In this document: positions 1-64,000 of the stretch, piece by piece
Layout of the letters: the number at the start of each line of letters is the position of its first letter
Position numbering within the stretch: the first letter of the stretch is position 1
Origin: a bacterium
GTDB lineage: Bacteria; Patescibacteriota; Saccharimonadia; Saccharimonadales; UBA4665
Direction: 5' to 3'
Assembly (NCBI GenBank): GCA_021848145.1
Contig: JAJZMX010000002.1
Span: 124,001-188,000 of the forward strand
Length of the DNA: 64,000 nucleotides
Program-made: the position numbers and the translations under genes
The notes under the pieces: generated by a model
Database searches by the model: none
Told to the model about the DNA's origin: nothing
What the model saw: the letters and a program-made list of their open reading frames with translations, nothing else

Positions 1-405
1 AAACTTTTCGCGGACATTAGGCCAGTTATCAAGGGTAAATTAATTGTGATGTTTGGTAGTGCGGGTAGGCGGGATGAATCAAAAAGGGCAGAGCAGGGGA
101 GAATAGCTGGTAAGTATGCCGACGAAGTAGTCGTCACTGAAGAAGACGATCGTGATGTAGATGGTGTAGAAATCATGGAGCAGATCGCATCAGGAGCAAA
201 AGAAGCTGGAAAAGAGTTAGATAAGAATCTTTTTCTTGTTCATGATCGAAGCAAGGCAATCGAATTCACTTTAAGACGTGCAAGCAAAGGGGATACAGTG
301 CTCTTGTTAGGTAAAGGACACGAAAAAACTATTGAGAGATCTGATGGCGAGCATCCATGGAACGAAATTGAAAGTACCAAAAAAATACTAGCTAGTTTAG
401 TGTAA
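1..405 (+). CDS. murE: Mur ligase (MurE-type), C-terminal part, truncated by window edge
   Basis: This is the C-terminal 134 residues of a Mur ligase that adds an amino acid to UDP-MurNAc peptides during peptidoglycan synthesis. The frame is open from base 1, so the true start lies upstream. The fragment begins in the C-terminal Rossmann-like domain: the segment VMFGSAGRRDESKR matches the MurE pattern of glycines followed by RDxxKR, and GKGHE lies at about residues 104-108. The DNPRxE signature that normally selects the third amino acid is replaced by DDRDVD, so the substrate (Lys, DAP or other) cannot be read from the sequence. MurE is the best match. MurT or another Mur ligase is less likely because RDxxKR and GKGHE occur together. 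Confidence 0.8.
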   Translation, partial: KLFADIRPVIKGKLIVMFGSAGRRDESKRAEQGRIAGKYADEVVVTEEDDRDVDGVEIMEQIASGAKEAGKELDKNLFLVHDRSKAIEFTLRRASKGDTVLLLGKGHEKTIERSDGEHPWNEIESTKKILASLV

Positions 406-572
406 ATATTGTATAAATTAGTTAAATTACGGTTGAGAGTTATAAGCTATTGGAATTTACTACGGCTTGGTAGCCTTTAGTATTGGGTAATGCTGACTTT
501 CCATGTACGTTTTGCCTAATTATATAATTACGATCACGATACATTAAAAAGCCAATTTTATAGAGTTTGTAG

Positions 573-1421
573 TTAATCTAAAGTTAGACTGCAACAGCGA
601 ATATATCCGCCCCCTTTTTTTAACTCTTTAATAGAAGGTGTTATGGTATTAAGCCCTCTTTTATCTAATTCTGATTTTAGGTTTGGCGCTAAGTCGCTCA
701 TTATTACAGTCTCGCCTGTTGAGACTAGATTACATGCAAACCCTCCTTTAGCTTCCTCTAAAGAGACCTCAATCTTTTCTATTTGAAGGTCATTAATCTT
801 TGATCGACTTTCTGGCGTAAATGCATCAGGACACCAAGCAATAAGTTCAGGGGTAATGATGGATAATGCCAGATCCAGGTCATAGAAATAACTATCTGGC
901 CATCCCGTAATTGCATTATTTAAAGGGCGACCATCTGTAGTAGTTACGGGTACGGTTTGCAAACCAACTACTATACATCCATATAGATCTTTTAAAAATT
1001 GGTGCATCTCCGTATCAGTACGGTAGTGGCTACCTACGAATAGATAGTTACCACAAGGCAGACAATCACCCTGTCCGCTGAACCTATAGGGTGGTTTTAT
1101 GGTCTCATAGCCCATCGATTCTAGAACATGCCTGGCGTAAGGTTCTTCTAGCTGCCGCTGCTTAGGCAAGGAAGATAAAACTGCCTTTCCTTTCCAACAA
1201 ATAGCCCAATTTGCGGTGTAAATCCCATCTTGGCAATGGTCGGGGGCTGGCACTTTGACAACATTAATTCCGGCTTGCTCAAGAGCATCTTTTACGTTAC
1301 TGTGCTCAAGCTTAGATTGCTCTATATTGGGTTGTTCGTCCTTATTTTCGTATGGATTTAATTCTTTGACACTGAAGTGGTCAGCTCCAGACATTAATAC
1401 GGTTTGGTTTATTTTCGGCAT
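573..1421 (-). CDS. Amidinotransferase/dimethylargininase-fold protein
   Basis: The 282-aa protein has the shape of the guanidino-modifying superfamily (arginine deiminase, DDAH, amidinotransferases). Visible landmarks are an acidic DGIYTAN segment near residue 65, a GQGDC motif at 116-120 where the family has (E)GGD, and a C-terminal KGGGYIRCCSLTL (269-281) with tandem Cys276-Cys277 where the nucleophile sits. The catalytic His expected just before the LDxAL strand is Asp181 in YFYDLDLAL, so activity may differ or be lost. It is cytosolic, with no signal peptide. It is divergent from groES and convergent with the murE-like gene. The start at 1421 begins MPKINQ. Family membership is fairly secure, but the substrate is unknown. 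Confidence 0.7.
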   Translation of the reverse strand: MPKINQTVLMSGADHFSVKELNPYENKDEQPNIEQSKLEHSNVKDALEQAGINVVKVPAPDHCQDGIYTANWAICWKGKAVLSSLPKQRQLEEPYARHVLESMGYETIKPPYRFSGQGDCLPCGNYLFVGSHYRTDTEMHQFLKDLYGCIVVGLQTVPVTTTDGRPLNNAITGWPDSYFYDLDLALSIITPELIAWCPDAFTPESRSKINDLQIEKIEVSLEEAKGGFACNLVSTGETVIMSDLAPNLKSELDKRGLNTITPSIKELKKGGGYIRCCSLTLD

Positions 1422-1563
1422 TATCTTAACAATTTTAACAAAACGGCCATTTGAATGAATATGTTTAAGTTAAAACTATTAGTAGCTAAATACCTGAAAT
1501 GGTGATGCAGGAATTTTGGTCCGTATATTCAGGGATTACTATTAGCCTTATCTAAACACAGTC

Positions 1564-1593
1564 TTGACAGATATTTTAGCGCTCCGCTATAGT
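1564..1593 (+). promoter_or_regulatory. groESL promoter
   Basis: A near-consensus sigma70 promoter: TTGACA at 1564-1569, an 18-bp spacer, then TATAGT at 1588-1593. Transcription should start near 1600 and read into groES at 1667. The -10 box lies inside the first CIRCE-like inverted repeat, so a bound repressor would block RNA polymerase. Confidence 0.8.
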
Positions 1594-1602
1594 GAGTGCT
1601 GA
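1576..1602 (+). promoter_or_regulatory. CIRCE-like operator 1 (HrcA site)
   Basis: TTAGCGCTC, nine bases, then GAGTGCTGA. This matches the CIRCE consensus TTAGCACTC-N9-GAGTGCTAA with one mismatch per arm and the exact spacer length. It covers the -10 box of the groESL promoter. HrcA repression of groESL is the known function of this element. hrcA itself is not in the window. Confidence 0.7.
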
Positions 1603-1605
1603 AAG

Positions 1606-1632
1606 TTGGCACTTTGCATTAAAGAGTGCCAA
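1606..1632 (+). promoter_or_regulatory. CIRCE-like operator 2 (HrcA site)
   Basis: TTGGCACTT, nine bases, then GAGTGCCAA. The arms are complementary except for one base and the N9 spacer is conserved. Its centre is 30 bp after that of operator 1, so the two sites are on nearly the same DNA face. It lies in the 5' untranslated region, between the predicted transcription start and the groES ribosome site. Confidence 0.8.
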
Positions 1633-1666
1633 CAAACAGTTAATCCAAGAAGGAGGAATACAGTTT

Positions 1667-1933
1667 ATGAGCTCACCTTTGCAGCCACTAGCCGACTATG
1701 TTGTCGCTCAAGCCGAGGAAGCAGACACTAAAACGGCAAGCGGCCTATATTTACCAGATAATGCTACCGAAAAGCCTAAAACAGCGAAGATTGTTGCAGT
1801 AGGCAAGGAAGTAAAGCAAGTTAAAGCTGGGGATAAAATTGTATACAAGAGTTACAGCACTACAGAAGTTAAAGTAGGAGCAGAAGAGTACATATTAGTT
1901 AAAGAAGAAGATATTTTAGCGACTGTAAAGTAA
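1667..1933 (+). CDS. groES: Co-chaperonin GroES
   Basis: GroES caps the GroEL cavity during ATP-driven folding in the cytosol. The 88-aa protein starts MSSPLQPLADYVV and carries the mobile-loop region (EEADTKTASGLYLPD) and the beta-barrel core ending VKEEDILATVK. Length is slightly short of the usual 94-97. An ATG at 1667 is chosen because AGGAGG at 1651-1656 lies at ideal distance. The open frame continues upstream to 1592, but that start would lie inside the operator DNA. It is the first gene of groES-groL, with a 10-bp gap to groL, and is controlled by two CIRCE-like sites. Confidence 0.93.
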   Translation: MSSPLQPLADYVVAQAEEADTKTASGLYLPDNATEKPKTAKIVAVGKEVKQVKAGDKIVYKSYSTTEVKVGAEEYILVKEEDILATVK

Positions 1934-1943
1934 GGAGCATAGA

Positions 1944-3593
1944 ATGGCTAAAAAAGTATTTTACGATGATGATGCAAGGCGCCGTGTATTATTGGGTGCT
2001 GAAATCCTATATAACGCAGTGAAGACAACTATGGGTCCACGTGGGCGTAACGTGGTGATCAGTAAGTCTTATGGAAATCCAACCGTCACTCATGACGGCG
2101 TTACTGTGGCTAAAGGAGTTGAACTACCTGATGATGACGATGAGACTCTTGGCCAGAAAGTAGGTGCAGAGTTGATCAAGCAAGCTGCTAGCAAAATGAA
2201 TGATGTCGCCGGCGATGGAACCACTACAGTAACAGTTTTGACTTACCATATTCTAAATGAGGCAAACAAGCTCATTGCAGCTGGCCATAATCCAATGCTT
2301 CTTAGGAAAGGCCTAGAGTCAGCAGCACAAGCGGTTATAGAGAAGCTTGGCACGATGGCAGAGGATATCGAAGGCAAGAAAAACCGTGTAGCAGAAGTTG
2401 CCACAATTTCTGCCGGAGATAGTGAAATCGGTAACCTTATTGCTGAAGTAATGGAAGCAGTCGGTAAAGATGGTGTTGTTACCGTAGAAGAAGGGCAAGG
2501 CTTGATGCTCGAAAAAGAAGTGGTCGAAGGTTTTACTTTTGACCGTGGTTTTGTAAGCCCATACATGGTTACTGATACTACTAGAATGGAAGCTGTATAT
2601 GACAAGCCAGCAATAGTTATTACTGATAAAAAGATTAGTTCTATTCAGGAGTTTCTTCCTTTACTTGAAAAACTGGCACAAAGCGGAAAGAAAGATTTAG
2701 TTCTAATTGCCGATGACGTTGAGGGCGAAGCATTAACAACACTAGTATTAAACCGCCTAAAAGGTGTGTTTAATACGGTTGCCGTTAAAGCTCCTGCATT
2801 TGGTGACCGTCGCAAGGATGTTCTTAATGACATAGCTATTCTAACTGGCGCCGAAGTCATTAGTGAAGATCGTGGTATGACCTTTGAGAATGTGGAACTA
2901 GATGTTGTGGGCAGTGCTAGAAAGGTTATAGTCACAAAAGATGAAACGACAATCATCGAAGGAGATGGCAATCCTAGTGAAGTAGCCGCTAGGATTAAAC
3001 AAATTTCTGCTCAAGCCGAACAGTCGAGTAGTGAATATGACAAAGAGAATTTTGAAAAACGACGGGCTGCCCTAAGTGGTAAGGTTGCGGTAATTAAGGT
3101 AGGTGGAGCGACTGAAACTGAAATTGAAGAAAAGAAGTTTAGAGTGGATGACGCAGTAGCAGCGGTTAAAGCTGCCTTAGGCGATGGTATTGTTCCCGGG
3201 GGCGGCGTAACCCTTATTAATTTACAATCTGCTATTGTCTCAGACCCGAAAGATGGCGATTCAGTTAATGCCGGAAAGCAGTTACTGCTTAGGAGTTTAG
3301 AACAGCCTTTCAGGATTCTTTTAAATAACTCTGGACTAAACCCAGATGAGTGGTTGCCGAGCATAAAAAGCGGTAAGCCAGGTTTCGGCATTGATGTTAA
3401 TGACCCAAGCAAACTAGTTGAACTAAAAGGCAAGGGTATAGTCGATCCGGCTAGGGTGACTCACGAAGTGTTGCTTAATGCTTCTAGTATTGCCGGTACT
3501 GCTATGACCATGGGTGCTCTAGTTGTAGATGTACCTGAGAAGGTAACTAATGCGCCTGCTGCACCAGACATGGGTGGCATGGGCATGATGTAA
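1944..3593 (+). CDS. groL: Chaperonin GroEL
   Basis: The 549-aa ATP-dependent chaperonin is full length for the family. It carries TTMGPRGRNV (ATP loop), AGDGTTTVTVL near residue 90 (catalytic Asp region), the apical domain, the GIVPGGGV segment near 415 and the flexible Gly/Met-rich end GGMGMM. It follows groES by 10 bp with GGAG before the ATG, so the two are co-transcribed and co-regulated. A hairpin terminator follows immediately. Nothing is unusual apart from N-terminal MAKKVFYDDDARRR, which is slightly divergent from the usual KxIxF. Confidence 0.98.
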   Translation: MAKKVFYDDDARRRVLLGAEILYNAVKTTMGPRGRNVVISKSYGNPTVTHDGVTVAKGVELPDDDDETLGQKVGAELIKQAASKMNDVAGDGTTTVTVLTYHILNEANKLIAAGHNPMLLRKGLESAAQAVIEKLGTMAEDIEGKKNRVAEVATISAGDSEIGNLIAEVMEAVGKDGVVTVEEGQGLMLEKEVVEGFTFDRGFVSPYMVTDTTRMEAVYDKPAIVITDKKISSIQEFLPLLEKLAQSGKKDLVLIADDVEGEALTTLVLNRLKGVFNTVAVKAPAFGDRRKDVLNDIAILTGAEVISEDRGMTFENVELDVVGSARKVIVTKDETTIIEGDGNPSEVAARIKQISAQAEQSSSEYDKENFEKRRAALSGKVAVIKVGGATETEIEEKKFRVDDAVAAVKAALGDGIVPGGGVTLINLQSAIVSDPKDGDSVNAGKQLLLRSLEQPFRILLNNSGLNPDEWLPSIKSGKPGFGIDVNDPSKLVELKGKGIVDPARVTHEVLLNASSIAGTAMTMGALVVDVPEKVTNAPAAPDMGGMGMM

Positions 3594-3615
3594 ACTGCCC
3601 TAAGGTTAAGTTAAT

Positions 3616-3646
3616 AGGCTCCCTATATTAACAAGGGGGCCTTTTT
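3616..3646 (+). terminator. Rho-independent terminator after groL
   Basis: AGGCTCCCT and AGGGGGCCT form a nine-base stem (one G-T pair) around a nine-base loop, followed by TTTTT. It ends the groES-groL transcript and also overlaps the 3' end of the convergent minus-strand gene. Confidence 0.85.
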
Positions 3647-4100
3647 AACTATTGTTCTGGGGGTGCGTGAAATAGTTGATTTCATTAACGACGTCAAGCA
3701 ATGCTTGAGCTTTTAGCTTCTCGTCGCTAATTTTTGTGGCAGTTTCGAAGGCAGATTTAATTAATGATTGATCATCACTAGCTTGTATCATCATCATTAA
3801 GGTTCGGAATTTTTCCTCTGGTCCTTGATCTAAATGACTAACTATTGGCTGCAGTTGACTGAGAGCCCTTTGTTTAATATCTAGCAAATCATCTGGATTT
3901 GTTGCTTCAAGTAAAGGTGTTGTTGTAGATTGTTCCTGATCATGTGGATGCTCATCGTCGTTATTAGTAGTTCCTTCGTTGTTATCATCAGGATGTTGTG
4001 TGGCAGCTTGTGTATTATCCGATTGACTGGTTGTCCATTGATCGGTTTGATTACTCAGAGCCTGGCTAATAGCTTGTTGATCGTCTTGGTGCCCAAACAT
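3645..4100 (-). CDS. Hypothetical Gln/Asp-rich cytosolic protein
   Basis: Not recognised. The 151-aa protein has two parts: residues 1-60 are low-complexity (Q, D, N, T, H) and probably disordered, while residues 70-145 look helical (DLLDIKQRALSQLQPIVSHL and repeated hydrophobic spacing). It has no membrane segment or signal peptide. An upstream Met at 4118 is in frame, but GAGGGGGG lies just before the ATG at 4100, which decides the start. It is divergent from the isomerase gene at 4183 and shares an 82-bp control region with it. Its codon use resembles the neighbours. Confidence 0.6.
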   Translation of the reverse strand: MFGHQDDQQAISQALSNQTDQWTTSQSDNTQAATQHPDDNNEGTTNNDDEHPHDQEQSTTTPLLEATNPDDLLDIKQRALSQLQPIVSHLDQGPEEKFRTLMMMIQASDDQSLIKSAFETATKISDEKLKAQALLDVVNEINYFTHPQNNS

Positions 4101-4182
4101 TAATTTCCCCCCTCGCATAATCTTATCCCGCTTTAGGTTATACTATACTACAGCATTCGTTAAGTCCAAAGGGGGGATACTA

Positions 4183-5211
4183 GTGCTCGACGACTTAGCA
4201 TATATTCATCGGGTGGATAAGTCTGATTCTATAGGCATTGCATTAAAAGAGCCTGATCAACTGCTGCACGATTTTAAGTTTAATAACTTAAATATTAATA
4301 ATGTTAAGAATGTGGTTTACGTTGGCATGGGGGGATCCGCTCTTGCTGCAAACTTAAGTTTAAGCTGGCCGGCATATAAAGTGCCTTTTGAGATTGTAAA
4401 AAACTATGATTTACCAGAATATGTCTCTAGTGATACTTTGTGTATCTTTTCTAGTGCGTCAGGAAACACAGAAGAGACTCTTAGTGCGCTATCTCAGGCT
4501 GAGCATAGGCTTACTAACATTGCTATTTTTGCGGGCGGCGGGGAGTTACTTAGTATAGCTAAATACAAAAACTATGTGCATGTAGAGTTGCCAAATGCTA
4601 GGCAGCCGAGGTATGGCGTGTTCTATAACCTAAAAGCACTAGTTAGTTTAGCTGATCAGTTGGGACTTACAAAAGAAGGTCTAGGGTTATTAAACTCCGC
4701 GGCGGAATGGATTAAGCAAAGATCCCAGCAGTGGGGCCCAACAATCCCGACAAAGAATAATCTTGCAAAACAGATTGCCTTAGATGCCCTTGGTAAGTCC
4801 GTAGTAATTTATGGCGGACCAAATTTGTACCCGGTCGCCTATAAGTGGAAAGTGGGTTTCAATGAAAACGCTAAACAGGTAGCATGGTGTAGTGGCTATC
4901 CGGAGTTTAACCATAACGAGTTTATAGGTTGGAGTGAACAACCGGTGGATAAGCCATATTGTGTAATAGACTTGAGGTCAAAGTTTGAAAATGAAAGGGT
5001 GCAAAAAAGGTTTGAGTTAAGTGAGCGCCTGCTTAGTGGAAGGAGGCCCGCTCCAATAGTTATTGAAGCTGAAGGAGAAAATAGCTTAGAGCAATTACTT
5101 TATTGCTCGATGCTTGGGGATTTCGTAAGCCTGTATGCAGCAATAGCAGCTGGCAATGACCCTGAACCAGTGGAATTAGTAGAAAAATTTAAGCACATGA
5201 TGGCAAACTGA
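4183..5211 (+). CDS. SIS-domain phosphoglucose/phosphomannose isomerase
   Basis: This is a cytosolic sugar-phosphate isomerase of the bifunctional PGI/PMI family (342 aa), interconverting glucose-6-P or mannose-6-P with fructose-6-P. It has two SIS domains. The first carries YVGMGGSALAA (46-56) and FSSASGNTEET (89-99), the phosphate-binding loops. The second contains YPEFNHNEFIGW, where the catalytic Glu/His pair of this family lies. The start is GTG at 4183 behind AAAGGGGGG. A DUF1361 membrane gene follows after 2 bp, suggesting co-transcription. The family is clear, but which sugar is preferred cannot be read. Confidence 0.85.
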   Translation: MLDDLAYIHRVDKSDSIGIALKEPDQLLHDFKFNNLNINNVKNVVYVGMGGSALAANLSLSWPAYKVPFEIVKNYDLPEYVSSDTLCIFSSASGNTEETLSALSQAEHRLTNIAIFAGGGELLSIAKYKNYVHVELPNARQPRYGVFYNLKALVSLADQLGLTKEGLGLLNSAAEWIKQRSQQWGPTIPTKNNLAKQIALDALGKSVVIYGGPNLYPVAYKWKVGFNENAKQVAWCSGYPEFNHNEFIGWSEQPVDKPYCVIDLRSKFENERVQKRFELSERLLSGRRPAPIVIEAEGENSLEQLLYCSMLGDFVSLYAAIAAGNDPEPVELVEKFKHMMAN

Positions 5212-5213
5212 TA

Positions 5214-5927
5214 ATGATTAATTATTTAAAGAGACCGTGGGGTGAGCTTGCTGTAGTTCTAGCATTGGGCTACGTAACGTGTTTTGGACTTTTCTTATAC
5301 GGAGTACTACTAAATCATTCACTAACCTATGCTTACTTAGTAGTAAATTTAGCCTTGGCTTCATTACCGCTACTTATATCTTGGCGACTAAGTGTTGTGT
5401 TAAGAAAAAAGCGTTGGTCTGCTTGGGAACCTTTAGCTTTAACATTTTTTTGGCTAATTTTTCTTCCTAATAGTTTTTATATGATTAGTGATTATATTCA
5501 TCTCCAAAATATGTCTGTACATATCTTATATAACGCTGTTATGTTCTCGGCGTTTATATACCTGGCTTTGTTTATGGGAATTATTAGCCTATATATAGTG
5601 CATCTGGAACTACGGAAAAGGATAAACCCTAGAATTACGGCAATAATTGTTGCGGTTGTCCTTATTGGGTGTTGTTTTGCTATTTATTTAGGCAGGGACC
5701 TAAGGTGGAACAGCTGGGACATAGTTGTTAACCCAGCCGGCCTATTATTTGATGTATCTAATTTGTTACTCAAACCAGAAAAGTACCCTGGTATGATCAG
5801 GACAACTACGGAATTCTTTGTTTTTCTAGGCCCGGCATATTTGATAGCTTGGCGTGTGTCTAGACTACAGTGGCACAAAGGGGTATCAGACTTGGCTTCA
5901 CATATTAAAAGCAAGCAATCCAATTAA
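5214..5927 (+). CDS. DUF1361 integral membrane protein
   Basis: A 237-aa polytopic membrane protein with about seven hydrophobic segments. The motif FFWLIFLPNSFYMISDYIHL (residues about 78-97) is the hallmark of DUF1361, whose biochemical function is unknown. A basic loop follows the third segment and the C-terminus is short and polar. It begins 2 bp after the isomerase stop, so it is probably translationally coupled. argS follows 16 bp downstream but has its own -10-like box. Confidence 0.85.
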   Translation: MINYLKRPWGELAVVLALGYVTCFGLFLYGVLLNHSLTYAYLVVNLALASLPLLISWRLSVVLRKKRWSAWEPLALTFFWLIFLPNSFYMISDYIHLQNMSVHILYNAVMFSAFIYLALFMGIISLYIVHLELRKRINPRITAIIVAVVLIGCCFAIYLGRDLRWNSWDIVVNPAGLLFDVSNLLLKPEKYPGMIRTTTEFFVFLGPAYLIAWRVSRLQWHKGVSDLASHIKSKQSN

Positions 5928-5943
5928 GATATACTAATCTGTA

Positions 5944-7620
5944 ATGGAAGAATTATTAAGGGAAAAGATTGCCGAAGTCGCTAGAGCCTTTGGTGGTGAT
6001 AATGTTGAAGTGGAACTGTCATATCCAGACGAGAAGTATGGAGATTTTGCTAGCAACATTGCTCTCAAGCTAGCAGCTTCTAATGACGGAGACCCCCGTC
6101 AGATAGCCGCCGATATGACAATTTCTCTTAAGCAAATGCTGGGGGATCGTATTGATTCAATAGAGGTTGCCGGACCCGGTTTCATTAATTTTGTGCTTAG
6201 TGATAAAGCCCTGCTTGAACAAATGGTGGCTGAGCCTGACCAGCCTTTAAAAGGCCAAATTATTGTCGCTGAGTACTCGGATCCTAATCCTTTTAAAATT
6301 CTTCATGCCGGTCATTTGTATACATCCATTGTGGGTGATGTTATATCTAATTTACTTGCAGCGGCAGGAGCTGAGGTTTACAGGGTGAACTACGGCGGAG
6401 ATGTGGGTCTGCACGTAGCTAAGTCCATTTGGGCGATACTTAAAGAGCTAGACGGGGAATACCCTGAAAGCCTAGATAACATACCGCCTATGGAGCGAGG
6501 TGCCTGGATGAGCCAAATGTATGTTAGGGGCAACTCTGCTTTTGATGAAGGCGTGGAAGAAGTGGTCAAAGAAATAACAGACATTAATGCAAGAGTTTAT
6601 GACATACAAAATGGCGATGACCATGATTCACCGCTGGCGAAAATTTATTGGATGACAAGAAATTGGAGCTACGTGTCCTTCGACCAATTCTATAGTCGCT
6701 TGAATATATTCTTTGATCGTTATTATCCTGAGAGCGAGACGGCACCTATTGGGCTAAAAATCGTCCAAGAACAGTTAGATAAAGGAGTTTTTGAAAGAAG
6801 TGACGGAGCAATTGTTTTTAGAGGCGAAAAATATGGGTTGCACACTAGGGTGTTTGTTAATAGCAAAGGACTGCCGACTTACGAAGCAAAGGAATTAGGC
6901 TTGGCGCAAGTTAAACAGCGAGATTTTAACTATAATCGCTCCTTAGTAATAACCGGGAATGAACAAAAACATTACATGGAGGTGGTATATAAAGCTCTTG
7001 AACAGTTTAACCCTGAGATAGTAAAGAACACTTCACATTTAACTCATGGAATGGTTCGCTTAAGCGGTGGCAAAAAGATGAGCAGCAGGCTCGGCAACAT
7101 TATTACTGCCGAAGACGTATTGATTGCTGCTGGTGAGGCAGCTAGTGAAGTTAATGACAACAATGATGACAGAGTAGTTCTAGCCGCAGTTAAGTATTCT
7201 TTTTTGAAGCAAGCAATGGGTGCTGATATTGTTTATGATCCCAAAGAGTCGGTCAATATTCTAGGCAATAGCGGTCCCTATTTACAGTATGCTCATGCAA
7301 GGGCGTGCAGCATCATGACGAAGTCAGGGAAAGAGGGGTATATTGGTGACATCGGGAGGCTGACTGACGGAGAAAGGAAGCTTGTACTTAAGATGTCCCG
7401 TCTTAATGCTACTATCGAACAGGCATCAAGGGAGCTTGCACCGCATATTTTGTGCAGTTATCTTTATGAACTATGCCAGATCTTTAACCAGTTTTACGAG
7501 TCAAATCGGGTTATTGGAGATGACAGAGAGAGGTTTAGGTTGCATCTTGTCAGCATGTATGCTGACAAGCTTAAAAGCGGTTTAAAACTTTTAGGTATTA
7601 CTGCACCAGACAAACTTTAA
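5944..7620 (+). CDS. argS: Arginyl-tRNA synthetase
   Basis: A class I synthetase that charges tRNA-Arg. The 558-aa protein has the N-terminal additional (Add1) domain (DEKYGDFASNIALKLA), the HIGH motif as HAGH (121-124), a KMSKS-like KKMSS near residue 378, and the C-terminal anticodon-binding DALR domain with AHARACSI and a closing LKLLGI segment. There is no ribosome site. A TATACT box at 5930-5935 sits eight bases before the ATG, so a leaderless transcript is likely in addition to read-through. Its last four bases overlap the convergent HxlR gene. Confidence 0.96.
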   Translation: MEELLREKIAEVARAFGGDNVEVELSYPDEKYGDFASNIALKLAASNDGDPRQIAADMTISLKQMLGDRIDSIEVAGPGFINFVLSDKALLEQMVAEPDQPLKGQIIVAEYSDPNPFKILHAGHLYTSIVGDVISNLLAAAGAEVYRVNYGGDVGLHVAKSIWAILKELDGEYPESLDNIPPMERGAWMSQMYVRGNSAFDEGVEEVVKEITDINARVYDIQNGDDHDSPLAKIYWMTRNWSYVSFDQFYSRLNIFFDRYYPESETAPIGLKIVQEQLDKGVFERSDGAIVFRGEKYGLHTRVFVNSKGLPTYEAKELGLAQVKQRDFNYNRSLVITGNEQKHYMEVVYKALEQFNPEIVKNTSHLTHGMVRLSGGKKMSSRLGNIITAEDVLIAAGEAASEVNDNNDDRVVLAAVKYSFLKQAMGADIVYDPKESVNILGNSGPYLQYAHARACSIMTKSGKEGYIGDIGRLTDGERKLVLKMSRLNATIEQASRELAPHILCSYLYELCQIFNQFYESNRVIGDDRERFRLHLVSMYADKLKSGLKLLGITAPDKL

Positions 7621-7934
7621 ATCTTTGTAGGGTATTTACTGCCCCAATTGGCCATCTGTTTAATTATGGGCATTAAGTCTTGACCCTTTTGGGTTAGAGC
7701 GTATGGACCATTGCTGCTTACTTCAATTATCCCTTGTTCTTCCAGATCGGATAAGCGCTGTGATAGGATCCGCGGAGTAATATTGTCTATAGACTTTTCA
7801 AACTCACAAAAACGTTTCGGACTTACAAGCAGATCTCGCAGAATTAGAGCTGTCCATTTGTGTCCCAAAACGCTCATTGCGCTGGCAATGCATCCAGTTG
7901 TTGGTTCAATTTGCTGTTGACTTACTCTTCCCAT
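7617..7934 (-). CDS. HxlR-family redox-type transcription regulator
   Basis: A 105-aa winged-helix DNA-binding protein of the HxlR (DUF24) family: GHKWTALILRDLL (helices 1-2), the recognition region ITPRILSQRLSDLEEQG, and the wing SSNGPYALTQKG. Cys15 lies at the position of the single redox-sensing Cys of YodB/HypR-type members. It is divergent from an FMN-dependent reductase with a near-perfect inverted repeat between them, the classic arrangement in which the regulator controls both genes in response to quinones or other electrophiles. Function is inferred from family and context. Confidence 0.88.
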   Translation of the reverse strand: MGRVSQQQIEPTTGCIASAMSVLGHKWTALILRDLLVSPKRFCEFEKSIDNITPRILSQRLSDLEEQGIIEVSSNGPYALTQKGQDLMPIIKQMANWGSKYPTKI

Positions 7935-7937
7935 TGG

Positions 7938-7977
7938 TATACTTTGTATAGTATATTATTAAAGTATATAAAGTATA
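7938..7977. promoter_or_regulatory. HxlR operator (inverted repeat)
   Basis: TATACTTTGTATA at 7938-7950 and TATATAAAGTATA at 7965-7977 are inverted copies matching at 12 of 13 positions, with a 14-bp AT-rich spacer. They fill the space between the divergent HxlR and FMN reductase genes, so they most likely bind the HxlR dimer. TATA-like boxes within the repeat could serve both promoters. Confidence 0.75.
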
Positions 7978-7989
7978 GCATAAAGGAGA

Positions 7990-8580
7990 ATGGTAGTGAA
8001 GTTAGGTATTGTTGTTGGTTCAACCAGACCAAACAGGGTTAGTCTAAAAGAAGCTAAGTGGATTGCTAAAACTGCTAAAGAACTTGACGGGGTGGAGCCA
8101 GAAATAGTTGATCTTAAAGACTATCCAATGCCTTTTTTTGATGAGCCTGCTAGCCCAAGATATAACCCAGATCGAAAAATTGAGCCAGCAGTCCAAAAAT
8201 GGCTGGATAAGATTAATCAATTCGATGCTTATATTTTTGTTACAGCTGAATACAATCACTCGATTCCTGCAGTGCTAAAAAATGCGATTGACTACATCAC
8301 AACTGAGCTTAATCGTAAACCAGCGACAGTCGTTAGTCATGGGTCGGTCGGTGGTGCGAGGGCGACAATGCACTTAAAAGAGATTCTATCAGAGAGTCGA
8401 GCTGCAATTATCCCTCAAGCTGTTACATTTATAGGAGTAAGCGACGCTGTTGATGAAGAGGGTAACCTTAACGAAGACATAAAAGCTAATCCATATGGAC
8501 CTTATGGGGCGCTTCAAATAGCTCTAGTTGAGCTTAAATGGTACAGCGATGCTCTGAGTGTGGCTCGAAGTAAAGACTAA
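7990..8580 (+). CDS. NADPH-dependent FMN reductase / quinone reductase family
   Basis: A flavodoxin-like 196-aa oxidoreductase. The N-terminal beta strand is followed by the FMN phosphate loop GSTRPNR (10-16). TAEYNHSIPAVLKNAIDY (near 88) is the conserved flavin-contact motif, and SHGSVGGARA follows. Members reduce FMN, quinones, azo dyes or chromate using NADPH. AAGGAG precedes the ATG. The gene is divergent from the HxlR regulator and probably induced by the same oxidative or electrophile signal. Confidence 0.88.
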   Translation: MVVKLGIVVGSTRPNRVSLKEAKWIAKTAKELDGVEPEIVDLKDYPMPFFDEPASPRYNPDRKIEPAVQKWLDKINQFDAYIFVTAEYNHSIPAVLKNAIDYITTELNRKPATVVSHGSVGGARATMHLKEILSESRAAIIPQAVTFIGVSDAVDEEGNLNEDIKANPYGPYGALQIALVELKWYSDALSVARSKD

Positions 8581-8606
8581 AAACTACCGAAGAACCAGCA
8601 ATAGGA

Positions 8607-8612
8607 TATAAT
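8607..8612 (+). promoter_or_regulatory. -10 box of leaderless orn promoter
   Basis: TATAAT at 8607-8612 overlaps the first possible ATG (8611) of orn and lies seven bases before the second ATG (8620). Transcription would start at or next to 8620, which supports 8620 as the true, leaderless start. The -35 region is poor. Confidence 0.6.
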
Positions 8613-8619
8613 GGCTTTC

Positions 8620-9177
8620 ATGGACAGAGCCTTACTGGATGAGATTCCTTCAAAGTTGCTCTGGGTAGACCTTGAGATGACAGGGCTTGATATAAAAAGC
8701 GACGTTATATTAGAGGTTGGGGCAGAAATAACAGACCTCAATTTCAAGACACTAGCTTCCTATGAAGCTTGTATTAGACGGACTGATGAAGAACTGGGTC
8801 GAATGAATGATTGGGCCATGGAGCACCACAGTAGCAGCGGTCTTATCGAACGCATAAAGACACATGGTAGGCCCGAGCAAGAAGTACAACACGAACTTAT
8901 AGGCTTTATTAATGCTCAGTTTAACGGAAAACCAGCGATATTGTCCGGAAATAGTATCCACAATGATCGTATTTTCATTAAGAAATATTGGCCTGGGGTT
9001 GAGTCACTTCTGCACTATAGAATGCTAGACGTGTCCTCGTTTAAGATAATTATGCAGGCTAAGTATAGAGTTATGTATGAAAAAAAAGAGGTTCATCGCG
9101 CGTTTGATGATATCCAGGCATCAATTGCAGAGCTTCAGTTTTACCTAGACCGGTTTGCCACAGATGCTAACAAATAG
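8620..9177 (+). CDS. orn: Oligoribonuclease
   Basis: A DEDDh 3'-5' exoribonuclease that degrades two- to five-nucleotide RNAs to mononucleotides at the end of mRNA decay. WVDLEMTGL supplies the first catalytic Asp and Glu, GNSIHNDRIFI the second Asp region, and VHRAFDDIQASI the His and last Asp. The length of 185 aa matches the family. The ATG at 8620 is chosen over 8611 because the TATAAT box covers 8611. Its 3' end overlaps the next gene by 14 bp, so the YjbR-like gene is coupled. Confidence 0.93.
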   Translation: MDRALLDEIPSKLLWVDLEMTGLDIKSDVILEVGAEITDLNFKTLASYEACIRRTDEELGRMNDWAMEHHSSSGLIERIKTHGRPEQEVQHELIGFINAQFNGKPAILSGNSIHNDRIFIKKYWPGVESLLHYRMLDVSSFKIIMQAKYRVMYEKKEVHRAFDDIQASIAELQFYLDRFATDANK

Positions 9178-9499
9178 CGAGCTTAAAGATCTTAGGAAAT
9201 ACTTGTCACGACTTAAAGGGTCGTCTATGACTAAACCGTTTACGAAAACCCTTTTGGTTTTTTCTGTGGGGGAGACAGCCTTTGCTTATTTAGAAACCGG
9301 TAAGCAGATACAAAGGCTTAGCTTACGTTCCGATCCTGTTCTATCAGAGTTTTTAAAGGAACGCTATGAAGAAGTTTTGCCAGGACAGAAGTTAGACCAA
9401 CGAAAATGGATAACAGTAATCTTAAGTGGGCAATTAAGCTTCGAAGAAATTACGGCGTTGATTGACCAAAGTTACCAACTGGCCCAAAGCGAAGCCTAA
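9164..9499 (+). CDS. MmcQ/YjbR-like small protein
   Basis: The 111-aa protein resembles the MmcQ/YjbR (DUF419) fold: FSVGETAFAYLETG forms beta strands, LRSDPVLSEFLKERYEEVLPG corresponds to the family's substrate-like loop, KWITVILSG matches the conserved (R/K)xW strand, and a final helix carries LIDQSYQLA. Its role is unknown, and some family members are suspected DNA-binding proteins. A TTG at 9155 would add three residues. It overlaps orn and ends 4 bp inside the convergent membrane-anchored gene. Confidence 0.7.
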   Translation: MLTNSELKDLRKYLSRLKGSSMTKPFTKTLLVFSVGETAFAYLETGKQIQRLSLRSDPVLSEFLKERYEEVLPGQKLDQRKWITVILSGQLSFEEITALIDQSYQLAQSEA

Positions 9500-10119
9500 C
9501 CGTAAGATGAGCCAAGCATTTTAATGAGAGCCATGGTATTCTTATAATCCTTAGTAAGGTAGCTTCTAACGACGGCGGACTTGTTTAGGTTGTATGCTTG
9601 GGAGAGGTCCTTTTTATAGAAATTTAGCTGCTGTTTCATTACGGTACTATAAGTTGAATCGAAGTTACTTGTCTGTTCAACTTGCTTTAGTTCGGTGTTG
9701 ACGCTAGGTTGTTGTGTGTAGATGTTGGGGTTAATTTTTATGCCGTTGTAAGTCAAAAGTTTGTTTAGTTGCATTGCGTCAGTTGTAACGGATGCTATCG
9801 TGGTGTAAGAAAAATTTAAATAACTTTGGCTCATTACTTGGCTTTGCTGTGTGCCTGTTGTAGCGAGGTTGATAAGTTCCTGCTGTTCACTTAACGCGAT
9901 TGTTAGGCTTGTTACGTTAATCCCTGAACTTCCGCCAAATAAGGACTTGGCTAAGACCAGGACGATGATTAAAAATATAACCAATCCAAGTCCAAAGAAG
10001 ATTTTGCCCCTACCGGATAGGTTAGTTAACACTGTTAATGGAGAGGTTCGTTTAGATTCATTAAGAAATGCATAAGGGTCGGAGGGGGGGTGAGGCGACG
10101 GATTAAAATTTGGTTCCAT
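9496..10119 (-). CDS. Hypothetical single-pass membrane protein
   Basis: Not recognised. The 207-aa protein has a proline-rich N-terminus (residues 1-20), one strong transmembrane helix at about 40-61 (GLGLVIFLIIVLVLAKSLF), and a predicted extracytoplasmic helical part of 140 residues rich in Gln, Asn, Thr and Ser. It has no cysteines or catalytic motifs. The topology suggests an envelope protein with its N-terminus inside. It is convergent with the YjbR-like gene and divergent from dnaG, with a 74-bp shared control region. Confidence 0.6.
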   Translation of the reverse strand: MEPNFNPSPHPPSDPYAFLNESKRTSPLTVLTNLSGRGKIFFGLGLVIFLIIVLVLAKSLFGGSSGINVTSLTIALSEQQELINLATTGTQQSQVMSQSYLNFSYTTIASVTTDAMQLNKLLTYNGIKINPNIYTQQPSVNTELKQVEQTSNFDSTYSTVMKQQLNFYKKDLSQAYNLNKSAVVRSYLTKDYKNTMALIKMLGSSYG

Positions 10120-10193
10120 TAACTAATTTAACCATAACCAGCTTGGTTATAACAGGTAAAAACGGGTTAGTTGGCGTACAATAATCGGTAAGA

Positions 10194-11957
10194 ATGGATG
10201 CAATAGATGAGGTAAAGAGCCGATTGTCAATTGAGGACGTAATCGGAGAATATCTACCACTAAAGAGAGCTGGTCGTAATTTTCGTGGGCTCAGTCCTTT
10301 TACTAGTGAAAAAACTCCTAGCTTCATGGTTAGCCCTGAGAAACAAATTTGGCATGACTTTTCCTCTAACAAGGGCGGTAATATGTTTAGTTTCGTGATG
10401 GAAATGGAAGGAGTAGATTTTAAGGAAGCTCTAGAACTATTGGCGCGTAAAGCCGGAGTGGATTTAGACCAGTATAGAAAGGGTACAGGTAGCAGGGGAG
10501 GTCCTAGTAAAGAGAGGCTGCTTGAAGCTTTGGATGCTGCTGCTAAATTCTATCAGGTACAGCTTAGCGCAAACGAGATTGCTCTAAAATATGTCTTAAA
10601 CGATCGTAAACTAACGAAAGAAACGATTGTTAAGTGGCGAATGGGCTATTCACCAAATACCGGAAAAGCTTTATGGGCATATCTTAACAAGCTTGGTTTC
10701 AGTAATATTGAAATGCAGAGAGCCGGACTAACGACAAAACGTGGTTCTGTTTTCAATGATATGTTTAGAGGTCGCTTGATGATACCGCTTCAAGACACCC
10801 AGGGTAAGGTGATTGGTTTTACAGCACGCCAGTTGCCTAAAGATGATTACGGTCCTAAATACATAAACACGCCCCAGACAATACTTTACGATAAAAGCCG
10901 ACACATATTTGGTTTGCATTTAGCGAAGCAGGCTATAAGAGAGAATCAATTTGCAGTTGTTACGGAAGGCAATCTGGATGTTATATCCAGTCATCAATCT
11001 GGAGTTAGGCAGGTTGTGGCTACTGCTGGCACTGCAATGACAGAAGCTCATTTAAGAGGACTGACTAGGTTTGCTGGGGATATTAGGATTTGCTTTGATA
11101 GCGACAAAGCGGGTGTGGCGGCAACAGAGCGTGCTATAACGATTGCAAGCAGATTACATGTTGCACTTAGTGTAATTGACATAGTTGGCGGCAAGGATCC
11201 AGATGAACTGATCAATAAGGATCCGAGACTTTGGCAGGAGGCAGTTGAACATAAGGCTTATGCAGTGGATTGGCTTATAGATTTTCATAAAAAGCATTAC
11301 GATTTAGAATCTGCCTCTGGTAAACGGGAGTTTAGTGATGCAGTGTTGCCAATAGTTACCAACCTAGATGATCCTGTTGAACAAGACCACTACATAAATG
11401 TAGTATCCAAAGAGCTTGCCGTTAGCAGGGAGTCTCTTGAGGCTAAAATCAATAAGAATTCAAAAAAAGAGGTTGTCCGCAAAAAGCCTATTAAGTCTGA
11501 TTTTGCCAGCTTGAGTAAGGACCAGTTGGAAATATCCAAAACAGAAGACCATTTGTTATGCCTTTTACTTAAGCAGGTTAATTTAAGGAATAAACTCAGT
11601 ACTTTAACTACCGATATGCTGGGTCGTGACGTTTCCAGGAAGCTTTTACAAATTTTACATAAACAACCGGATAGAAGCGAAAAAGAACTAAATGCCTTAA
11701 AAGAGATAGGAGAATATGTTAAAATATTAGGGTTACAGTATGAGGAGCTCTATCAGGGGCTAGAATTTAACGAGCTGGTTTATGAAGCCAATCGTTTGCA
11801 AATTCGCTTGATAGAGAGATATGTCAAACGACAAAAACAAGAAATAGCACTAAAATTGGCAACGGCTAATGAAAAGCAAACTAACGAATTGCTTAATGAA
11901 GCGCGTCGCCTTGATAATTTGTTAAGAATTAACCTAGGAGATAATATTCATGCCTAA
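10194..11957 (+). CDS. dnaG: DNA primase lacking the zinc-binding residues
   Basis: DnaG synthesises RNA primers at the replication fork. The 587-aa protein has the N-terminal zinc-ribbon region in shape ([20 protein letters not shown]), but all four ligands of the CxxH-x17-CxxC site are replaced (Ser34, Thr37, Asp55, Ser58) with the spacing intact. The TOPRIM core is normal: [12 protein letters not shown] (catalytic Glu) and [10 protein letters not shown] (DxD). The C-terminal helicase-interaction domain is helical and low in similarity. A TACAAT box lies 11 bp upstream. It overlaps rpoD by 8 bp, the classic dnaG-rpoD operon. Confidence 0.95.
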
Positions 11958-13074
11958 GAAAAAGAAGGAAACCCAAACACCTTCTGACGATCTACAAAGT
12001 CGAAAAGAAGCATTAGTTGCCCAGGCAAAAAAGGAAGGACATATTTCCCAAAGAGATATTTTTGATTCGATACCTGATGAACCTTCAAATACTGAGGTGC
12101 TTGACGCACTCTACACCGAGCTTGCAGACGCTAATATCGAGATTACAGCTGCTGATCCGGATGAGACTAATTTTAACGACGAATGGGGTGAAGATGAAGC
12201 TGAGGAAGAAGCGGATACTAGCACCGTATATCTGGAAGATGACGTAGCCGATGACTCTGTGCGACTTTATTTACGTGAAATTGGTAAGATCCCACTGCTG
12301 ACTGCTGAGGAGGAGCTTGCTTTAGCCAAACGAGTAGTTGCGGGTGACAAATCTGCAAAAGACAAAATGGCTGAAGCAAATATGCGTTTGGTAGTGTCTA
12401 TAGCTAAGCGATATGTAGGCCGTGGCCTAGACCTTCTGGATTTAATCCAAGAAGGCAACACCGGCCTTTTGCGTGCAGTAGAAAAGTTTGATCCAGACAA
12501 AGGATTTAAGTTCTCTACCTATGCTACTTGGTGGATTAGGCAGGCTATTACACGTGCTATTGCCGACCAGGCCAGAACTATTCGTATTCCGGTACACATG
12601 GTAGAAACCATCAACAAACTGTTAAGGACCCAGCGTCGTCTTACCCAGGAGTTGAACCGTGAGCCTACGAACGAAGAAATTGCTCAGGCGATGGAGATAG
12701 ATGTAGACAAGGTTGAGCATATTATGAAGATCAAACAAGATATATCTAGCCTTGACGCATCAATTAGGGATGATGAGGAAGATTCTGTACTAGCAGACTT
12801 TATTGAAGACGAAGATACTATAAGCCCAGAAGAATCCGCTACTAGCCAGCTACTTAAAGAACAGGTAAAGGATATGCTCGGCGCATTAACAGAGCGGGAA
12901 CAAAAAATCCTAAAGTTACGTTTTGGGCTTGAAGACGGAAAGAGCCATACTCTAGAAGAGGTTGGCCAGGAGTTTAGTGTTACTAGAGAGCGAATTCGTC
13001 AGATTGAAGCAAAGGCTCTGGCGAAATTACGTAAGCATAGGGACGCAAAGAAACTACACGATTACATAAAATAG
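11950..13074 (+). CDS. rpoD: Housekeeping sigma factor RpoD (sigma 70)
   Basis: The primary sigma factor directs RNA polymerase to -35/-10 promoters. The 374-aa protein has a basic N-terminus, an acidic linker (residues 55-95), region 1.2 ([19 protein letters not shown]), region 2 with [14 protein letters not shown] (-10 melting), region 3, and region 4 with [20 protein letters not shown] (-35 recognition). It is short for the family and lacks the large non-conserved insert. Its ATG overlaps the end of dnaG. Intact regions 2.4 and 4.2 fit the TTGACA/TATAAT promoters found in the window. Confidence 0.97.
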
Positions 13075-13082
13075 ATATATAA

Positions 13083-13676
13083 ATGCCATTAAAAATAATT
13101 GGAATTTCTGGTACAAATGGGTCGGGTAAAGATACTGTTGGTCGAATTCTAGAAGAACAACATAACTATCTATTCATTTCTGTTACTGACATATTGCGCA
13201 AGGAGCTTAAAGATAGGGGCTTAACTCTCCAGCGCGATAACATGCGCTCATTAAGTAGTGAATGGCGCAAACAATTTGGCTTAGGTGTATTAATAGATAA
13301 AGCGAAAGAAATATTCGATAATACCGAAGGCAAATATTCAGGACTTGCTATAGCTAGCCTACGCAACCCCGGCGAAGCCGATAGTGTTCATGCCTACGGC
13401 GGAGTTGTGTTATGGGTTGATTCCGATCCAAGAGTACGTTATGAACGCGTTATCTCTAACTATAGAGGGGAAGACCGTACAGTTGATGATAAAAAAACTT
13501 TTGAGGAGTTTATTGCTGACGAAGATGCCGAAATGCAACATCCGCCAGATGGAGACGAAACCACATTGTCTATGTTAGGTGTTAAAGATAAGAGTGATTT
13601 TTTACTAAATAACGATTGCGACAACCTGAAAGATTTGAGTTCCGCTCTTAGCAATTTGCTCGGTTTTAAAACTTAA
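13083..13676 (+). CDS. P-loop nucleotide/coenzyme kinase-like protein
   Basis: A 197-aa P-loop kinase related in pattern to dephospho-CoA kinase, adenylate kinase and UPF0200 proteins. The Walker A sequence is GISGTNGSGKDTVGR (residues 7-21). A LID-like Arg-rich segment (SDPRVRYERVISNYRG) follows the VVLWVDSD strand, as in AAA/adenylate-kinase-like enzymes. The phosphate acceptor is not identifiable. It follows rpoD by 8 bp, in the dnaG-rpoD-polA cluster. Confidence 0.7.
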   Translation: MPLKIIGISGTNGSGKDTVGRILEEQHNYLFISVTDILRKELKDRGLTLQRDNMRSLSSEWRKQFGLGVLIDKAKEIFDNTEGKYSGLAIASLRNPGEADSVHAYGGVVLWVDSDPRVRYERVISNYRGEDRTVDDKKTFEEFIADEDAEMQHPPDGDETTLSMLGVKDKSDFLLNNDCDNLKDLSSALSNLLGFKT

Positions 13677-13694
13677 AGACTATACTTAAAATAT

Positions 13695-16340
13695 ATGCCA
13701 GCCAAGAGACTAGCAATTATTGACGGCAAAAGTGTCTTTTACCGAGGGTATTATGCTATGCCGAATTTGGCTACAGCTGATGGTAGGCCTACTGGCGGAG
13801 TGTTTGGCTTTGCAACAATGGCGCTCGAGGTTATTAAAAGATTAAAGCCTGATTATGTTGCAGTCGCATGGGATAAGCCAAAGACAAATATTCGTAAACG
13901 GCTTGAGCTTTATCCTGAGTACAAGGCTGGTCGCAAGCCTGCCCCAGCGGATTTCTACGAACAAGTGCCAATTCTTCACGAATTGCTGGAAGCTTTTGGC
14001 TGGCCATTGTACGAACTAGATGATTATGAGGCGGACGATATCATGGGCACTTTAGCTCGTCAGGCCGCAGATAAGGGTATCGAAACGATGCTTGTCACTT
14101 CAGACTTAGATATGCTGCAGTTGATTGATCCGCATATTCATGTATATGCACTTAAGAAAGGATTGAGCCATATTGAGCTTTACTCGCCGAAGTCATTTGA
14201 GGCTAAATACGGATTGTCTGTTTCTCAATTCCTTGATTTAAAGTCGCTTAAGGGTGATTCCTCGGATAATATACCCGGCGTCTCTGGGGTAGGAGAAAAG
14301 ACTGCTATAACTTTATTACAAAAATATGGAACTCTAGACAAAATTTATGAAAATATCGATCTTATTTCGCCAGATAGCTTACGAAAGAAGTTGGTTTCTG
14401 GAAAGGAGTCTGCCTATTTGAGTAAGGAATTGTCGGCGATTTGGACAGACGCACCTCTTATATTAGATCTAGCTGCCATGGATGGAAGTAAGGCTAATAT
14501 TAGTGAAATTTCGCGCCTACTCAATGAACTGCAATTTAGGACTTTACTTAGACAACTTCCTGAGGTTTTAAGCACAAAGATGGCTGAAAGCCAGGCTGAT
14601 TTTATTTACCCAGAAATTAACCATGGTAAATGTGTTCATGTGAAAACTCTAGAACAGCTCAAGGAAATAAATCTGGATGCGGCTGAACAAGTATTTGTTT
14701 TGTCTAGAGCATCAGGCAACCACGGAAACGACCCGAGGCTCTTAATAATATCTCTAGACGGCATAACAAGCTATGCTATAGAGATACAGGAAGTCTCACG
14801 CAAAGAGTTAATTTCTTTTTTGGATTCCTTACCGCCTTTGATTGGGCACAACCTAAAGACAACGCTGAAACTATTAATAAAAATTGGTGTAAATATATTG
14901 CCTAAGGTTAGACACGATACGCTGGTTGCTGGTTTCGTGCTTAATAGTCTTAGGCGCGAGCAAACTCTTACAGAAATGGCTCGTACGGAGCTTAACTATC
15001 AAGGAACTACCCTCGATGACCTAGATAATAATGAGTTATTAACTGTAGCCCCTGTGATTATTACAACCGTTAAGGCTTTATATGAATTGCAACAAAAGAA
15101 ACTTCGTGAAATTGAAAAGTTTGTCTGGTTGGTCGAGAATATCGAATGGAAAATAATTCCGGTGCTTGCGAAAATGGAAGTTGCCGGCATAGAGTTAGAT
15201 ACAAAATATTTAGAAGACTTCAGCGCAGAAATTGATGATATGCTTTCTGACGTTGAACAAGAAATTTATGGTTATGCCAACCAAGAGTTTAATATTGCTA
15301 GTCCATCACAATTATCCGAGATACTGTTTAACGAACTTAAAATAGGTACTGCTGGAATTAAGAAAGTTAAAAACGGATACAGTACAGCGGCAAGCGAGCT
15401 GGATAAGTTACGAGGGCAGCATCCAATAATTGACTTAATTTCCCGATACAGGGAAGTAGCTAAGCTTAAAAATACATATGTTGACACGCTGCCCGGTCAA
15501 GTTGATGAGAGCAGCCGTCTTCACACAACTTTTAACCTCACAATTGCCCAAACGGGAAGGTTAAGTAGCACAGATCCCAACTTACAAAATATTCCTACTC
15601 GTACTGATTTAGGGCGACGGATAAGAACCGCTTTTATAGCCGGTAAAAACAAAAAGTTAATTAGCGCCGATTACTCACAATTTGAACTGCGATTAGCAGC
15701 AGTGCTAGCTAACGATAAAGCCCTTATTGACATGTTTAATAGGGGAGCCGATATACACCTGGCTACGGCCGCAGAAGTTTACGGCCGTAATCCTGAAGAT
15801 GTAACAAAACAAATGCGTAGTGCAGCGAAGGTAATTAACTTCGGAATACTTTATGGAATGAGTCCACACGGGCTAAGCGTGGCAACTGGCATGACAAGAG
15901 AGCAGGCAGTGGGCTTTATAGATAAATACAAGAGTTTACGTAAACCCCTTTTTGATTATATGGATAAATTATTAGAGACTGCCAGAAGCCAAGGATACGT
16001 TGAGACACTGTTTGGTCGCCGAAGGCCGATGCCAGATATACATTCGAGTAATTTTGCTATACGATCTGCTGCCGAGCGCGCCGCAGTAAATATGCCTATA
16101 CAGGGAACAGAAGCCGATTTGATGAAGCTTGCTATGATAAAGTGCCAGGAACACCTGGAAAGAGAATACGATAACAGTAGGCAACTGCTGCAAATACATG
16201 ATTCGATACTAGTTGAGTGCCCAGAAAACGTGGCTGATAAATTGTCTAAAGAGCTTCAAGGGATAATGCAGGGAGTCTATGAATTACCCGTTCGATTAGA
16301 CGTAGACGTTAAGGTGGGAGATAACTGGGGGGATCTATAG
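13695..16340 (+). CDS. polA: DNA polymerase I
   Basis: An 881-aa family A polymerase for gap filling and primer removal. Domains: the 5'-3' exonuclease (1-290: DGKSVFYRGYYAM, YEADDIMG, helix-hairpin-helix GVGEKTAITLL), a vestigial 3'-5' exonuclease (300-490), then the polymerase with SADYSQFELRLAAVLA (motif A), KVINFGILYGMS (motif B) and QIHDSILVE (motif C). In the 3'-5' domain the DxE motif is gone (VLSRASGN) and GHNLKTT has Thr for the usual Asp, so proofreading should be absent as in Taq polymerase. TATACT lies eight bases before the ATG, and there is no ribosome site. Confidence 0.97.
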   Translation: MPAKRLAIIDGKSVFYRGYYAMPNLATADGRPTGGVFGFATMALEVIKRLKPDYVAVAWDKPKTNIRKRLELYPEYKAGRKPAPADFYEQVPILHELLEAFGWPLYELDDYEADDIMGTLARQAADKGIETMLVTSDLDMLQLIDPHIHVYALKKGLSHIELYSPKSFEAKYGLSVSQFLDLKSLKGDSSDNIPGVSGVGEKTAITLLQKYGTLDKIYENIDLISPDSLRKKLVSGKESAYLSKELSAIWTDAPLILDLAAMDGSKANISEISRLLNELQFRTLLRQLPEVLSTKMAESQADFIYPEINHGKCVHVKTLEQLKEINLDAAEQVFVLSRASGNHGNDPRLLIISLDGITSYAIEIQEVSRKELISFLDSLPPLIGHNLKTTLKLLIKIGVNILPKVRHDTLVAGFVLNSLRREQTLTEMARTELNYQGTTLDDLDNNELLTVAPVIITTVKALYELQQKKLREIEKFVWLVENIEWKIIPVLAKMEVAGIELDTKYLEDFSAEIDDMLSDVEQEIYGYANQEFNIASPSQLSEILFNELKIGTAGIKKVKNGYSTAASELDKLRGQHPIIDLISRYREVAKLKNTYVDTLPGQVDESSRLHTTFNLTIAQTGRLSSTDPNLQNIPTRTDLGRRIRTAFIAGKNKKLISADYSQFELRLAAVLANDKALIDMFNRGADIHLATAAEVYGRNPEDVTKQMRSAAKVINFGILYGMSPHGLSVATGMTREQAVGFIDKYKSLRKPLFDYMDKLLETARSQGYVETLFGRRRPMPDIHSSNFAIRSAAERAAVNMPIQGTEADLMKLAMIKCQEHLEREYDNSRQLLQIHDSILVECPENVADKLSKELQGIMQGVYELPVRLDVDVKVGDNWGDL

Positions 16341-16787
16341 TGAGGGCTGGCTTGGTCGGTGTTTTCGGCTACGTGTTCTGACTCGACCACCCTTAGCACG
16401 AATGAGTCTTAGGGCTAACCAGCTGATCCAGGCTGAAGTAACTACTTCTGCTATACCAGTTATAACCGATAAGATTGAGTGGGTATGGTGCATTAATTCG
16501 TATAGACCCACTAGTAGCACTAAGAACTCTACGCCAATCAGAGCTCCTGCTATCTTTCGGCTGCGTCTGTCCTGAGCTGCAAAACCTGTAATCCATAGCG
16601 CAGCAAAAAATACGGTTATTGCTAGAAAATAAATAATTGCCAATACAATATTTCCGGCACACCCACTACTACTGTTGAGGCATTGGCTAACAGAACCAGA
16701 TATGCCTTTTATGAAGTTTAATAAGGTTATGATTATAAATTGTATTGTTGCAGCAACACCTGTTTCGTACTTCAGCTTGTATGCCAT
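16335..16787 (-). CDS. Hypothetical four-helix membrane protein
   Basis: Not recognised by name. The 150-aa protein has four hydrophobic helices at about 12-28, 46-69, 80-98 and 106-127, and a strongly basic C-terminal tail (RVRTRSRKHRPS) that should stay in the cytosol. A Cys pair (C36, C43) sits in the first extracytoplasmic loop and could form a disulfide. Its 3' end overlaps polA by 6 bp in a convergent arrangement. Confidence 0.6.
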   Translation of the reverse strand: MAYKLKYETGVAATIQFIIITLLNFIKGISGSVSQCLNSSSGCAGNIVLAIIYFLAITVFFAALWITGFAAQDRRSRKIAGALIGVEFLVLLVGLYELMHHTHSILSVITGIAEVVTSAWISWLALRLIRAKGGRVRTRSRKHRPSQPSL

Positions 16788-16870
16788 TATTAATTGAGAC
16801 CCCTCGAATACAGTCTTTATTATACGATAATTGATGCATAATTCTTTCTTGATTAAGCTAAGAGAGGACT

Positions 16871-17182
16871 GTGGTTAAGAATTTACTCCAACAGAGTCTG
16901 ATTGACCGCCATATTCAAGCGGATATTTTAAAACGACTATCCTTATCTGATCATCCACCAAAGTTTAGTAAACTTAAGCCCGACGGTATTGAGAATAGTT
17001 TGTTTATGTAGCATGTTACTAAATTAATAAATAGAGGTTTAGTTTCTAAAAATAGTGAAGCTTTGTATTAACAAAAAAAAGGGGCAAGATGGGCTAATCA
17101 CGCCTTAGTTCCGCATTCATTTGACATAATGACCCCCCAGACCTCTATGCAAGATGATACTTGCAGTCCGGAAAATGCTTAG
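16871..17182 (+). pseudogene. Decayed winged-helix regulator (HTH part of an HTH-Nudix-type protein)
   Basis: From a GTG with AGAGAGGA upstream, one frame reads RHIQADILKRLSLSDHP, KFSKLKPDGIENSLFM, stop TAG at 17009, then HVTKLINRGLVSKNSEALY, stop TAA at 17069, then KKGARWANHA and on to a stop at 17180. Across the stops this is a plausible winged helix (helix, KPDGIENSLFMxH helix, KLINRGLV wing). The first stop sits where a Tyr is expected. No catalytic domain follows before the next gene's promoter at 17207, so the gene is stop-interrupted and 3' truncated. The HTH reading is good; the former Nudix partner is only suspected. Confidence 0.6.
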
Positions 17183-17206
17183 AGACTGATCATTAACGAC
17201 ATATAC

Positions 17207-17234
17207 TTGCAAAATAATTACCTTATGTTACTAT
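17207..17234 (+). promoter_or_regulatory. Promoter of the 17242 gene (leaderless type)
   Basis: TTGCAA at 17207-17212, a 16-bp spacer, then an extended -10 TGT-TACTAT ending at 17234. The ATG lies seven bases later, so transcription should begin at about the start codon. Confidence 0.6.
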
Positions 17235-17241
17235 ATATTTT

Positions 17242-17814
17242 ATGTTCAGGAGTCGTCATTTACGCTTTCTGATGTCTGTGGGGCTGGCAGTTGTGCTAGT
17301 CATAGTGCTCCTTATTGTCATTTTTAGCCACGTTGGTGGCCCGCCGTCACCAACACCAAAGCCTATGGCAGCATATGCTAATAACCCGTCAGCACAGGTT
17401 GCTATGTTAATTGATGGTCCGGTTAATGCAGTATCTGAACATAATCAAGTCCTAATAGCTATTACGAATTCTCAAACAACAGTTAATGTTTTTAAGGGAT
17501 ATAGTAACCAGGTGCTTAAAAGCGAGAGCTTTACAATGGATGAGCCAGCATTTCATGTATTTTTAAGGTCTCTTGAGTACGCCAGTTTTAACAGTGGTTC
17601 TAATAATCCTAAACTATCACAGGCTAGTGGCTATTGCCCAACAGGAAACCGCTATATCTTTACTTTTAAGGTTAATGGCAAGCAGGTTCAAAGGTATTGG
17701 GCGACTAGTTGTGGGGGCACCCACACCTTCGATGGTAATCTTTCGCTTACGATCACTTTATTCCAAGCTCAAGTTCCACATTACGGTAGCTACGTTTCCG
17801 GATTAAATATTTAG
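17242..17814 (+). CDS. Membrane-anchored extracytoplasmic hypothetical protein
   Basis: Not recognised. The 190-aa protein begins with Arg-rich residues and one hydrophobic helix at about 10-30 that acts as a signal anchor, then a Pro-rich spacer (GPPSPTPKP), then a beta-rich exported domain. Two Cys (in ASGYCPTG and ATSCGG) could pair outside the cell. A YIFTFKVNGKQVQRYW stretch with alternating hydrophobics suggests a beta sandwich. It overlaps the convergent DUF721-like gene by 4 bp. Confidence 0.6.
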   Translation: MFRSRHLRFLMSVGLAVVLVIVLLIVIFSHVGGPPSPTPKPMAAYANNPSAQVAMLIDGPVNAVSEHNQVLIAITNSQTTVNVFKGYSNQVLKSESFTMDEPAFHVFLRSLEYASFNSGSNNPKLSQASGYCPTGNRYIFTFKVNGKQVQRYWATSCGGTHTFDGNLSLTITLFQAQVPHYGSYVSGLNI

Positions 17815-18047
17815 CCGATTCTAAAGCGGATACGCTTTTTTGTGTTTGCTGCCTCGGTGATCTTAGGGCTATTTAAACGTAAGTTATTAATGAGCGCGGC
17901 ACTGCGACTAGAGATTATTATCTCTTGTTTATTAATAATGACGGTTACGTCCTTATCGTAGTTTTGGGCGATATAGGATTTAATGGCTTTTACTTCGTCT
18001 GGCGGGGAAAAATCCTTATTAGCAAGAATATCTGCAAGCGAATCCAT
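17811..18047 (-). CDS. Small DciA/DUF721-like protein
   Basis: The 78-aa protein resembles the C-terminal half of DciA/DUF721 proteins: VTVIINKQEIIISSRSAAL followed by INNLRLNSPKITEA, the family's strand-helix pattern (xLxVxxxSxALAxELxxxxxxI). DciA loads or assists the replicative helicase, but many short relatives have unknown roles. The Met at 18047 is preferred. A Met at 18137 is in frame but would run across the divergent mutM start. It lies back to back with mutM (28 bp). Confidence 0.55.
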   Translation of the reverse strand: MDSLADILANKDFSPPDEVKAIKSYIAQNYDKDVTVIINKQEIIISSRSAALINNLRLNSPKITEAANTKKRIRFRIG

Positions 18048-18075
18048 AGATCTAACCAGTATACTACGATAGTAG

Positions 18076-18960
18076 ATGCCAGAACTTCCTGAAGTAGAGA
18101 CAATCAGATTGGGCCTTAGCCGTTTAATAAACGGCAAGAAGATTGTGTCTGTTAATTACGACAATCCTAAAAGCTTTCCTAATAATAAAACTGAAGTAGA
18201 TAAATTTTTAATAGGTAGTAAAATTACAAAAGTTCGTAGGCGCGGCAAGGCTTTACTTATAGATTTGTCGACTGAGCACACTCTTATTACTCACTTAAAG
18301 ATGACAGGCCAGTTGGTGTTTGATAGCCGAAGAGTGCATTTTGGTGCTGGTCATCCGAGTCCTTCCTTAGTGCATGCTTTGCCAGATAAATCCACTAGGG
18401 TGACAATAACTTTCAGCGATAGTAGCCGATTGTATTTTAACGACCAACGCAAATTCGGCTGGATGAGACTATGGCCGACATTAGATGTAGATTCTCTTGA
18501 ATTTTTCTTAAGACTTGGACCGGAACCTTTAGAACCTTCTTTTGGCTGGAAGGAATTAAGGAATCGTTTTAAGCGCCGCTTGCGGTCACCAATAAAGTCT
18601 GCACTGCTAGATCAATCAGTTATAGCTGGTGTCGGTAACATTTATGCCGATGAAAGCCTGTGGGGGGCCAAGATTCACCCTTCGACTAAGGTTGGCTTGT
18701 TGACGACCGCAGACTTTAAGCGTTTACACGCTTCGCTTATTGAAGTACTTAAACTGAGCCTGGATAAGGGTGGATCTACAGACCGTAACTTTGTAAATGC
18801 AGAAGGAGAGAGGGGAAGCTACTTAGAGTTTGCCAGTGTTTTTCGGAAACAAGGTCAACCTTGCCCTAGATGTGGTACTACGATAGAAAAGATAAGAGTT
18901 GGTGGTCGTGGCACACATTTCTGTCCACGTTGCCAAAAAATTAAACAAGCTAAAATATAA
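18076..18960 (+). CDS. mutM: Formamidopyrimidine-DNA glycosylase
   Basis: A base-excision repair enzyme removing 8-oxoguanine and FaPy and cleaving the abasic site. The 294-aa protein begins MPELPEVETIRLGL (catalytic Pro2 and Glu3), has a conserved Lys in the LTHLKMTGQL strand, the helix-two-turn-helix GVGNIYADESLW, and a C-terminal zinc finger CPRCGTT...FCPRC. There is no ribosome site. A TATACT box lies ten bases upstream. It is followed at once by holA, whose -10-like box overlaps the mutM stop. Confidence 0.96.
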   Translation: MPELPEVETIRLGLSRLINGKKIVSVNYDNPKSFPNNKTEVDKFLIGSKITKVRRRGKALLIDLSTEHTLITHLKMTGQLVFDSRRVHFGAGHPSPSLVHALPDKSTRVTITFSDSSRLYFNDQRKFGWMRLWPTLDVDSLEFFLRLGPEPLEPSFGWKELRNRFKRRLRSPIKSALLDQSVIAGVGNIYADESLWGAKIHPSTKVGLLTTADFKRLHASLIEVLKLSLDKGGSTDRNFVNAEGERGSYLEFASVFRKQGQPCPRCGTTIEKIRVGGRGTHFCPRCQKIKQAKI

Positions 18961-18967
18961 TAGAAAT

Positions 18968-19891
18968 ATGAGCGTTATAACTCTTGCGGGAAGCAATAGC
19001 TATTTAATAGAAAACGAATTAAATGTTCGCTTAAAATCATTTATTGCTTCTAGCGGAGAAATTGGTGTTGAACGCATAGATGCATCAGTGGCTAATCCTA
19101 ACGATGTACTGCCCCGATTAAGCTCTCCTTCTTTATTTGCTGCCGAAAAGATTACGGTGATTCGTGGCTTGAGTGCTAACAAAGAATTTTCTGAACAATT
19201 TATCAATCTTCTAGAGCAACCGTATCCTTACGAAACAGATATCCTAGTAGTCGAGCCAAGGATTGATGCAAGGAGTAGACTATATAAAACTCTCAAACAA
19301 AAAACAGACTTTAAGTTATTTAACGAGTTAAGACCTTATGAACTATCTAAATGGATAATTAAATCTGTTGCTTCGCGGGAGGGTAGTATTTCTGCCAATG
19401 TAGCTGAATATCTGGTAGAGAGGGTTGGCCCTAACCAGGAACAAATAGACAACGAGATAGAAAAGCTAATTCTTTATGATAAAGAAATAACAAAGGCCAA
19501 TATTGATCTATTAGTAGAACCAAGTATAGGAAGTACGACTTTTGACTTAGCCCAAGCAGCATTTAGCCATGATGTACATAAGGCAATTGGTCTTTATTTG
19601 GAACAGAGGGCATTAAGGGTTGATCCAGCCATAATTATTGGTTCTTTGGCATGGCAGATAAATTTGTTGGCGCTTGTTAAGTCAGACCCTTCAAAAAGCG
19701 ATGAACAATTGGCAAAAGATAATGGAATTAATCCTTGGGCGATTTCAAAAGCAAAACGACTTGCCAAGGATATAAATACCAGTGACTTGGTTTATGCGGT
19801 AGATAAGTTACTAGAGATAGACTCCAAAAGCAAAAGCACATCGATCAATATTGATGATGCTCTTTTATACTATTTGCTTAAGATTTCTTAG
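18968..19891 (+). CDS. holA: DNA polymerase III delta subunit (HolA)
   Basis: A 307-aa clamp-loader subunit that opens the sliding clamp. The N-terminal AAA-like domain (ITLAGSNSYLIENELNVRL, then PSLFAAEKITVIRGLS) lacks a functional Walker A, as is normal for delta. The C-terminal collar domain contains IGSTTFDLAQAAFSHDVHKAIGL and INIDDALLYYLLKI. The ATG at 18968 is used because its TATAAT box ends six bases upstream and MSVITLAGS matches the family start. The open frame extends 23 codons further into mutM. Its end overlaps the convergent rpsT by 14 bp. Confidence 0.9.
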   Translation: MSVITLAGSNSYLIENELNVRLKSFIASSGEIGVERIDASVANPNDVLPRLSSPSLFAAEKITVIRGLSANKEFSEQFINLLEQPYPYETDILVVEPRIDARSRLYKTLKQKTDFKLFNELRPYELSKWIIKSVASREGSISANVAEYLVERVGPNQEQIDNEIEKLILYDKEITKANIDLLVEPSIGSTTFDLAQAAFSHDVHKAIGLYLEQRALRVDPAIIIGSLAWQINLLALVKSDPSKSDEQLAKDNGINPWAISKAKRLAKDINTSDLVYAVDKLLEIDSKSKSTSINIDDALLYYLLKIS

Positions 19892-20231
19892 TTGTTCTCT
19901 TAGGCGTGGTTTTTTTTGCAGCCGTCTTGGCGGCAGGCTTCTTTGTAGTAGTAGTCTTAGCCTTTGCTACAGTTTTGCTCGCAGGCTTAGCATTAGCGGC
20001 TTTTGCTTTTGCGGCTGCACGCTTTTTCATCCTTGCTGCTTTGTTCTTATGGATAAGTCCTTTTTTCAATGCACGGTCTATCTTACTTTGCGCATCAGAA
20101 TGCGTACTGGCGCTTGGCTTGGCAGACAGGCTTTTTATTGAACCCTTAAGGGCTCGTTTAGTTTTACTATTACGTATTGAAGCTTTTCGGGCTACATGTA
20201 CGCGCTTTTTTGCTGACTTAATTATTGGCAT
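19878..20231 (-). CDS. rpsT: Ribosomal protein S20 with Lys/Ala-rich tail
   Basis: S20 binds 16S rRNA in the 30S subunit. Residues 1-80 match the S20 helical bundle (MPIIKSAKKRVHVARKASIRN, KIDRALKKGLIHKNKAARMKKR). Residues 81-117 are a repetitive Ala/Lys/Thr tail (KPAAKTAAKKTTPKRTTKK) beyond the usual 86-90 length, probably an unstructured RNA-binding extension. It is convergent with holA. The last codons overlap the holA end. Confidence 0.92.
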   Translation of the reverse strand: MPIIKSAKKRVHVARKASIRNSKTKRALKGSIKSLSAKPSASTHSDAQSKIDRALKKGLIHKNKAARMKKRAAAKAKAANAKPASKTVAKAKTTTTKKPAAKTAAKKTTPKRTTKKS

Positions 20232-20368
20232 TCTTTTCTATCCAGTTAAATTAATTACGGTTCTTAACTATACAAGAGGTTATATTGCGAATGCAATGGT
20301 CGATGGACATAAGGGGCAAAACATGCTAGTATTTTCATTAAATTACCAAATAAAAAAATCTATATAAA

Positions 20369-21922
20369 ATGGACACTAAAATTCAGCTCGCCGAGAAACT
20401 TCAGGCCGCAAACAACATACTGGTTACAGTAAGCAATAATCCTACTGTAGATCAGTTATCTGCTTGCATCGGGATGACCTTGTGGCTTAATAAGATGAAC
20501 AAACACGGTACTGCAGTATTTAGTGGGGACATTCCTAATACCTTAGAGTTTTTACAGCCTGAAGCTACATTAGAGAAAAACACCGATTCCCTAAGAGACT
20601 TCATAATTGCATTAGACAAAAGCAAGGCCGACAAACTTCGTTATAAGGTTGAAGATAGGGTCGTAAAAATATATATAACCCCTTATAGGACAAGTCTTAG
20701 TGAAGATGACCTGGAGTTCAGCCAGGGCGACTTTAATGTAGACGCAATCGTAGCTATAGGAGTAAGCAAACAAGAAGATTTAGATCAGGCCATAATGGCT
20801 CATGGTCGTATCTTGCATGATGCCGTAGTAACAACGATAAACACGTCTAGTGACGCTGGCTTGGGGTCAATTAACTGGATAGACACTACGGCAAGTAGCC
20901 TTTCAGAATTAGTTTATGACCTTTGTCAGTCTATAGACGCAAAACAGTTGGATCCACAGATAGCAACAGCTTTGCTCACTGGAATTGTGTCAGAAACAGA
21001 ACGCTTTAGTAATAATAAGACTACTCCAAATACGATGAGTGTTGCTGCAGCATTGATGGGTGCAGGAGCAAACCAACAATTGGTTGCTAATAAACTAGAA
21101 GAAGGTCAGACAGCACAGAGTACCCCTACTAAACCCATAGCCGATAATGATGAATCGCAATCAACGTCTAAAAAAGAAGATAAGCCGGAAGAAAAGACTT
21201 CTGACGGGACACTTGAGATTGAACATACTTCCATAGAACCTCTGAAGCCAGAAGCCGGAAGTCAAGCAAAAGAAGAATTAGAGGCTTTAGCTGAAGAAGA
21301 AGCAGAACCGTCAGACATTAGGCCCCCTAAAGATTTAGGAGTAGACCTTAATGTTCATCAGGATGAACCACAAACAGACTCTACTCAAACCGAAGAAGAT
21401 AAGCCCAATGAAGACGAGGCAAATAAGTTCGTCAGCGAGCCCCCGCAGTTAGGCGGAATGTTAAGCGCTAACACTATTCCAGACGATGAAATGGAACCAT
21501 CCTCTGACCCCTTAAGCTTACCTCCTGTAGATTCAGTAGATTCACCCCGAATAATAGATCAAGCGGCTTCACATGACGAACCAAGCGACAAAGAAGCACC
21601 TAAGAATCCTGACGTGCCAGAATCGCAGCCACCTGCAGGCCCAGGGGTGTCAGAGGATACTAGGCAAACTGATGGCCCAAAAGAAAAAGGTGATACTCTT
21701 AGTGAACTTGAGAAAGCCGTAGACAGTCCACACTTAGGTGAATTAAGAGATAAAGCGAGTGATGCTCTAGAGAGTAAAACAAATGGTGAAAACAAATCTC
21801 AAGTGGAGTTTAATCCAAACGACTTTACTATAGATGAACATGATGACCCTGATGCTCCGCCTCAAGTGCCTCCACCAATCGTTCCTCCAGGCTTTTTGCC
21901 GCCTGAACCACCAGCTTCATAA
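20369..21922 (+). CDS. Degenerate DHH-like protein with long acidic/proline tail
   Basis: The 517-aa protein has an N-terminal globular half (1-240) laid out like DHH-family phosphoesterases (ILVTVSNNPTVDQLSACIGM, NVDAIVAIG, then GSINWIDTTASSLSELVYDL and LLTGIVSETERF). The metal-binding Asp residues and the DHH motif are missing: TVDQ replaces the usual DGD. The C-terminal half is strongly acidic and disordered, ending in a Pro-rich run (PPQVPPPIVPP). It ends 3 bp before truB. A binding rather than catalytic role is my inference. Confidence 0.6.
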   Translation: MDTKIQLAEKLQAANNILVTVSNNPTVDQLSACIGMTLWLNKMNKHGTAVFSGDIPNTLEFLQPEATLEKNTDSLRDFIIALDKSKADKLRYKVEDRVVKIYITPYRTSLSEDDLEFSQGDFNVDAIVAIGVSKQEDLDQAIMAHGRILHDAVVTTINTSSDAGLGSINWIDTTASSLSELVYDLCQSIDAKQLDPQIATALLTGIVSETERFSNNKTTPNTMSVAAALMGAGANQQLVANKLEEGQTAQSTPTKPIADNDESQSTSKKEDKPEEKTSDGTLEIEHTSIEPLKPEAGSQAKEELEALAEEEAEPSDIRPPKDLGVDLNVHQDEPQTDSTQTEEDKPNEDEANKFVSEPPQLGGMLSANTIPDDEMEPSSDPLSLPPVDSVDSPRIIDQAASHDEPSDKEAPKNPDVPESQPPAGPGVSEDTRQTDGPKEKGDTLSELEKAVDSPHLGELRDKASDALESKTNGENKSQVEFNPNDFTIDEHDDPDAPPQVPPPIVPPGFLPPEPPAS

Positions 21923-21925
21923 GTT

Positions 21926-22648
21926 ATGGAGGGAGTTCTTTTAATAGACAAACCTGCTGGTTGGACTAGTTTTGATGTAGTCAAATATGTCAGGAGAGTC
22001 GTTTCTTTAATGGAAGGCGTGCCTTCAAAAAGGATCAAGGTAGGTCACAGCGGTACGCTTGACCCATTTGCTACGGGCCTACTAATAATACTTGTAGGCA
22101 AGAAATTTACGTCGTCAGCTTCATATCTGTTAAAACAAAACAAAAAGTACTTAGTTACATTGGAATTGGGAAAAGTAAGCAGCACAGGGGATCCTGAAGG
22201 AGAAATTACTAGATCTATAGATAGTGCTAAGGTGCTTTCAAGGATGGATATAGAAGGGGCACTCAAAACCTTTAAAGGCGAGATATGGCAGAAGCCCCCA
22301 ATCTTCTCGGCTATAAAAGTTAATGGAGTTAGGGCGTACAAGCTAGCCCGCGCTAATCAGGATGTTGAACTCGAAAACCGACTAGTAACAATTAAGTCAA
22401 TTGAATTGTTAGATTATGAATTTCCGTTTGTAAAGTTTGTAGCTGAGGTGTCTAGTGGAACATATATCCGTTCTTTGGTTCAAGATCTGGGTACTAAACT
22501 AAAATGTGGCGCCTATTGCACAGAGCTCAGGCGTATAGCAATAGGAAATTATTCAATTGAACATGCAATTAAGCCTGAGCAAATAAATGAACAAACAATT
22601 AATGCCATGCTTCTAAAGGATGCATTAGTAGTAATGAAGGCTGAGTAA
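21926..22648 (+). CDS. truB: tRNA pseudouridine-55 synthase
   Basis: TruB converts U55 of the tRNA T-loop to pseudouridine. The 240-aa protein carries LIDKPAGWTSFDVV at the N-terminus, the catalytic motif GHSGTLDPFATG with Asp46, KPPIFSAIKVNGVRAYKLAR (RNA-contact loop) and SGTYIRSLVQDLG. The family's C-terminal PUA domain is absent, as in shorter TruB forms. It starts 3 bp after the DHH-like gene and is followed by rpsO and pnp, a familiar truB-rpsO-pnp order. Confidence 0.95.
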   Translation: MEGVLLIDKPAGWTSFDVVKYVRRVVSLMEGVPSKRIKVGHSGTLDPFATGLLIILVGKKFTSSASYLLKQNKKYLVTLELGKVSSTGDPEGEITRSIDSAKVLSRMDIEGALKTFKGEIWQKPPIFSAIKVNGVRAYKLARANQDVELENRLVTIKSIELLDYEFPFVKFVAEVSSGTYIRSLVQDLGTKLKCGAYCTELRRIAIGNYSIEHAIKPEQINEQTINAMLLKDALVVMKAE

Positions 22649-22668
22649 GAAACAGATACAAATCTATT

Positions 22669-22695
22669 GCTAAAAAGGATACTTTTTGCTAGAGT
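22669..22695 (+). promoter_or_regulatory. rpsO promoter (leaderless type)
   Basis: TTGCTA, a 17-bp spacer, then TAGAGT at 22690-22695 (preceded by TGC). The rpsO ATG is nine bases after the end of the -10 box, leaving almost no 5' leader. Confidence 0.6.
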
Positions 22696-22703
22696 AGCAT
22701 CAG

Positions 22704-22970
22704 ATGATAACGAGAGAACAAAAGGAAGCCGCTATTAAAGGTGTTCAGGGGCATGCCAAGGACACTGGCGGATCTAGCGCGCAAGTAGCAGTATTAACTG
22801 AGAGAATAAAGCAACTTACCGAGCATTTGAAAGAGAATAAGCATGACTTCATGGCGAGAAGAGGTTTATTGCAAATGGTAGGCCAACGTCGCCGTTTATT
22901 ACGGTATATTGCGAAACGTGATAGCCAAAGTTATCTTGAGCTTATACAGAAGCTCGGCATCAGGCGCTAA
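22704..22970 (+). CDS. rpsO: Ribosomal protein S15
   Basis: An 88-aa primary 16S rRNA-binding protein with the standard four-helix layout: HAKDTGGSSAQVAVLTERI, LTEHLKENKHDFMARRGLL and the RRRLLRYIAKRD helix. Length is exactly that of the family. It is preceded by its own promoter and followed by pnp after a 186-bp leader with hairpins, recalling the conserved rpsO-pnp pairing. Confidence 0.97.
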   Translation: MITREQKEAAIKGVQGHAKDTGGSSAQVAVLTERIKQLTEHLKENKHDFMARRGLLQMVGQRRRLLRYIAKRDSQSYLELIQKLGIRR

Positions 22971-22981
22971 TGTGCTTAAAC

Positions 22982-23102
22982 TTATTCTTCTTGATTAGTT
23001 CGAGAAGAAGAGCTTGTGCACATTAAAAGAACTACAGGTAATCTGGGGTAGAGCCACAGATATATTGCCAAGAGACAAGCACAAGGAAGGACAATATATT
23101 TG
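22982..23102 (+). ncRNA. Structured rpsO-pnp intergenic leader
   Basis: Two stem-loops precede pnp. TTCTTCT near 22985 pairs with AGAAGAA near 23003. ATATATTG near 23061 pairs with CAATATAT near 23093, extended by CC/GG across a bulge. In other bacteria pnp is autoregulated through cleavage of a hairpin here by RNase III. I infer the same kind of role, but the sequences are not recognisable homologs. Confidence 0.4.
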
Positions 23103-23156
23103 CACTCTGCCTCAAATTGTCGGAACACACACCGACCATGTAGGGAAAGGAATAAC

Positions 23157-25292
23157 TTGTCAGAAATAATTAACCCCTTTGGGAAGCCAATATTGGCTGT
23201 AGAAACAGATTTTTGTGGTAGGAGGCTTAGCTTAGAGATTAACCGTGTAGGATTCCGTTCTACTGCTTCCGTGATTGCCAGGTATGGCGACACTGTAGTT
23301 TTAGGAACCGCCATGCTCAGCAAAGAGGCAGTTCAAGGCTTCGACTATTTTCCACTAAGTATTGATTACGAAGAAAAGTTTTATGCAGCAGGTAAAATTA
23401 GCGGATCTCGCTATATAAAGAGAGAGGGAAGACCAAGTGATGAGGCTATTCTTATTGGTCGTTTAATAGATCGCCCGATTCGACCCTTATGGCCTAAAGG
23501 TTATAGGCATGAGGTTCAGGGGATAGCTACAGTGCTTTCAATGGATCCTGACTTTAGGCCGGACATGGTGGCTATGATTGCTACAAGCATGGCTTTTTTG
23601 TTAACTGGTGCACCTTTTGAAGGCCCTGTTGCAGGATTACGTGTTGGGTTAGATAAAGAAGGTAAATTCTCTTCTTTCTTGAGTCCAGAACAACAGGAGG
23701 CCGGCGGTTTAGATCTAGTTGTCGCTGGAACTTCTGACGGCGTAATGATGGTAGAGGCTGGAGCAAAAGAAGTAAGCGAGGAACAGGTAGCGGAAGCTAT
23801 AACATACGCCCACTCGGCAATGCAGCCAGCCATAGCCATACAGAACGAACTGCTTAAGAAAGTTAACCCTGAAAAACAAGAATATACCCTAGTATTGCCA
23901 GACGAATCTATCCAGGAGAGGGTCGATAAATGGGTTAAGGGTAAGCTAGGAGCCAACCTGAGGGCTCCGTATCCGGAGAGGAATGACCTTCTCCAGACAT
24001 TAAGGGATGCGATGCACGATGAGCTAACTCCGGAAGTTGAAGATTATGAGGATAAGAAGCAGGAATATGATGATGCTTTTACTTTAGCGGTACATAAAGA
24101 CGTGAGGGAAGGTATCGTAAAAGACAATACTCGTCCTGACGGGAGGGCAATGACTGAGGTAAGGCCTTTAAGCAGTCAGGTAGGCTTTTTGCCAAGAGTT
24201 CATGGATCTAGCATCTTTACCCGTGGAGTAACTCAAGCAATGAACATAGTTACGTTAGCTCCTCTTAGTTATTCACAGGCCATAGACACTATGGAGGTGA
24301 ATGGTGAGAAGAGGTATATGCATCACTACAACGCTCCAGGCTGGACTGTTGGAGAAGTCAGGCGCTTGGGCAGTCCAGGTCGTAGAGAGATTGGCCATAG
24401 TTATTTGGCCGAAAGAGCGCTAACACCAGTTTTACCACCAGAAAGCAGCTTTCCTTATGCTATACGTTCAGTAACAGAGATTATGAGCCAAAACGGATCG
24501 ACTTCTATGGCTGCAACCTGCTCAAGTTGTTTGGCGTTAATGGATGCAGGCGTGCCCCTAAGCGCCCCTGTTAGTGGTATTGCAATGGGCCTAATGTTGG
24601 ACGGTGATACCTCTTATATACTGAGTGACATTGCTGATGCGGAAGACTTCGCCGGCGACATGGACTTTAAGGTTGCTGGAACTGAAAAGGGCATAACTGC
24701 CCTACAAATGGACATGAAGGTCCATGGGTTAAGCGTAGAGACGCTTAAGAAAGCTTTGCTGCAGGCAAAAGAAGGTCGGGCATTTATCCTAAACCACATG
24801 CTTGAGACTCTTGAAGCTCCACGAAAAGACTTAAGCCAATATGCTCCTCGGGTGGAGTCAATCCAGATCCTCCCAGAAAAGATTCGGGAAGTTATTGGTA
24901 AAGGAGGAGAGACAATACAAAAAATTACTGCAGAAACTGGAGCTGAAATAGATATTGAAGATGATGGCACTGTGCGTATTGCCAGTTCGGATTTGAGTAG
25001 CATTAATGCCGCCAAACAATGGATACTAAGTATTACCGCAGAACCTGAGGTCGGAAAGATCTACGAGAATGTACCAGTCGTAAGTGTTTTAGACTTCGGT
25101 GCTTTTGTGCAGATATTGCCAGGTAAGGACGGTCTAGTACATGTTTCTGAAATGAGCGAAGAAAGGGTGAGTAAACCAAGTGATGTTGTTAAAGAAGGTG
25201 ACAGGGTGACAGTAAAACTAGTTGCTATTGATGACCGTGGTCGCCTACAACTATCCATGAAGGCAGCTGCCCGTGAGCTTAAGGACAAATAA
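23157..25292 (+). CDS. pnp: Polyribonucleotide nucleotidyltransferase (PNPase)
   Basis: A phosphorolytic 3'-5' exoribonuclease. The 711-aa protein has two RNase PH domains (first with GRRLSLEINRVGFRSTASV and LIDRPIRPLWPKGY, second with GSSIFTRGVTQAM and RREIGHSYLAERAL), then KH (LPEKIREVIGKGGETIQKI) and S1 (VVSVLDFGAFVQILPGKDGLVH). The start is TTG at 23157 with AAAGGA upstream. The frame continues upstream to 23100, but the TTG gives the usual length and a normal N-terminus. With RNase J and Orn in the same window, most of the mRNA decay set is here. Confidence 0.96.
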   Translation: MSEIINPFGKPILAVETDFCGRRLSLEINRVGFRSTASVIARYGDTVVLGTAMLSKEAVQGFDYFPLSIDYEEKFYAAGKISGSRYIKREGRPSDEAILIGRLIDRPIRPLWPKGYRHEVQGIATVLSMDPDFRPDMVAMIATSMAFLLTGAPFEGPVAGLRVGLDKEGKFSSFLSPEQQEAGGLDLVVAGTSDGVMMVEAGAKEVSEEQVAEAITYAHSAMQPAIAIQNELLKKVNPEKQEYTLVLPDESIQERVDKWVKGKLGANLRAPYPERNDLLQTLRDAMHDELTPEVEDYEDKKQEYDDAFTLAVHKDVREGIVKDNTRPDGRAMTEVRPLSSQVGFLPRVHGSSIFTRGVTQAMNIVTLAPLSYSQAIDTMEVNGEKRYMHHYNAPGWTVGEVRRLGSPGRREIGHSYLAERALTPVLPPESSFPYAIRSVTEIMSQNGSTSMAATCSSCLALMDAGVPLSAPVSGIAMGLMLDGDTSYILSDIADAEDFAGDMDFKVAGTEKGITALQMDMKVHGLSVETLKKALLQAKEGRAFILNHMLETLEAPRKDLSQYAPRVESIQILPEKIREVIGKGGETIQKITAETGAEIDIEDDGTVRIASSDLSSINAAKQWILSITAEPEVGKIYENVPVVSVLDFGAFVQILPGKDGLVHVSEMSEERVSKPSDVVKEGDRVTVKLVAIDDRGRLQLSMKAAARELKDK

Positions 25293-25319
25293 GGGTAAGT
25301 AAGGTTAAGACAATAAGCT

Positions 25320-25529
25320 ATGGCGAATAAGTTCATAAAATGGCAGCACACTAAGCTGGGGGAAATTGTTTCGGCGCTGGCTTGTTTCGGTTTTGCCTAC
25401 TGGTTCTTCACCCTAAGTGTTAATCTTGGGAACTTACTATACTATTTATTTACGTTGATGTTCCTTGTATATTTCTTTAAATTCAGTTTTCGGTTGATTG
25501 GAGAGTTAGTACATGGCATATTCCACTAA
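25320..25529 (+). CDS. Small two-helix membrane protein
   Basis: Not recognised. The 69-aa protein has two hydrophobic helices (about 15-33 and 37-58) with a basic N-terminus (MANKFIKWQHTK). It overlaps the uracil-DNA glycosylase gene by 17 bp, so it is probably translated from the same message as its neighbour. Confidence 0.55.
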   Translation: MANKFIKWQHTKLGEIVSALACFGFAYWFFTLSVNLGNLLYYLFTLMFLVYFFKFSFRLIGELVHGIFH

Positions 25530-26133
25530 GGAGAAGCAGCTTGATCAGGTTAAACAAAGCATAATTGCAGATAATGTATGTGAAAGTATAGCTTCGCAAG
25601 CCACCCAGTTAGTTTTTGGGGATGGCGACGTAAATAGTAGTATAGTTTTTGTTGGGGAAGCCCCTGGCAAAAAGGAAGATGAACTTGGGTTACCGTTTGT
25701 CGGTGCTGCAGGCAAATTCTTAAACGAAATGCTTGAAATGATTGGCCTAGGCAGAAGTGACGTGTATATAACTAATATCGTCAAGTACAGACCTCCAAAC
25801 AACCGAGATCCTCTACCCCAAGAAAAGAAATCCTTTTTACCATATTTACAGAGGCAACTAGAGATTATCCAGCCTAAAATAGTAGTAGCATTAGGCAGGC
25901 ATGCTGCTAACTGTTTTCTTCCTGAGCTACGAATTAGTCAAGAACACGGACAACCCAAAAGGTTAAAATTAAAATTTAGTGATAACGAACTAACAATTAT
26001 CTTGCTACCTCTATACCATCCAGCCGCCGCACTTTATAACGGATCAATGCGGCAAACCCTAATAGATGACTTTGCCCGGATTCCGGAAATAATTAAGCAA
26101 AGCAACAACAATTTAGAACAATTAACACTTTAA
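25513..26133 (+). CDS. Family 4 uracil-DNA glycosylase without intact Fe-S cluster site
   Basis: A 206-aa uracil-DNA glycosylase that would excise uracil from DNA. The family 4 motifs are FVGEAPGKKEDELGLPFVG (motif 1, near 46-64), TNIVKYRPPNNRDP (near 87-100) and the substrate motif YHPAAAL near 178. The four cysteines that hold the [4Fe-4S] cluster are reduced to Cys23; the others are Ile26, Tyr92 and Phe108. The fold and active-site motifs are intact, so activity without the cluster is plausible. It overlaps the upstream membrane gene. Confidence 0.88.
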   Translation: MAYSTKEKQLDQVKQSIIADNVCESIASQATQLVFGDGDVNSSIVFVGEAPGKKEDELGLPFVGAAGKFLNEMLEMIGLGRSDVYITNIVKYRPPNNRDPLPQEKKSFLPYLQRQLEIIQPKIVVALGRHAANCFLPELRISQEHGQPKRLKLKFSDNELTIILLPLYHPAAALYNGSMRQTLIDDFARIPEIIKQSNNNLEQLTL

Positions 26134-26160
26134 TAATTTAGAAAGGAATATAAGAAAAAT

Positions 26161-28176
26161 ATGACAGATCAATCTAAAAATAACGCGAGGCCTAAGCAAG
26201 CCCGCAAAACAAATCCGAACAAGCTAGGTAGTAATTTAAGTATACCTAGGTCTCAAGCTGTTCGTGCTCAGAAACGATCACAAATGGATGCGCAGAAAAT
26301 AGCTAATCAGTACAACAAAGCTGAGCTATCCTCACGCGGCCGGGCAAATGTAATTGGTGATGACAGTGGAAAACTCAAGATTAGTTTCTTGGGAGGTCAA
26401 GAGGCAATTGGCGAAAAAAACATGCAAGTTTTGGAATGGGAAAATGACGCTATAATTCTTGATTGTGGAAACCACCTAGGGATCGAATTACCTGGCGTTA
26501 ATTACACTATTGCTGACACAACATATCTTGATTCAATTAAGCACAAGATCAGGGGTTACGTAATTAGTCATGGTCACCTTGACCATCTAGGTGGCCTAAA
26601 ACACATTGCACCAAAATATCCAGCACCGATTTATGGTTCTAGGTTCACCTTAGGTGTAGTTGCAAAAACTTTTGAAGACGCATTTGCCGAGTCAGGACTT
26701 GAATTTACGCCCGAATTAATCGTGATGAATATGGACAACCATGAAAGACTTAAAGTAGGCTCGTTTTTCATTGAATTAGTTAGGATTACGCACTCTGTTC
26801 CGGAGTCGACTTGTATGGTAGTAGATACCCCAGTCGGACGCGTTATTAATACTGGGGACTGGCGTCTCGATCCAGAGCCATTAGATGATAAGCCTACTGA
26901 TGCAGAGCGATTAAAACAGCTTGGGGATGAAGGCGTTCTTCTATTAATGAGCGACAGCTGTAACACTCCTTTACCGGGTCGCACACCAACCGAACATACT
27001 CTTCAGCAAAGCTTCCATGACATTATAGGTAATGCCGAAGGAAGGGTTTTTGTGGCTATTTTTTCATCGAACATGAACCGTGTTCAGATGATTGTTAATG
27101 CAGCTGCTGCAAGTGGGCGTAGAGTTGCCTTAGATGGGCGGAGCATGATCTCATATGCTGAAATTGCTGTGCGTCAGGGCATTTTAAAAATTCCAAAAGG
27201 AACAGTGCTTCCCATGCGCGAGATGCCCAATATACCAGATCGACAAGTACTGGTTATTTGTACTGGTGGACAAGGTGAGCCTGGGGCTGCTTTGCAGCGC
27301 ATGGCCGAAGGTCAGCACAAGCATATTAAACTTAAAGAGGGAGATACTGTAGTTGTTAGCTCAACCCCTATTCCCGGTAATGAGGTGCGTTACGAAGAAA
27401 TAGGCAACGACCTTGTTAAAAGGGGAGTTCATCTATATAGGCATCCAACGCATGAGGTAGACAATGTGGGGCCGTTGCACGTTTCGGGCCATGCTAGGAG
27501 AGATGAGTATAGGGAGATGCTCCATATAATCCGTCCAAAATTCTTCTTGCCTATCTATGCTGGCACACTAAATCGTAAATATTACGCTGAGATGGCCGTA
27601 GAAGAGGGCTGGAAGCGAGATAATGTCATCATGGCTGATAATGGCGACTCGATTCTATTTTCCGAAGACTCATGGAATAAAACACAGCCAGTACCTTATG
27701 GTAGTTTGTTGGTTGACCAAACTGGTTCGATCGTAAGCAATGTTGTTGTTAAGGACCGTGTGCTGTTGAGTGAAGAGGGTCTTGTAGCGGTAGTGTTAAC
27801 TATTGACCGCAAAACTGGCAACTTGCTTACTTCACCTGACATCATCAGCCGTGGGTTTATATATATGCGAGATAAAGAAGAGATAATGAACGGTCTTCGG
27901 CAAGAATTGAAGAGAGCCGTTACCCAACGCTTTAAACGAGTAGATTTAGACAGATTTAAGGCCGAGCTAAAGGATCATGTGACCCATTACTTGTTTGAAC
28001 AAACTCAGTTAAGTCCAATAGTAATTCCGGTTGTTAATGTAATTTCCGGCAAGGTAGGGGACGCTAAAACTGTTCACCAGACAAAGACAAAGACCGAAGA
28101 GGAATTAGCTATAGAGCAGCAGCGTCGATTTCAGGAAATGAGGGCTAGATTACTTGGTCAAGACCAACCAGATTAA
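26161..28176 (+). CDS. rnj: Ribonuclease J
   Basis: A metallo-beta-lactamase/beta-CASP nuclease with endo- and 5'-3' exoribonuclease activity, central to mRNA decay and rRNA maturation. The 671-aa protein has a basic disordered N-terminal extension (1-70), the zinc motif HGHLDHLGG at 137-145, NTGDWRLDPEP, the beta-CASP region with the PGN loop (IPGNEVRYEE) and the HVSGHARRDE motif, and a C-terminal dimerisation domain. It starts behind GAAAGGAATAT. It follows the UDG by 27 bp. Confidence 0.96.
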   Translation: MTDQSKNNARPKQARKTNPNKLGSNLSIPRSQAVRAQKRSQMDAQKIANQYNKAELSSRGRANVIGDDSGKLKISFLGGQEAIGEKNMQVLEWENDAIILDCGNHLGIELPGVNYTIADTTYLDSIKHKIRGYVISHGHLDHLGGLKHIAPKYPAPIYGSRFTLGVVAKTFEDAFAESGLEFTPELIVMNMDNHERLKVGSFFIELVRITHSVPESTCMVVDTPVGRVINTGDWRLDPEPLDDKPTDAERLKQLGDEGVLLLMSDSCNTPLPGRTPTEHTLQQSFHDIIGNAEGRVFVAIFSSNMNRVQMIVNAAAASGRRVALDGRSMISYAEIAVRQGILKIPKGTVLPMREMPNIPDRQVLVICTGGQGEPGAALQRMAEGQHKHIKLKEGDTVVVSSTPIPGNEVRYEEIGNDLVKRGVHLYRHPTHEVDNVGPLHVSGHARRDEYREMLHIIRPKFFLPIYAGTLNRKYYAEMAVEEGWKRDNVIMADNGDSILFSEDSWNKTQPVPYGSLLVDQTGSIVSNVVVKDRVLLSEEGLVAVVLTIDRKTGNLLTSPDIISRGFIYMRDKEEIMNGLRQELKRAVTQRFKRVDLDRFKAELKDHVTHYLFEQTQLSPIVIPVVNVISGKVGDAKTVHQTKTKTEEELAIEQQRRFQEMRARLLGQDQPD

Positions 28177-28222
28177 TTGTAATAAGACACCTTTAGATCT
28201 GGCATAACTTGGCATTTGAGTG

Positions 28223-28228
28223 TATAAT
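28223..28228 (+). promoter_or_regulatory. -10 box of leaderless ftsK promoter
   Basis: TATAAT at 28223-28228 followed by seven bases and the ftsK ATG. No ribosome-binding sequence is present. The -35 match is weak. Confidence 0.5.
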
Positions 28229-28235
28229 TAGCTAA

Positions 28236-30449
28236 ATGCCTAAAAAGAAAAAAGCATCATCCAACAGAAGTAAAAAGCCGGTAAAAAAAGAAGAAACTAA
28301 GGTCAGTTCGGGCTTCGGAATATATACCGCAGCTGTATTTATGCTGATCGTTGCGATCTTTTTATTTATTGGTGCTTTCGGTACTGGCGGTAAACTTCCG
28401 CTAGCTTTGTATCATGGTGTTTACTGGTTATTTGGTTGGTCAGCTTTGTTTGTTCCGATAGCTCTTGTTATAACGAGTGTGATCATATTCATGGGGGATG
28501 ATCACAGCCTGCCAAAGGACAAAATAACCAGTTTAATTATCGCTTTGTTAGGATTGAGTGGGCTAAGTTACGTCTCCTTCGCTAATAAAACGGCTCTTGG
28601 CAGCTGGGTTGGTGGTCATGGCGGTAATGTAGGTAGTCTTCTTGGGGGAGCTATCTTATCCGCCCTAGATAAGATCCCTGCGGCTATGGTGTTTTTTGTG
28701 ATTGCATTATTGTCGGTTAGCTATTCTCTAGGATTTACCCCCAAGGACATAGTTAAACTATTTAAGCGCAAGCCTAAAGAGGATGGCGACACTGACCTTG
28801 CCGACCTTAAGGCAAAGGCAGAGAGTACTTTTAAGCTTAACGAGGGGGTGCCGGTTGAGCACCACGGTTCTAATAGCGAACCGCAATTAGCCGAACCAAG
28901 AGTTAGTAGCTTCAAGAATACGGCGCAAAGGTTATCAAAGGATGAAAATCATCCAGCCTTAACTACGCCAAACGACCCAGACTGGAAGTTTCCAACCATT
29001 AGTTTGCTCAATCAAAAACAAGACAAGGCAGACCCTGGTGACGTTAATACTAATGCTAAGCTAATACATGATACTCTGGCGAACTTTAATATTGAAGTGC
29101 AAATGGAAGGGGCTAATATAGGGCCTCGTGTAACTCAGTACTCTTTGAGACCCCCATCCTCAACTAAGCTTACTAAAATTACTGCTCTAGAGAGTAACCT
29201 GGCATTAGATTTAGCTGCACACTCGATTAGAATTGAGGCTCCGATACCGGGTAAACGAGCGGTCGGTATAGAAGTGCCAAATGTAAAGCCAGCCATAGTG
29301 AGGGTAAGTTCAATCCTTGAATCTTCCGACTGGTCTTCTCTCGACGGCAGCCTAGGGTTTGTGATTGGAAAGGATATAGCAGGGAAGTCGGTCGTGGCTG
29401 ACCTTGGGAAGATGCCTCACCTTTTGATCGCTGGTCAAACTGGAGCTGGTAAGTCAGTTATGATCAATACTTTTTTGACTAGCCTGTTATATCGAAATAC
29501 TCCTTCAGATCTAAAGTTAATATTAGTAGACCCTAAGCAAGTCGAGCTAACGTTATATAACGACATCCCCCATCTATTGTCTCCAGTAATTACCGAACCG
29601 GAGAAATGTATTAGTGCACTTAAGTGGGCTGTTGCAGAAATGGAACGTCGTCTTAAGACCATGGCTGAAGTTGGAAAAAGGGACATAGTACAGTACAACT
29701 TGCTGAAAAAGGAAGCTGGCATGCCATATATAGTAATTGTTATAGATGAGTTGGCAGACTTAATGATGATGGCTGCTAGGGATGTTGAATCACTCATCGT
29801 ACGTCTGGCTCAGAAATCGCGTGCAGCGGGTATTCATTTGGTAATTGCTACTCAACGTCCCTCTGTAGATGTTATTACCGGTTTAATTAAAGCTAATGTA
29901 CCAGCAAGGATAGCATTTACTGTTAATAGTCAGGTTGATAGCCGGACAATTATTGACCAGGGCGGTGCGGAAAAATTGCTGGGTCGAGGAGATATGCTTT
30001 TGCTAACTTCAGATATGCCCAAGCCGAAACGTGTCCAGGCTGCGTTAATAGAGGAAGATGAAATTAAGAAAGTAATGGACTTTATTCGTAGGCAGCGTCC
30101 ACCTCAATACGACGATGAAGTAGTCTCTCAGCCAGTCCAAATATCTGGTAAGGGCGGTACTGTTGTTGACGGTAGTTCCGGTGAATTTGACGATGACCTT
30201 TGGAGAGATGCGGTACATGTTATATTGGAGAATCGAAAAGCGTCAACAAGCTTATTGCAAAGGCGATTAAGGATAGGTTATGGTCGTGCTGCTCGGTTAA
30301 TAGAAACCATGGAAGACCAAGGGATTGTTGGGCCTGCTGACGGATCTCGTCCAAGGGAAGTCCTTGTTAGTTCTATGGATGAGGTTTTCGGCATTGAAAA
30401 TGGGAATGATGATGGCCAGTTGCCCGAGGCAGACCAAGAGTCAATCTAG
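28236..30449 (+). CDS. ftsK: DNA translocase FtsK/SpoIIIE
   Basis: A septal DNA pump that clears chromosome ends during division. The 737-aa protein has a basic N-terminus, four transmembrane helices between about 25 and 170, a short linker, the alpha/beta motor with Walker A AGQTGAGKS at 399-407, Walker B IVIVIDELADLMM and ATQRPSVDVITG, and a gamma winged helix (TSLLQRRLRIGYGRAARLIE) that reads KOPS-like sites. The linker is short compared with E. coli FtsK. A leaderless-type -10 box precedes it. The Xer recombinase at 51.7 kb is a likely partner. Confidence 0.96.
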   Translation: MPKKKKASSNRSKKPVKKEETKVSSGFGIYTAAVFMLIVAIFLFIGAFGTGGKLPLALYHGVYWLFGWSALFVPIALVITSVIIFMGDDHSLPKDKITSLIIALLGLSGLSYVSFANKTALGSWVGGHGGNVGSLLGGAILSALDKIPAAMVFFVIALLSVSYSLGFTPKDIVKLFKRKPKEDGDTDLADLKAKAESTFKLNEGVPVEHHGSNSEPQLAEPRVSSFKNTAQRLSKDENHPALTTPNDPDWKFPTISLLNQKQDKADPGDVNTNAKLIHDTLANFNIEVQMEGANIGPRVTQYSLRPPSSTKLTKITALESNLALDLAAHSIRIEAPIPGKRAVGIEVPNVKPAIVRVSSILESSDWSSLDGSLGFVIGKDIAGKSVVADLGKMPHLLIAGQTGAGKSVMINTFLTSLLYRNTPSDLKLILVDPKQVELTLYNDIPHLLSPVITEPEKCISALKWAVAEMERRLKTMAEVGKRDIVQYNLLKKEAGMPYIVIVIDELADLMMMAARDVESLIVRLAQKSRAAGIHLVIATQRPSVDVITGLIKANVPARIAFTVNSQVDSRTIIDQGGAEKLLGRGDMLLLTSDMPKPKRVQAALIEEDEIKKVMDFIRRQRPPQYDDEVVSQPVQISGKGGTVVDGSSGEFDDDLWRDAVHVILENRKASTSLLQRRLRIGYGRAARLIETMEDQGIVGPADGSRPREVLVSSMDEVFGIENGNDDGQLPEADQESI

Positions 30450-30719
30450 TCCTCTACCTTCTTGGGCTCTTTCAAACCCTTCAGTTACTCCTATCCGGTA
30501 AGCTTCAACTTCTCCTATTGCATCTCTACCAGCTATCTCTAGTCCTTGGATGACCCCGTCATGAAACTTGCCTACTGTGTAAAGTGCAAAGAGAGCCACC
30601 TGTTCATCAGATGCGTCAGGAAATAAGGAGCGTAAGAATAAGCCAGGGTCGTGATCGGCTGCAATTATCTCCTCTGACAAGGTTAAGTATGGCACGTATT
30701 CCTCACCTGGGTTGGACAT
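30441..30719 (-). CDS. Hypothetical small acidic helical protein
   Basis: Not recognised. The 92-aa protein is mostly helical and acidic, with SEEIIAADHDPGLFLRSLFP near the N-terminus. It has no membrane segment or Cys. The ATG at 30719 is used, though a TTG five codons upstream is also possible. Its 3' end overlaps the convergent ftsK by 9 bp. With no family match, coding status rests on the open frame and its protein-like composition. Confidence 0.45.
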   Translation of the reverse strand: MSNPGEEYVPYLTLSEEIIAADHDPGLFLRSLFPDASDEQVALFALYTVGKFHDGVIQGLEIAGRDAIGEVEAYRIGVTEGFERAQEGRGLD

Positions 30720-30809
30720 AATATATCTAGTCAATCAGTCCAGGAAGGATTATGCAAGTAATCGATCTAGACTATTTCATAAATCCAATTTTTATGTCTC
30801 CATTCTTGT

Positions 30810-30838
30810 TTGACTAAACAGATAAAAATGAGTATAGT
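30810..30838 (+). promoter_or_regulatory. rpsF operon promoter
   Basis: TTGACT at 30810-30815, a 17-bp spacer, then TATAGT at 30833-30838. Transcription would begin near 30845, giving a leader of about 90 bases before rpsF. Confidence 0.75.
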
Positions 30839-30844
30839 TAACAC

Positions 30845-30933
30845 CTGCATTAACACTTCAGCTTGTGGTTTCTTAATTACGCACAGGCTGTCCGTTTTCT
30901 AAAAAGCGGTAATCCAAAGAAGGAGTTACACAA
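30845..30933 (+). promoter_or_regulatory. rpsF leader with possible S6:S18 regulatory hairpin
   Basis: The 5' leader contains CCGTTTT paired with AAAAGCGG around a tiny loop (about 30893-30911), followed by the ribosome site AAGAAGGAG. Known S6:S18 leader elements expose a CCG trinucleotide in a hairpin and autoregulate the operon. Here the match is limited to a CCG-containing hairpin in the right place. Confidence 0.35.
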
Positions 30934-31320
30934 ATGGCACTATATGAAGTAGCAGTGCTTTACCATCCTAGTCTAGAAGTAGACTTAAGCAAAGCCGAGG
31001 ACAGGGTAGTTAAGATATTCACGGACCACGATGGAAAAGTTACCAATACAGATAACTGGGGTAAGCGTAAACTGGCTTATCCAATCAAAAAAAATGAGCA
31101 TGCTATATATGTATTCTATACGGTTGAAATGCCGGGCACTAGCGTGGCCGCAGTTGAGTCAACGCTGAACATTACCGACGAAGTTGTCCGGTTCTTGATT
31201 ACTAAACCCGACCTTAAAGCTATAGCTAAGGCTGAAGCAGCTAAGGCTGTAAAGGCTGAGCAAGCAGCCAAAAGGGGAGACATTGACCAGTCCGAGGAAG
31301 ATAAAGAAGAGGAAGATTAA
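30934..31320 (+). CDS. rpsF: Ribosomal protein S6
   Basis: A 128-aa 30S platform protein that pairs with S18. It begins MALYEVAVLYHPSLE, with NTDNWGKRKLAYPIKKNEHAIY (the conserved rRNA/S18-binding strand) and NITDEVVRFLITK. The C-terminal 25 residues are a charged Ala/Lys/Glu tail ending in an acidic cluster. AGAAGGAG precedes the ATG. It is first in rpsF-ssb-rpsR, followed by efp. Confidence 0.96.
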   Translation: MALYEVAVLYHPSLEVDLSKAEDRVVKIFTDHDGKVTNTDNWGKRKLAYPIKKNEHAIYVFYTVEMPGTSVAAVESTLNITDEVVRFLITKPDLKAIAKAEAAKAVKAEQAAKRGDIDQSEEDKEEED

Positions 31321-31338
31321 ATAGAACTTAAACCACAC

Positions 31339-31368
31339 TTGACTGCCATAAGACAGCAAGCGTAGGGT
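31339..31368 (+). promoter_or_regulatory. Internal promoter upstream of ssb
   Basis: TTGACT at 31339-31344, an 18-bp spacer, then TAGGGT at 31363-31368, within the 79-bp rpsF-ssb gap. It would let ssb be transcribed separately from rpsF. Confidence 0.45.
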
Positions 31369-31399
31369 AGAGCCAAAGCATAGGTTTTAGGAGGATTAT

Positions 31400-31864
31400 A
31401 TGGCGCGCAGTGTAAACCAAGTAATTTTGATGGGTAACTTAACTCGAGACCCTGAGTTAAGGCAAACCCCTAACGGGCAGAGCGTTTGTGGTTTTAGTCT
31501 TGCTCTTAACCGAAGCTATCGTGACGCTAACGGTGAATGGCAAGAAGCGACAGACTACATAGATATAGTCGCATGGGGTCCTTTGGGAGAACGCGTCGCC
31601 CAATATCTTAGTAAAGGCCGTCGCTGTTTAGTTCAAGGGCGCCTGCAAAGCAGGAGTTGGGAACAGGAAGGCCAGAAACGCAGTAAAGTAGAAGTTTTAG
31701 CTAACGACGTTACCTTTTTGGATGGTAGGGGCGCAGAAAGCGGAAGTGATGAAGCTAATTCTGAAGCTGAAGTAAAACCAAAGCCCAGTAAAAAAGCTAA
31801 AGAAGATGTTGTTATTGAGGACATTGGCGATGAACCAATCAACCTCGACGACATTCCGTTTTAA
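31400..31864 (+). CDS. ssb: Single-stranded DNA-binding protein
   Basis: A 154-aa SSB that coats single-stranded DNA. OB fold residues 1-110 begin [17 protein letters not shown] and include [21 protein letters not shown]. The Lys/Glu-rich linker is short, and the tip ends LDDIPF, the peptide that recruits repair and replication partners. AGGAGG precedes the start. It sits between rpsF and rpsR, the common arrangement. Confidence 0.97.
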
Positions 31865-31878
31865 TTAAGGAGAATAAT

Positions 31879-32082
31879 ATGGCAAAGATATTTAAGCATC
31901 GAACGGACGTAGCATATTTTGATTACAAAGATTTTAAGACCTTACAAAGATATATTAATGTCTATGGTCAAATTGAGACACGCAAAAAGACTGGCCTAAA
32001 TGAGGCTCAACAGAGGCGATTGGCTCGAGCCATTAAGCGTGCACGGCATATAGCGCTTCTACCATTTGTATCTAACGGATAA
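31879..32082 (+). CDS. rpsR: Ribosomal protein S18
   Basis: A 67-aa partner of S6 on the 30S platform. The core is [22 protein letters not shown], with [19 protein letters not shown] matching the family's basic helix. The N-terminal zinc-type Cys residues seen in some S18 proteins are absent. Spacing to ssb (14 bp, AAGGAG) indicates co-translation. Confidence 0.96.
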
Positions 32083-32089
32083 CAGAACA

Positions 32090-32653
32090 ATGTTAAATAT
32101 TACTGAACTTAGGAAAGGCACTGTTTTTGTATTGGGAGGAGAACCATATAAAGTGGTCGATTACGGCCAGAAAGTTATGGGACGGGGAGGGTCTATAGTA
32201 AATGTACGGATTAAGTCCTTGGTTAGCGGAAAGGTTCTGGAAAAGACCTTTAAAGGCAATGAACAACTTGAGAGTGCTGATATGTCCACGCAAAGTGTTC
32301 AATATCTATACAACGACGGTGCCAACTATTTTTTCATGAACCAAGAAAACTTTGAACAATTTGAAGTTTCATCTTCGCTTGTAGGGGATAGCTCTGGATA
32401 CGTAAAAGAAGGTGATATTGTTCAACTACAGTTCTTTAAGGGTCAACCTATAAGCATAGAGTTGCCCAAAAATGTACCCTTAAAAGTTGACTATACCGAA
32501 GCTGCGGTGAAGGGAGATACATCAACATCTATTACAAAAGATGCTGTACTAGAAACGGGAATTACCATTAAAGTACCTGCTTTCATAAAGCAAGGTGATT
32601 TAATATCCGTGGATACTTCAAACGGCACTTATCGTGAACGAATAAAAGAATAA
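32090..32653 (+). CDS. efp: Elongation factor P with Arg at the modification site
   Basis: EF-P relieves ribosome stalling at proline runs. The 187-aa protein has the three beta-barrel domains: the KOW-like domain I (ITELRKGTVFVLGGEPYKV), domain II and the C-terminal OB domain with TGITIKVPAFIKQGD. The loop that enters the peptidyl-transferase centre reads VMGRGGSI, so the modified residue is Arg32 rather than Lys, as in EarP-type (rhamnosylated) EF-P, or it is unmodified. The ATG at 32090 is preferred over the longer open frame from 32066, which lies in rpsR. Confidence 0.95.
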   Translation: MLNITELRKGTVFVLGGEPYKVVDYGQKVMGRGGSIVNVRIKSLVSGKVLEKTFKGNEQLESADMSTQSVQYLYNDGANYFFMNQENFEQFEVSSSLVGDSSGYVKEGDIVQLQFFKGQPISIELPKNVPLKVDYTEAAVKGDTSTSITKDAVLETGITIKVPAFIKQGDLISVDTSNGTYRERIKE

Positions 32654-32667
32654 AGTATTATTTGTTT

Positions 32668-33270
32668 ATGCAAAAAAGATCACGTCGGTCTTTGATTGAT
32701 GAAAGCGAAGAATATGTCAGTCGATCGGCATATAAGCTTGATTCGTGCCTAAGCGCTTTAGGAATTAATTTTCAGAATAAAATAGTACTTGATGTTGGGT
32801 CTAGTACCGGAGGTTTTACGGACTATGCGCTAAAACATGGTGCACTTAAAGTAGTTGCGGTAGAAAAGGGAACCAATCAACTTTCTTCGTTGCTAAGAGG
32901 TAATCCAAAGATTGAGCTTCACGAGAAGACAGATATCCGGAATTTCATTTATAAGGGACATATTAATTTAGCGATAATTGACGTTTCCTTTATTTCCCTA
33001 AAAGATATTTTGCCAGCAGTATCGGCTATTGTTGGACCAGACTGTGAAATTATTGCTATGGCCAAGCCACAATTTGAAACTACCAATGATTTAGAAAAAC
33101 ATAGAGGGGTGGTTAAAAACGAACATATAAGGAGAAAGATCTTATCTTCGCTAGAGTCGTGGTTTAAACAGCGTTTTATTATTGAAGCCAAGGCAGACTC
33201 AAAGATAACAGGCGTTAAGGGTAATACAGAGCGATTCTATAAGCTTAAAATCATCAATAAAACGGCTTGA
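32668..33270 (+). CDS. TlyA/FtsJ-type rRNA methyltransferase without S4 domain
   Basis: An S-adenosylmethionine-dependent methyltransferase resembling TlyA (2'-O-methylation of rRNA). Features: YVSRSAYKL near residue 20, the SAM loop LDVGSSTGGFTDYAL, then AIIDVSFISLKDIL and AMAKPQFE. The catalytic Lys-Asp-Lys set is partly visible. The protein is about 200 aa because the N-terminal S4 RNA-binding domain of TlyA is missing. The ATG at 32668 is chosen; TATTAT ends six bases upstream. It is 15 bp after efp. Confidence 0.82.
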   Translation: MQKRSRRSLIDESEEYVSRSAYKLDSCLSALGINFQNKIVLDVGSSTGGFTDYALKHGALKVVAVEKGTNQLSSLLRGNPKIELHEKTDIRNFIYKGHINLAIIDVSFISLKDILPAVSAIVGPDCEIIAMAKPQFETTNDLEKHRGVVKNEHIRRKILSSLESWFKQRFIIEAKADSKITGVKGNTERFYKLKIINKTA

Positions 33271-33306
33271 GCTTTTATTACACTATAGTTAAACTCCTTA
33301 AGTAAG

Positions 33307-33963
33307 ATGTACTTTTCCTCACGGCTTCAGGCCGGCCGATTGTTGGCAAATCAATTAGCTCAGAAATATAGGTACGAAAACTGTGCTATTGTTGCGCTCG
33401 ATGATGGTGGAGTTATGGTGGGAGCTCAGATAGCCGTACAGCTTCACTGCATAATTACTCTTCTAATTAGTAAAGACATTACTCTCCCCAGAGAGAATAA
33501 TGCAATAGCCGGTATGACAGTCGACGGCAAAATGGCATATAACCATAATCTAAGCGATGGTGAAATTGATGAATTGGTTAGTGAATACCACAATTTGATT
33601 GAGGAAGAGAGGATTCATAAATTCAGTGAGATTAATGGGCTTATGGGGGGCAGTGGGCTAATCAACAGAAAAGTGTTACAGCATATGAACATAATTTTGG
33701 TTTCTGATGGACTAAAAGACACATTAAAGCTGGATTTAGCCGCCGAATATTTAAAACCTATAGAAATAGAGAGTTTAATCGTAGCATTGCCAATTGCTAG
33801 CGTTCCCGTAATAGATAGAATTCATGTTATGGCTGATGCTGTATATTGTTTGAGCGTAGCGGATGAATATATGGATACACCTCATTACTACGACAAAGAT
33901 GATACCCCTGATCATAAAAAAATAGTTGAAACAATAGAAGATATTGTTTTGCACTGGAAGTAA
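33307..33963 (+). CDS. Degenerate type I phosphoribosyltransferase-like protein
   Basis: The 218-aa protein has the order of PRTase elements: an N-terminal hood (SRLQAGRLLANQLAQKYRY), CAIVALDDGGVMVGAQIA, a variable insertion, then IILVSDGLKDTLKLDLAAEYL where the PRPP loop lies, and a late hydrophobic strand ALPIASVPVID. The PRPP motif (usually VxVDDGxATG) is altered to VSDGLKDTLK, so binding of PRPP is doubtful. The substrate is unknown. A TATAGT box lies 17 bp upstream. It is convergent with the Crp-family gene. Confidence 0.65.
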   Translation: MYFSSRLQAGRLLANQLAQKYRYENCAIVALDDGGVMVGAQIAVQLHCIITLLISKDITLPRENNAIAGMTVDGKMAYNHNLSDGEIDELVSEYHNLIEEERIHKFSEINGLMGGSGLINRKVLQHMNIILVSDGLKDTLKLDLAAEYLKPIEIESLIVALPIASVPVIDRIHVMADAVYCLSVADEYMDTPHYYDKDDTPDHKKIVETIEDIVLHWK

Positions 33964-33964
33964 A

Positions 33965-34618
33965 TTACCGAAGCATGTTTCGTAATGCATCTACATCTTT
34001 CAAGATGTAGAATGATTTATCCTTGATAATGTATCCTTTTTTCTCTAGGGCAGATATTTCACGGCTTGTAGTTTCACGTGTAGCATTTATTGAGCTTGCG
34101 ATATCCTGGTGTCTTAAGGGAGCTTCAATTAGTAAACCCCTGCTTGTTCTACTGCCAAACCGGTTAGACATAGTAAGCAGGAATGACACTATGCGCTCCC
34201 TGACGGTTCTATATTCAAGATTTAGGATTCGTTCACTATGCAATCGATACATCTCCAGAGTCATGTCAAGCAGGGGAGCTAGTGCTCCTTGGTGTTGCGT
34301 AATCTCTTTTTCGAATCTTTGCCTAGTAATTTCAAGGGTAGTTGTGGGCGCTAAAGCTTGGTATGCCACGTTTCGTTCTTTTCCAGTGAGAGCCCAAATA
34401 AGCGGGAATATTTCATCCTGCTTTCGTATGATTAATAGATTTTCTTCATCATACTTTGTTATGTCGTAGGCCTTAACTAGTCCCTGTAATATATAAAAAA
34501 CCCCGGGCGGTTGTTCCCCGGGGTGAATAACGAAATCACCCTTCTTATATGTTTTCCGTACACCGTACTTTGAAAACACGTCCACCAATTCAGCCACCTG
34601 CTTTAGATTGGCTAACAT
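33965..34618 (-). CDS. Crp/Fnr-family transcription regulator
   Basis: A 217-aa regulator with an N-terminal cyclic-nucleotide-binding-like jelly roll (KKGDFVIHPGEQPPGVFYILQG), a dimer helix, and a C-terminal helix-turn-helix (LRHQDIASSINATRETTSREISALEKKG). No Fnr-type cysteine cluster is present. The cAMP-contact Arg/Ser set is not clear, so the signal is unknown. It is divergent from the small membrane ORF at 34647. Confidence 0.88.
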   Translation of the reverse strand: MLANLKQVAELVDVFSKYGVRKTYKKGDFVIHPGEQPPGVFYILQGLVKAYDITKYDEENLLIIRKQDEIFPLIWALTGKERNVAYQALAPTTTLEITRQRFEKEITQHQGALAPLLDMTLEMYRLHSERILNLEYRTVRERIVSFLLTMSNRFGSRTSRGLLIEAPLRHQDIASSINATRETTSREISALEKKGYIIKDKSFYILKDVDALRNMLR

Positions 34619-34646
34619 ATCTTAATTTAACCTAAATAATGCCTTC

Positions 34647-34769
34647 ATGGCAAGCGTAGTTATAATTTTCGTGATAAACATCATCCTCATTGCGTTAGTA
34701 TTCTTACGACTATTTTCAGCAAACCAACTTACTATTAATTCACCAACAAAAAGGAGGGACTATGGTTGA
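34647..34769 (+). CDS. 40-aa single-helix membrane micro-ORF
   Basis: An ATG at 34647 opens 40 codons: MASVVIIFVINIILIALVFL forms one transmembrane helix, followed by a polar tail ending KRRDYG. The stop (TGA at 34767) overlaps the next gene's start (ATG at 34762) by eight bases, and that gene's AAGGAGGG ribosome site lies inside this ORF. This geometry favours translational coupling. No ribosome site precedes its own ATG. Coding status is inferred from composition and overlap. Confidence 0.45.
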   Translation: MASVVIIFVINIILIALVFLRLFSANQLTINSPTKRRDYG

Positions 34770-35691
34770 CAGGGCATATGTCGAAAGTCAGCTAAGAAAA
34801 ATTGGATTTGGATCTAGCCGAGTTAATAAGGCAGAGATAAGAGAATTAGAAAATATACTTCTTCCTCATGAGAAATTGTATGAGTGCGTAAATGGTTACT
34901 ATGACGGCGGGGTCGCACTTCTAGTAGCAACTGACATAAGAGTGTTACTGATCGATAAAAAACCTATGGGCTTCTTAAACGTTGATGATGTACGTTTTGA
35001 CATGGTAAGTGATATTGATTATAGCCATCGAGTTTTTGGAGCTCAGGTCTCTATAAATTGTGGTATGCGTAGACTGAACTTTAAAAGTTATAACCAGCCG
35101 AGATTAAGAAAACTCGTGGGGCATATTCAGAATCGGATGAGTGAGATAAAACGAGAGCAATTCCAGCACGCTACTAGTCAAAAAAAACATCTTGAGGATA
35201 TTAACCGTCAACTACAAATGTACCTACTTGCCCAGCAGCAGCACCTAGAAAGGCAATTATCAATAAACAATATCAGTAAAGAAACTTCTCCTCCTAAGCC
35301 TACGCCTCATCTCGCCGATTATCTTTTCGCCCAGAGACTGTTGGAGCAATTTGAAAATGAAACTAAACCTAAAGTTTCCATAAGGCCAAGTGCTAGTAAG
35401 CCAAAGCGAGAAGCTGATTTCGAAATAGTCGAATCTAGTTCTGTTCAAAACGCGGCTGACAAGAAATTGTTAGAGGAGATGGCTGAAGCGGGAAGATTAG
35501 AGGTATACGGAGGCACAGATAAGGTCTCTCATTCATCAGAAGTAAGTGAACAAATGCCTACGATGAGTGGTGATGTTTATGGATTAGAGTTAACCCCGTT
35601 TAAGATTGCATATGCCAAACTTCCTTATTTGCTACGCAGCCGCCGTTATAAGGGAGCTACGACCACAACTCAGCGTCAAAATGCTACCTAA
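34762..35691 (+). CDS. PH-like domain protein with coiled-coil tail
   Basis: Not a named family. Residues 30-125 resemble a bacterial PH-like (YokE/bPH) domain: EKLYECVNGYYDGGVALLVATD, VLLIDKKPMGFLN, FDMVSDIDYSHRVFGAQVSI. Residues 125-180 are a Gln/His-rich coiled coil (QKKHLEDINRQLQMYLLAQQ), and the C-terminus is polar with a basic end (RSRRYKGATTT). Cytosolic or membrane-peripheral. AAGGAGGG precedes the ATG. It may act with the 40-aa membrane ORF that overlaps it. It overlaps convergent ychF by 4 bp. Confidence 0.65.
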   Translation: MVDRAYVESQLRKIGFGSSRVNKAEIRELENILLPHEKLYECVNGYYDGGVALLVATDIRVLLIDKKPMGFLNVDDVRFDMVSDIDYSHRVFGAQVSINCGMRRLNFKSYNQPRLRKLVGHIQNRMSEIKREQFQHATSQKKHLEDINRQLQMYLLAQQQHLERQLSINNISKETSPPKPTPHLADYLFAQRLLEQFENETKPKVSIRPSASKPKREADFEIVESSSVQNAADKKLLEEMAEAGRLEVYGGTDKVSHSSEVSEQMPTMSGDVYGLELTPFKIAYAKLPYLLRSRRYKGATTTTQRQNAT

Positions 35692-36770
35692 ACGTTAAAC
35701 TTGAATTCTACAATGTCATCAGGCTGCATTATGTAACTTTTGCCCTCAGTCCTGATTTTACCAGCCGCCCTACAGGCAGAAACCGAACCAAGCTCATCAA
35801 GGTCTTTATAGTTAACTATTTCAGCTGCAATAAAGCCCCTTTGCATATCGCTATGTATTTCGCCTGCGGCCTCAGGAGCAGTGGCTCCTTTTCTTATTGT
35901 CCAGGCTCTGACTTCTTTTTGTCCTGCAGTCAAAAAGCTTTGTAGCCCTAAAGCCTTGTATGCCGCAACCACAAGCGACTCAAGTCCACTTAAATGTATA
36001 TTGTAACTTTCTCTTAGTTCTTTAGCGTCATAATCCTCCAAAGTAGATAATTCACTTTCTAGCTTTACGGATATAAATAGAGCCTCTGACGGAGCAACTA
36101 GTGACTTTAGTTCTTTTTGTTTTTGTTGATCTTCTAACACATCTTCGTCAACGTTAAATAGATATATTATTGGTTTTGCGGTTAGCAGTTGTAGGTCAGA
36201 CAATCCTTCCAATGAATCATTGTCTAATCCTGAACTAACTGGCTTGCCTTGTTCTAAAAATTTTGAGGCTTCTTTAAGTAGCTCTAGTTTGGGTCTAAGC
36301 TTTGGGTTGGCCTTGGCTTCTTTTTCCGTTTGGCCAAGTCTTCGATTAACGGTATCTAGATCCGCTAATGCTAGCTCAGTTAAAATAGTATCTATGTCTG
36401 TTCTCGGGTCAACTTTCTTGTTTACATGTGTAATTAGGTTATCGCTGAACACGCGAACGACCTCTACAATTGATGAAGTACTTCTAATGTGTGCTAAGAA
36501 TTGGTTTCCTAAGCCTTCTCCTTTGCTTGCACCAGCAACTAACCCAGCAATGTCTACAAATCTTACGGTGGCTGGGGTAATCTTCTGGCTGCTATATAAT
36601 TCCGAAAGCCTTTGTAGCCTAGGGTCAGGAACTGACACTATTCCTACATTTGGGTCTATTGTGGCGAACGGATAGTTAGCTGCTAAGACACTGCTTTTTG
36701 TGAGAGCATTAAATAAGGTGGATTTACCAACGTTTGGTAAGCCAACAATTCCACAACTAATACTGCTCAT
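35688..36770 (-). CDS. ychF: Ribosome-associated ATPase YchF (OLA1 family)
   Basis: A 360-aa Obg-like ATPase that binds ribosomes and responds to redox stress. It has the P-loop GLPNVGKSTLFNALT (near 7-21), the switch region FVDIAGLVAGASKGEGLGNQFL, a coiled-coil insertion, and the C-terminal TGS domain ending YIMQPDDIVEFKFNV. The guanine-selecting NKxD is replaced by NVDE-type (YLFNVDEDVL), typical of ATP preference. The PIN toxin gene ends 6 bp upstream of its start on the same strand. Confidence 0.95.
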   Translation of the reverse strand: MSSISCGIVGLPNVGKSTLFNALTKSSVLAANYPFATIDPNVGIVSVPDPRLQRLSELYSSQKITPATVRFVDIAGLVAGASKGEGLGNQFLAHIRSTSSIVEVVRVFSDNLITHVNKKVDPRTDIDTILTELALADLDTVNRRLGQTEKEAKANPKLRPKLELLKEASKFLEQGKPVSSGLDNDSLEGLSDLQLLTAKPIIYLFNVDEDVLEDQQKQKELKSLVAPSEALFISVKLESELSTLEDYDAKELRESYNIHLSGLESLVVAAYKALGLQSFLTAGQKEVRAWTIRKGATAPEAAGEIHSDMQRGFIAAEIVNYKDLDELGSVSACRAAGKIRTEGKSYIMQPDDIVEFKFNV

Positions 36771-36776
36771 GCTTAT

Positions 36777-37211
36777 TTATAATTGACTCGATTTAATATC
36801 ATCTAGTGACTTAATACTAATTCCGTCTACCGTTACTTTTAGTAGTTCACGGTCATTAGTCCAGAACTCGGTTGCCCCTAAGCTTAATGCTGTTGCTAAA
36901 TGAATAGAGTCTATATTTTTGAGCTTTGCACCAACTTTAGCACAAAGTTCAGCAGCACTGTCCGCAATGCCTTCAGATACTTCTACGAAAGAAATAAACC
37001 CAAAACTTGATAGAAAATGTTTAGCTTTATCACCCACCTCTATAGATATTTGATAAGGTTGATGAAGAATTTCGGTCCTGGCTATGGTTGATACATATAC
37101 CGACGCTTCATCATTCTCAAGTCCTTTTAATAAGTCTAGTGCAGACTTTGAAAATGGACTGGCATCATCCAATACATAGATGAGTATATTGGAGTCTAAT
37201 GCAGAGACCAT
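36777..37211 (-). CDS. PIN-domain toxin (VapC-like)
   Basis: A 144-aa PIN ribonuclease. The acidic residues are in place: LDSNILIYVLDD (first Asp near residue 6), IARTEIL (Glu near 46), IDSIHLATALSLGATEFWTNDREL (two to three Asp near 100-118). Toxins of this class cleave tRNA or rRNA. Its ATG overlaps the stop of the AbrB-type antitoxin by one base (shared 37211), a standard type II operon. It is the right-hand neighbour of ychF and the left edge of the accessory island. Confidence 0.9.
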   Translation of the reverse strand: MVSALDSNILIYVLDDASPFSKSALDLLKGLENDEASVYVSTIARTEILHQPYQISIEVGDKAKHFLSSFGFISFVEVSEGIADSAAELCAKVGAKLKNIDSIHLATALSLGATEFWTNDRELLKVTVDGISIKSLDDIKSSQL

Positions 37212-37438
37212 TATTCCTGGTCTCTTCGGTTTCTTAGTAATTCAGCAGGGTCGCCCTTGCTAGTCCAAACCCCCCTAAGGGCACCTACATTTTGGTGCCA
37301 TATTGGTTTTGTCGACAAAACAATATCCCCGCTATCATTAACAGTAGGGTAAAGCTTCATGCCAGGCTTGATACCAGACCTTTGACGGATTAATTTAGGG
37401 ATAACAATTTGGTTTTTGCTTGAAACTGTTGTAGTCAT
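37211..37438 (-). CDS. AbrB/MazE-type antitoxin
   Basis: A 75-aa swapped-hairpin AbrB protein: TVSSKNQIVIPKLIRQRSGIKPGMKL is the DNA-binding half, followed by a toxin-binding tail (LRGVWTSKGDPAELLRNRRDQE). It neutralises the PIN toxin downstream and should repress its own operon. TACAAT lies six bases before the ATG, so the mRNA is probably leaderless. The perfect 14-bp inverted repeat just upstream is the likely operator. Confidence 0.88.
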   Translation of the reverse strand: MTTTVSSKNQIVIPKLIRQRSGIKPGMKLYPTVNDSGDIVLSTKPIWHQNVGALRGVWTSKGDPAELLRNRRDQE

Positions 37439-37442
37439 GCTT

Positions 37443-37482
37443 ATATTGTACTTTACCTAATTAAAAAAGTAAAGTACAATAT
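37443..37482. promoter_or_regulatory. Operator/promoter of AbrB-PIN operon
   Basis: A perfect inverted repeat: ATATTGTACTTTAC at 37443-37456 and GTAAAGTACAATAT at 37469-37482, 12-bp spacer. The left arm contains the minus-strand -10 box TACAAT, with TTTACT as a -35 17 bp upstream. Antitoxin binding would cover the promoter. Confidence 0.8.
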
Positions 37483-37503
37483 TTTATAAATTTACTTTTA
37501 TAT

Positions 37504-37640
37504 CTAAAGGATGTTGCTTCGCCTAGTTAACGATTCTATAAACCCAGGTGAATATCCACGAGTATGCTTATCGTCCGGTTCAGTAACTTAAAACTGAGTT
37601 CAAAAGGTTGGTTTGAAACATAACTATACCACAAGAAACA
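37504..37640 (-). pseudogene. Decayed C-terminal fragment, copy 1 of a three-copy family
   Basis: On the minus strand the frame reads SNQPFELSFKLL and, after a one-base shift, PDDKHTRGYSPGFIESL before a stop at 37504. Copy 2 at 38290 reads INRPFELSFKLPESDDKRTRGYSPKFIEKL in one frame, so copy 1 lost one base. It has no start or body. The parent protein family is not recognised. Bases 37534-37630 form a direct repeat with 38298-38396, bracketing the RelB/YafQ module. Confidence 0.55.
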
Positions 37641-37685
37641 GGTGAAGACATGCTTGTCATTATAACAGATGAACGATACAGCATC

Positions 37686-37720
37686 TTGACATAATAATAT
37701 ATATTTCATATACTTATTAT
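37686..37720 (+). promoter_or_regulatory. relB-yafQ promoter and operator
   Basis: TTGACA at 37686-37691, an exact 17-bp spacer, then TATACT at 37709-37714. The ATG follows after seven bases, so the mRNA is leaderless. ATAATAA (37691-37697) and TTATTAT (37714-37720) are inverted copies embracing the promoter, a likely antitoxin operator. Confidence 0.75.
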
Positions 37721-37721
37721 T

Positions 37722-38009
37722 ATGAATACAACAACTCTTCATATACCTATGGACAAAACTATACGAGAAAAGCTTGAGGCTAAGGCTAGGAGACTTGGCT
37801 TTGACTCTGCCCAGGCATATATTCGCGTGTGGGCTAAAGCAGAAGCTGAAAACCGCATTCTAAGTTTTGATGATGACGATTGGGGTGAACCTAGTGCCGC
37901 TGCCGTCAAGCGACTTAATAAAGCAGCAGACGATGCAAAGCAGGGTAAGAATGTTAGTGAGCCTTTCTACTCCGTAGAAGAAATGATGGCCCATTTAGAT
38001 AAACTATGA
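37722..38009 (+). CDS. RelB/DinJ-type antitoxin
   Basis: A 95-aa antitoxin. The N-terminal ribbon-helix-helix (TTTLHIPMDKTIREKLEAKARRLGF) binds DNA, and the acidic middle and C-terminus (SFDDDDWGEP, SVEEMMAHLDKL) should wrap the toxin. It is leaderless, with a consensus promoter. Its last bases overlap the toxin ATG by 4 bp (ATGA), ensuring coupling. The module is bracketed by two direct repeats of about 98 bp, suggesting it was gained as a cassette. Confidence 0.88.
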   Translation: MNTTTLHIPMDKTIREKLEAKARRLGFDSAQAYIRVWAKAEAENRILSFDDDDWGEPSAAAVKRLNKAADDAKQGKNVSEPFYSVEEMMAHLDKL

Positions 38010-38275
38010 AGCCAATTCGCCTAACCAAAGGCTTTGAGAAGCACTATAAGCAGAGAATTGCTCCAATCAAAAACTTAAGAGGCGTATATCTGGCTCGAGT
38101 TTCTGCTTTTCACAATGGTGAGCGTGGTTACCCTCTTGATGACCATGCCATCAAGGGTAAACTAAAAGGCAAAAGAGCTTTTAGCATAGCTGGAGATGTA
38201 AGAGTTGTTTACGAAGAAACCGATGGAGCAATAATTTTTCTAGATGTGGGCAGCCATAACCAGGTCTATAACTAA
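38006..38275 (+). CDS. YafQ/RelE-type mRNA interferase toxin
   Basis: An 89-aa RelE-superfamily ribosome-dependent mRNase. The pattern matches YafQ: LTKGFEKHYKQRIAP at the start, DHAIKGKLKGKRAFSIAGDVRVVYEE (basic strand with His/Lys/Arg), ending FLDVGSHNQVY with the His used in catalysis. It is translated from the antitoxin's ATGA overlap. A copy-2 decayed fragment lies directly downstream. Confidence 0.87.
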   Translation: MKPIRLTKGFEKHYKQRIAPIKNLRGVYLARVSAFHNGERGYPLDDHAIKGKLKGKRAFSIAGDVRVVYEETDGAIIFLDVGSHNQVYN

Positions 38276-38289
38276 CAAGTCTCAAAGTT

Positions 38290-38624
38290 CTATAGCTTTT
38301 CAATAAACTTTGGTGAATACCCACGTGTTCGTTTGTCGTCTGACTCTGGTAACTTAAAGCTTAGCTCAAAAGGTCGGTTTATTTCGTAACTATACCGATC
38401 GTTAGCATTCAACCCTACATGTAATTCCGTTATTGGTCGTAAAACATGGATACTTCCGCATATTTCTACTTTCTCCTTTGTTGCTATTACTTTATCAACT
38501 ATCTTGCGCACACAAGCTTACTATAGGCAGTAGTTTGCCTTTTCAGAGTTACCGCTATTTGCTTAACCCTAGAGACAGCCCCAGTGATAGCTTTTGCTTC
38601 ACGAACTGCCTTACCGCTTATCTA
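38290..38624 (-). pseudogene. Decayed C-terminal fragment, copy 2 of a three-copy family
   Basis: A minus-strand frame from a GTG (38511) reads KIVDKVIATKEKVEICGSI, then VLRPITELHVGLNANDRYSYEINRPFELS and KLPESDDKRTRGYSPKFIEKL to a stop at 38290. Upstream, a second frame (AVREAKAITGAVSRVKQIA, KRQTTAYSKLVCAR) runs up to it, as if one gene were split by a frameshift. No proper start or ribosome site is visible. The EKVEICGSI segment loosely recalls the last strand of serine recombinases, but I cannot confirm it. It is homologous to copies at 37504 and 43827. Confidence 0.5.
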
Positions 38625-38710
38625 GCGAGTACAGTTTCTTAACGCAGTAGAAGTGTGAGGCCGCTTGGGTAGTGATACACCAGCACGTCTCGCCTAGCAC
38701 TATAATAATG

Positions 38711-40636
38711 CTAGCTTATCGTGGCTTCAATAAAACTGTGAATGGTTTGTGGCAGCTTATCAGGGTTGTTAACTCTCCGAGCGTTAGGGCGGTATAGGTG
38801 CTCTGCTTTACGTGAGCCAATACTGATGCCATACACGAACCAGCCGTCGCCGCGTAGCCTATCAATTGCTTCCCGCGCTCTATAGGAAGTGTCATGGTAA
38901 CCGTCATTACTGGCGCCATCAGATACAGCAATTAGGATTTTACGGCGGTCGGGCTCGCTAGACCAACTTTCTATTTCTTCAAGAGCCAAAAAGTCCTGAG
39001 TACTACTGCCGTTTGGATTGGCTAATGCTGCATACGTATCAAGCCGTTCCTTGGGCGATACTCTGGTAGATAACGGCTTAACGCAGGCGGCCTCATCGCC
39101 GAAGATATAGATAGCTGTACGAATATCAAGTTCCAGGTCAATCTTATGAGCGGCTTCGGCTTCTTCTACATCGCGCTGCAGAGCTGCTAATCCTTCAAGC
39201 CCAATAACAGCCGTGGAAGCGGCGTTAACTGCCTTTTCACCTTTCATAGAGTGCGAAACGTCAAACATAAATACGTAGTCAGTTTTGCCTATAGCTTGTG
39301 TTTCTCCTTTTTTGGTTTCGTAATCTTTGAAAGCCTCTGGTTCCTCAACATTATTGCGTACGTCTATTACTGTTTGTACCAATCGGTCAGGGTCTAAAAC
39401 AGCTCCCTCAGTAAACGTACGGCGGCTCAGGCCGCGCTTTTGGGCCACGCGCTCGTTAATGACGCGCTGGAAGACGTCTCGCATTTCGGCGATTGCAGAC
39501 TGCCATTTTACAATTTCAGCATTGTAACGGCGCTGCTCTTGTAGGGAGTGGCCTGTTTCATCACGAACTTTTTTGTCTAACATACGCTCGTGTTCGCTCT
39601 GTGCCGTGTGCGGTGAGTTTTTCCGAGAAGGCGAGTGCGTATGTTCTTCGGCGTGATAATGCAGCTTGTCGTGTTCTTCCTCACTCATCGGCTCGGGGTG
39701 GCGGTTTTGTTTATAGTCTTCATAGTAGGAGCCAAAGCGTTCACTATCACTTTGCTGCTCGCTTTCGCCACTTTGCGGCTGGCCTCCAGACGACTTATTG
39801 CCAGTCTGGTTTTGTTTTTCTTGCTGTCCTTGGCTTTGTTGTTGATTTCCACCATCTCCTTGGGCTTCGCCATTTTGGCTCTGGCGGTTAGGGTCTTGGC
39901 GGTCTTGTTCAATCAATCCTTCATAAACTGGATAAATAATTCTAGTCCAGATACTGAAACGCTCATCTCCACCCATTGCTTCATGGGCGGATTTAGCAAC
40001 CGCTGTGCTGTACTTAATTACGTCGCCCTGACCTTGATAATTACGTAATCCTGCAATAGCCTCATCAACTTCAGGCAGCACGGTCGTTTCGCTGTCTGGC
40101 ACCATTTCTTGGCGTATTACCTTATAAAGAAACTGGAGATGGCGCGGTATTTGGGTGTAATCGGTTTCAGCAAACAGTTTCTCCTTGTAAAGTTGTGCAG
40201 CAACACCTCTCATGCGCGGCAGAACAGCGTGTATTAAATTATTGCCAGCAACATCGGCAAATATATTATGAAAGATAGCTTGCGGCTTGCCTTGTTTAGC
40301 GAAGTTGATTATGCGTTCCGTCAGCTTAGGTTCTGTAACCTTTTCGCGGAGGTGGGCAGCTATCTCATGTAGTGTGGCGTAGCTGGTCATATCAGGGGTA
40401 TATCCCTTTTCTATAAAGAAGCCCGGGTCGGCAGTAACAACATTGCCGTCGGCTTCCAGATCAGTTGCCCACTTGTCGCCGATTTGAATGTTCAAGTCCA
40501 TACCGAACAGTCGGCTCAAGTGTGGTGCAATGTCTCGTAGGAAGGTTTCGGCCTGCTGCAGACCAGTAGCTATTTCCTCAGGGGTGGGTGCTGTTGGCTC
40601 TGGATTACCAAGCGGTAAAATGATTTTTTCTGACAT
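38711..40636 (-). CDS. VWA-domain protein with CobT-like layout
   Basis: The 641-aa protein has an N-terminal helical region with a zincin-like helix (ATLHEIAAHLREK, 87-99; HExxxH, one residue longer than HExxH) and AVLPRMRG/PRHLQFLYKV. A long Gln/Ser/Gly/Glu/His-rich linker spans about residues 265-365. The C-terminal von Willebrand A domain has MIDAS residues DVSHS at 459-463, GSST, and VSDGASND. It pairs with the divergent MoxR ATPase, as VWA-MoxR systems usually do in metal insertion or complex assembly. It looks richer in G+C codons than neighbouring core genes. Confidence 0.8.
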   Translation of the reverse strand: MSEKIILPLGNPEPTAPTPEEIATGLQQAETFLRDIAPHLSRLFGMDLNIQIGDKWATDLEADGNVVTADPGFFIEKGYTPDMTSYATLHEIAAHLREKVTEPKLTERIINFAKQGKPQAIFHNIFADVAGNNLIHAVLPRMRGVAAQLYKEKLFAETDYTQIPRHLQFLYKVIRQEMVPDSETTVLPEVDEAIAGLRNYQGQGDVIKYSTAVAKSAHEAMGGDERFSIWTRIIYPVYEGLIEQDRQDPNRQSQNGEAQGDGGNQQQSQGQQEKQNQTGNKSSGGQPQSGESEQQSDSERFGSYYEDYKQNRHPEPMSEEEHDKLHYHAEEHTHSPSRKNSPHTAQSEHERMLDKKVRDETGHSLQEQRRYNAEIVKWQSAIAEMRDVFQRVINERVAQKRGLSRRTFTEGAVLDPDRLVQTVIDVRNNVEEPEAFKDYETKKGETQAIGKTDYVFMFDVSHSMKGEKAVNAASTAVIGLEGLAALQRDVEEAEAAHKIDLELDIRTAIYIFGDEAACVKPLSTRVSPKERLDTYAALANPNGSSTQDFLALEEIESWSSEPDRRKILIAVSDGASNDGYHDTSYRAREAIDRLRGDGWFVYGISIGSRKAEHLYRPNARRVNNPDKLPQTIHSFIEATIS

Positions 40637-40661
40637 ACATGTTTATTTTTACTACATTTTA

Positions 40662-40677
40662 TGCTATGATTGTAGCA
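40662..40677. promoter_or_regulatory. Overlapping divergent promoters between VWA gene and the decayed ATPase copy
   Basis: Plus strand: extended -10 TGC-TATGAT ending at 40670. Minus strand: extended -10 TGC-TACAAT, TACAAT occupying 40674-40669. The two boxes interlock, so transcription of the VWA gene and of the decayed copy would exclude each other. Confidence 0.5.
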
Positions 40678-40723
40678 GGTTTTCAAAAACAAAAACACTG
40701 GTAACGGCTATAATGAACCCATT

Positions 40724-40935
40724 ATGACGCAGCATTCTTCCTCGTCAGAGTTTTCGTTTGATTTTAACCCAGGTCTTGATGCTAAATTAGAAGCTGCATA
40801 TATCCGAAAAGTTGAAAGCGGCCACGCTGCTCCAGCCGCGCTGGTAACTGGGACGAAGTAATCCGGGTCAAATCGGACTTGGGCTGGGCTAACTACCAGG
40901 ATGACAATGTACGTGTTCGCCTCGCAGTGATATGA
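40724..40935 (+). pseudogene. Internally deleted and frameshifted copy of a MoxR-type ATPase gene
   Basis: An ATG at 40724 is followed by HSSSSEFSFDFNPGLDAKLEAAY, which matches HSEFSFDLYPGLDPELKAAY near the C-terminus of the intact MoxR protein at 41038. The frame then breaks: one frame ends in GTK-stop, while another carries NWDEVIRVKSDLGWANYQDD, ending RLAVI at 40933-40935. Its upstream DNA (TTTTATGCTAT...CAAAAACAAAAA) also matches the intact gene's promoter region. It therefore looks like a promoter fused to only the last part of a second ATPase gene. Confidence 0.65.
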
Positions 40936-40978
40936 TTTGTGACTTGAACCTTTCAACTTCTCTTTTCCTTGCTTTTTA

Positions 40979-40987
40979 TGCTATAAT
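40979..40987 (+). promoter_or_regulatory. Extended -10 promoter of the MoxR gene
   Basis: TGC-TATAAT (40979-40987), about 50 bases before the ATG. There is no good -35 box, as expected for an extended -10 promoter. The A-rich leader is shared with the decayed copy 300 bp upstream. Confidence 0.6.
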
Positions 40988-41037
40988 TACCAGAGAAGTA
41001 CAAAAACAAAAAATCAAAAAATTAAGAAGACGCAGGT

Positions 41038-43035
41038 ATGACAGAGGAACAGATACCACCGCAGGGTTTTAACCCGAATATGATTAACGAAGTGCCATCA
41101 GAGTGGCTCAAGTTCCCTCTGCGTTATTCTCGGGAAGGCTTTACTGCACCAGAAGATGCTATCGTTACTGAATATGAGCGTACGCCTGAAGGCTACCTAG
41201 AAATTGAATGGCAATATCAAGAGGTGCAACGGGCTTTATCGTTGGATTTCAATAGCTTTACCGCGACGGCTTACAGCCGGCAACAGCTGGAGGAACTTGC
41301 CACGCCTAAAGTGGCTGAAATTAACCAGCGCCGCCAAGAAAATTCGGCCGAGCCAGTAGACGTTACTACTGTAAGTGACACTTTTCTAAGACACGTTATA
41401 CGACCAAATTGGCATGACCATATTCCAGCCGATGATAGCGAGGAGAGCCAAGCAAACTGGGAGAAATTCAAAGGCCAATTTCCTGAAAGCATTCAGATTA
41501 ACCTAGAGGAATTGCGAGAACTTGACGGCAAAATGCGGGCGCTATCCAACGATGAACAGTTAAGAACCGAAGTGCAATCGTTACATGCTGAACGAATATT
41601 AGTTATTCGGGCGGCCTCGGCATTCTTGGCTGCTGACCGTAAAGTTAATGACTTATCACGCCGCGCGGCTGAAGTGTATAGAGCAGCTGGTATCTCAAAT
41701 CGCTCGCTGACAGCTGCGGAACAACGTCATATTCAACGCTTACAGGAACAGCAGTTTCGTATTAAAGAAGCTCGCGGCCAAAAAATCACATCACAGAAAC
41801 AGCTTGGCGATGTGAGAGCAGAGCTTAGACGGCGTATAGACATTAAGCGCCGCCGTGATTTTGAGCGCGGTATTGTTATGACCGACCAAATGCAGGGAAT
41901 TATTGATGAACTGTTGCCGTCATTAGCGCAGGGTAAGCCAGCATTGCTAGTAGGCGAGACTGGTGGGGCAAAAACAGCACTAGCTGAATATATTTCACGG
42001 CAGTATTTTGGTGCCGAGCCAGAGTTTATATCTGGTTATGGCGACGTAAACAGTTACCAGGTAATGGGTAAAATGACGCTTCGCAACGAAGACGGCACAA
42101 CGGTTTCTGACTTTTTACCAGGGCCAGTAGTACGGGCTATGGAAGCTGGTAAACCTCTTATATTGGACGAAATTAACGCTATGCCCGCTGAGTTTTTGAA
42201 GCGTCTGAACAAGATTGTGCAACTTCGGCCAGGGGATAAATTTATTGTTCAAGAGGATAGTGGTCGAGAGGTAACAGTTAAGCCAGGCTTCGTAATTATC
42301 GGTACCGCCAACGAGAAATCTAAGCGATATAAAGGCGTGGAAGATTTGAGCGTAGAGTTTCAAAATCGCTTTGGAGCTAATGTGGTGCGGGTGCATTATC
42401 CAGACTACGATGTGGTTTACGGACAACCGCCTGTTGAAAATGCCGTTATCGCTAAGGCAGCTTTAACAGACCGTTCTGGCAATCTTGTGTCAGGCGTTAA
42501 TGTTGACGAATTAGAACGATTTGTGCGAGCCTGCCACGTTACTCAGCAGGTATTTAGCGGCAACTTTGGCCAAGGCTTCCGTGATTATGTATCGTCTGAG
42601 CACATTGCTGATAATAAGCCAGGGCTTGATGAAGCAGTGCTGGCTCCACGTACAATGGTGGCTTTGCTGGAAAAGGTACGCGACAGTTATGGCAAGGTAA
42701 CGCTTGAAGCAGCTTTGCAGCGGTTTGTAACAGGCATAAAGAGCGAGAATGACAAGAAGCAAATGACCCTGATATTACAGGGCTACGGCTTCTTAGGCTC
42801 AAGCGGCAGTATGCCAAACCAAGCTCACTCAGAGTTTTCATTTGACCTCTATCCAGGCTTAGATCCCGAGCTAAAAGCGGCCTATGATAGTAATGTAAAA
42901 TTTGAAACAGCTATTGCAGCACTCGCAGCTCAGGACTGGAACGTACCTAATCTGAGGATAGTTTCAAGAGATAATGCGAAAAACATATATGCGAAAAACC
43001 TATATAAGGATAACTTTGATAAGAAACTAGATTGA
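41038..43035 (+). CDS. MoxR-type AAA+ ATPase
   Basis: The 665-aa protein has a helical, charged N-terminal 290 residues without a recognised domain, then a MoxR/dynein-type AAA module: Walker A GETGGAKT (306-313), YGDVNSYQVMGKM, Walker B PLILDEINAMPAEFLKRLN and the arginine-finger region EFQNRFGAN. Such ATPases remodel targets together with VWA proteins, and the divergent VWA gene is the obvious partner. The C-terminus has a 15-bp tandem duplication (AKNIY/AKNLY) and lacks the tail seen in the two decayed relatives. No strong ribosome site is present. Confidence 0.85.
   Translation: MTEEQIPPQGFNPNMINEVPSEWLKFPLRYSREGFTAPEDAIVTEYERTPEGYLEIEWQYQEVQRALSLDFNSFTATAYSRQQLEELATPKVAEINQRRQENSAEPVDVTTVSDTFLRHVIRPNWHDHIPADDSEESQANWEKFKGQFPESIQINLEELRELDGKMRALSNDEQLRTEVQSLHAERILVIRAASAFLAADRKVNDLSRRAAEVYRAAGISNRSLTAAEQRHIQRLQEQQFRIKEARGQKITSQKQLGDVRAELRRRIDIKRRRDFERGIVMTDQMQGIIDELLPSLAQGKPALLVGETGGAKTALAEYISRQYFGAEPEFISGYGDVNSYQVMGKMTLRNEDGTTVSDFLPGPVVRAMEAGKPLILDEINAMPAEFLKRLNKIVQLRPGDKFIVQEDSGREVTVKPGFVIIGTANEKSKRYKGVEDLSVEFQNRFGANVVRVHYPDYDVVYGQPPVENAVIAKAALTDRSGNLVSGVNVDELERFVRACHVTQQVFSGNFGQGFRDYVSSEHIADNKPGLDEAVLAPRTMVALLEKVRDSYGKVTLEAALQRFVTGIKSENDKKQMTLILQGYGFLGSSGSMPNQAHSEFSFDLYPGLDPELKAAYDSNVKFETAIAALAAQDWNVPNLRIVSRDNAKNIYAKNLYKDNFDKKLD
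42974..43003 (+). repeat. 15-bp tandem duplication in the MoxR gene
   Basis: ATGCGAAAAACATAT (42974-42988) is followed directly by ATGCGAAAAACCTAT (42989-43003), one mismatch. It adds five codons in frame close to the end of the ATPase. Confidence 0.85.
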
Positions 43036-43036
43036 G

Positions 43037-43717
43037 GGCCCGACTAAACCTAACTTCGGAGCAACTGTAAACCGTTTACACGAGGCTCAACTGGATCTTA
43101 ATAACTCTGCCGAAACTACACTGTCAGGCGAGCGGATTGGTGACACAATGCGGTTAGTTGCTGTGCCATGGAAGGTGTTAAAAGAAGCGCTTGACAATTT
43201 GCCAGACTGGGTGAACCGAATGCGCCGCGCATAAGGCAATAACGAAGATGATTACATCAACGACGACTTGCTAGAAGCTATAAACTCCGACAAACCAATG
43301 TATAGATCGCGGGACAACCCAGGGGTTATCTATACCGCTCGAGAATATCTTGATTATAAAATCAGCCAAGACGACCCTTGGGGCATTATGCTGATGCAAA
43401 CGATTAGCGAAGCAGGCGTTGATAGCCGGAAAGTCCAAAGCCATCAAGAATTAACAGGTAATGGCACAAGAACGCCAATGCTTGGGGGCCGGCCAGTTTG
43501 CAGCACGGGCATATTTGAATGGTTAGCTTTGATGTTGCAAGAACGGCCAGACGAACTGTCGCCATAAGACGTTTCATGGCTATTAGCGAATCGTATGTAA
43601 GTCGGAGGCGATCCGCACGTGCCGAATGGCGACTGGCGCGACGACCAGGTCAAGTCGGACTTGGACTGGGCCGACAACCAGGACGACAATGTGCTTCCTC
43701 GCCTAGCATTGATGTAA
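43037..43717 (+). pseudogene. Decayed gene of unknown family with three in-frame TAA stops
   Basis: One continuous plus-strand frame runs from just after the MoxR stop: KPNFGATVNRLHEAQLDLNN, RIGDTMRLVAVPWKVLKEAL, NRMRRA, TAA (43232), then NNEDDYINDDLLEAINSDKP, GVIYTAREYLDYKIS, LGGRPVCSTGIFEWLALML, TAA (43565), DVSWLLANRM, TAA (43607), then QVKSDLDWADNQDD and RLALM to the final TAA. No start codon opens the 5' end. The middle piece (43268-43567) is a 99-codon ORF that could mislead annotation. The final 23 codons match the tail of the decayed copy at 40867-40935. Confidence 0.65.
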
Positions 43718-43826
43718 CTTTGCAGTTTGGTCTTTTTCGCTTCTTTTGAACTCTTTTTTTAGGCCAAATATATGGGTGAGTGTGGTGGGTCTGTAACTTA
43801 CTACTGTCCACCAACGGTTTTTGCGG

Positions 43827-43943
43827 CTATTTGATGTACTTTGGCAGGTAGCCACGGGTTCTATTATCTAGAGGTAGCATAGAAAAAGTGGAGTCAAATG
43901 GTATGGTTGCGTCTTGTGCTTGCCAATATTTAATGCCGTTCAA
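43827..43943 (-). pseudogene. Short tail ORF, copy 3 of the three-copy family
   Basis: A 38-codon minus-strand ORF starts at a TTG (GGAAAGG upstream) and reads DATIPFDSTFSM, DNRTRGYLPKYIK. It matches the C-terminal pattern PFxxxFxL...RTRGYxPKFI of the copies at 37504 and 38290. Only the tail survives, so it is treated as a remnant. It closes the accessory island before the pilus operon. Confidence 0.45.
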
Positions 43944-44132
43944 AAACCTTTCCTTTGTTTATATTCTAATAGTTGCTTACTAATCTATAAAAGCATTGGA
44001 AATTGTTTACGCTAATTAAGTTAAATGATAGTCTTATATTAGAGGTAATAATAGAAAAAAATGATAGGGTGGGTTAAAGCAAAAATCACTAAGCAAAAAG
44101 GGTACCTAAGCCTAAGCCATGAAGACGCTTAT

Positions 44133-44140
44133 GGTATAAT
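44133..44140 (+). promoter_or_regulatory. Promoter of the type IV pilus operon
   Basis: An extended -10, TGG followed by TATAAT at 44135-44140, nine bases before the pilM ATG. The preceding 150 bp are AT-rich with no obvious -35 hexamer. A GAGG lies between box and ATG. Confidence 0.6.
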
Positions 44141-44149
44141 CGAGGCGTT

Positions 44150-45187
44150 ATGAGTCTATTAGACGGTAAGGTAGGGGACTTCTTTGGACTAGACATAGGA
44201 ACCAGTGGTATACGAATGGTTCGCTTAGCTCATCCTTCAAATGCATTACAGACTTATGCATACATGCCTATTGATACTAAAATTGCGATGAGTGATTCTA
44301 AGGCCGATGAGCAACAATTGGCCCAGGCGATAAAATCACTGGTAAGTAAATCTGGGGTTAGAACAAAAAATGTTGCGGTTGGATTACCTTCTCAAAAAGT
44401 ATTTACAACAGTGGTAGATACTGAAAAGTTAACTAAGGAGGAGTTGTCTAAATCCATAAGGCTGCAAGCTGACTCTTTAATTCCTACTCCTATAACTGAA
44501 TCAAAAATAGATTGGGACCTTTTAGGGGCTTCACCAGTAGAAAAGACAAAAGTCGAGATACTTTTGTCTAGCGTGCAGAATAGTTATGCCGAATCACGAC
44601 TAGATATGCTAGAGAGTATAGGCTTAAATGTTATTGCTTTTGAGCCTGATTCTTTGGCTCTAGTTCGAGCTCTAGTAGATCCCACATCAAATGTTCCACA
44701 GATGATATTAGATATGGGTGGATTGGCTACAGACCTCATTATAGTAATGAACGGTTCGCCTAGACTTGTTCGTTCTATACCCACTGGATATGAGGCTATT
44801 GTAAGATCAGCTATGCAAAACTTGAACATAGATGACGCACAGGCTAGGCAATTTGTTGCAAAATTTGGACTCAATCCTCAAAAACTTGAAGGTCAAATAT
44901 ACCATGCTATTAGTGGAACCGTAGACTTGTTGATGGGAGAAGTAGACAAATCAATTAAGTTTTTTTCTACCAGATATAGCGGTGCCAAGTTGGATAGGAT
45001 TATTGTGGCAGGTAGTGCAACATCTCTTCCTGAGTTTCCAGTATATTTGGCTAACAAATTTGGTGTAAATGTAGAGATAGGTAACGCGTGGCGAAATGTC
45101 TCGTATAGCCAGGACAGGCAGAATGAACTACTTGCAATATCCTCTCAGTTCAACGTAGCAGTCGGCCTAGCGGAGAGGAAAATATGA
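44150..45187 (+). CDS. pilM: Type IV pilus assembly protein PilM
   Basis: A 345-aa actin-like ATPase on the cytoplasmic face of the pilus machine. It has FFGLDIGTSGIRMVRL (phosphate-1 loop), VGLPSQKVFTTVV, ILDMGGLATDLIIVMNG (phosphate-2) and IIVAGSATSLPEFPVYL (adenosine motif). It should bind the cytoplasmic N-terminus of PilN. It is first in pilM-N-O-x-B-T-C-pilin, overlapping pilN by 4 bp. Confidence 0.93.
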   Translation: MSLLDGKVGDFFGLDIGTSGIRMVRLAHPSNALQTYAYMPIDTKIAMSDSKADEQQLAQAIKSLVSKSGVRTKNVAVGLPSQKVFTTVVDTEKLTKEELSKSIRLQADSLIPTPITESKIDWDLLGASPVEKTKVEILLSSVQNSYAESRLDMLESIGLNVIAFEPDSLALVRALVDPTSNVPQMILDMGGLATDLIIVMNGSPRLVRSIPTGYEAIVRSAMQNLNIDDAQARQFVAKFGLNPQKLEGQIYHAISGTVDLLMGEVDKSIKFFSTRYSGAKLDRIIVAGSATSLPEFPVYLANKFGVNVEIGNAWRNVSYSQDRQNELLAISSQFNVAVGLAERKI

Positions 45188-45867
45188 TTCAGTTTAATCT
45201 TCTCCCTGATATTAAGCTTGAGTACTTAAAAGCTCAAAGGAATCAAAGGCTTGTTATAGGTATTTCTGTTTTAGTAACAGCCGCTTCTATTGTTCTCGCT
45301 GGAGTATTATTCTCTCTTACAGCGCTACAAAAGCACCAAATTAATAACTTACATGCAGATATACAGAAACAGTCTGCAGATCTTACTGGGCAAAAAAACT
45401 TAAATGCTATCCTTACGGTTCAGAATCAAATACAAACGCTTAACAAGCTTCATCAACAAGAGCCAGCAGTCTCAGATTTAGCTACATATCTGAATCAAAC
45501 TATTCCTGTCACGGCGGGGCTTAGCAATCTATCAATTGATTTTGGAGCCGACACTATAACAATGAATGGTAACGCAGACTCATTGGGTACAGTTGACCAG
45601 CTTGTGGACAGTTTAAAGTTTGCAACTTATAGCGTTAGTGGAGTTAAGGGATCTAATCCTGCTTTTTCTAATGTTGTTCTGTCTTCGTTTGGAGTGAGCA
45701 GCCAGGGAACAAATTTTACAATTACTTTGAGCTTTGATCCTAATCTATTCAACAATACCGAGAATATAAAGTTAAGCGTACCAAGCAAAGTTACGACCAG
45801 GTCAGAGCTTAGCCAGCCAAATGTATTGTTTCAGCAAAAACCAAAAGCAAACGGAAGTAAGCCATGA
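45184..45867 (+). CDS. pilN: Type IV pilus assembly protein PilN
   Basis: A 227-aa inner-membrane alignment protein. The cytoplasmic start MIQFNLLPDIKLEYLKAQ contains the conserved INLLP-like PilM-binding motif (FNLLPD). It has one transmembrane helix at about 23-47, a coiled-coil stretch, then a ferredoxin-like periplasmic-type domain (LSNLSIDFGADTITMNGNAD). Overlaps of 4 bp with pilM and pilO indicate tight coupling. Confidence 0.85.
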   Translation: MIQFNLLPDIKLEYLKAQRNQRLVIGISVLVTAASIVLAGVLFSLTALQKHQINNLHADIQKQSADLTGQKNLNAILTVQNQIQTLNKLHQQEPAVSDLATYLNQTIPVTAGLSNLSIDFGADTITMNGNADSLGTVDQLVDSLKFATYSVSGVKGSNPAFSNVVLSSFGVSSQGTNFTITLSFDPNLFNNTENIKLSVPSKVTTRSELSQPNVLFQQKPKANGSKP

Positions 45868-46562
45868 ATATTAAAGATCAAGTTTCATTTAAAAGGTTAG
45901 CCTTAAGTAAAGCCAACACTCAAATGTTGGCTGTAGCGGCAGTCGCTGCTTTCGTTACGGTTTTTTGCCTAGGCGCTGCTAACTATTTTTGGGGATTAAG
46001 GAGTTACCAGGCAAAAATTATTTCTTCTGACACCGTTGCGGATAATAACTTGAAGGCAGATGTTCGTGCCAAAAATCAGCTAGAGAATTCATATCTTAAA
46101 TTTGCCAATAAAACCCCAAACCTTATAAACCAAAATAATTCAGGCTTCATAATGGGGCCTAACGGCCAAAAATACAGCTATAACAACGCTATTATTGTTC
46201 TCGATGCCTTGCCTAGCAGGTATGATTTTCCTGCTCTTACTGCATCAATACAATCATTCTTGCAAAGACAAAACTTGGACATAACCGCAATCAGCGGGAC
46301 TGATCAGACTGGCAGTGTAACTACCAAGCCTTCTGGAAATCCTCAGCTAGTATCAATACCTTTTTCTTTTACCGTAGTTAATGCAAGCTACAGCGCCGTT
46401 CAAAATCTACTAAAGAATATGATGGAGTCTATACGTCCACTCACGATAGATAAGATGACCTTATCTGGTACTGACAGTAGTATGACAGTAACAATTAATG
46501 CACATACTTATTTCCAGCCGGGTAAGGAATTTAAGATAGGAACGGAGACCATAGCTAGATGA
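45864..46562 (+). CDS. pilO: PilO-like pilus alignment protein
   Basis: A 232-aa single-pass protein: cytoplasmic start to about 24, TM helix at about 25-46 (LAVAAVAAFVTVFCLGAANYF), then a helical region and a ferredoxin-like fold. Identity rests mainly on position after pilN, topology and size, as sequence matching for PilO is always weak. Overlaps with both neighbours are 4 bp. Confidence 0.7.
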   Translation: MNIKDQVSFKRLALSKANTQMLAVAAVAAFVTVFCLGAANYFWGLRSYQAKIISSDTVADNNLKADVRAKNQLENSYLKFANKTPNLINQNNSGFIMGPNGQKYSYNNAIIVLDALPSRYDFPALTASIQSFLQRQNLDITAISGTDQTGSVTTKPSGNPQLVSIPFSFTVVNASYSAVQNLLKNMMESIRPLTIDKMTLSGTDSSMTVTINAHTYFQPGKEFKIGTETIAR

Positions 46563-46816
46563 AAGCAAAAGACATAGCTTTAATTGTGGTTGCAGTTATA
46601 CTTGGGATCATATTTTCTGAAGTAATTAATAATCTGGTTTTTGTTAAGTCTAATAGTGGGCAGCAAGTAGATGTAGTGCCATCAATTTCCAGTAAGTTCC
46701 CAACCGTCGACAGCCGTTATTTTAATAGCAGTTCAATTGATCCTACGCTGTTTATTAAAATCGGCAACAATCAAAATTCTAATCCCTTTCTTAGCAGCAC
46801 AAACTCTAATAATTAG
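46559..46816 (+). CDS. Small single-pass protein in the pilus operon
   Basis: The 85-aa protein has a TM helix at about 5-25 (DIALIVVAVILGIIFSEVI) and a short Asn/Ser-rich exported tail. It lies at the place of pilP in other operons but lacks the PilP lipobox and beta domain. Function unknown. A role in the pilus platform is inferred from the 4-bp overlap with pilO and abutment to pilB. Confidence 0.6.
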   Translation: MKAKDIALIVVAVILGIIFSEVINNLVFVKSNSGQQVDVVPSISSKFPTVDSRYFNSSSIDPTLFIKIGNNQNSNPFLSSTNSNN

Positions 46817-46822
46817 TTGAAA

Positions 46823-48601
46823 ATGAGTGTTCTATCACTTTCATCAGATCAGCAAATTAAAGAAGCGTTGGTTAACGCTAATTTAATATCCTCCGACAAA
46901 CTTTTTAAACTAACTGAAGAGGCTAAAAATAAAAAAACACCCCTATTCACGTACTTGATTCAAGGGGGATTTATAACCGACGAAGACCTGACTCGAATAA
47001 CAGCCAAGGTTAACCGAATACCATACGTTAACCTCTCTACGGCCAAGTTAAACCAAGAAATTTTAAAGTTATTACCTCAGGATATAGCCGAACGTTATAT
47101 GGTTGTCCCTTTAGGCGAAATGCAGAATAAACTTGTCCTAGCTATGCTTGACGCGGGTAACGTTCAGGCCGTCGATTTTTTAAGTAACCGCATTGGCCGA
47201 CCAATAAAGGTTTACGCCGCAAGCGAGAGTGGGATCAGACAAATTTTAAAGCAGTACTCCACTAGGCTGGACACTTCTATGGCGGGTTCTCTAAATCTTG
47301 AACAGCCAATCGCCAAAGAAGAGAAAAAAGACGGAAGTAATATAAAAACAATAGTTCAAGATTCGCCAATTTCTAAGGCGTTAACAGCTATTTTAGAGTT
47401 TGCTGCACGCAACCGTGCGAGCGATGTTCATATAGAGCCCTCGGAGAATGAATTGAAAATTCGCTGCAGAATTGATGGTTTGCTTAGAGAGATAATGAAA
47501 ATGCCTAAAGCTTCTGAACCCGCACTCGTTAGTCGCGTTAAAATTCTATCCAATTTAAAGATTGATGAGCACAGGATACCTCAGGACGGTCAATTCACAA
47601 TTAAGGTTGATGATAAAATTATCGATTTAAGAATTGCTATTGCGCCAATAGTTTGGGGAGAGCAAGTAGTTATTAGGCTTTTGGATAAATCAAGTTCGTC
47701 GTTTAGGCTTGAAGACCTTGGATATGCCGGTAGGCAAATAAGGCTTATTAGAGAATCACTAAAAGTATCTAGTGGTATGATTCTGACTTCAGGACCTACA
47801 GGGTCTGGTAAGTCCACATCTCTTTATTCGCTTATACAGGAAATTAAAGACGATTCTATAAATATTGTTACTCTTGAAGACCCGGTAGAGTACAAGATGT
47901 CCGGCATAAACCAGATTCAGGTTAATCCAGATGTTGGGTTAACTTTTGCTTCTGGGCTAAGGTCTATCTTACGTCAGGACCCCGACGTAATAATGGTTGG
48001 AGAAATTCGTGATGCCGAAACTGCCCAGTTAGCAGTACAATCAGCCTTAACGGGACACCTTGTTTTGTCTACACTTCATACAAATTCGGCAGCTGGAATA
48101 TTGCCCAGATTATTAGACATGGGTGTTGAGCCGTTCTTAATTGCTTCAACCGTTAAAACTGTTATTGGGCAGAGGTTGGTAAGAAAGGTGGCGCCAAATG
48201 CAGAAAAGTACGATAGTACTGCTGCCGAAACTCAGGCAATTAAAGAAGTTATAGGTAATCTTTTACCTCAAAACAAGGATAGAATTAAAGCAGTAAGTGA
48301 TGATCTTGGCTTTAAGGACTTGCCCTTAGCTGATCAAAACGCTTATACTTTATTTAGAGGTAAAGATACGATCGATACCCCTGGTGGTTATAAAGGTAGA
48401 ATGGGAATATACGAAGTATTTTCGGTTAGTGAGCAAATACAAGGACTTATCATGAAACAAGCTACATCAAAAGACATAGAGAAGGTAGCTGTTGCACAAG
48501 GGATGGTAACAATGCGACAGGATGGCTTTTTAAAGGCTATTAGTGGTATTACAACACTGCCAGAAGTAAACAGGGTAGCAACGTCTGATGTCGAGGATTA
48601 A
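46823..48601 (+). CDS. pilB: Pilus extension ATPase PilB
   Basis: A 592-aa secretion ATPase powering pilus assembly. It has the N-terminal MshEN/GSPII_E domain (TEEAKNKKTPLFTYLIQGGFI), then the motor with RASDVHIEPSENELKIRCRIDG, Walker A GPTGSGKSTS, the Asp box TLEDPVEYKMSGINQIQVN, Walker B DPDVIMVGEIRDAETA and the His box STLHTNSAAGI. The tetracysteine zinc site usual near the C-terminus is absent (LVRKVAPNAEKYDST). An ATG at 46823 is used; a TTG two codons earlier abuts the preceding stop. Confidence 0.94.
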   Translation: MSVLSLSSDQQIKEALVNANLISSDKLFKLTEEAKNKKTPLFTYLIQGGFITDEDLTRITAKVNRIPYVNLSTAKLNQEILKLLPQDIAERYMVVPLGEMQNKLVLAMLDAGNVQAVDFLSNRIGRPIKVYAASESGIRQILKQYSTRLDTSMAGSLNLEQPIAKEEKKDGSNIKTIVQDSPISKALTAILEFAARNRASDVHIEPSENELKIRCRIDGLLREIMKMPKASEPALVSRVKILSNLKIDEHRIPQDGQFTIKVDDKIIDLRIAIAPIVWGEQVVIRLLDKSSSSFRLEDLGYAGRQIRLIRESLKVSSGMILTSGPTGSGKSTSLYSLIQEIKDDSINIVTLEDPVEYKMSGINQIQVNPDVGLTFASGLRSILRQDPDVIMVGEIRDAETAQLAVQSALTGHLVLSTLHTNSAAGILPRLLDMGVEPFLIASTVKTVIGQRLVRKVAPNAEKYDSTAAETQAIKEVIGNLLPQNKDRIKAVSDDLGFKDLPLADQNAYTLFRGKDTIDTPGGYKGRMGIYEVFSVSEQIQGLIMKQATSKDIEKVAVAQGMVTMRQDGFLKAISGITTLPEVNRVATSDVED

Positions 48602-48634
48602 ACTGTAGGGAAAAATAAAAAGGGTGGAATAAAA

Positions 48635-49702
48635 ATGCAAGATCAGCCAAGAATCGAAGTTTTGCTAGAGGAAGTTATAAAGAAAAAGGCCTCGGACTTG
48701 CACATACAGGTCGGGCTGCCACCAATGCTTAGGGTCGATGGTTCATTAGTGTCCGTTAATGGCGCAGAAGTTCTTAATGAAGAGGGTGTTGAAGCTTTAG
48801 TTTTTGCAATTCTTGATGAAGACCAAAAACAGATATTGCTAAAAGATAAGGAATTTGACTTCAGTTTCGCTTTCGGAGACCTAGGAAGGTTCCGAGTAAA
48901 TGCATTCCACGAAAGGGGAAACTTGGCTGCAGCCTTAAGGCTAATCCCTAACGATATATTGACTATTGAGCAACTTGGACTACCTCCAGTAGTTAATAAA
49001 TTTTCTGATTATCCTAGAGGGTTAGTTTTAGTAACTGGGCCTACAGGTTCGGGTAAATCTACTACTCTCGCTGCTATGATTCGTAAGATTAATTCTGAGA
49101 AGGCAGTGCACATAGTCACGATCGAAGATCCCATAGAATATACCCATAAATCTATAAAATCTGTAGTAGTACAACGAGAGGTTCATTATGACACTTATAG
49201 CTTTAGTGCTGCATTACGGTCGGCCCTTCGTGAAGACCCAGATGTTGTGCTCGTAGGCGAGATGAGGGATCTTGAAACAATAGCCAGTGCAATAACTATT
49301 GCTGAAACTGGACACCTAGTGTTTGCAACTCTACACACTAACAGTGCCGCACAATCGATTGATCGCATGATTGATGTTTTCCCGCCTCATCAACAGCCAC
49401 AAATACGATCCCAGCTATCCAATATATTAATGGCTATCGTTTCACAGCGGCTTATACCGCAAATAGGTGGAGGTCGTATAGCTGCCGCAGAGATATTGGT
49501 TGCAACTCCTGCCGTTAGAAATATTATTCGTGAGGGCAAGAGTCACCAGCTTGATGCTGTTATTCAGACTGGGGCTGAGTACGGTATGCAGTCGATGGAC
49601 AAGACTTTAGTTAGCCTTATTCACGCAGGAACAATTAGTTATGATGAGGCTAGGAACTTTGCTATTGACCTTGAAGAATTAGATAGGTTAATGCGAGGCT
49701 GA
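48635..49702 (+). CDS. pilT: Pilus retraction ATPase PilT
   Basis: A 355-aa hexameric ATPase for pilus retraction and twitching. It has the N-terminal PAS-like domain (KKASDLHIQVGLPPMLRVDGSL), Walker A GPTGSGKSTT, the Asp box TIEDPIEYTHKSIKSVVVQREV, Walker B DPDVVLVGEMRDLETI, the His box ATLHTNSAAQSIDRMIDVFP, and the retraction motif region AAEILVATPAVRNIIREGK. GGGTGG lies before the ATG. Presence of both PilB and PilT predicts a dynamic pilus. Confidence 0.96.
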   Translation: MQDQPRIEVLLEEVIKKKASDLHIQVGLPPMLRVDGSLVSVNGAEVLNEEGVEALVFAILDEDQKQILLKDKEFDFSFAFGDLGRFRVNAFHERGNLAAALRLIPNDILTIEQLGLPPVVNKFSDYPRGLVLVTGPTGSGKSTTLAAMIRKINSEKAVHIVTIEDPIEYTHKSIKSVVVQREVHYDTYSFSAALRSALREDPDVVLVGEMRDLETIASAITIAETGHLVFATLHTNSAAQSIDRMIDVFPPHQQPQIRSQLSNILMAIVSQRLIPQIGGGRIAAAEILVATPAVRNIIREGKSHQLDAVIQTGAEYGMQSMDKTLVSLIHAGTISYDEARNFAIDLEELDRLMRG

Positions 49703-49703
49703 A

Positions 49704-50927
49704 ATGCTTACCTATACTTACGAAGCAAGAAATGCATCTACTGGCCAGAAGATAAAAGCTGAAGTTCAGGCTGATAATGAACAAAACGCGGTCAAACTGC
49801 TTCGTGAGCAGGGTCTAACACCAATTAGCATAAAGCTAAATAAAAAGGGCGGCTTTAGCCGTCTTAGCAGAGTTAAAGCAAAAGATAAGGTTCTTTTCAG
49901 TAGGCAGTTAGCAACTATGATTAACGCAGGTCTCCCTCTGGTACAAAGTTTACGTAGCGTTGCTAAGCAAACCCCTTCAAAACCCATGAAGGCCGTTATT
50001 AACGAAGTAGTCACCGATGTTGAAGCCGGAACAGCATTCTCAGTTTCATTAGCTAAGCACCCTAAAGTTTTCAACAGGGTATATATTAGTTTAGTTCAAG
50101 CTGGGGAAACTTCAGGGACATTAGATGTTGGTCTTGAAAGACTTGCCGACCAACAGGAGAAAGATGCAGATATTGTAAGCAAGGTTAGAGGTGCTATGAT
50201 TTACCCGGCAATAGTACTACTGGTGATGGTAGCAGTTGTTGGCTTTATGGTCGTAAAAGTAATGCCCCAAGTAAAAAATATTTACTCTGGGCTACCTGGT
50301 GTAAGCCTACCTTTACCTACCCGCATCATGCTTGGTATTTCTGGATTTGTGACGCATGATTGGTGGGTGTTATTGGTAATTATTGCCGTTCTAGCGGTAG
50401 TTATATGGCGGGGGAAAAATACAGAAGTTGGTAGGAAAGTAGTAGATAAGGTAAAAATGCATGCCTGGCCTTTTGGGACGCTCTTTATGAAGATGTACAT
50501 GGCTCGTTTTGCTAGAACCGGCACAACCCTGGTTGCAAGTGGAGTTCCACTGTTGCAGGTACTAGATATAACGGGTGAAGCTGTGGATAACGTCTACATT
50601 TCTAAATCTCTTCAGGAAGCATCGGAAAAAGTTAAGGGTGGCAAGGCATTGTCTGAAGCTCTGTCAAATGACCCTAACTTCTTAGAGCTTGTACCAAGTA
50701 TGATAAAAATTGGTGAACAATCGGGTTCGCTCGAGGTAATGCTCGATAAGGCAGCCACTTACTACGAAAAAGAAGTGGATAATGAAATAAAGACAATCTC
50801 TACTATTATTGAGCCGGTTCTCATGATAGTTATGGGGGTGGTCGCTCTTACTATAGTGGCGGCTGTACTCTTACCCATTTACGGCTTAGTAAACCAACCA
50901 GGTTTTACCGGAAATATAGCGGGATAA
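49704..50927 (+). CDS. pilC: Pilus platform protein PilC
   Basis: A 407-aa polytopic platform protein with two GSPII_F domains: the first near 68-190 (FSRQLATMINAGLPLVQSLRSV, ending in the first TM helix), the second near 270-395 (ARTGTTLVASGVPLLQVL, with a closing TM pair). Three to four TM helices in total. It couples PilB/PilT motion to pilin insertion. It starts one base after the pilT stop. Confidence 0.95.
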   Translation: MLTYTYEARNASTGQKIKAEVQADNEQNAVKLLREQGLTPISIKLNKKGGFSRLSRVKAKDKVLFSRQLATMINAGLPLVQSLRSVAKQTPSKPMKAVINEVVTDVEAGTAFSVSLAKHPKVFNRVYISLVQAGETSGTLDVGLERLADQQEKDADIVSKVRGAMIYPAIVLLVMVAVVGFMVVKVMPQVKNIYSGLPGVSLPLPTRIMLGISGFVTHDWWVLLVIIAVLAVVIWRGKNTEVGRKVVDKVKMHAWPFGTLFMKMYMARFARTGTTLVASGVPLLQVLDITGEAVDNVYISKSLQEASEKVKGGKALSEALSNDPNFLELVPSMIKIGEQSGSLEVMLDKAATYYEKEVDNEIKTISTIIEPVLMIVMGVVALTIVAAVLLPIYGLVNQPGFTGNIAG

Positions 50928-51015
50928 GTATTGCAAAAAAAATAACGTTCGTATAATATGCAAGCATAAGCTAAATAAAATGCAAATAAATATAGCAATC
51001 AAAGGGGGCATTTGA

Positions 51016-51564
51016 ATGCAAAAACTAAAATTAAAAGACAGATCTGGTTTTACGATCATTGAAATCATGATAGTACTAGCAATAGCAGGTTTGATTATGC
51101 TTATAGTCTTCTTGGCAGTTCCAGCTTTGCAGCGTTCGGCTAGGAACACAAGTCGTAAGAATGACGTTGGTAATATTTCCACTGCGATCGCAAACTACAT
51201 AAGTAATAATAACGGCACTCCTCCAGGGATGGAGAGTGGCGCGTTTAATCAGACAACTTGCAACAATGATATCTATGATTCAACTGGTCCTTCAGGAATA
51301 GTTACCACCATAAAGCTTGGATACTATACTGATGCTCAAGTATATTGCGCTCAACCAGGATCTGCTATTACGAATTGTAGTTCGGTGGGTACTTCGAGCT
51401 GTACTGCTTCGTCGACAGAGGTTACGACAGAAAATGTTATATATATTCCCGGCGATACATGTAGTGGCAATTCTCCTACATCAGGAGCTGGACGGGGATT
51501 TGCATTAGTCTACGAAGTTGAGTCTGGCAGCAGTTCAGCTCAAGAGCAATGTCTAGCTGGCTAA
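51016..51564 (+). CDS. Type IV pilin, prepilin
   Basis: A 182-aa major or minor pilin. The leader MQKLKLKDRSG is followed by the prepilin-peptidase site G/FTIIEIMIVLAIAGLIM with Glu at +5, then the hydrophobic spine and a globular domain with six Cys (two probable disulfides or more) and Ser/Thr-rich loops. A strong AAAGGGGG site lies upstream, and an 88-bp gap separates it from pilC. No prepilin peptidase gene is in the window. Confidence 0.92.
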   Translation: MQKLKLKDRSGFTIIEIMIVLAIAGLIMLIVFLAVPALQRSARNTSRKNDVGNISTAIANYISNNNGTPPGMESGAFNQTTCNNDIYDSTGPSGIVTTIKLGYYTDAQVYCAQPGSAITNCSSVGTSSCTASSTEVTTENVIYIPGDTCSGNSPTSGAGRGFALVYEVESGSSSAQEQCLAG

Positions 51565-51583
51565 AACATAAAGAGTGATATAT

Positions 51584-51616
51584 AAAAACAGACCTATTAT
51601 ATTGGGTCTGTTTTTT
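51584..51616 (+). terminator. Terminator of the pilus operon
   Basis: AAACAGACC and GGTCTGTTT form a strong stem around a TATTATATTG loop, followed by a T-run. It ends transcription after the pilin gene. Confidence 0.88.
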
Positions 51617-51675
51617 ATAAGTTTAAATATAATAATGGCTATTTATTGTTCTAATTCAGCTAATGATCAATAGGC

Positions 51676-52587
51676 TTAATTTTTATGATGATATTTTTCG
51701 TACGCATTCTTTAAGTGGGGGTCGGTTATATGGGTATATATCTGGGTTGTAGATATGTCGCTATGACCCAGCATTACCTGTACAGTTCTTAGATCGGCTC
51801 CGTTCATCAGTAGGTCGGTTCCGAAGCTATGTCGCATCGTGTGCGGACTAACGTGTTTAGTTATGCCCGCTAGCAGGGCATAACGGGATACTAAGCGCTG
51901 TATGCTACGGGCAGTTAACCTGTAGTAGTTACCGCTAAGGTCTACTTTTTTAGAGCCACTGTAGCGTATGAATAGGGGCTTAGCGTTATCTATCCTCTTA
52001 TCCATGTATTTTTGAATCCACATGGCAGCCTGTTCGCTTATGAACACCAGCCTGTCTTTTTGCCCCTTACCTCGGACCATAAACTCACGCCTCTTTAAGT
52101 TTATATGGTCTCTGTCGAGTCCGACAAGCTCACTTACGCGCAGTCCGCTCGCAAAAAGGAGTTCTAGTATAGCCCTGTCCCTTAAACCGTTAATAGTGTC
52201 AGTATTTGGCTGAGAGAAGAGAGACTCTAGCTCATCTTCATTTAGAAAAGTGACCTGTTTTCTCTTAGTTCTAGCCAGCTCTATTTTAGCCGGATTCATT
52301 GCCGTTATATCCCTTTTCGCACAAAACTTCAAAAAACTTCTTAAAGCGATTAGATGGTAATTGAGTGTGATTGGACTTAGCTCATCGCTTGTATTGGATC
52401 CTAATCGGTGAAGCCATAGCCGCCATTTCCTAATCATCTCAGGGTCTATATCTGACACATCAATATCTCCTGCGAAATCTGATAACCGTGTAAGGTAGTG
52501 GTCGTAGTTGGCAATTGTTTTTTGCGACCTGTTCTGTTCAATTTCGAGGTATTCTAGGAAATCGGTTTTTATTTTGTTGAACTTCAC
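51676..52587 (-). CDS. xerD: Tyrosine recombinase XerC/XerD type
   Basis: A 303-aa recombinase. It has the N-terminal SAM-like core-binding domain (LEYLEIEQNRSQKTIANYDHY), then the catalytic domain with Arg150 (GLRVSEL), Lys174 (GKGQK), His249-x-x-Arg252 (HTMRHSFGT), His275 (LGHSDIST) and nucleophile Tyr284. The full pentad suggests an active enzyme. Its likely role is chromosome dimer resolution with FtsK. No element-type context is visible, but it is also the only recombinase near the repeat-punctuated arrays. Confidence 0.93.
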   Translation of the reverse strand: MKFNKIKTDFLEYLEIEQNRSQKTIANYDHYLTRLSDFAGDIDVSDIDPEMIRKWRLWLHRLGSNTSDELSPITLNYHLIALRSFLKFCAKRDITAMNPAKIELARTKRKQVTFLNEDELESLFSQPNTDTINGLRDRAILELLFASGLRVSELVGLDRDHINLKRREFMVRGKGQKDRLVFISEQAAMWIQKYMDKRIDNAKPLFIRYSGSKKVDLSGNYYRLTARSIQRLVSRYALLAGITKHVSPHTMRHSFGTDLLMNGADLRTVQVMLGHSDISTTQIYTHITDPHLKNAYEKYHHKN

Positions 52588-52648
52588 ATAATTATTTTAC
52601 GACATATAGCTACTTAGCGGGTATTTATCTGTTACAATATTCTAATCT

Positions 52649-53158
52649 ATGGAAAGAACACTAATACTACTAAAGCCGGACGCATTACAAAGGGCGATTG
52701 CTGGTGAAATTATTACTAGGTTTGAAAAAGTGGGCCTCAAAATAGTCGCAGCCAAGATTATTAAGCCTTCGGAAGAAGAATATTACTACCACTATGAAAC
52801 CATAGGCAAAATGATATCAAGGAGAGGGCAAGGGGCTTTTGATGCCACATTGGCCTTCATGCAGGAAGGGCCTGTGCTAGCTATGGTGCTCGAGGGGATA
52901 GAGGCGGTTTCATTAGTAAGGAAAATGGTAGGAACTACTGAGCCAAAAGTAGCTGAACCTGGAACAATAAGAGGAGATTATTCTCATATAAGTTTCGAAT
53001 ATGCTAATAAAAGAGGGATGTCTATCCCTAACCTTATTCATGCGTCAGGAGATGTCGATGAGGCCAGGAAAGAAATAGACCATTGGTTTAAGAAGGAGGA
53101 AATATTTCAATACTCAACTGTTCATGATAAATTTACCCAAGGCGACAGTAAGCAATAA
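52649..53158 (+). CDS. ndk: Nucleoside diphosphate kinase
   Basis: Ndk transfers phosphate between nucleoside di- and triphosphates through a phospho-His. The 169-aa protein begins ERTLILLKPDALQRAIAGEI, has GTTEPKVAEPGTIRGDY (nucleotide site) and the catalytic His131 in NLIHASG. It is longer than the usual 135-145 because of an extra segment around residues 41-65 and a C-terminal tail. TACAAT lies ten bases before the ATG and divergent xerD starts 61 bp upstream. Confidence 0.94.
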   Translation: MERTLILLKPDALQRAIAGEIITRFEKVGLKIVAAKIIKPSEEEYYYHYETIGKMISRRGQGAFDATLAFMQEGPVLAMVLEGIEAVSLVRKMVGTTEPKVAEPGTIRGDYSHISFEYANKRGMSIPNLIHASGDVDEARKEIDHWFKKEEIFQYSTVHDKFTQGDSKQ

Positions 53159-53183
53159 TTTCCGCACATTTTAGTTAAATTAC

Positions 53184-53258
53184 GCCCCTATAGTTCAATG
53201 GATAAAATAGCTCCGTCCTAAGGAGAAGCTGGAGGTTCGAATCCTTCTAGGGGCACCA
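53184..53258 (+). tRNA. tRNA-Arg (anticodon CCT)
   Basis: A 75-base cloverleaf: acceptor GCCCCTA pairs with TAGGGGC, the anticodon loop GTCCTAA reads CCT (AGG codons), the T arm is GGAGG/CCTTC around TTCGAAT, and ACCA is encoded at the end. Confidence 0.95.
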
Positions 53259-53427
53259 TTGTCATCCAGTATAGTTGTAAAAAGCGATTTTATTTTATTA
53301 ATTCCAATAGTATCGACGATTATTGTAAGGTTTTAAGTCTTTTATATTAATAGAAAAGATTACAGGTTTAAATTTTAGTCTTAAGACAATATAATGAATA
53401 GGATATTTCCAGCATCGGAAGGGCTTA

Positions 53428-54813
53428 ATGGATAAAAGACAAAATAGACCAAGATTTATTGAGGATATTAGTTTCAACCAAAAGAAACGTCCAACGACTA
53501 TAAGCGGTTTGCAAAATAATTTAAGCAACTCTTCGACATATAGACCACAAACAGGCAGCATGCCTCAAAATAAAAATGACAATAATTTCAGAAATAACTC
53601 AAATGGTTCTGGTTTTCTTAATAGCATGAATCCAAACAAGCCTAATCTCAATAGCCAACCTCGACGTAGTCAAAACCAACCCACCACTTTGCTAAACACT
53701 ACTCTTCCCAACAGTTATTTTGAAAACCGCGGGGATAATGGAAATGGTGCTGGCAAGAAGCCTAAGAAGCACAGGTGGGTAAAGAGGCACAAGATACTAA
53801 CATCGTTGGCAGTAGTTGCATTGTTAATTCTAGGTGTTGGTGGATGGTTCGGCTCAAGTATTATTGGTAATTTAGACAAAGTATTTCACGGCAATATATT
53901 TAGCGATGTTCATGCTCTATTTAGTTCAACCACTCTTAGGGGTGAGGCTCAGGGAAGGGTAAATATACTTCTTGCGGGATACCAAGGTAAACACAGTGAC
54001 GAAGGCGCACTTACGGACTCAATTATGGTAGTTAGCTTGGACACTAAAAATAATACAGGCTTTACATTTAGTATCCCTAGAGACCTATTAGTTAGGATTC
54101 CAGGAATGGGTTATCAAAAAATTAATGCCGCGAATACAGCAAAAAACTTTAATGAGTCCGGGTACTTTAAAGGTGGCATGGGTCAACTGCAGCAAATTAT
54201 TGAACAAGACTTTGGGATACCTATCCAGTATTACGCTCTGATCAACTACAATGCTTTTGAGGATGCAGTAAATGCCGTTGGGGGTATAACAATAGTCATT
54301 AAGAGTCCTGACCCCAGAGGACTCTATGACCCCAACGTAGATAAAGCTCACGGCGGCCCTGTTAGGCTTCCAAACGGACCAGTAACCCTAAATGGAATCC
54401 ATGCATTAGCCTTAGCACTTGCCAGGGGTGACTCACCATATGCATATGGCTTCCCCCAGAGTGATATTAACCGTGAACAGCATCAACGACAGATGTTAAT
54501 AGCACTAGAACAAAAAGCATTTAGCGCAGGGGTATTGAGTAATCCTATTAAGGTGTCTAACTTATTTAGTGCAATAGGTAGCAATGTTAAGACGGACTTA
54601 ACTTTGGCAGATGCATTAAAGCTTGTTCAGCTAGCAAAGAAGGTAAAGATTAGCAATATTAAATCCTATGGACTTAGCTACGGAGCAGGCCAATTACTTA
54701 CAACATATTATTCGCAATCTCAAGGAGATTCGCTTATTCCTGCTGCTGGATTAAATAACTACACTCAGATTCAGAATTTTTATGATTCCATTACTGCTAG
54801 CAAGTCAAATTAA
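53428..54813 (+). CDS. LytR-CpsA-Psr (LCP) family cell-wall ligase
   Basis: A 461-aa membrane-anchored transferase that attaches glycopolymers to peptidoglycan. It has a long polar, Asn-rich cytoplasmic N-terminus (1-115), a TM helix at about 122-145, then the extracytoplasmic LCP domain with GRVNILLAGY, LTDSIMVVSLDTKN, FSIPRDLLVRIPGMGYQKINA (Arg and Asp for pyrophosphate binding) and GGITIVI. GGAAGGG precedes the ATG. The substrate polymer is unknown. Confidence 0.92.
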   Translation: MDKRQNRPRFIEDISFNQKKRPTTISGLQNNLSNSSTYRPQTGSMPQNKNDNNFRNNSNGSGFLNSMNPNKPNLNSQPRRSQNQPTTLLNTTLPNSYFENRGDNGNGAGKKPKKHRWVKRHKILTSLAVVALLILGVGGWFGSSIIGNLDKVFHGNIFSDVHALFSSTTLRGEAQGRVNILLAGYQGKHSDEGALTDSIMVVSLDTKNNTGFTFSIPRDLLVRIPGMGYQKINAANTAKNFNESGYFKGGMGQLQQIIEQDFGIPIQYYALINYNAFEDAVNAVGGITIVIKSPDPRGLYDPNVDKAHGGPVRLPNGPVTLNGIHALALALARGDSPYAYGFPQSDINREQHQRQMLIALEQKAFSAGVLSNPIKVSNLFSAIGSNVKTDLTLADALKLVQLAKKVKISNIKSYGLSYGAGQLLTTYYSQSQGDSLIPAAGLNNYTQIQNFYDSITASKSN

Positions 54814-54886
54814 TCGCAGCCCAATACATTAATTGTCTTCTAATTTTGTTAAGTATAGCTAAAAAGAAGTAAAATATTGGTTAACA

Positions 54887-55465
54887 ATGCCAAGTAGTGA
54901 CCAAGAAACTCATAAGAAGTACTTTGCTGACCAGTTCGATGACGAAGAGGTGTTATTTATTTTTCGTAAACACCCAGTAGTAATGCGAAAAGGACTAATA
55001 TTTGGCCTATTGGGTCCCCTGGTAGGGGTCTTACCTTCTGCTATTCATCCTGCCTATGGCATGAATGCCTTTTTTTATGGTCTAGGGATTGGTTTTATAC
55101 TTGGAATAATAATTTTTCTGCCTTCTTGGATTGGATGGTATTTCAGTATTTTTATTGTTACTGATCAGAGGTTTATTCAAATTAAGCAGAAGGGCTTATT
55201 TACTAGGGGCGTTACCGATATAAGTCTACGCCAGGTGCAGTCGATAAGTTATGAGATAGCGGGAATACAAGAAACATTGCTAGGTTTTGGTACAATAATT
55301 ATGCGAACTTATGTTGGTGAACTGGTTATCCATGATGTCCATCATCCGGCTAAGGTCCAAAAGAAACTGGCCAGTATACTTAGGGAGATAGGTACGGATA
55401 TCACTAGCTATACAGGCCCAGTGCCATCTCTATCTCAAAACGAAGTTAATGAAGAAATCGAATAA
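54887..55465 (+). CDS. Membrane protein with bacterial PH domain
   Basis: The 192-aa protein has two TM helices (about 38-57 and 63-92) followed by a bPH_2 (YdbS/YdbT-like) domain: IFIVTDQRFIQIKQKGLFTRGVTDISL, QVQSISYEIAGIQE, FGTIIMRTYVGELVIHDVHHP. The function of the family is uncertain. It may act in membrane or envelope organisation. It overlaps the parvulin-like gene by 17 bp, so the two are co-translated. Confidence 0.85.
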   Translation: MPSSDQETHKKYFADQFDDEEVLFIFRKHPVVMRKGLIFGLLGPLVGVLPSAIHPAYGMNAFFYGLGIGFILGIIIFLPSWIGWYFSIFIVTDQRFIQIKQKGLFTRGVTDISLRQVQSISYEIAGIQETLLGFGTIIMRTYVGELVIHDVHHPAKVQKKLASILREIGTDITSYTGPVPSLSQNEVNEEIE

Positions 55466-56552
55466 GCATAAACTCGCATTACAAAAGCAAAAAATGCCTA
55501 AAACTAAAGGCATTAAGTTAATTAAGCGGCGCAAGGCACCAGAAGAACGACTTAAAGAAGCTTTCGAAAACGTTCCTAAAATAACTGACGAGACCGTATC
55601 CAGACATCGTGAAGATGTGTTATCTAGTGCTCGTAAATACATTTATCCCTTACAGCATTCTAGGAAGCGTATAGTTTTTATATCTAGCTCTATTGTTATT
55701 TTGGCTGTTATTGGCTTTTTTGCATATATAGGTCTTGCACTCTATAAGTTTCAAAACACTAATAGCTTTATATATGGAGTAACTAGAGTCGTGCCGTTGC
55801 CTGTCGCAAAAGTCGGAGGATCTTGGGTTTCTTACGAAAGTTACTTGTTTGAGCTGAGGCGCTACATGCATTATTACGAAACTCAACAACAAGTTAACTT
55901 TTCTACAAAAACCGGCCAACTACAACTAGATCGTTATAAACGTCAGGCTATGAATTCAGTAATTACTGCAGCGTATGTTAATGAGCTGGCGAGCAAATAT
56001 AAAGTCAGAGTTACTAGCCAACAAGTAAACAAGGAAGTTGCCCTAGTTAGAAGCCAAAATAGGCTTGGATCTAGTCGAAAAGAGTTTGATGCGGTCTTGA
56101 GTGACTTTTGGGGATGGAATGAAGCTGACTTCAAAAGGGAATTGAAACAGCAGATGCTTCAGCAAGCAGTCGTGGCTAAATTAGATACTAAAACGAATCA
56201 AGAAGCGGAGAATGCACTAAACCAACTAAAACACGGAGCAGATTTTGCGACATTGGCTTCTAAAGTATCGCAGGACGTTACCACTAAAGGTAATGGCGGT
56301 CAGTTCCCAAACTTAATCGAGAAAAATGACCCTAATATTTCGCCACAAATTACTCAAGAATTATTCAGATTAAAGCCAGGGCAGATTTCTGGAATTATTA
56401 ACACCGGCTATAGTCTCGAAATTGTTAAAGTAATCTCCGACCAAGGTAGCAAAGTTCAGGCTGCCCATATATCTTTTAATTTCCAGCCAATAGCTAACTT
56501 CATTACTCCATTAAGAAAAACTCAAAAGCCCAATTATTTTATTCATATTTAA
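55449..56552 (+). CDS. Membrane-anchored SurA/PpiC-like foldase
   Basis: The 367-aa protein has a basic cytoplasmic N-terminus (1-70), a TM helix at about 75-99, a SurA-N-like chaperone region (RYKRQAMNSVITAAYVNELASKYKVRV) and a parvulin-type rotamase domain (QEAENALNQLKHGADFATLASKVSQDVT, GGQFPNLIEK, LKPGQISGIINTGYSLEIVKV). It should assist folding of exported proteins such as pilins. It overlaps the PH-domain gene. Confidence 0.82.
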   Translation: MKKSNKHKLALQKQKMPKTKGIKLIKRRKAPEERLKEAFENVPKITDETVSRHREDVLSSARKYIYPLQHSRKRIVFISSSIVILAVIGFFAYIGLALYKFQNTNSFIYGVTRVVPLPVAKVGGSWVSYESYLFELRRYMHYYETQQQVNFSTKTGQLQLDRYKRQAMNSVITAAYVNELASKYKVRVTSQQVNKEVALVRSQNRLGSSRKEFDAVLSDFWGWNEADFKRELKQQMLQQAVVAKLDTKTNQEAENALNQLKHGADFATLASKVSQDVTTKGNGGQFPNLIEKNDPNISPQITQELFRLKPGQISGIINTGYSLEIVKVISDQGSKVQAAHISFNFQPIANFITPLRKTQKPNYFIHI

Positions 56553-56595
56553 ATTAAGAGAATAGATTTTTAGTCAGTTGAACAATTTAGTTATT

Positions 56596-56994
56596 TTAGC
56601 TAATGTCAACCAGTGAGATTTGAAGTAAATTCTTAAAATCACCGTCTAGAGTTATTAGTCTTCTGCCTAATTGATTACTTGAGGCTGCAATCCATGAATC
56701 GTTATTAGATAGACTTATGTCGTTTTGCTTGGCCCATGTAGAAAGTTCAGCATATATTATAGAGGTATCTTGATTGGGATAAAAAATTTCGACAGGAAAC
56801 TCTAATTTATATAGCTCATAATTTTCAGTGTTTTGCGCTTCTTTCGTTCCATTCGCAAATCCGAGCCTTAGCCCCGCATTAGGCGCAAGAGGAATGACAT
56901 AATGATCATAGATTTCTTGCCCAGCTATTTGTACAATCCGACTGTCTCCACTTAACAGATTAGTGAGAGCGTTGGTATCAAAGACTAAAATCAT
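56596..56994 (-). CDS. PIN-domain toxin (VapC-like)
   Basis: A 132-aa PIN ribonuclease: LVFDTNALTNLLSGD (first Asp near 5), Glu in the central helix region, and SNNDSWIAASSNQLGRRLITLDGDF with two to three Asp at about 98-117. Its ATG overlaps the antitoxin stop (ATGA arrangement on the minus strand). The antitoxin is frameshifted, so the toxin may be uncontrolled, silent or inactive. Confidence 0.87.
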   Translation of the reverse strand: MILVFDTNALTNLLSGDSRIVQIAGQEIYDHYVIPLAPNAGLRLGFANGTKEAQNTENYELYKLEFPVEIFYPNQDTSIIYAELSTWAKQNDISLSNNDSWIAASSNQLGRRLITLDGDFKNLLQISLVDIS

Positions 56995-57264
56995 AGTTGT
57001 TCACGTCGCTGCTTGTCTAAGGAGGTACGGTCTGCCCAGTCTAAGGCATTCTCAACCGCTTGTGTACCAGCGCTATCAATGTGATGATTGATAAGAAAAT
57101 GCTTGAGCTTGTCGGAACGACCATTATTAACTGAGATACCGGCACCTTGCTTAAGAGCGTACAAAACGTAACGATTGAGACTTACTCCCTGTTGCTTTGC
57201 TTTCTTTGCAAGTATCTGCAGTTTTATTATCTAATCCTCTAATAGTTAAGTTGTAATGTATCAT
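56991..57264 (-). pseudogene. VapB-type antitoxin broken by a one-base frameshift
   Basis: From an ATG at 57264 the frame reads MIHYNLTIRGLDNK, then fails. One frame over it continues LQILAKKAKQQGVSLNRYVLY, ALKQG, and on through KLKHFLINHHI to VENALDWADRTSLDKQRREQL, stopping at 56991-56993 in the toxin's start. The total of 274 bases (3n+1) confirms one extra base, most simply in the run of four T (57222-57225, A on the coding strand). Without the extra A it would be a 90-aa antitoxin. A TTACAT-N17-TACAAT promoter lies upstream. Confidence 0.75.
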
Positions 57265-57315
57265 TCATGATGCATATATTGTATAGCGCTCAATGCATGC
57301 ATGTAATTGTATTCA

Positions 57316-57349
57316 TGGCGGTCCGTAACGGAAGATATATGAAACTATT
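57316..57349. repeat. 34-bp boundary repeat R1
   Basis: TGGCGGTCCGTAA, a variable middle, then GAAACTATT. It has the same length and ends as R2 (58184) and R3 (58800). It lies between the HAD gene and vapB, and its TAG (minus strand) supplies the HAD stop codon. Confidence 0.75.
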
Positions 57350-58145
57350 GTAAGTTTATTGTTAGCTCAGTCAGTTCATCGATTACATCAGTTGCGCCAG
57401 CAGCCTCTAATGTTGGCCTATCATCGAAGCCGTGAGTAATTCCAATACGCTGAGCTACGCCAGCATTAATACCAGATTGCATATCAACCTTATGGTCGCC
57501 TAGGACTAATGAATTGTCTGGAGTTACGCTCAGGCGGCTCATGGCAAGCTCGACACCTTCTGGGTCGGGCTTGTGAGCGGTGATGTCTTCACAAGTTACT
57601 ACCGTAAACTCTGGTATGCCGTAATGCTGTTTTACAGTTGACTCAAAAGTAGTGAGCTTATCACGGTCAGAAATATTGGGACAAGTGTATAAGTCGATTA
57701 AGCCCATCTCCGGCAACGCAATACCGAAATTACGAACTATGTGATGAGACGTACCACTAGTGAATATAGCCAGTTTGATGCCATTCTTACCTAGATGTGA
57801 CAAAAAGTCCGATAGGCCGTCGTATGCCTTAACATACTCTGGGGCAATCTTATCTTGCACAGGGTTTAACTGACTGTGCAGGTCATTAAAATCCAGGTTT
57901 AATAGATGATGTGGCTTATTCTTATAATATAAACGTAAAGTCTTTTCGAGCGTATCACGAGCACTTGTGCCGACAGTTTGGTTCAGTAGCTTTTCATAGG
58001 TATCATAAACAGGAAGATCATCAATGGCGATGCCTTGCCGTGTCAAATATGACTTAGACGTCTCATATTGACCTTGGCGAATCAGGTTAAGAGTGTTTAC
58101 GAGCGTACCGTCTGCATCAGAAAGTAGAGCCTCAGGAACTTTCAT
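57345..58145 (-). CDS. HAD-superfamily hydrolase (phosphatase-like)
   Basis: A 266-aa HAD enzyme with motif I LSDADGTL (Asp10, Asp12), a helical cap at about 20-105, motif II IFTSGTSHH, the Lys region AHKPDPEGVELAMSRL and motif IV LVLGDHKVDMQSGINAG. It resembles phosphoglycolate-type phosphatases, but the substrate is not determinable. It sits in the minus-strand array, between repeats R1 and R2. Confidence 0.85.
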   Translation of the reverse strand: MKVPEALLSDADGTLVNTLNLIRQGQYETSKSYLTRQGIAIDDLPVYDTYEKLLNQTVGTSARDTLEKTLRLYYKNKPHHLLNLDFNDLHSQLNPVQDKIAPEYVKAYDGLSDFLSHLGKNGIKLAIFTSGTSHHIVRNFGIALPEMGLIDLYTCPNISDRDKLTTFESTVKQHYGIPEFTVVTCEDITAHKPDPEGVELAMSRLSVTPDNSLVLGDHKVDMQSGINAGVAQRIGITHGFDDRPTLEAAGATDVIDELTELTINLQ

Positions 58146-58183
58146 AAAATTAATAAAACCACAAAAATAGTATTATGTCCACT

Positions 58184-58217
58184 TGACGGGTCGTAGTGGA
58201 GGAAGTTTGGAACTATT
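58184..58217. repeat. 34-bp boundary repeat R2
   Basis: TGACGGGTCGTAG, variable middle, then GGAACTATT. It lies directly after the RelE-type toxin stop (58218) and 39 bp before the HAD start on the minus strand. Confidence 0.75.
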
Positions 58218-58484
58218 TTAGCGCTTATAAAGTTGATCGTGATTACCAACGGCTTCAAACAGTACTCTGTTGTCACTGATTATCTTGAAGTGAAGACGTA
58301 AATCACCACCAACACTGATTGATCTGTAACCTTTCCACTCGCCGAACAGAGGGTGATTACGCAAATCTTTATGAAAAGGCTTGTCAATGAACAGTTCAAT
58401 TGCCTCTAAAGCTTGTTGGCGCTGTCTAGCAGTCAGTCTATTCTGGAACTGATAATCAAAACTTTTACTGAAATCGATGTTCAT
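58218..58484 (-). CDS. RelE/YafQ-type mRNA interferase toxin
   Basis: An 88-aa RelE-superfamily toxin: FSKSFDYQFQNRLTARQRQQ at the N-terminus, PFHKDLRNHPLFGEWKGYRSISVGGDLRLHF (Lys, Arg and the GEWKGYRSI strand), ending EAVGNHDQLYK with a candidate catalytic His. It overlaps the antitoxin stop by 4 bp. It is not closely similar to the YafQ at 38006, so the two modules are separate acquisitions. Confidence 0.86.
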   Translation of the reverse strand: MNIDFSKSFDYQFQNRLTARQRQQALEAIELFIDKPFHKDLRNHPLFGEWKGYRSISVGGDLRLHFKIISDNRVLFEAVGNHDQLYKR

Positions 58485-58762
58485 TTCATTAACGATTTGA
58501 GATGAGATAGCGCTTCTTCTTTAGAATTTGTATGTGTAATGTTTCGATCATGCTTTAGATCTTCATCGGCTTCAAGCATAATTTTTTTAAGATAAGGTGT
58601 TGGTTCTAGTGCAGGAGTTAATTTCAATTCACCCTCACGAATTGCTTGTAGGGTTGCAGCTGTTATAAACGCACTCGTTGATAAACCAAGTGAGGCAGCA
58701 AAAGTAGCTATGGCTTGCTTTGTTGCGTTATCTGTTCTGATGGTTAGTGTTGTATCACTCAT
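58481..58762 (-). CDS. RelB-type antitoxin
   Basis: A 93-aa antitoxin with the ribbon-helix-helix TTLTIRTDNATKQAIATFAASLGLSTSAF at the N-terminus and an acidic, helical C-terminus (YLKKIMLEADEDLKHDRN, SKEEALSHLKSLMK). TACAAT lies seven bases before the ATG, so the transcript is probably leaderless. Tandem ACTACAAA boxes upstream could be the operator. Confidence 0.87.
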   Translation of the reverse strand: MSDTTLTIRTDNATKQAIATFAASLGLSTSAFITAATLQAIREGELKLTPALEPTPYLKKIMLEADEDLKHDRNITHTNSKEEALSHLKSLMK

Positions 58763-58769
58763 GTATTAC

Positions 58770-58792
58770 ATTGTACTACAAATGACTACAAA
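58770..58792 (-). promoter_or_regulatory. -10 box and direct-repeat operator of the RelB/RelE operon
   Basis: TACAAT on the minus strand (58775-58770). On the plus strand ACTACAAA occurs at 58775-58782 and again at 58785-58792, exactly one helical turn apart, suggesting cooperative binding of the ribbon-helix-helix antitoxin. Confidence 0.55.
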
Positions 58793-58799
58793 ATATCAA

Positions 58800-58833
58800 T
58801 GGCGGGCCGTAGCTTTGAGTGTCTGGAACTATT
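58800..58833. repeat. 34-bp boundary repeat R3
   Basis: TGGCGGGCCGTAG, variable middle, then GGAACTATT. It lies between the exonuclease stop (58852) and the RelB promoter. Confidence 0.75.
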
Positions 58834-58851
58834 TTAGGTATCTAGAGTTGA

Positions 58852-59529
58852 CTACTGCTGTATAGCAGCATTGTATTGAGTTTGACCAATTAAGGCTGCA
58901 GCTCCAAAATGAAGTTTTTGCTGCCATATGGAGTCTTCTAGAGCATTATGCGTAAACTCTTCTGATGGCACAATAATTTTAGGCAGATTATCCTTAGTTG
59001 TTTTAGACCAATCCCACTCGCCGTTAATGGCCATAAATAGGGATTTTATATCGAATGGTGCTATACCGAAAGGATTGTTTTGATAATCTGCCTTTACAAA
59101 AGCTAAATCTACTAACGCCCAGTCAAATCCGGCGTTAAAAGCAGTGAAAACTGGTTTTTTGCCCGTCTTTTGTTTAAGATCCTGCAGCCAGCCAAACAAT
59201 TCGCTGACCGCTTGTTTTGGGTCCATACCTTCAACCATGAGTCTATCTCTTTGCAAGCCGTGTTCTTCACAAAACTTACGATTACCGGGCTTGAAATCAT
59301 CACTGCTAGGCTTAAGCTCTCTATAAAAAGTTTCGCCAGTTGGGGCTACAAAGCCCATCGATAATAATGAACCATGCCCAGCAATACCATCTGCTTCAAC
59401 ATCTGCGTCGATGAATAGCTGTGGGGCGGCAATGACAATTTCTCGTCCTATGCGCCAAAGAGATTCACGATATTGGCTAGCTTCTTCAGGAGTGCTTGGA
59501 GAAGGTTTGGGTGCCAATTCGCTCGACAT
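58852..59529 (-). CDS. DEDD-type 3'-5' exonuclease
   Basis: The 225-aa protein is a DnaQ/RNase T-like exonuclease. Motif I is FIDADVEADG (Asp43 and Glu45, or Asp41), motif II AFNAGFDWALVDLAF, and motif III HNALEDSIWQ (His and Asp). Whether it acts on DNA or RNA cannot be told. The residues before position 40 are Pro/Ser-rich. It is the first gene of the minus-strand accessory array and lies 38 bp from tRNA-Asp, a common insertion site for accessory DNA. Confidence 0.8.
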   Translation of the reverse strand: MSSELAPKPSPSTPEEASQYRESLWRIGREIVIAAPQLFIDADVEADGIAGHGSLLSMGFVAPTGETFYRELKPSSDDFKPGNRKFCEEHGLQRDRLMVEGMDPKQAVSELFGWLQDLKQKTGKKPVFTAFNAGFDWALVDLAFVKADYQNNPFGIAPFDIKSLFMAINGEWDWSKTTKDNLPKIIVPSEEFTHNALEDSIWQQKLHFGAAALIGQTQYNAAIQQ

Positions 59530-59566
59530 AGCTAAATAATATCACAAAATAATAGATTTGTCTACT

Positions 59567-59643
59567 TGGCGGGCCCGACCGGATTCGAACCGGCGATCTC
59601 CTCCGTGACAGGGAGGCGTGATAGGCCTCTTCACTACGAGCCC
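59567..59643 (-). tRNA. tRNA-Asp (anticodon GTC)
   Basis: Acceptor GGGCTCG pairs with CGGGCCC (one G-T type pair), the anticodon loop CTGTCAC reads GTC, the T arm is GCCGG/CCGGT around TTCGAAT, and the 3' CCA is encoded. First of three minus-strand tRNAs in a row. Confidence 0.95.
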
Positions 59644-59693
59644 ATGCCATTTACAGCCGTAATAATAGCAGACTATTACCCCTGTTCAAAATT

Positions 59694-59768
59694 TGGTGCG
59701 GGTGAGGAGAGTCGAACTCCTGTCTCGGCCTTGGGAAGGCCATATAATAGCCGTTATACTACACCCGC
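59694..59768 (-). tRNA. tRNA-Gly (anticodon CCC)
   Basis: Acceptor GCGGGTG pairs with CACCCGC, the anticodon loop TTCCCAA reads CCC, the T arm is AGGAG/CTCCT around TTCGACT, CCA encoded. Confidence 0.95.
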
Positions 59769-59773
59769 GTTTT

Positions 59774-59849
59774 TGGAGCCACCTGTCGGGATTGAACCGA
59801 CGACCTACACGTTACGAATGTGTCGCTCTACCAACTGAGCTAAGGTGGC
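59774..59849 (-). tRNA. tRNA-Thr (anticodon CGT)
   Basis: Acceptor GCCACCT pairs with AGGTGGC, the D arm is GCTC/GAGC, the anticodon loop TTCGTAA reads CGT, the T arm is GTCGG/CCGAC, CCA encoded. It is divergent from the membrane protein gene at 59898. Confidence 0.95.
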
Positions 59850-59897
59850 ATCATTTACGGCGTAATTATAGCAAAAGCTGATAGAATAAAGGCATCA

Positions 59898-60254
59898 ATG
59901 GCAGCCACTAAAACATTTTTTCGTGATCATTTTGTACTTTTATTGCTAACGGTGAACGTATTTTTGGCGTTGTTTGCAGTTATCTTTGTTTTATTAAGAC
60001 TATCTTCATCGCATGGCAACGGCTATATCGTGCAGTACAGGTCTAGTCTTGGCGTTAGCGCCTTCAAGACAGGTAGCGTTTTGGAGCTAATTAGCTTTTC
60101 GATATTTGCGCTGTTAGTTCTAGGAATTAATGCCGTTCTAAGCTTTAAAACTTATTCTATTAATCGAAACCTTTCTATTACAGTGTTGTGTTTAGGGGTG
60201 CTTCTAACAGTTTTGGATATAATAGTTAGTAATGCATTGTTAGTTTTACATTAA
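59898..60254 (+). CDS. Small three-helix membrane protein
   Basis: Not recognised. The 118-aa protein has three hydrophobic helices (about 11-34, 56-78, 93-114) with short loops. TAGAAT lies ten bases before the ATG. It ends 1 bp before the glycosyltransferase gene, so the two are almost certainly co-transcribed and may form one membrane unit. Confidence 0.65.
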   Translation: MAATKTFFRDHFVLLLLTVNVFLALFAVIFVLLRLSSSHGNGYIVQYRSSLGVSAFKTGSVLELISFSIFALLVLGINAVLSFKTYSINRNLSITVLCLGVLLTVLDIIVSNALLVLH

Positions 60255-60255
60255 A

Positions 60256-61896
60256 ATGACTGACATCGAGATTCCATTCGAAAAGGACCGTCACGGTCAT
60301 TATCGTTTCTTTGAGATACTTCCTGGAGTCTTAAGCTGGCTATTGCTATTTATGCCAATTATTTTAAGCTTTGTTAATGTTACAGCTGCGGTTGTGTTTA
60401 TTTTGGCTTATTTGCTGATATATTTCGTTCGCTCAATTGGCTTTAGTTTGGCTGGCCTTAGGGGGTATCGAATTATGAAAAAGCACTTAAAGCTTGATTG
60501 GAGGGTTCTGGTTGACGACGTAGAGAATGGCTCCATAGGAAGTGGCGATAATACTGAGCGACCAGAATGGCACAAAAGTAATATTGAGCGCTTGAAAACA
60601 TCTTCTAATCCGTATAAGCCTTCAGACCTTATGCACGCTGTTATTATTGCGACGGTCAATGAGAGCCGAGAAGTTCTGGAGCCAACCATTAGATCTATTA
60701 TTGACGGTTTACAAGATAATAAGAGGTTAATATTGGTTTTTGCTTACGAGGGCAGAGCAGGAAAAGAAACAGAAGATCGAGTGATCAGATTAGTTGAAGA
60801 ATATCGAGAGTTTTTTTATGATGCCTTCGCAGTCAAACATCCTGCAAATGTGCCTGGCGAGGTTATAGGCAAGGGTGCGAATATAAGCTGTGCTGGACGA
60901 TATTTGAAAGATTATATAGAAGAACAGCAAATTGATCCTAAGAAAGTTATTGTAACGACACTAGATGCAGATAATCGACCGGACAAAAGGTATTTTCTTG
61001 GGGTTAGTTATCTGTACTGTGTAGTTCCTGACCCAATAAGGGCTTCTTACCAGCCTCTTCCAATGTTTACGAATAATATTTGGGATGCTCCTACTATGAT
61101 GAGGGTTATAGCGACAGGTAATACTGTCTTCTACATCGTAGGCACTACTAGGCCTCACAGAGTGCGAAATTTTTCAGCCCATGCACAATCCATGCAGGCT
61201 TTGATAGATATGAACTTTTGGAGTGTTCGCACGGTAGTGGAAGACGGCCATCACTTTTGGCGGAGTTATTTTCACTTTAATGGAGATTATAGGGCGTATC
61301 CGTTGAGCATACCTGTTTACCAGGATGCAGTGTTAGCGGACGGTTACTTCAAGACAATTAAAGCACAGTTCGTTCAGCTTCGACGCTGGACCTACGGAGC
61401 ATCAGATATAGCCTATGTTGCGGACAAGGGGTTTTTCCATAAGAACTCTATCTCAAAGAGTGATTTAATAGCTAAATTCCTTAATCTACTTGAGGGTCAC
61501 GTCACTTGGGCCACCGGTACTATATTGGTATTCGGGGCTGCCTTTATACCGCCCCTTATAGCACCGTTGAGTTTTGCCGCTAACGAGATCCCTCTAATTG
61601 TTAGTCGAATACAGATGGTGGGACTAGTTGGTCTTCTCGCTTCTGTCTATGTCTGTCTGGTTACATTACCCCCCAGGCCAACCAGATACAAAAAACATCG
61701 ATCTATACTCATGGTTTTACAATGGGCTATAACACCGTTTACCGGTGTTGCCTTCGGGTCATTAGCGGCATTTAACTCTCAGACCAGACTGATGTTTAAG
61801 CGCTATCTGAGTAAGTTTGACGTAACAGAGAAAGCCGTAGTTACGCGGGAAGGTGATGTTGTAAGTTCAGAAGCTGACCCTGGGCATTCTGCTTAA
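60256..61896 (+). CDS. GT2-family membrane glycosyltransferase
   Basis: A 546-aa processive-type glycosyltransferase: two N-terminal TM helices (about 20-64), a GT-A catalytic domain with VIIATVNESREVLEPTI, VTTLDADNRPD (DxD), WSVRTVVEDGHHFW (catalytic ED) and QLRRWTYG (QxxRW, the mark of processive synthases), and three to four C-terminal TM helices. It probably makes and exports a surface polysaccharide. The sugar is unknown. It overlaps convergent nrdR by 4 bp. Confidence 0.87.
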   Translation: MTDIEIPFEKDRHGHYRFFEILPGVLSWLLLFMPIILSFVNVTAAVVFILAYLLIYFVRSIGFSLAGLRGYRIMKKHLKLDWRVLVDDVENGSIGSGDNTERPEWHKSNIERLKTSSNPYKPSDLMHAVIIATVNESREVLEPTIRSIIDGLQDNKRLILVFAYEGRAGKETEDRVIRLVEEYREFFYDAFAVKHPANVPGEVIGKGANISCAGRYLKDYIEEQQIDPKKVIVTTLDADNRPDKRYFLGVSYLYCVVPDPIRASYQPLPMFTNNIWDAPTMMRVIATGNTVFYIVGTTRPHRVRNFSAHAQSMQALIDMNFWSVRTVVEDGHHFWRSYFHFNGDYRAYPLSIPVYQDAVLADGYFKTIKAQFVQLRRWTYGASDIAYVADKGFFHKNSISKSDLIAKFLNLLEGHVTWATGTILVFGAAFIPPLIAPLSFAANEIPLIVSRIQMVGLVGLLASVYVCLVTLPPRPTRYKKHRSILMVLQWAITPFTGVAFGSLAAFNSQTRLMFKRYLSKFDVTEKAVVTREGDVVSSEADPGHSA

Positions 61897-62288
61897 TGAA
61901 ATGCATTATAATGAGCTGAAGCTACTTTATCAAAACGATTTAATACAACTAAAGTGATCTCCGTAATTACTCTAGATTCAATTTTCCCATTAGACGGGTT
62001 AATTATTCTAGAAATAACTGTATTAGAGAGGTGTCTTGCGTCAGTTATAGCTGTAGGGCGATGTTTTAGACTCTCATAAATACTTAAGAATAGTTTTTCA
62101 GGGATGAAAGCACAAGTTTCTCCGGATTTATTATTAACTACTAAAGATCTAGTTAAATCTATTTGTTCTAAAGTAGTTGCAATTGATTTACAACTAAGAC
62201 ATTGGCGTCTGCGCCAGGTTATATTTGTGCGGTTCTGTAACCTTGAGTTAATAATTCTAGTGTTGCCCCCGCAATAAATACAAACCAT
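61893..62288 (-). CDS. nrdR: Transcriptional repressor NrdR
   Basis: A 131-aa zinc-ribbon/ATP-cone repressor of ribonucleotide reductase genes. The zinc ribbon has Cys3, Cys6, Cys30 and Cys33, and the DNA-binding WRRRQCLSC segment follows. The ATP-cone part (FIPEKLFLSIYESL onwards) is shorter and divergent from the usual 150-aa form. A perfect CAATATATTG palindrome overlaps the start region, indicating autorepression. nrd genes themselves are not in the window. Confidence 0.85.
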   Translation of the reverse strand: MVCIYCGGNTRIINSRLQNRTNITWRRRQCLSCKSIATTLEQIDLTRSLVVNNKSGETCAFIPEKLFLSIYESLKHRPTAITDARHLSNTVISRIINPSNGKIESRVITEITLVVLNRFDKVASAHYNAFH

Positions 62289-62303
62289 GACAATATATTG
62301 ACA
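62288..62303. promoter_or_regulatory. NrdR box at the nrdR start
   Basis: TGACAATATATTGACA contains the perfect palindrome CAATATATTG (62291-62300), matching the NrdR-box core CwATATwG pattern (consensus acaCwAtATaTwGtgt). It abuts the nrdR ATG (62286-62288 on the minus strand). A clear second box was not found nearby. Confidence 0.65.
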
Positions 62304-62351
62304 TAAAGCTATATAAATAACTAGTGTATAAATATAAAAAAAGTGTGGATA

Positions 62352-62380
62352 TAAAAAGACCCAAAGTAGCCTTTGGGTCT
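62352..62380 (-). terminator. Terminator of the small RNA
   Basis: AGACCCAAAG and CTTTGGGTCT form a perfect 10-bp stem around a four-base loop, followed on the minus strand by TTTTT. Confidence 0.9.
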
Positions 62381-62527
62381 AGTGCACCTTCGATAAAATT
62401 GCTTTTTACCTTGGTCGCCGTATTCGATTTGTCGGCTTGGATCCCAGGTCTTCATAAAATAACTGGAAAGAACCAAGCACGCTAATTTTAGCGGTACTCA
62501 AAACTTCACGCTTATCCCGTTTAACGA
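62352..62527 (-). ncRNA. Unidentified small structured RNA with own promoter and terminator
   Basis: On the minus strand TTGACA (62562-62557), a 17-bp spacer and TAGCAT (62539-62534) predict a start near 62527. About 175 bases later a 10-bp hairpin with TTTTT ends the transcript. No ORF of note is present. Internal pairings include GCTTGG with CCAAGC enclosing CCAG/CTGG, and GCCG with CGGC. Length fits 6S-type RNA, but I see no decisive match to 6S, SRP, tmRNA or RNase P. Confidence 0.5.
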
Positions 62528-62575
62528 GAGACTATGCTATATGAAACTAAGAGCCGTGTCAAGTCTAAATTAGTT

Positions 62576-62652
62576 TGGTGGGCGGTATAGGATTCGAACC
62601 TATCACCTTCGCAACGTCAATGCGACGCTCTAGCCAAATGAGCTAACCGCCC
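62576..62652 (-). tRNA. tRNA-Val (anticodon GAC)
   Basis: Acceptor GGGCGGT pairs with ACCGCCC, the D arm is GCTC/GAGC, the anticodon loop TTGACGT reads GAC, the T arm is GATAG? to CTATA-type pairing around TTCGAAT, and ACCA is encoded. The small-RNA promoter lies 14 bp downstream of its 3' end. Confidence 0.93.
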
Positions 62653-62815
62653 ATATTTATTAAGTGTTATGACAAGCATGCATTATATATGTATTTTCCA
62701 TTTCACAAAACAACAAGAAGGGAAACGACTTACTAATAATTACGAAACCATATATGGTGTTGAACTTTAATGGTTATCCACATTACAGAATGTACAAAAT
62801 ACAGCATATATAGGC

Positions 62816-62844
62816 TAGCCATATAGTACTATCCTTGCTATGAT
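62816..62844 (+). promoter_or_regulatory. thrS promoter
   Basis: TAGCCA at 62816-62821, a 17-bp spacer, then an extended -10 TGC-TATGAT with TATGAT at 62839-62844. The predicted start near 62851 gives a leader of about 137 bases before thrS. Confidence 0.55.
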
Positions 62845-62871
62845 ACTTGGCACAGGTGAAGTTTTGACGAG

Positions 62872-62941
62872 ATTGTTTTCCCGCTCAAAACAATTGGGTG
62901 AAGTGGTTGAATGAAGTTGCGAGATCATTCAACCACTTTTT
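62872..62941 (+). promoter_or_regulatory. thrS leader: hairpin plus terminator-like stem (candidate attenuator)
   Basis: First hairpin: ATTGTTTT (62872-62879) with AAAACAAT (62887-62894). Second: a perfect 13-bp stem, AGTGGTTGAATGA (62902-62914) with TCATTCAACCACT (62925-62937), then TTTTT. The second has the form of an intrinsic terminator 46 bp before the ATG, suggesting control of thrS by premature termination. No T-box motif was found. Confidence 0.55.
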
Positions 62942-62987
62942 GATTTAAGGCTATGTTAATAAGTTAGTGTTTGCTAAAGTTACAGAT

Positions 62988-64000
62988 ATGCCCAATGAAG
63001 ATTTAACATCAATAAGACATAGTTTGGCTCACATTATGGCTGCTTCTATAAAGAAGTTGTGGCCAAATGCCCAATTTGGGGTTGGTCCTACAACTGAAGA
63101 TGGGTTTTATTATGATTTGAGAATACCCAACTATACTCTTTCGGAATCTGATTTTGAGAGGATTGAAGGCTTGATGTTAGAAATGGTTAAAGCAGATGTT
63201 ACGTTCGAAAGGTACAACCTTGCCATAGATGATGCGATTAGCTGGGCAAAAGAAAACAACCAGCCATATAAAGAAGAGTTATTAAATGACTTAAAACGTT
63301 CCGGCACGACTCTTGCTACGGACTTAAGCCCAGATGAGATGGGGTCAGTAAGTTATGGTAGCTCTAAGGTTAGCGAAGTGTCGTTTTATCGTTCGGGTGA
63401 ATTTGTTGATTTGTGTAGGGGGCCACACGTGGCTTCATCAGGTAAAGTCACCCCGTTTAGGTTACTGAGAGTAAGTGGTGCCTATTGGCGAGGAGACGTA
63501 AAACGTGAACAGCTCCAAAGAGTCTATGGGGTAGCTTTTAATAGTCAAGAAGAACTTGATCAGTATCTAGATAGCTTAGAAAAGGCAAAAGAAAGAGATC
63601 ACCGTAAGTTAGGTCAAGAGCTTGATTTATTTGTAATATCAGATTTAGTTGGTCCAGGGTTGCCATTATTTACTCCCAGAGGTACGGTACTACGTCAACA
63701 ACTTATATCTTTTTCAGAGGAATTGCAGAAAGAAGGTGGATATGAGGCTGTATGGACACCGCATATAACTAGAGTTGATTTATATAAAAAGTCGGGTCAT
63801 TACGATAAGTATCCCGAGAGATTCGATGTAAATAGTGTTGAGTCAGATGATTCTTTCATGCTTAAACCAATGAATTGTCCTCACGTTGCTCAAATTTTTG
63901 CTTCTCGACCACGAAGCTATAGGGATATGCCACAACGTTACATGGAGACTACTACTTTGTATCGAGACGAAAAAAGTGGAGAACTACATGGTTTATCTAG
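62988..64000 (+). CDS. thrS: Threonyl-tRNA synthetase, 5' part, without TGS domain
   Basis: The first 337 codons of ThrRS, cut by the window end. It starts directly in the editing domain (SIRHSLAHIMAASIKKLWP) with the HxxxH zinc/editing pair. The family's N-terminal TGS domain (about 60 residues) is missing. The second editing motif is LCRGPHVASSGK. The catalytic class II domain follows (LFTPRGTVLRQQL, motif 1 region; MLKPMNCPHVAQIF; RYMETTTLYRDEKSGELHG, motif 2 region). The ATG at 62988 is the first usable start after the leader stem. Confidence 0.94.
   Translation, partial: MPNEDLTSIRHSLAHIMAASIKKLWPNAQFGVGPTTEDGFYYDLRIPNYTLSESDFERIEGLMLEMVKADVTFERYNLAIDDAISWAKENNQPYKEELLNDLKRSGTTLATDLSPDEMGSVSYGSSKVSEVSFYRSGEFVDLCRGPHVASSGKVTPFRLLRVSGAYWRGDVKREQLQRVYGVAFNSQEELDQYLDSLEKAKERDHRKLGQELDLFVISDLVGPGLPLFTPRGTVLRQQLISFSEELQKEGGYEAVWTPHITRVDLYKKSGHYDKYPERFDVNSVESDDSFMLKPMNCPHVAQIFASRPRSYRDMPQRYMETTTLYRDEKSGELHGLS

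Follow-up and report, generated by a model that had tools for sequence, protein, structure and literature searches.

Integrons are the familiar collectors of single-gene cassettes in ordered arrays. SCC/ECC elements insert at the conserved housekeeping gene rlmH using the serine recombinases CcrAB or CcrC, and in the Myxococcus phage Mx8 the attachment site lies inside the integrase gene and integration alters the integrase C-terminus. PMC6222049 treats the enterococcal cassette chromosome (ECC), and PMC11023631 and PMC8618304 treat sedentary chromosomal integrons with toxin-antitoxin cassettes. A pneumococcal prophage integrates next to ychF (PMC8637289).

The window (the whole 64,000-nucleotide stretch of DNA analyzed here) carries in front of ychF a set of repeats that we propose to be sites of a large serine recombinase (LSR) stacking toxin-antitoxin cassettes at the ychF start, a serine-recombinase counterpart of the integron. 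In the open-access literature we found no published description of such a system, whether of Saccharibacteria, serine recombinases and toxin-antitoxin genes together, of ychF as a serine-recombinase site, or of serine-recombinase cassette arrays. We consider it quite probable (about 0.83) that an LSR has built up the DNA in front of ychF as an insertion array, with the ychF start as target, exchange at a core and repeated insertion.

Organization of the region upstream of ychF

An earlier note on this DNA had described two direct repeats of about 98 bp bracketing a RelB/YafQ module. The repeats are real: positions 37534-37630 and 38299-38396 share 74 of 98 alignment columns with one gap, and the local alignment score is 74, whereas 1000 dinucleotide shuffles average 18.1 and reach 34 at most; the ungapped core of the pair is 48 nt long at 81% identity. 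The RelB-like/YafQ pair does sit between them. Both repeats had been said to encode a minus-strand tail ending RTRGYSP, and this is so for copy 2, an open frame ending KRTRGYSPKFIEKL; copy 1 reads KHTRGYSPGFIESL (KHTRGYSP) in a frame that is interrupted by stop codons and shifts along its length. The window also has a third, decayed copy. The features are as follows.

35688..36770, minus: ychF, conserved GTPase/ATPase (NCBIfam TIGR00092, 434 bits, cut-off 279)
Within 35688..36770, minus: first codons of ychF, the attachment site, MSSISCGIV/GLPNVGKS (tails lie upstream of ychF in relatives)
36744..36752, minus: recombination core in ychF, GGAATTGTT, right-hand end of the VapBC cassette (homologous cassettes stop at ychF +25/+26 elsewhere)
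36777..37211, minus: VapC-like PIN-domain toxin (Pfam PIN, 57.8 bits)
37211..37438, minus: AbrB/MazE-type antitoxin of the VapBC cassette (Pfam MazE_antitoxin, 30.4 bits; NCBIfam AbrB domain)
37443..37482, no strand: perfect 14-bp palindrome before the antitoxin gene, a candidate operator
37528..37621, minus: tail copy 1, LSR 3'-end remnant, right half site and start of the VapBC cassette (tail HMM, 9.2e-13)
37622..37630, minus: recombination core of copy 1, GGTATAGTT
37631..37670, minus: displaced 5' part of ychF (MSSPVSC..), its ATG directly preceded by a -10-like TATAAT
37722..38009, plus: RelB-like antitoxin, 95 aa (by position and partner; conserved in ychF arrays)
38006..38275, plus: YafQ/RelE-family toxin, 89 aa (Pfam YafQ_toxin, 35.7 bits, cut-off 30; NCBIfam RelE_StbE, 28.6, cut-off 27.9)
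38290..38387, minus: tail copy 2, right half site and start of the RelB/YafQ cassette, open frame (tail HMM, 3.6e-21)
38388..38396, minus: recombination core of copy 2, GGTATAGTT
38397..38511, minus: LSR gene remnant, last ~38 codons before the core (DNA identity to LSRs of relatives)
38711..40636, minus: VWA-domain protein, cargo flanked by the LSR remnant and the decayed tail (Pfam VWA, 22.5 bits, narrowly under the cut-off of 23.8)
41038..43035, plus: long MoxR/AAA-type ORF (by reading of the P-loop region only; no NCBIfam match)
43830..43934, minus: third tail, decayed, outermost edge of the insertion region (tail HMM, 1.3e-13; 82.6% to the G012 tail)

The third tail is directly beside pilM (44150-45187), and the inserted stretch therefore runs from 36.75 to 43.9 kb. 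With a PIN-domain toxin and an AbrB-type antitoxin the VapBC pair is of type II, and the YafQ/RelE assignment rests on two families, both above cut-off. The 95-aa RelB-like protein matches no Pfam or NCBIfam antitoxin family at threshold, and its role is assigned from its operon position. The LSR remnant matches C-terminal LSR coding DNA of five relatives at 75-92% identity over 49-125 bp, and that of a sixth (G009) at 72% over 150 bp. Neither the VWA protein nor the MoxR/AAA-like ORF, both situated between the decayed tail and the LSR remnant, was found near ychF in the relatives. A tail search of the whole source genome found tails only inside the window, and the three further LSRs encoded elsewhere in that genome were set aside for this reason.

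Only 6 nt separate the end of VapC from the start codon of ychF, too little for a separate ychF promoter, so that ychF probably depends on the vapBC promoter. With its 14-bp palindrome this promoter probably places a conserved gene under toxin-antitoxin autoregulation.

The repeats as proposed half sites of a large serine recombinase

A search of 100 relatives with the tail peptide revealed many genomes with several copies on the same strand, ~0.7-1.7 kb apart. Tails are present in 78 of 393 genomes of the order (46 of 156 genera) and in 11 of 380 genomes of a phylum sample, nearly all from the same class, with one weaker match outside it. All of these genomes are assemblies, many of them metagenomic, and contigs often end inside arrays. 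Searching genome contigs with the window tail alone gave no match; a scan of genome contigs with the tail alignment gave ten loci, all in metagenome-assembled records, two of them named Candidatus Saccharibacteria. We found ychF in 92 of the 100 relatives, and in every fetched contig holding both, the tails lie upstream of ychF on the same strand; in the window, the resident ychF is just downstream of the repeats.

In some genomes the upstream part of the query falls within frames of 570-590 aa that encode LSRs, and when 42 tails are lined up the right part of each proves to be the 3' end of an LSR gene. In the LSRs of G126 and G139 the Resolvase and Recombinase domains exceed their cut-offs; the zinc ribbon does so in G139 and falls short in G126 (22.5 bits, cut-off 25.3). 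The combination of these three domains in a protein of 500-600 aa identifies it as an LSR. The left half of a site is either a displaced ychF 5' end or upstream LSR code, and the halves meet at the 9-bp core GGTATAGTT. The displaced starts often consist of an ATG and the first ychF codons, such as ATGAGCAGTATTAGTTGCGGTATAGTT, and the ychF of the window begins MSSISCGIVGLPNVGKS. An ATG in the ychF frame, no more than 10 codons upstream of the tail, is present in 38 of the 53 tails with a clear core, and the other two frames of these tails give one in 3 and 3; many of these fossil starts have a TATAAT-like box just before the ATG. Several outermost tails have a start of the MSLSIG type, as in unoccupied genomes, and inner tails have an LSR-type (MLSIGIV) or MSS..SCGIV-type start, the arrangement that the insertion model predicts; many outer tails are decayed.

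A close intact LSR gene is present in 18 of the 393 genomes. Wherever the contig also carries ychF (17 of 17 cases), the LSR frame enters ychF for 35-92 nt, always in the same wrong frame; the last LSR codons thus contain the ychF start (MLSIGIV type) and the tail of ~35 residues is absent. In several genomes the missing tail is found 5-17 kb upstream, at the other end of the element. In G126 one LSR (L145:12669-14480) has its full tail in place, followed by further DNA or a further element, and a second LSR lies at ychF on another contig. This fits a later insertion that restored the tail of an earlier LSR, if the two contigs are joined as we infer.

An excisionase-like HTH_17 gene of 61-65 aa lies directly before the LSR gene in G056 and G019 (loci L034 and L049, ~1.6-1.8 kb upstream of ychF) and is a candidate directionality factor. 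The C-terminal peptides of five other LSRs in the genus, such as GLEPTTPCLKGRCSNRLSYGP and RGIEPLLPG, look as if the frame ran on into a different gene, perhaps one for a tRNA. In these bacteria it may be a general feature that the attachment site overlaps the 3' end of the LSR gene. A phage as carrier of the LSR was considered and set aside after one scan of viral contigs with the G126 LSR gave no match.

We propose that the LSR targets the first ~9 codons of ychF in the chromosome and that its own site is located within the 3'-terminal part of its gene. The order on a cassette circle would be core, LSR tail, cargo (here one toxin-antitoxin pair), then ychF promoter, ATG and first codons, and core. 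Insertion at the ychF core would place the cassette between ychF and its old 5' end, with ychF now in frame with the start codon of the cassette and under its promoter, and with the old 5' end remaining upstream, fused to the tail of the cassette. Repeated insertion next to ychF would generate an array in which new cassettes are presumably added next to ychF. Each cassette does supply a ychF start codon, and apparently the promoter as well. On an LSR-less circle the left half would resemble ychF, in place of the separate half of a canonical attP, and integration would therefore depart from a simple attP x attB exchange.

Each of the two repeats is a site-specific recombination site of a different cassette; copy 2 starts the RelB/YafQ cassette, and copy 1 opens the VapBC cassette that follows it. 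The earlier proposal that the module was inserted precisely between two sites stands in this form, although neither duplication from a single insertion nor recombination between homologous tails produced the repeats. A transposon with target-site duplication was rejected, as the repeats are unequal gene-end halves and the module is not flanked by inverted ends.

The earlier note had suggested a search of related genomes for an empty site with a single copy of the repeat, and the relatives bear the insertion out in two ways. In tail-less relatives the ychF start is unoccupied, and a divergent gene lies a short way upstream, beginning in most cases 53-200 nt before the ychF core; in the unoccupied examples that we read, this gene appears to encode a membrane- or surface-type protein, with pilM beyond. 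In G013 and G018 the RelB/YafQ cassette has only one tail and lies directly against ychF. Occurrence of the module without the repeats, which the earlier note named as a refutation, was also looked for: seven of eight close RelB copies have an adjoining tail; the eighth (G025) is at ychF, with no toxin gene found there and no tail detected.

Recurrence and reshuffling of cassettes

The intervals between cores have a median of 969 bp (n=67), and the short cassettes of ~0.75-1 kb, often in arrays, are units each bounded by a recombination site. Most short cassettes of the family to which the window cassettes belong hold one toxin-antitoxin pair each, including RelB-like/YafQ, PIN toxins with AbrB-, Phd- or ribbon-helix-helix-type antitoxins, and others. 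As a rule transcription of the pair leads away from ychF, and the toxin gene is the one beside the tail; the VapBC pairs of the window, G053 and G216 are oriented towards ychF. Outside this family the cargo is mixed and several cassettes have no toxin-antitoxin pair.

One cargo unit per site, uniformly oriented sites and toxin-antitoxin cargo like that of large chromosomal integrons could be taken to indicate an integron, with a tyrosine integrase IntI and folded attC sites. We give this almost no credence and reject it: an integron integrase above cut-off is present in none of 19 genomes of the genus, weaker matches of the same kind occur in 14 of 14 controls, and the tail strands fold no better than shuffled sequences (z of +0.86, -0.97, +0.40 and -0.37 for both strands of the two window copies).

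The RelB/YafQ cassette of the window is 94.4% identical to that of G010 over 868 bp, in genomes whose ychF genes are only 64.5% identical. The match begins 1 bp from the core and runs on into the next tail, which G010 also has. Matches to G013 (85.4%) and G018 (73.1%) end at ychF +26 and +25, since there the cassette abuts ychF. In these relatives the cassette thus stops at the core and is followed by a different tail or by codon 9 of ychF; in G044 it lies within a six-tail array. Two cassettes are common to G004 and G216 (89.4% and 83.4%, with ychF at 64.5%); their order is reversed between the two genomes, and their ends lie no more than 1 bp from the cores. Boundaries are less sharp in some pairs: of the 127 long cassette matches, the start lies within 25 bp of a core in 57 and the end in 38; many of the others are diverged pairs, or run into ychF where both cassettes abut it. 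A second RelB/YafQ copy in G018 (L221:66-699), with a decayed tail, is on another contig and away from ychF as far as that contig shows. Neither circles nor occupied and empty sites within one species were seen among the genomes compared.

Cassettes might be shuffled by homologous recombination, for example after natural transformation, through the ~100-bp tails and the ~45-bp promoter/start segments, and in some pairs the tails and left halves can indeed be aligned. However, the RelB/YafQ cassette meets non-homologous DNA at an identical base position on either side: to its left stands LSR code (G000) or a ychF promoter (G010), and to its right a tail or ychF. Joints of such unlike sequences are not accounted for by homologous recombination, which also leaves the LSR/ychF junctions unexplained; exchange between tails is ruled out as the sole cause, and we regard a principal role for it as improbable. 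The recurrence of cassettes cut at the core between non-homologous neighbors, so far as sequence comparison can tell, instead indicates site-specific cassette movement.

No intact LSR of the ychF-associated group was found in the source genus, and because its array genomes lack one we suppose that the LSR is supplied in trans by passing elements. The same finding, together with the LSR remnant and decayed outer tail of the window and the intermediate LSR fragments in other genomes, would also suit serial insertion and decay, in which the toxin-antitoxin pairs were cargo of full LSR elements that have otherwise been lost and the small units never moved alone. We think this unlikely, if less so than homologous shuffling, because the same compact cassette, without internal LSR code, recurs cut at the core in different orders and contexts, and because many cassettes share the MSS..SCGIV left half and not the MLSIGIV type borne by LSRs. 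We lean, by somewhat better than even odds, towards a serine-recombinase gene-cassette system parallel to integrons and of independent origin, in which recombinase-less minimal cassettes enter the ychF start one by one, bringing a promoter and a start, with toxin-antitoxin pairs as common cargo. On the insertion-array model the cassettes themselves would move, the LSR would act at the sites, the promoters would be active, and toxin-antitoxin addiction could stabilize the arrays.

Comparison with known systems

If this reading is correct, cassette collecting arose more than once, the gathering of toxin-antitoxin genes at one spot by tiny, host-dependent Saccharibacteria is explained, and a conserved gene has been placed under promoters brought by mobile DNA. 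The ychF start and the LSR tail form a natural integrase-site pair that is open to direct testing.

The pneumococcal prophage uses another site in another bacterial group, and no cassettes are reported for it. As in Mx8, integration changes the recombinase C-terminus, although the Mx8 integrase is of another class and the LSR here loses a tail of ~35 residues that a later insertion may return, as G126 suggests. SCC/ECC elements likewise use an LSR and a single fixed site within a conserved housekeeping gene, form composite islands in tandem and include members that lack a recombinase. The best NCBIfam match of the ychF LSR is, however, CcrB at 106.6 bits, far below the cut-off of 900, and it does not qualify as an SCC recombinase; nor is the site an SCC site, as the 5' end of ychF is targeted here and the 3' end of rlmH in SCC. 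The cassettes here are also ~0.75-1 kb with one cargo unit, and provide a new start for the host gene. With sedentary integrons the system shares an array of single-unit cassettes, toxin-antitoxin cargo that is likely stabilizing and, as we infer here, addition at a fixed end. This is a likeness in layout only: the recombinase here is a serine and not a tyrosine enzyme, a short unfolded core takes the place of attC, and the site lies in a conserved gene.
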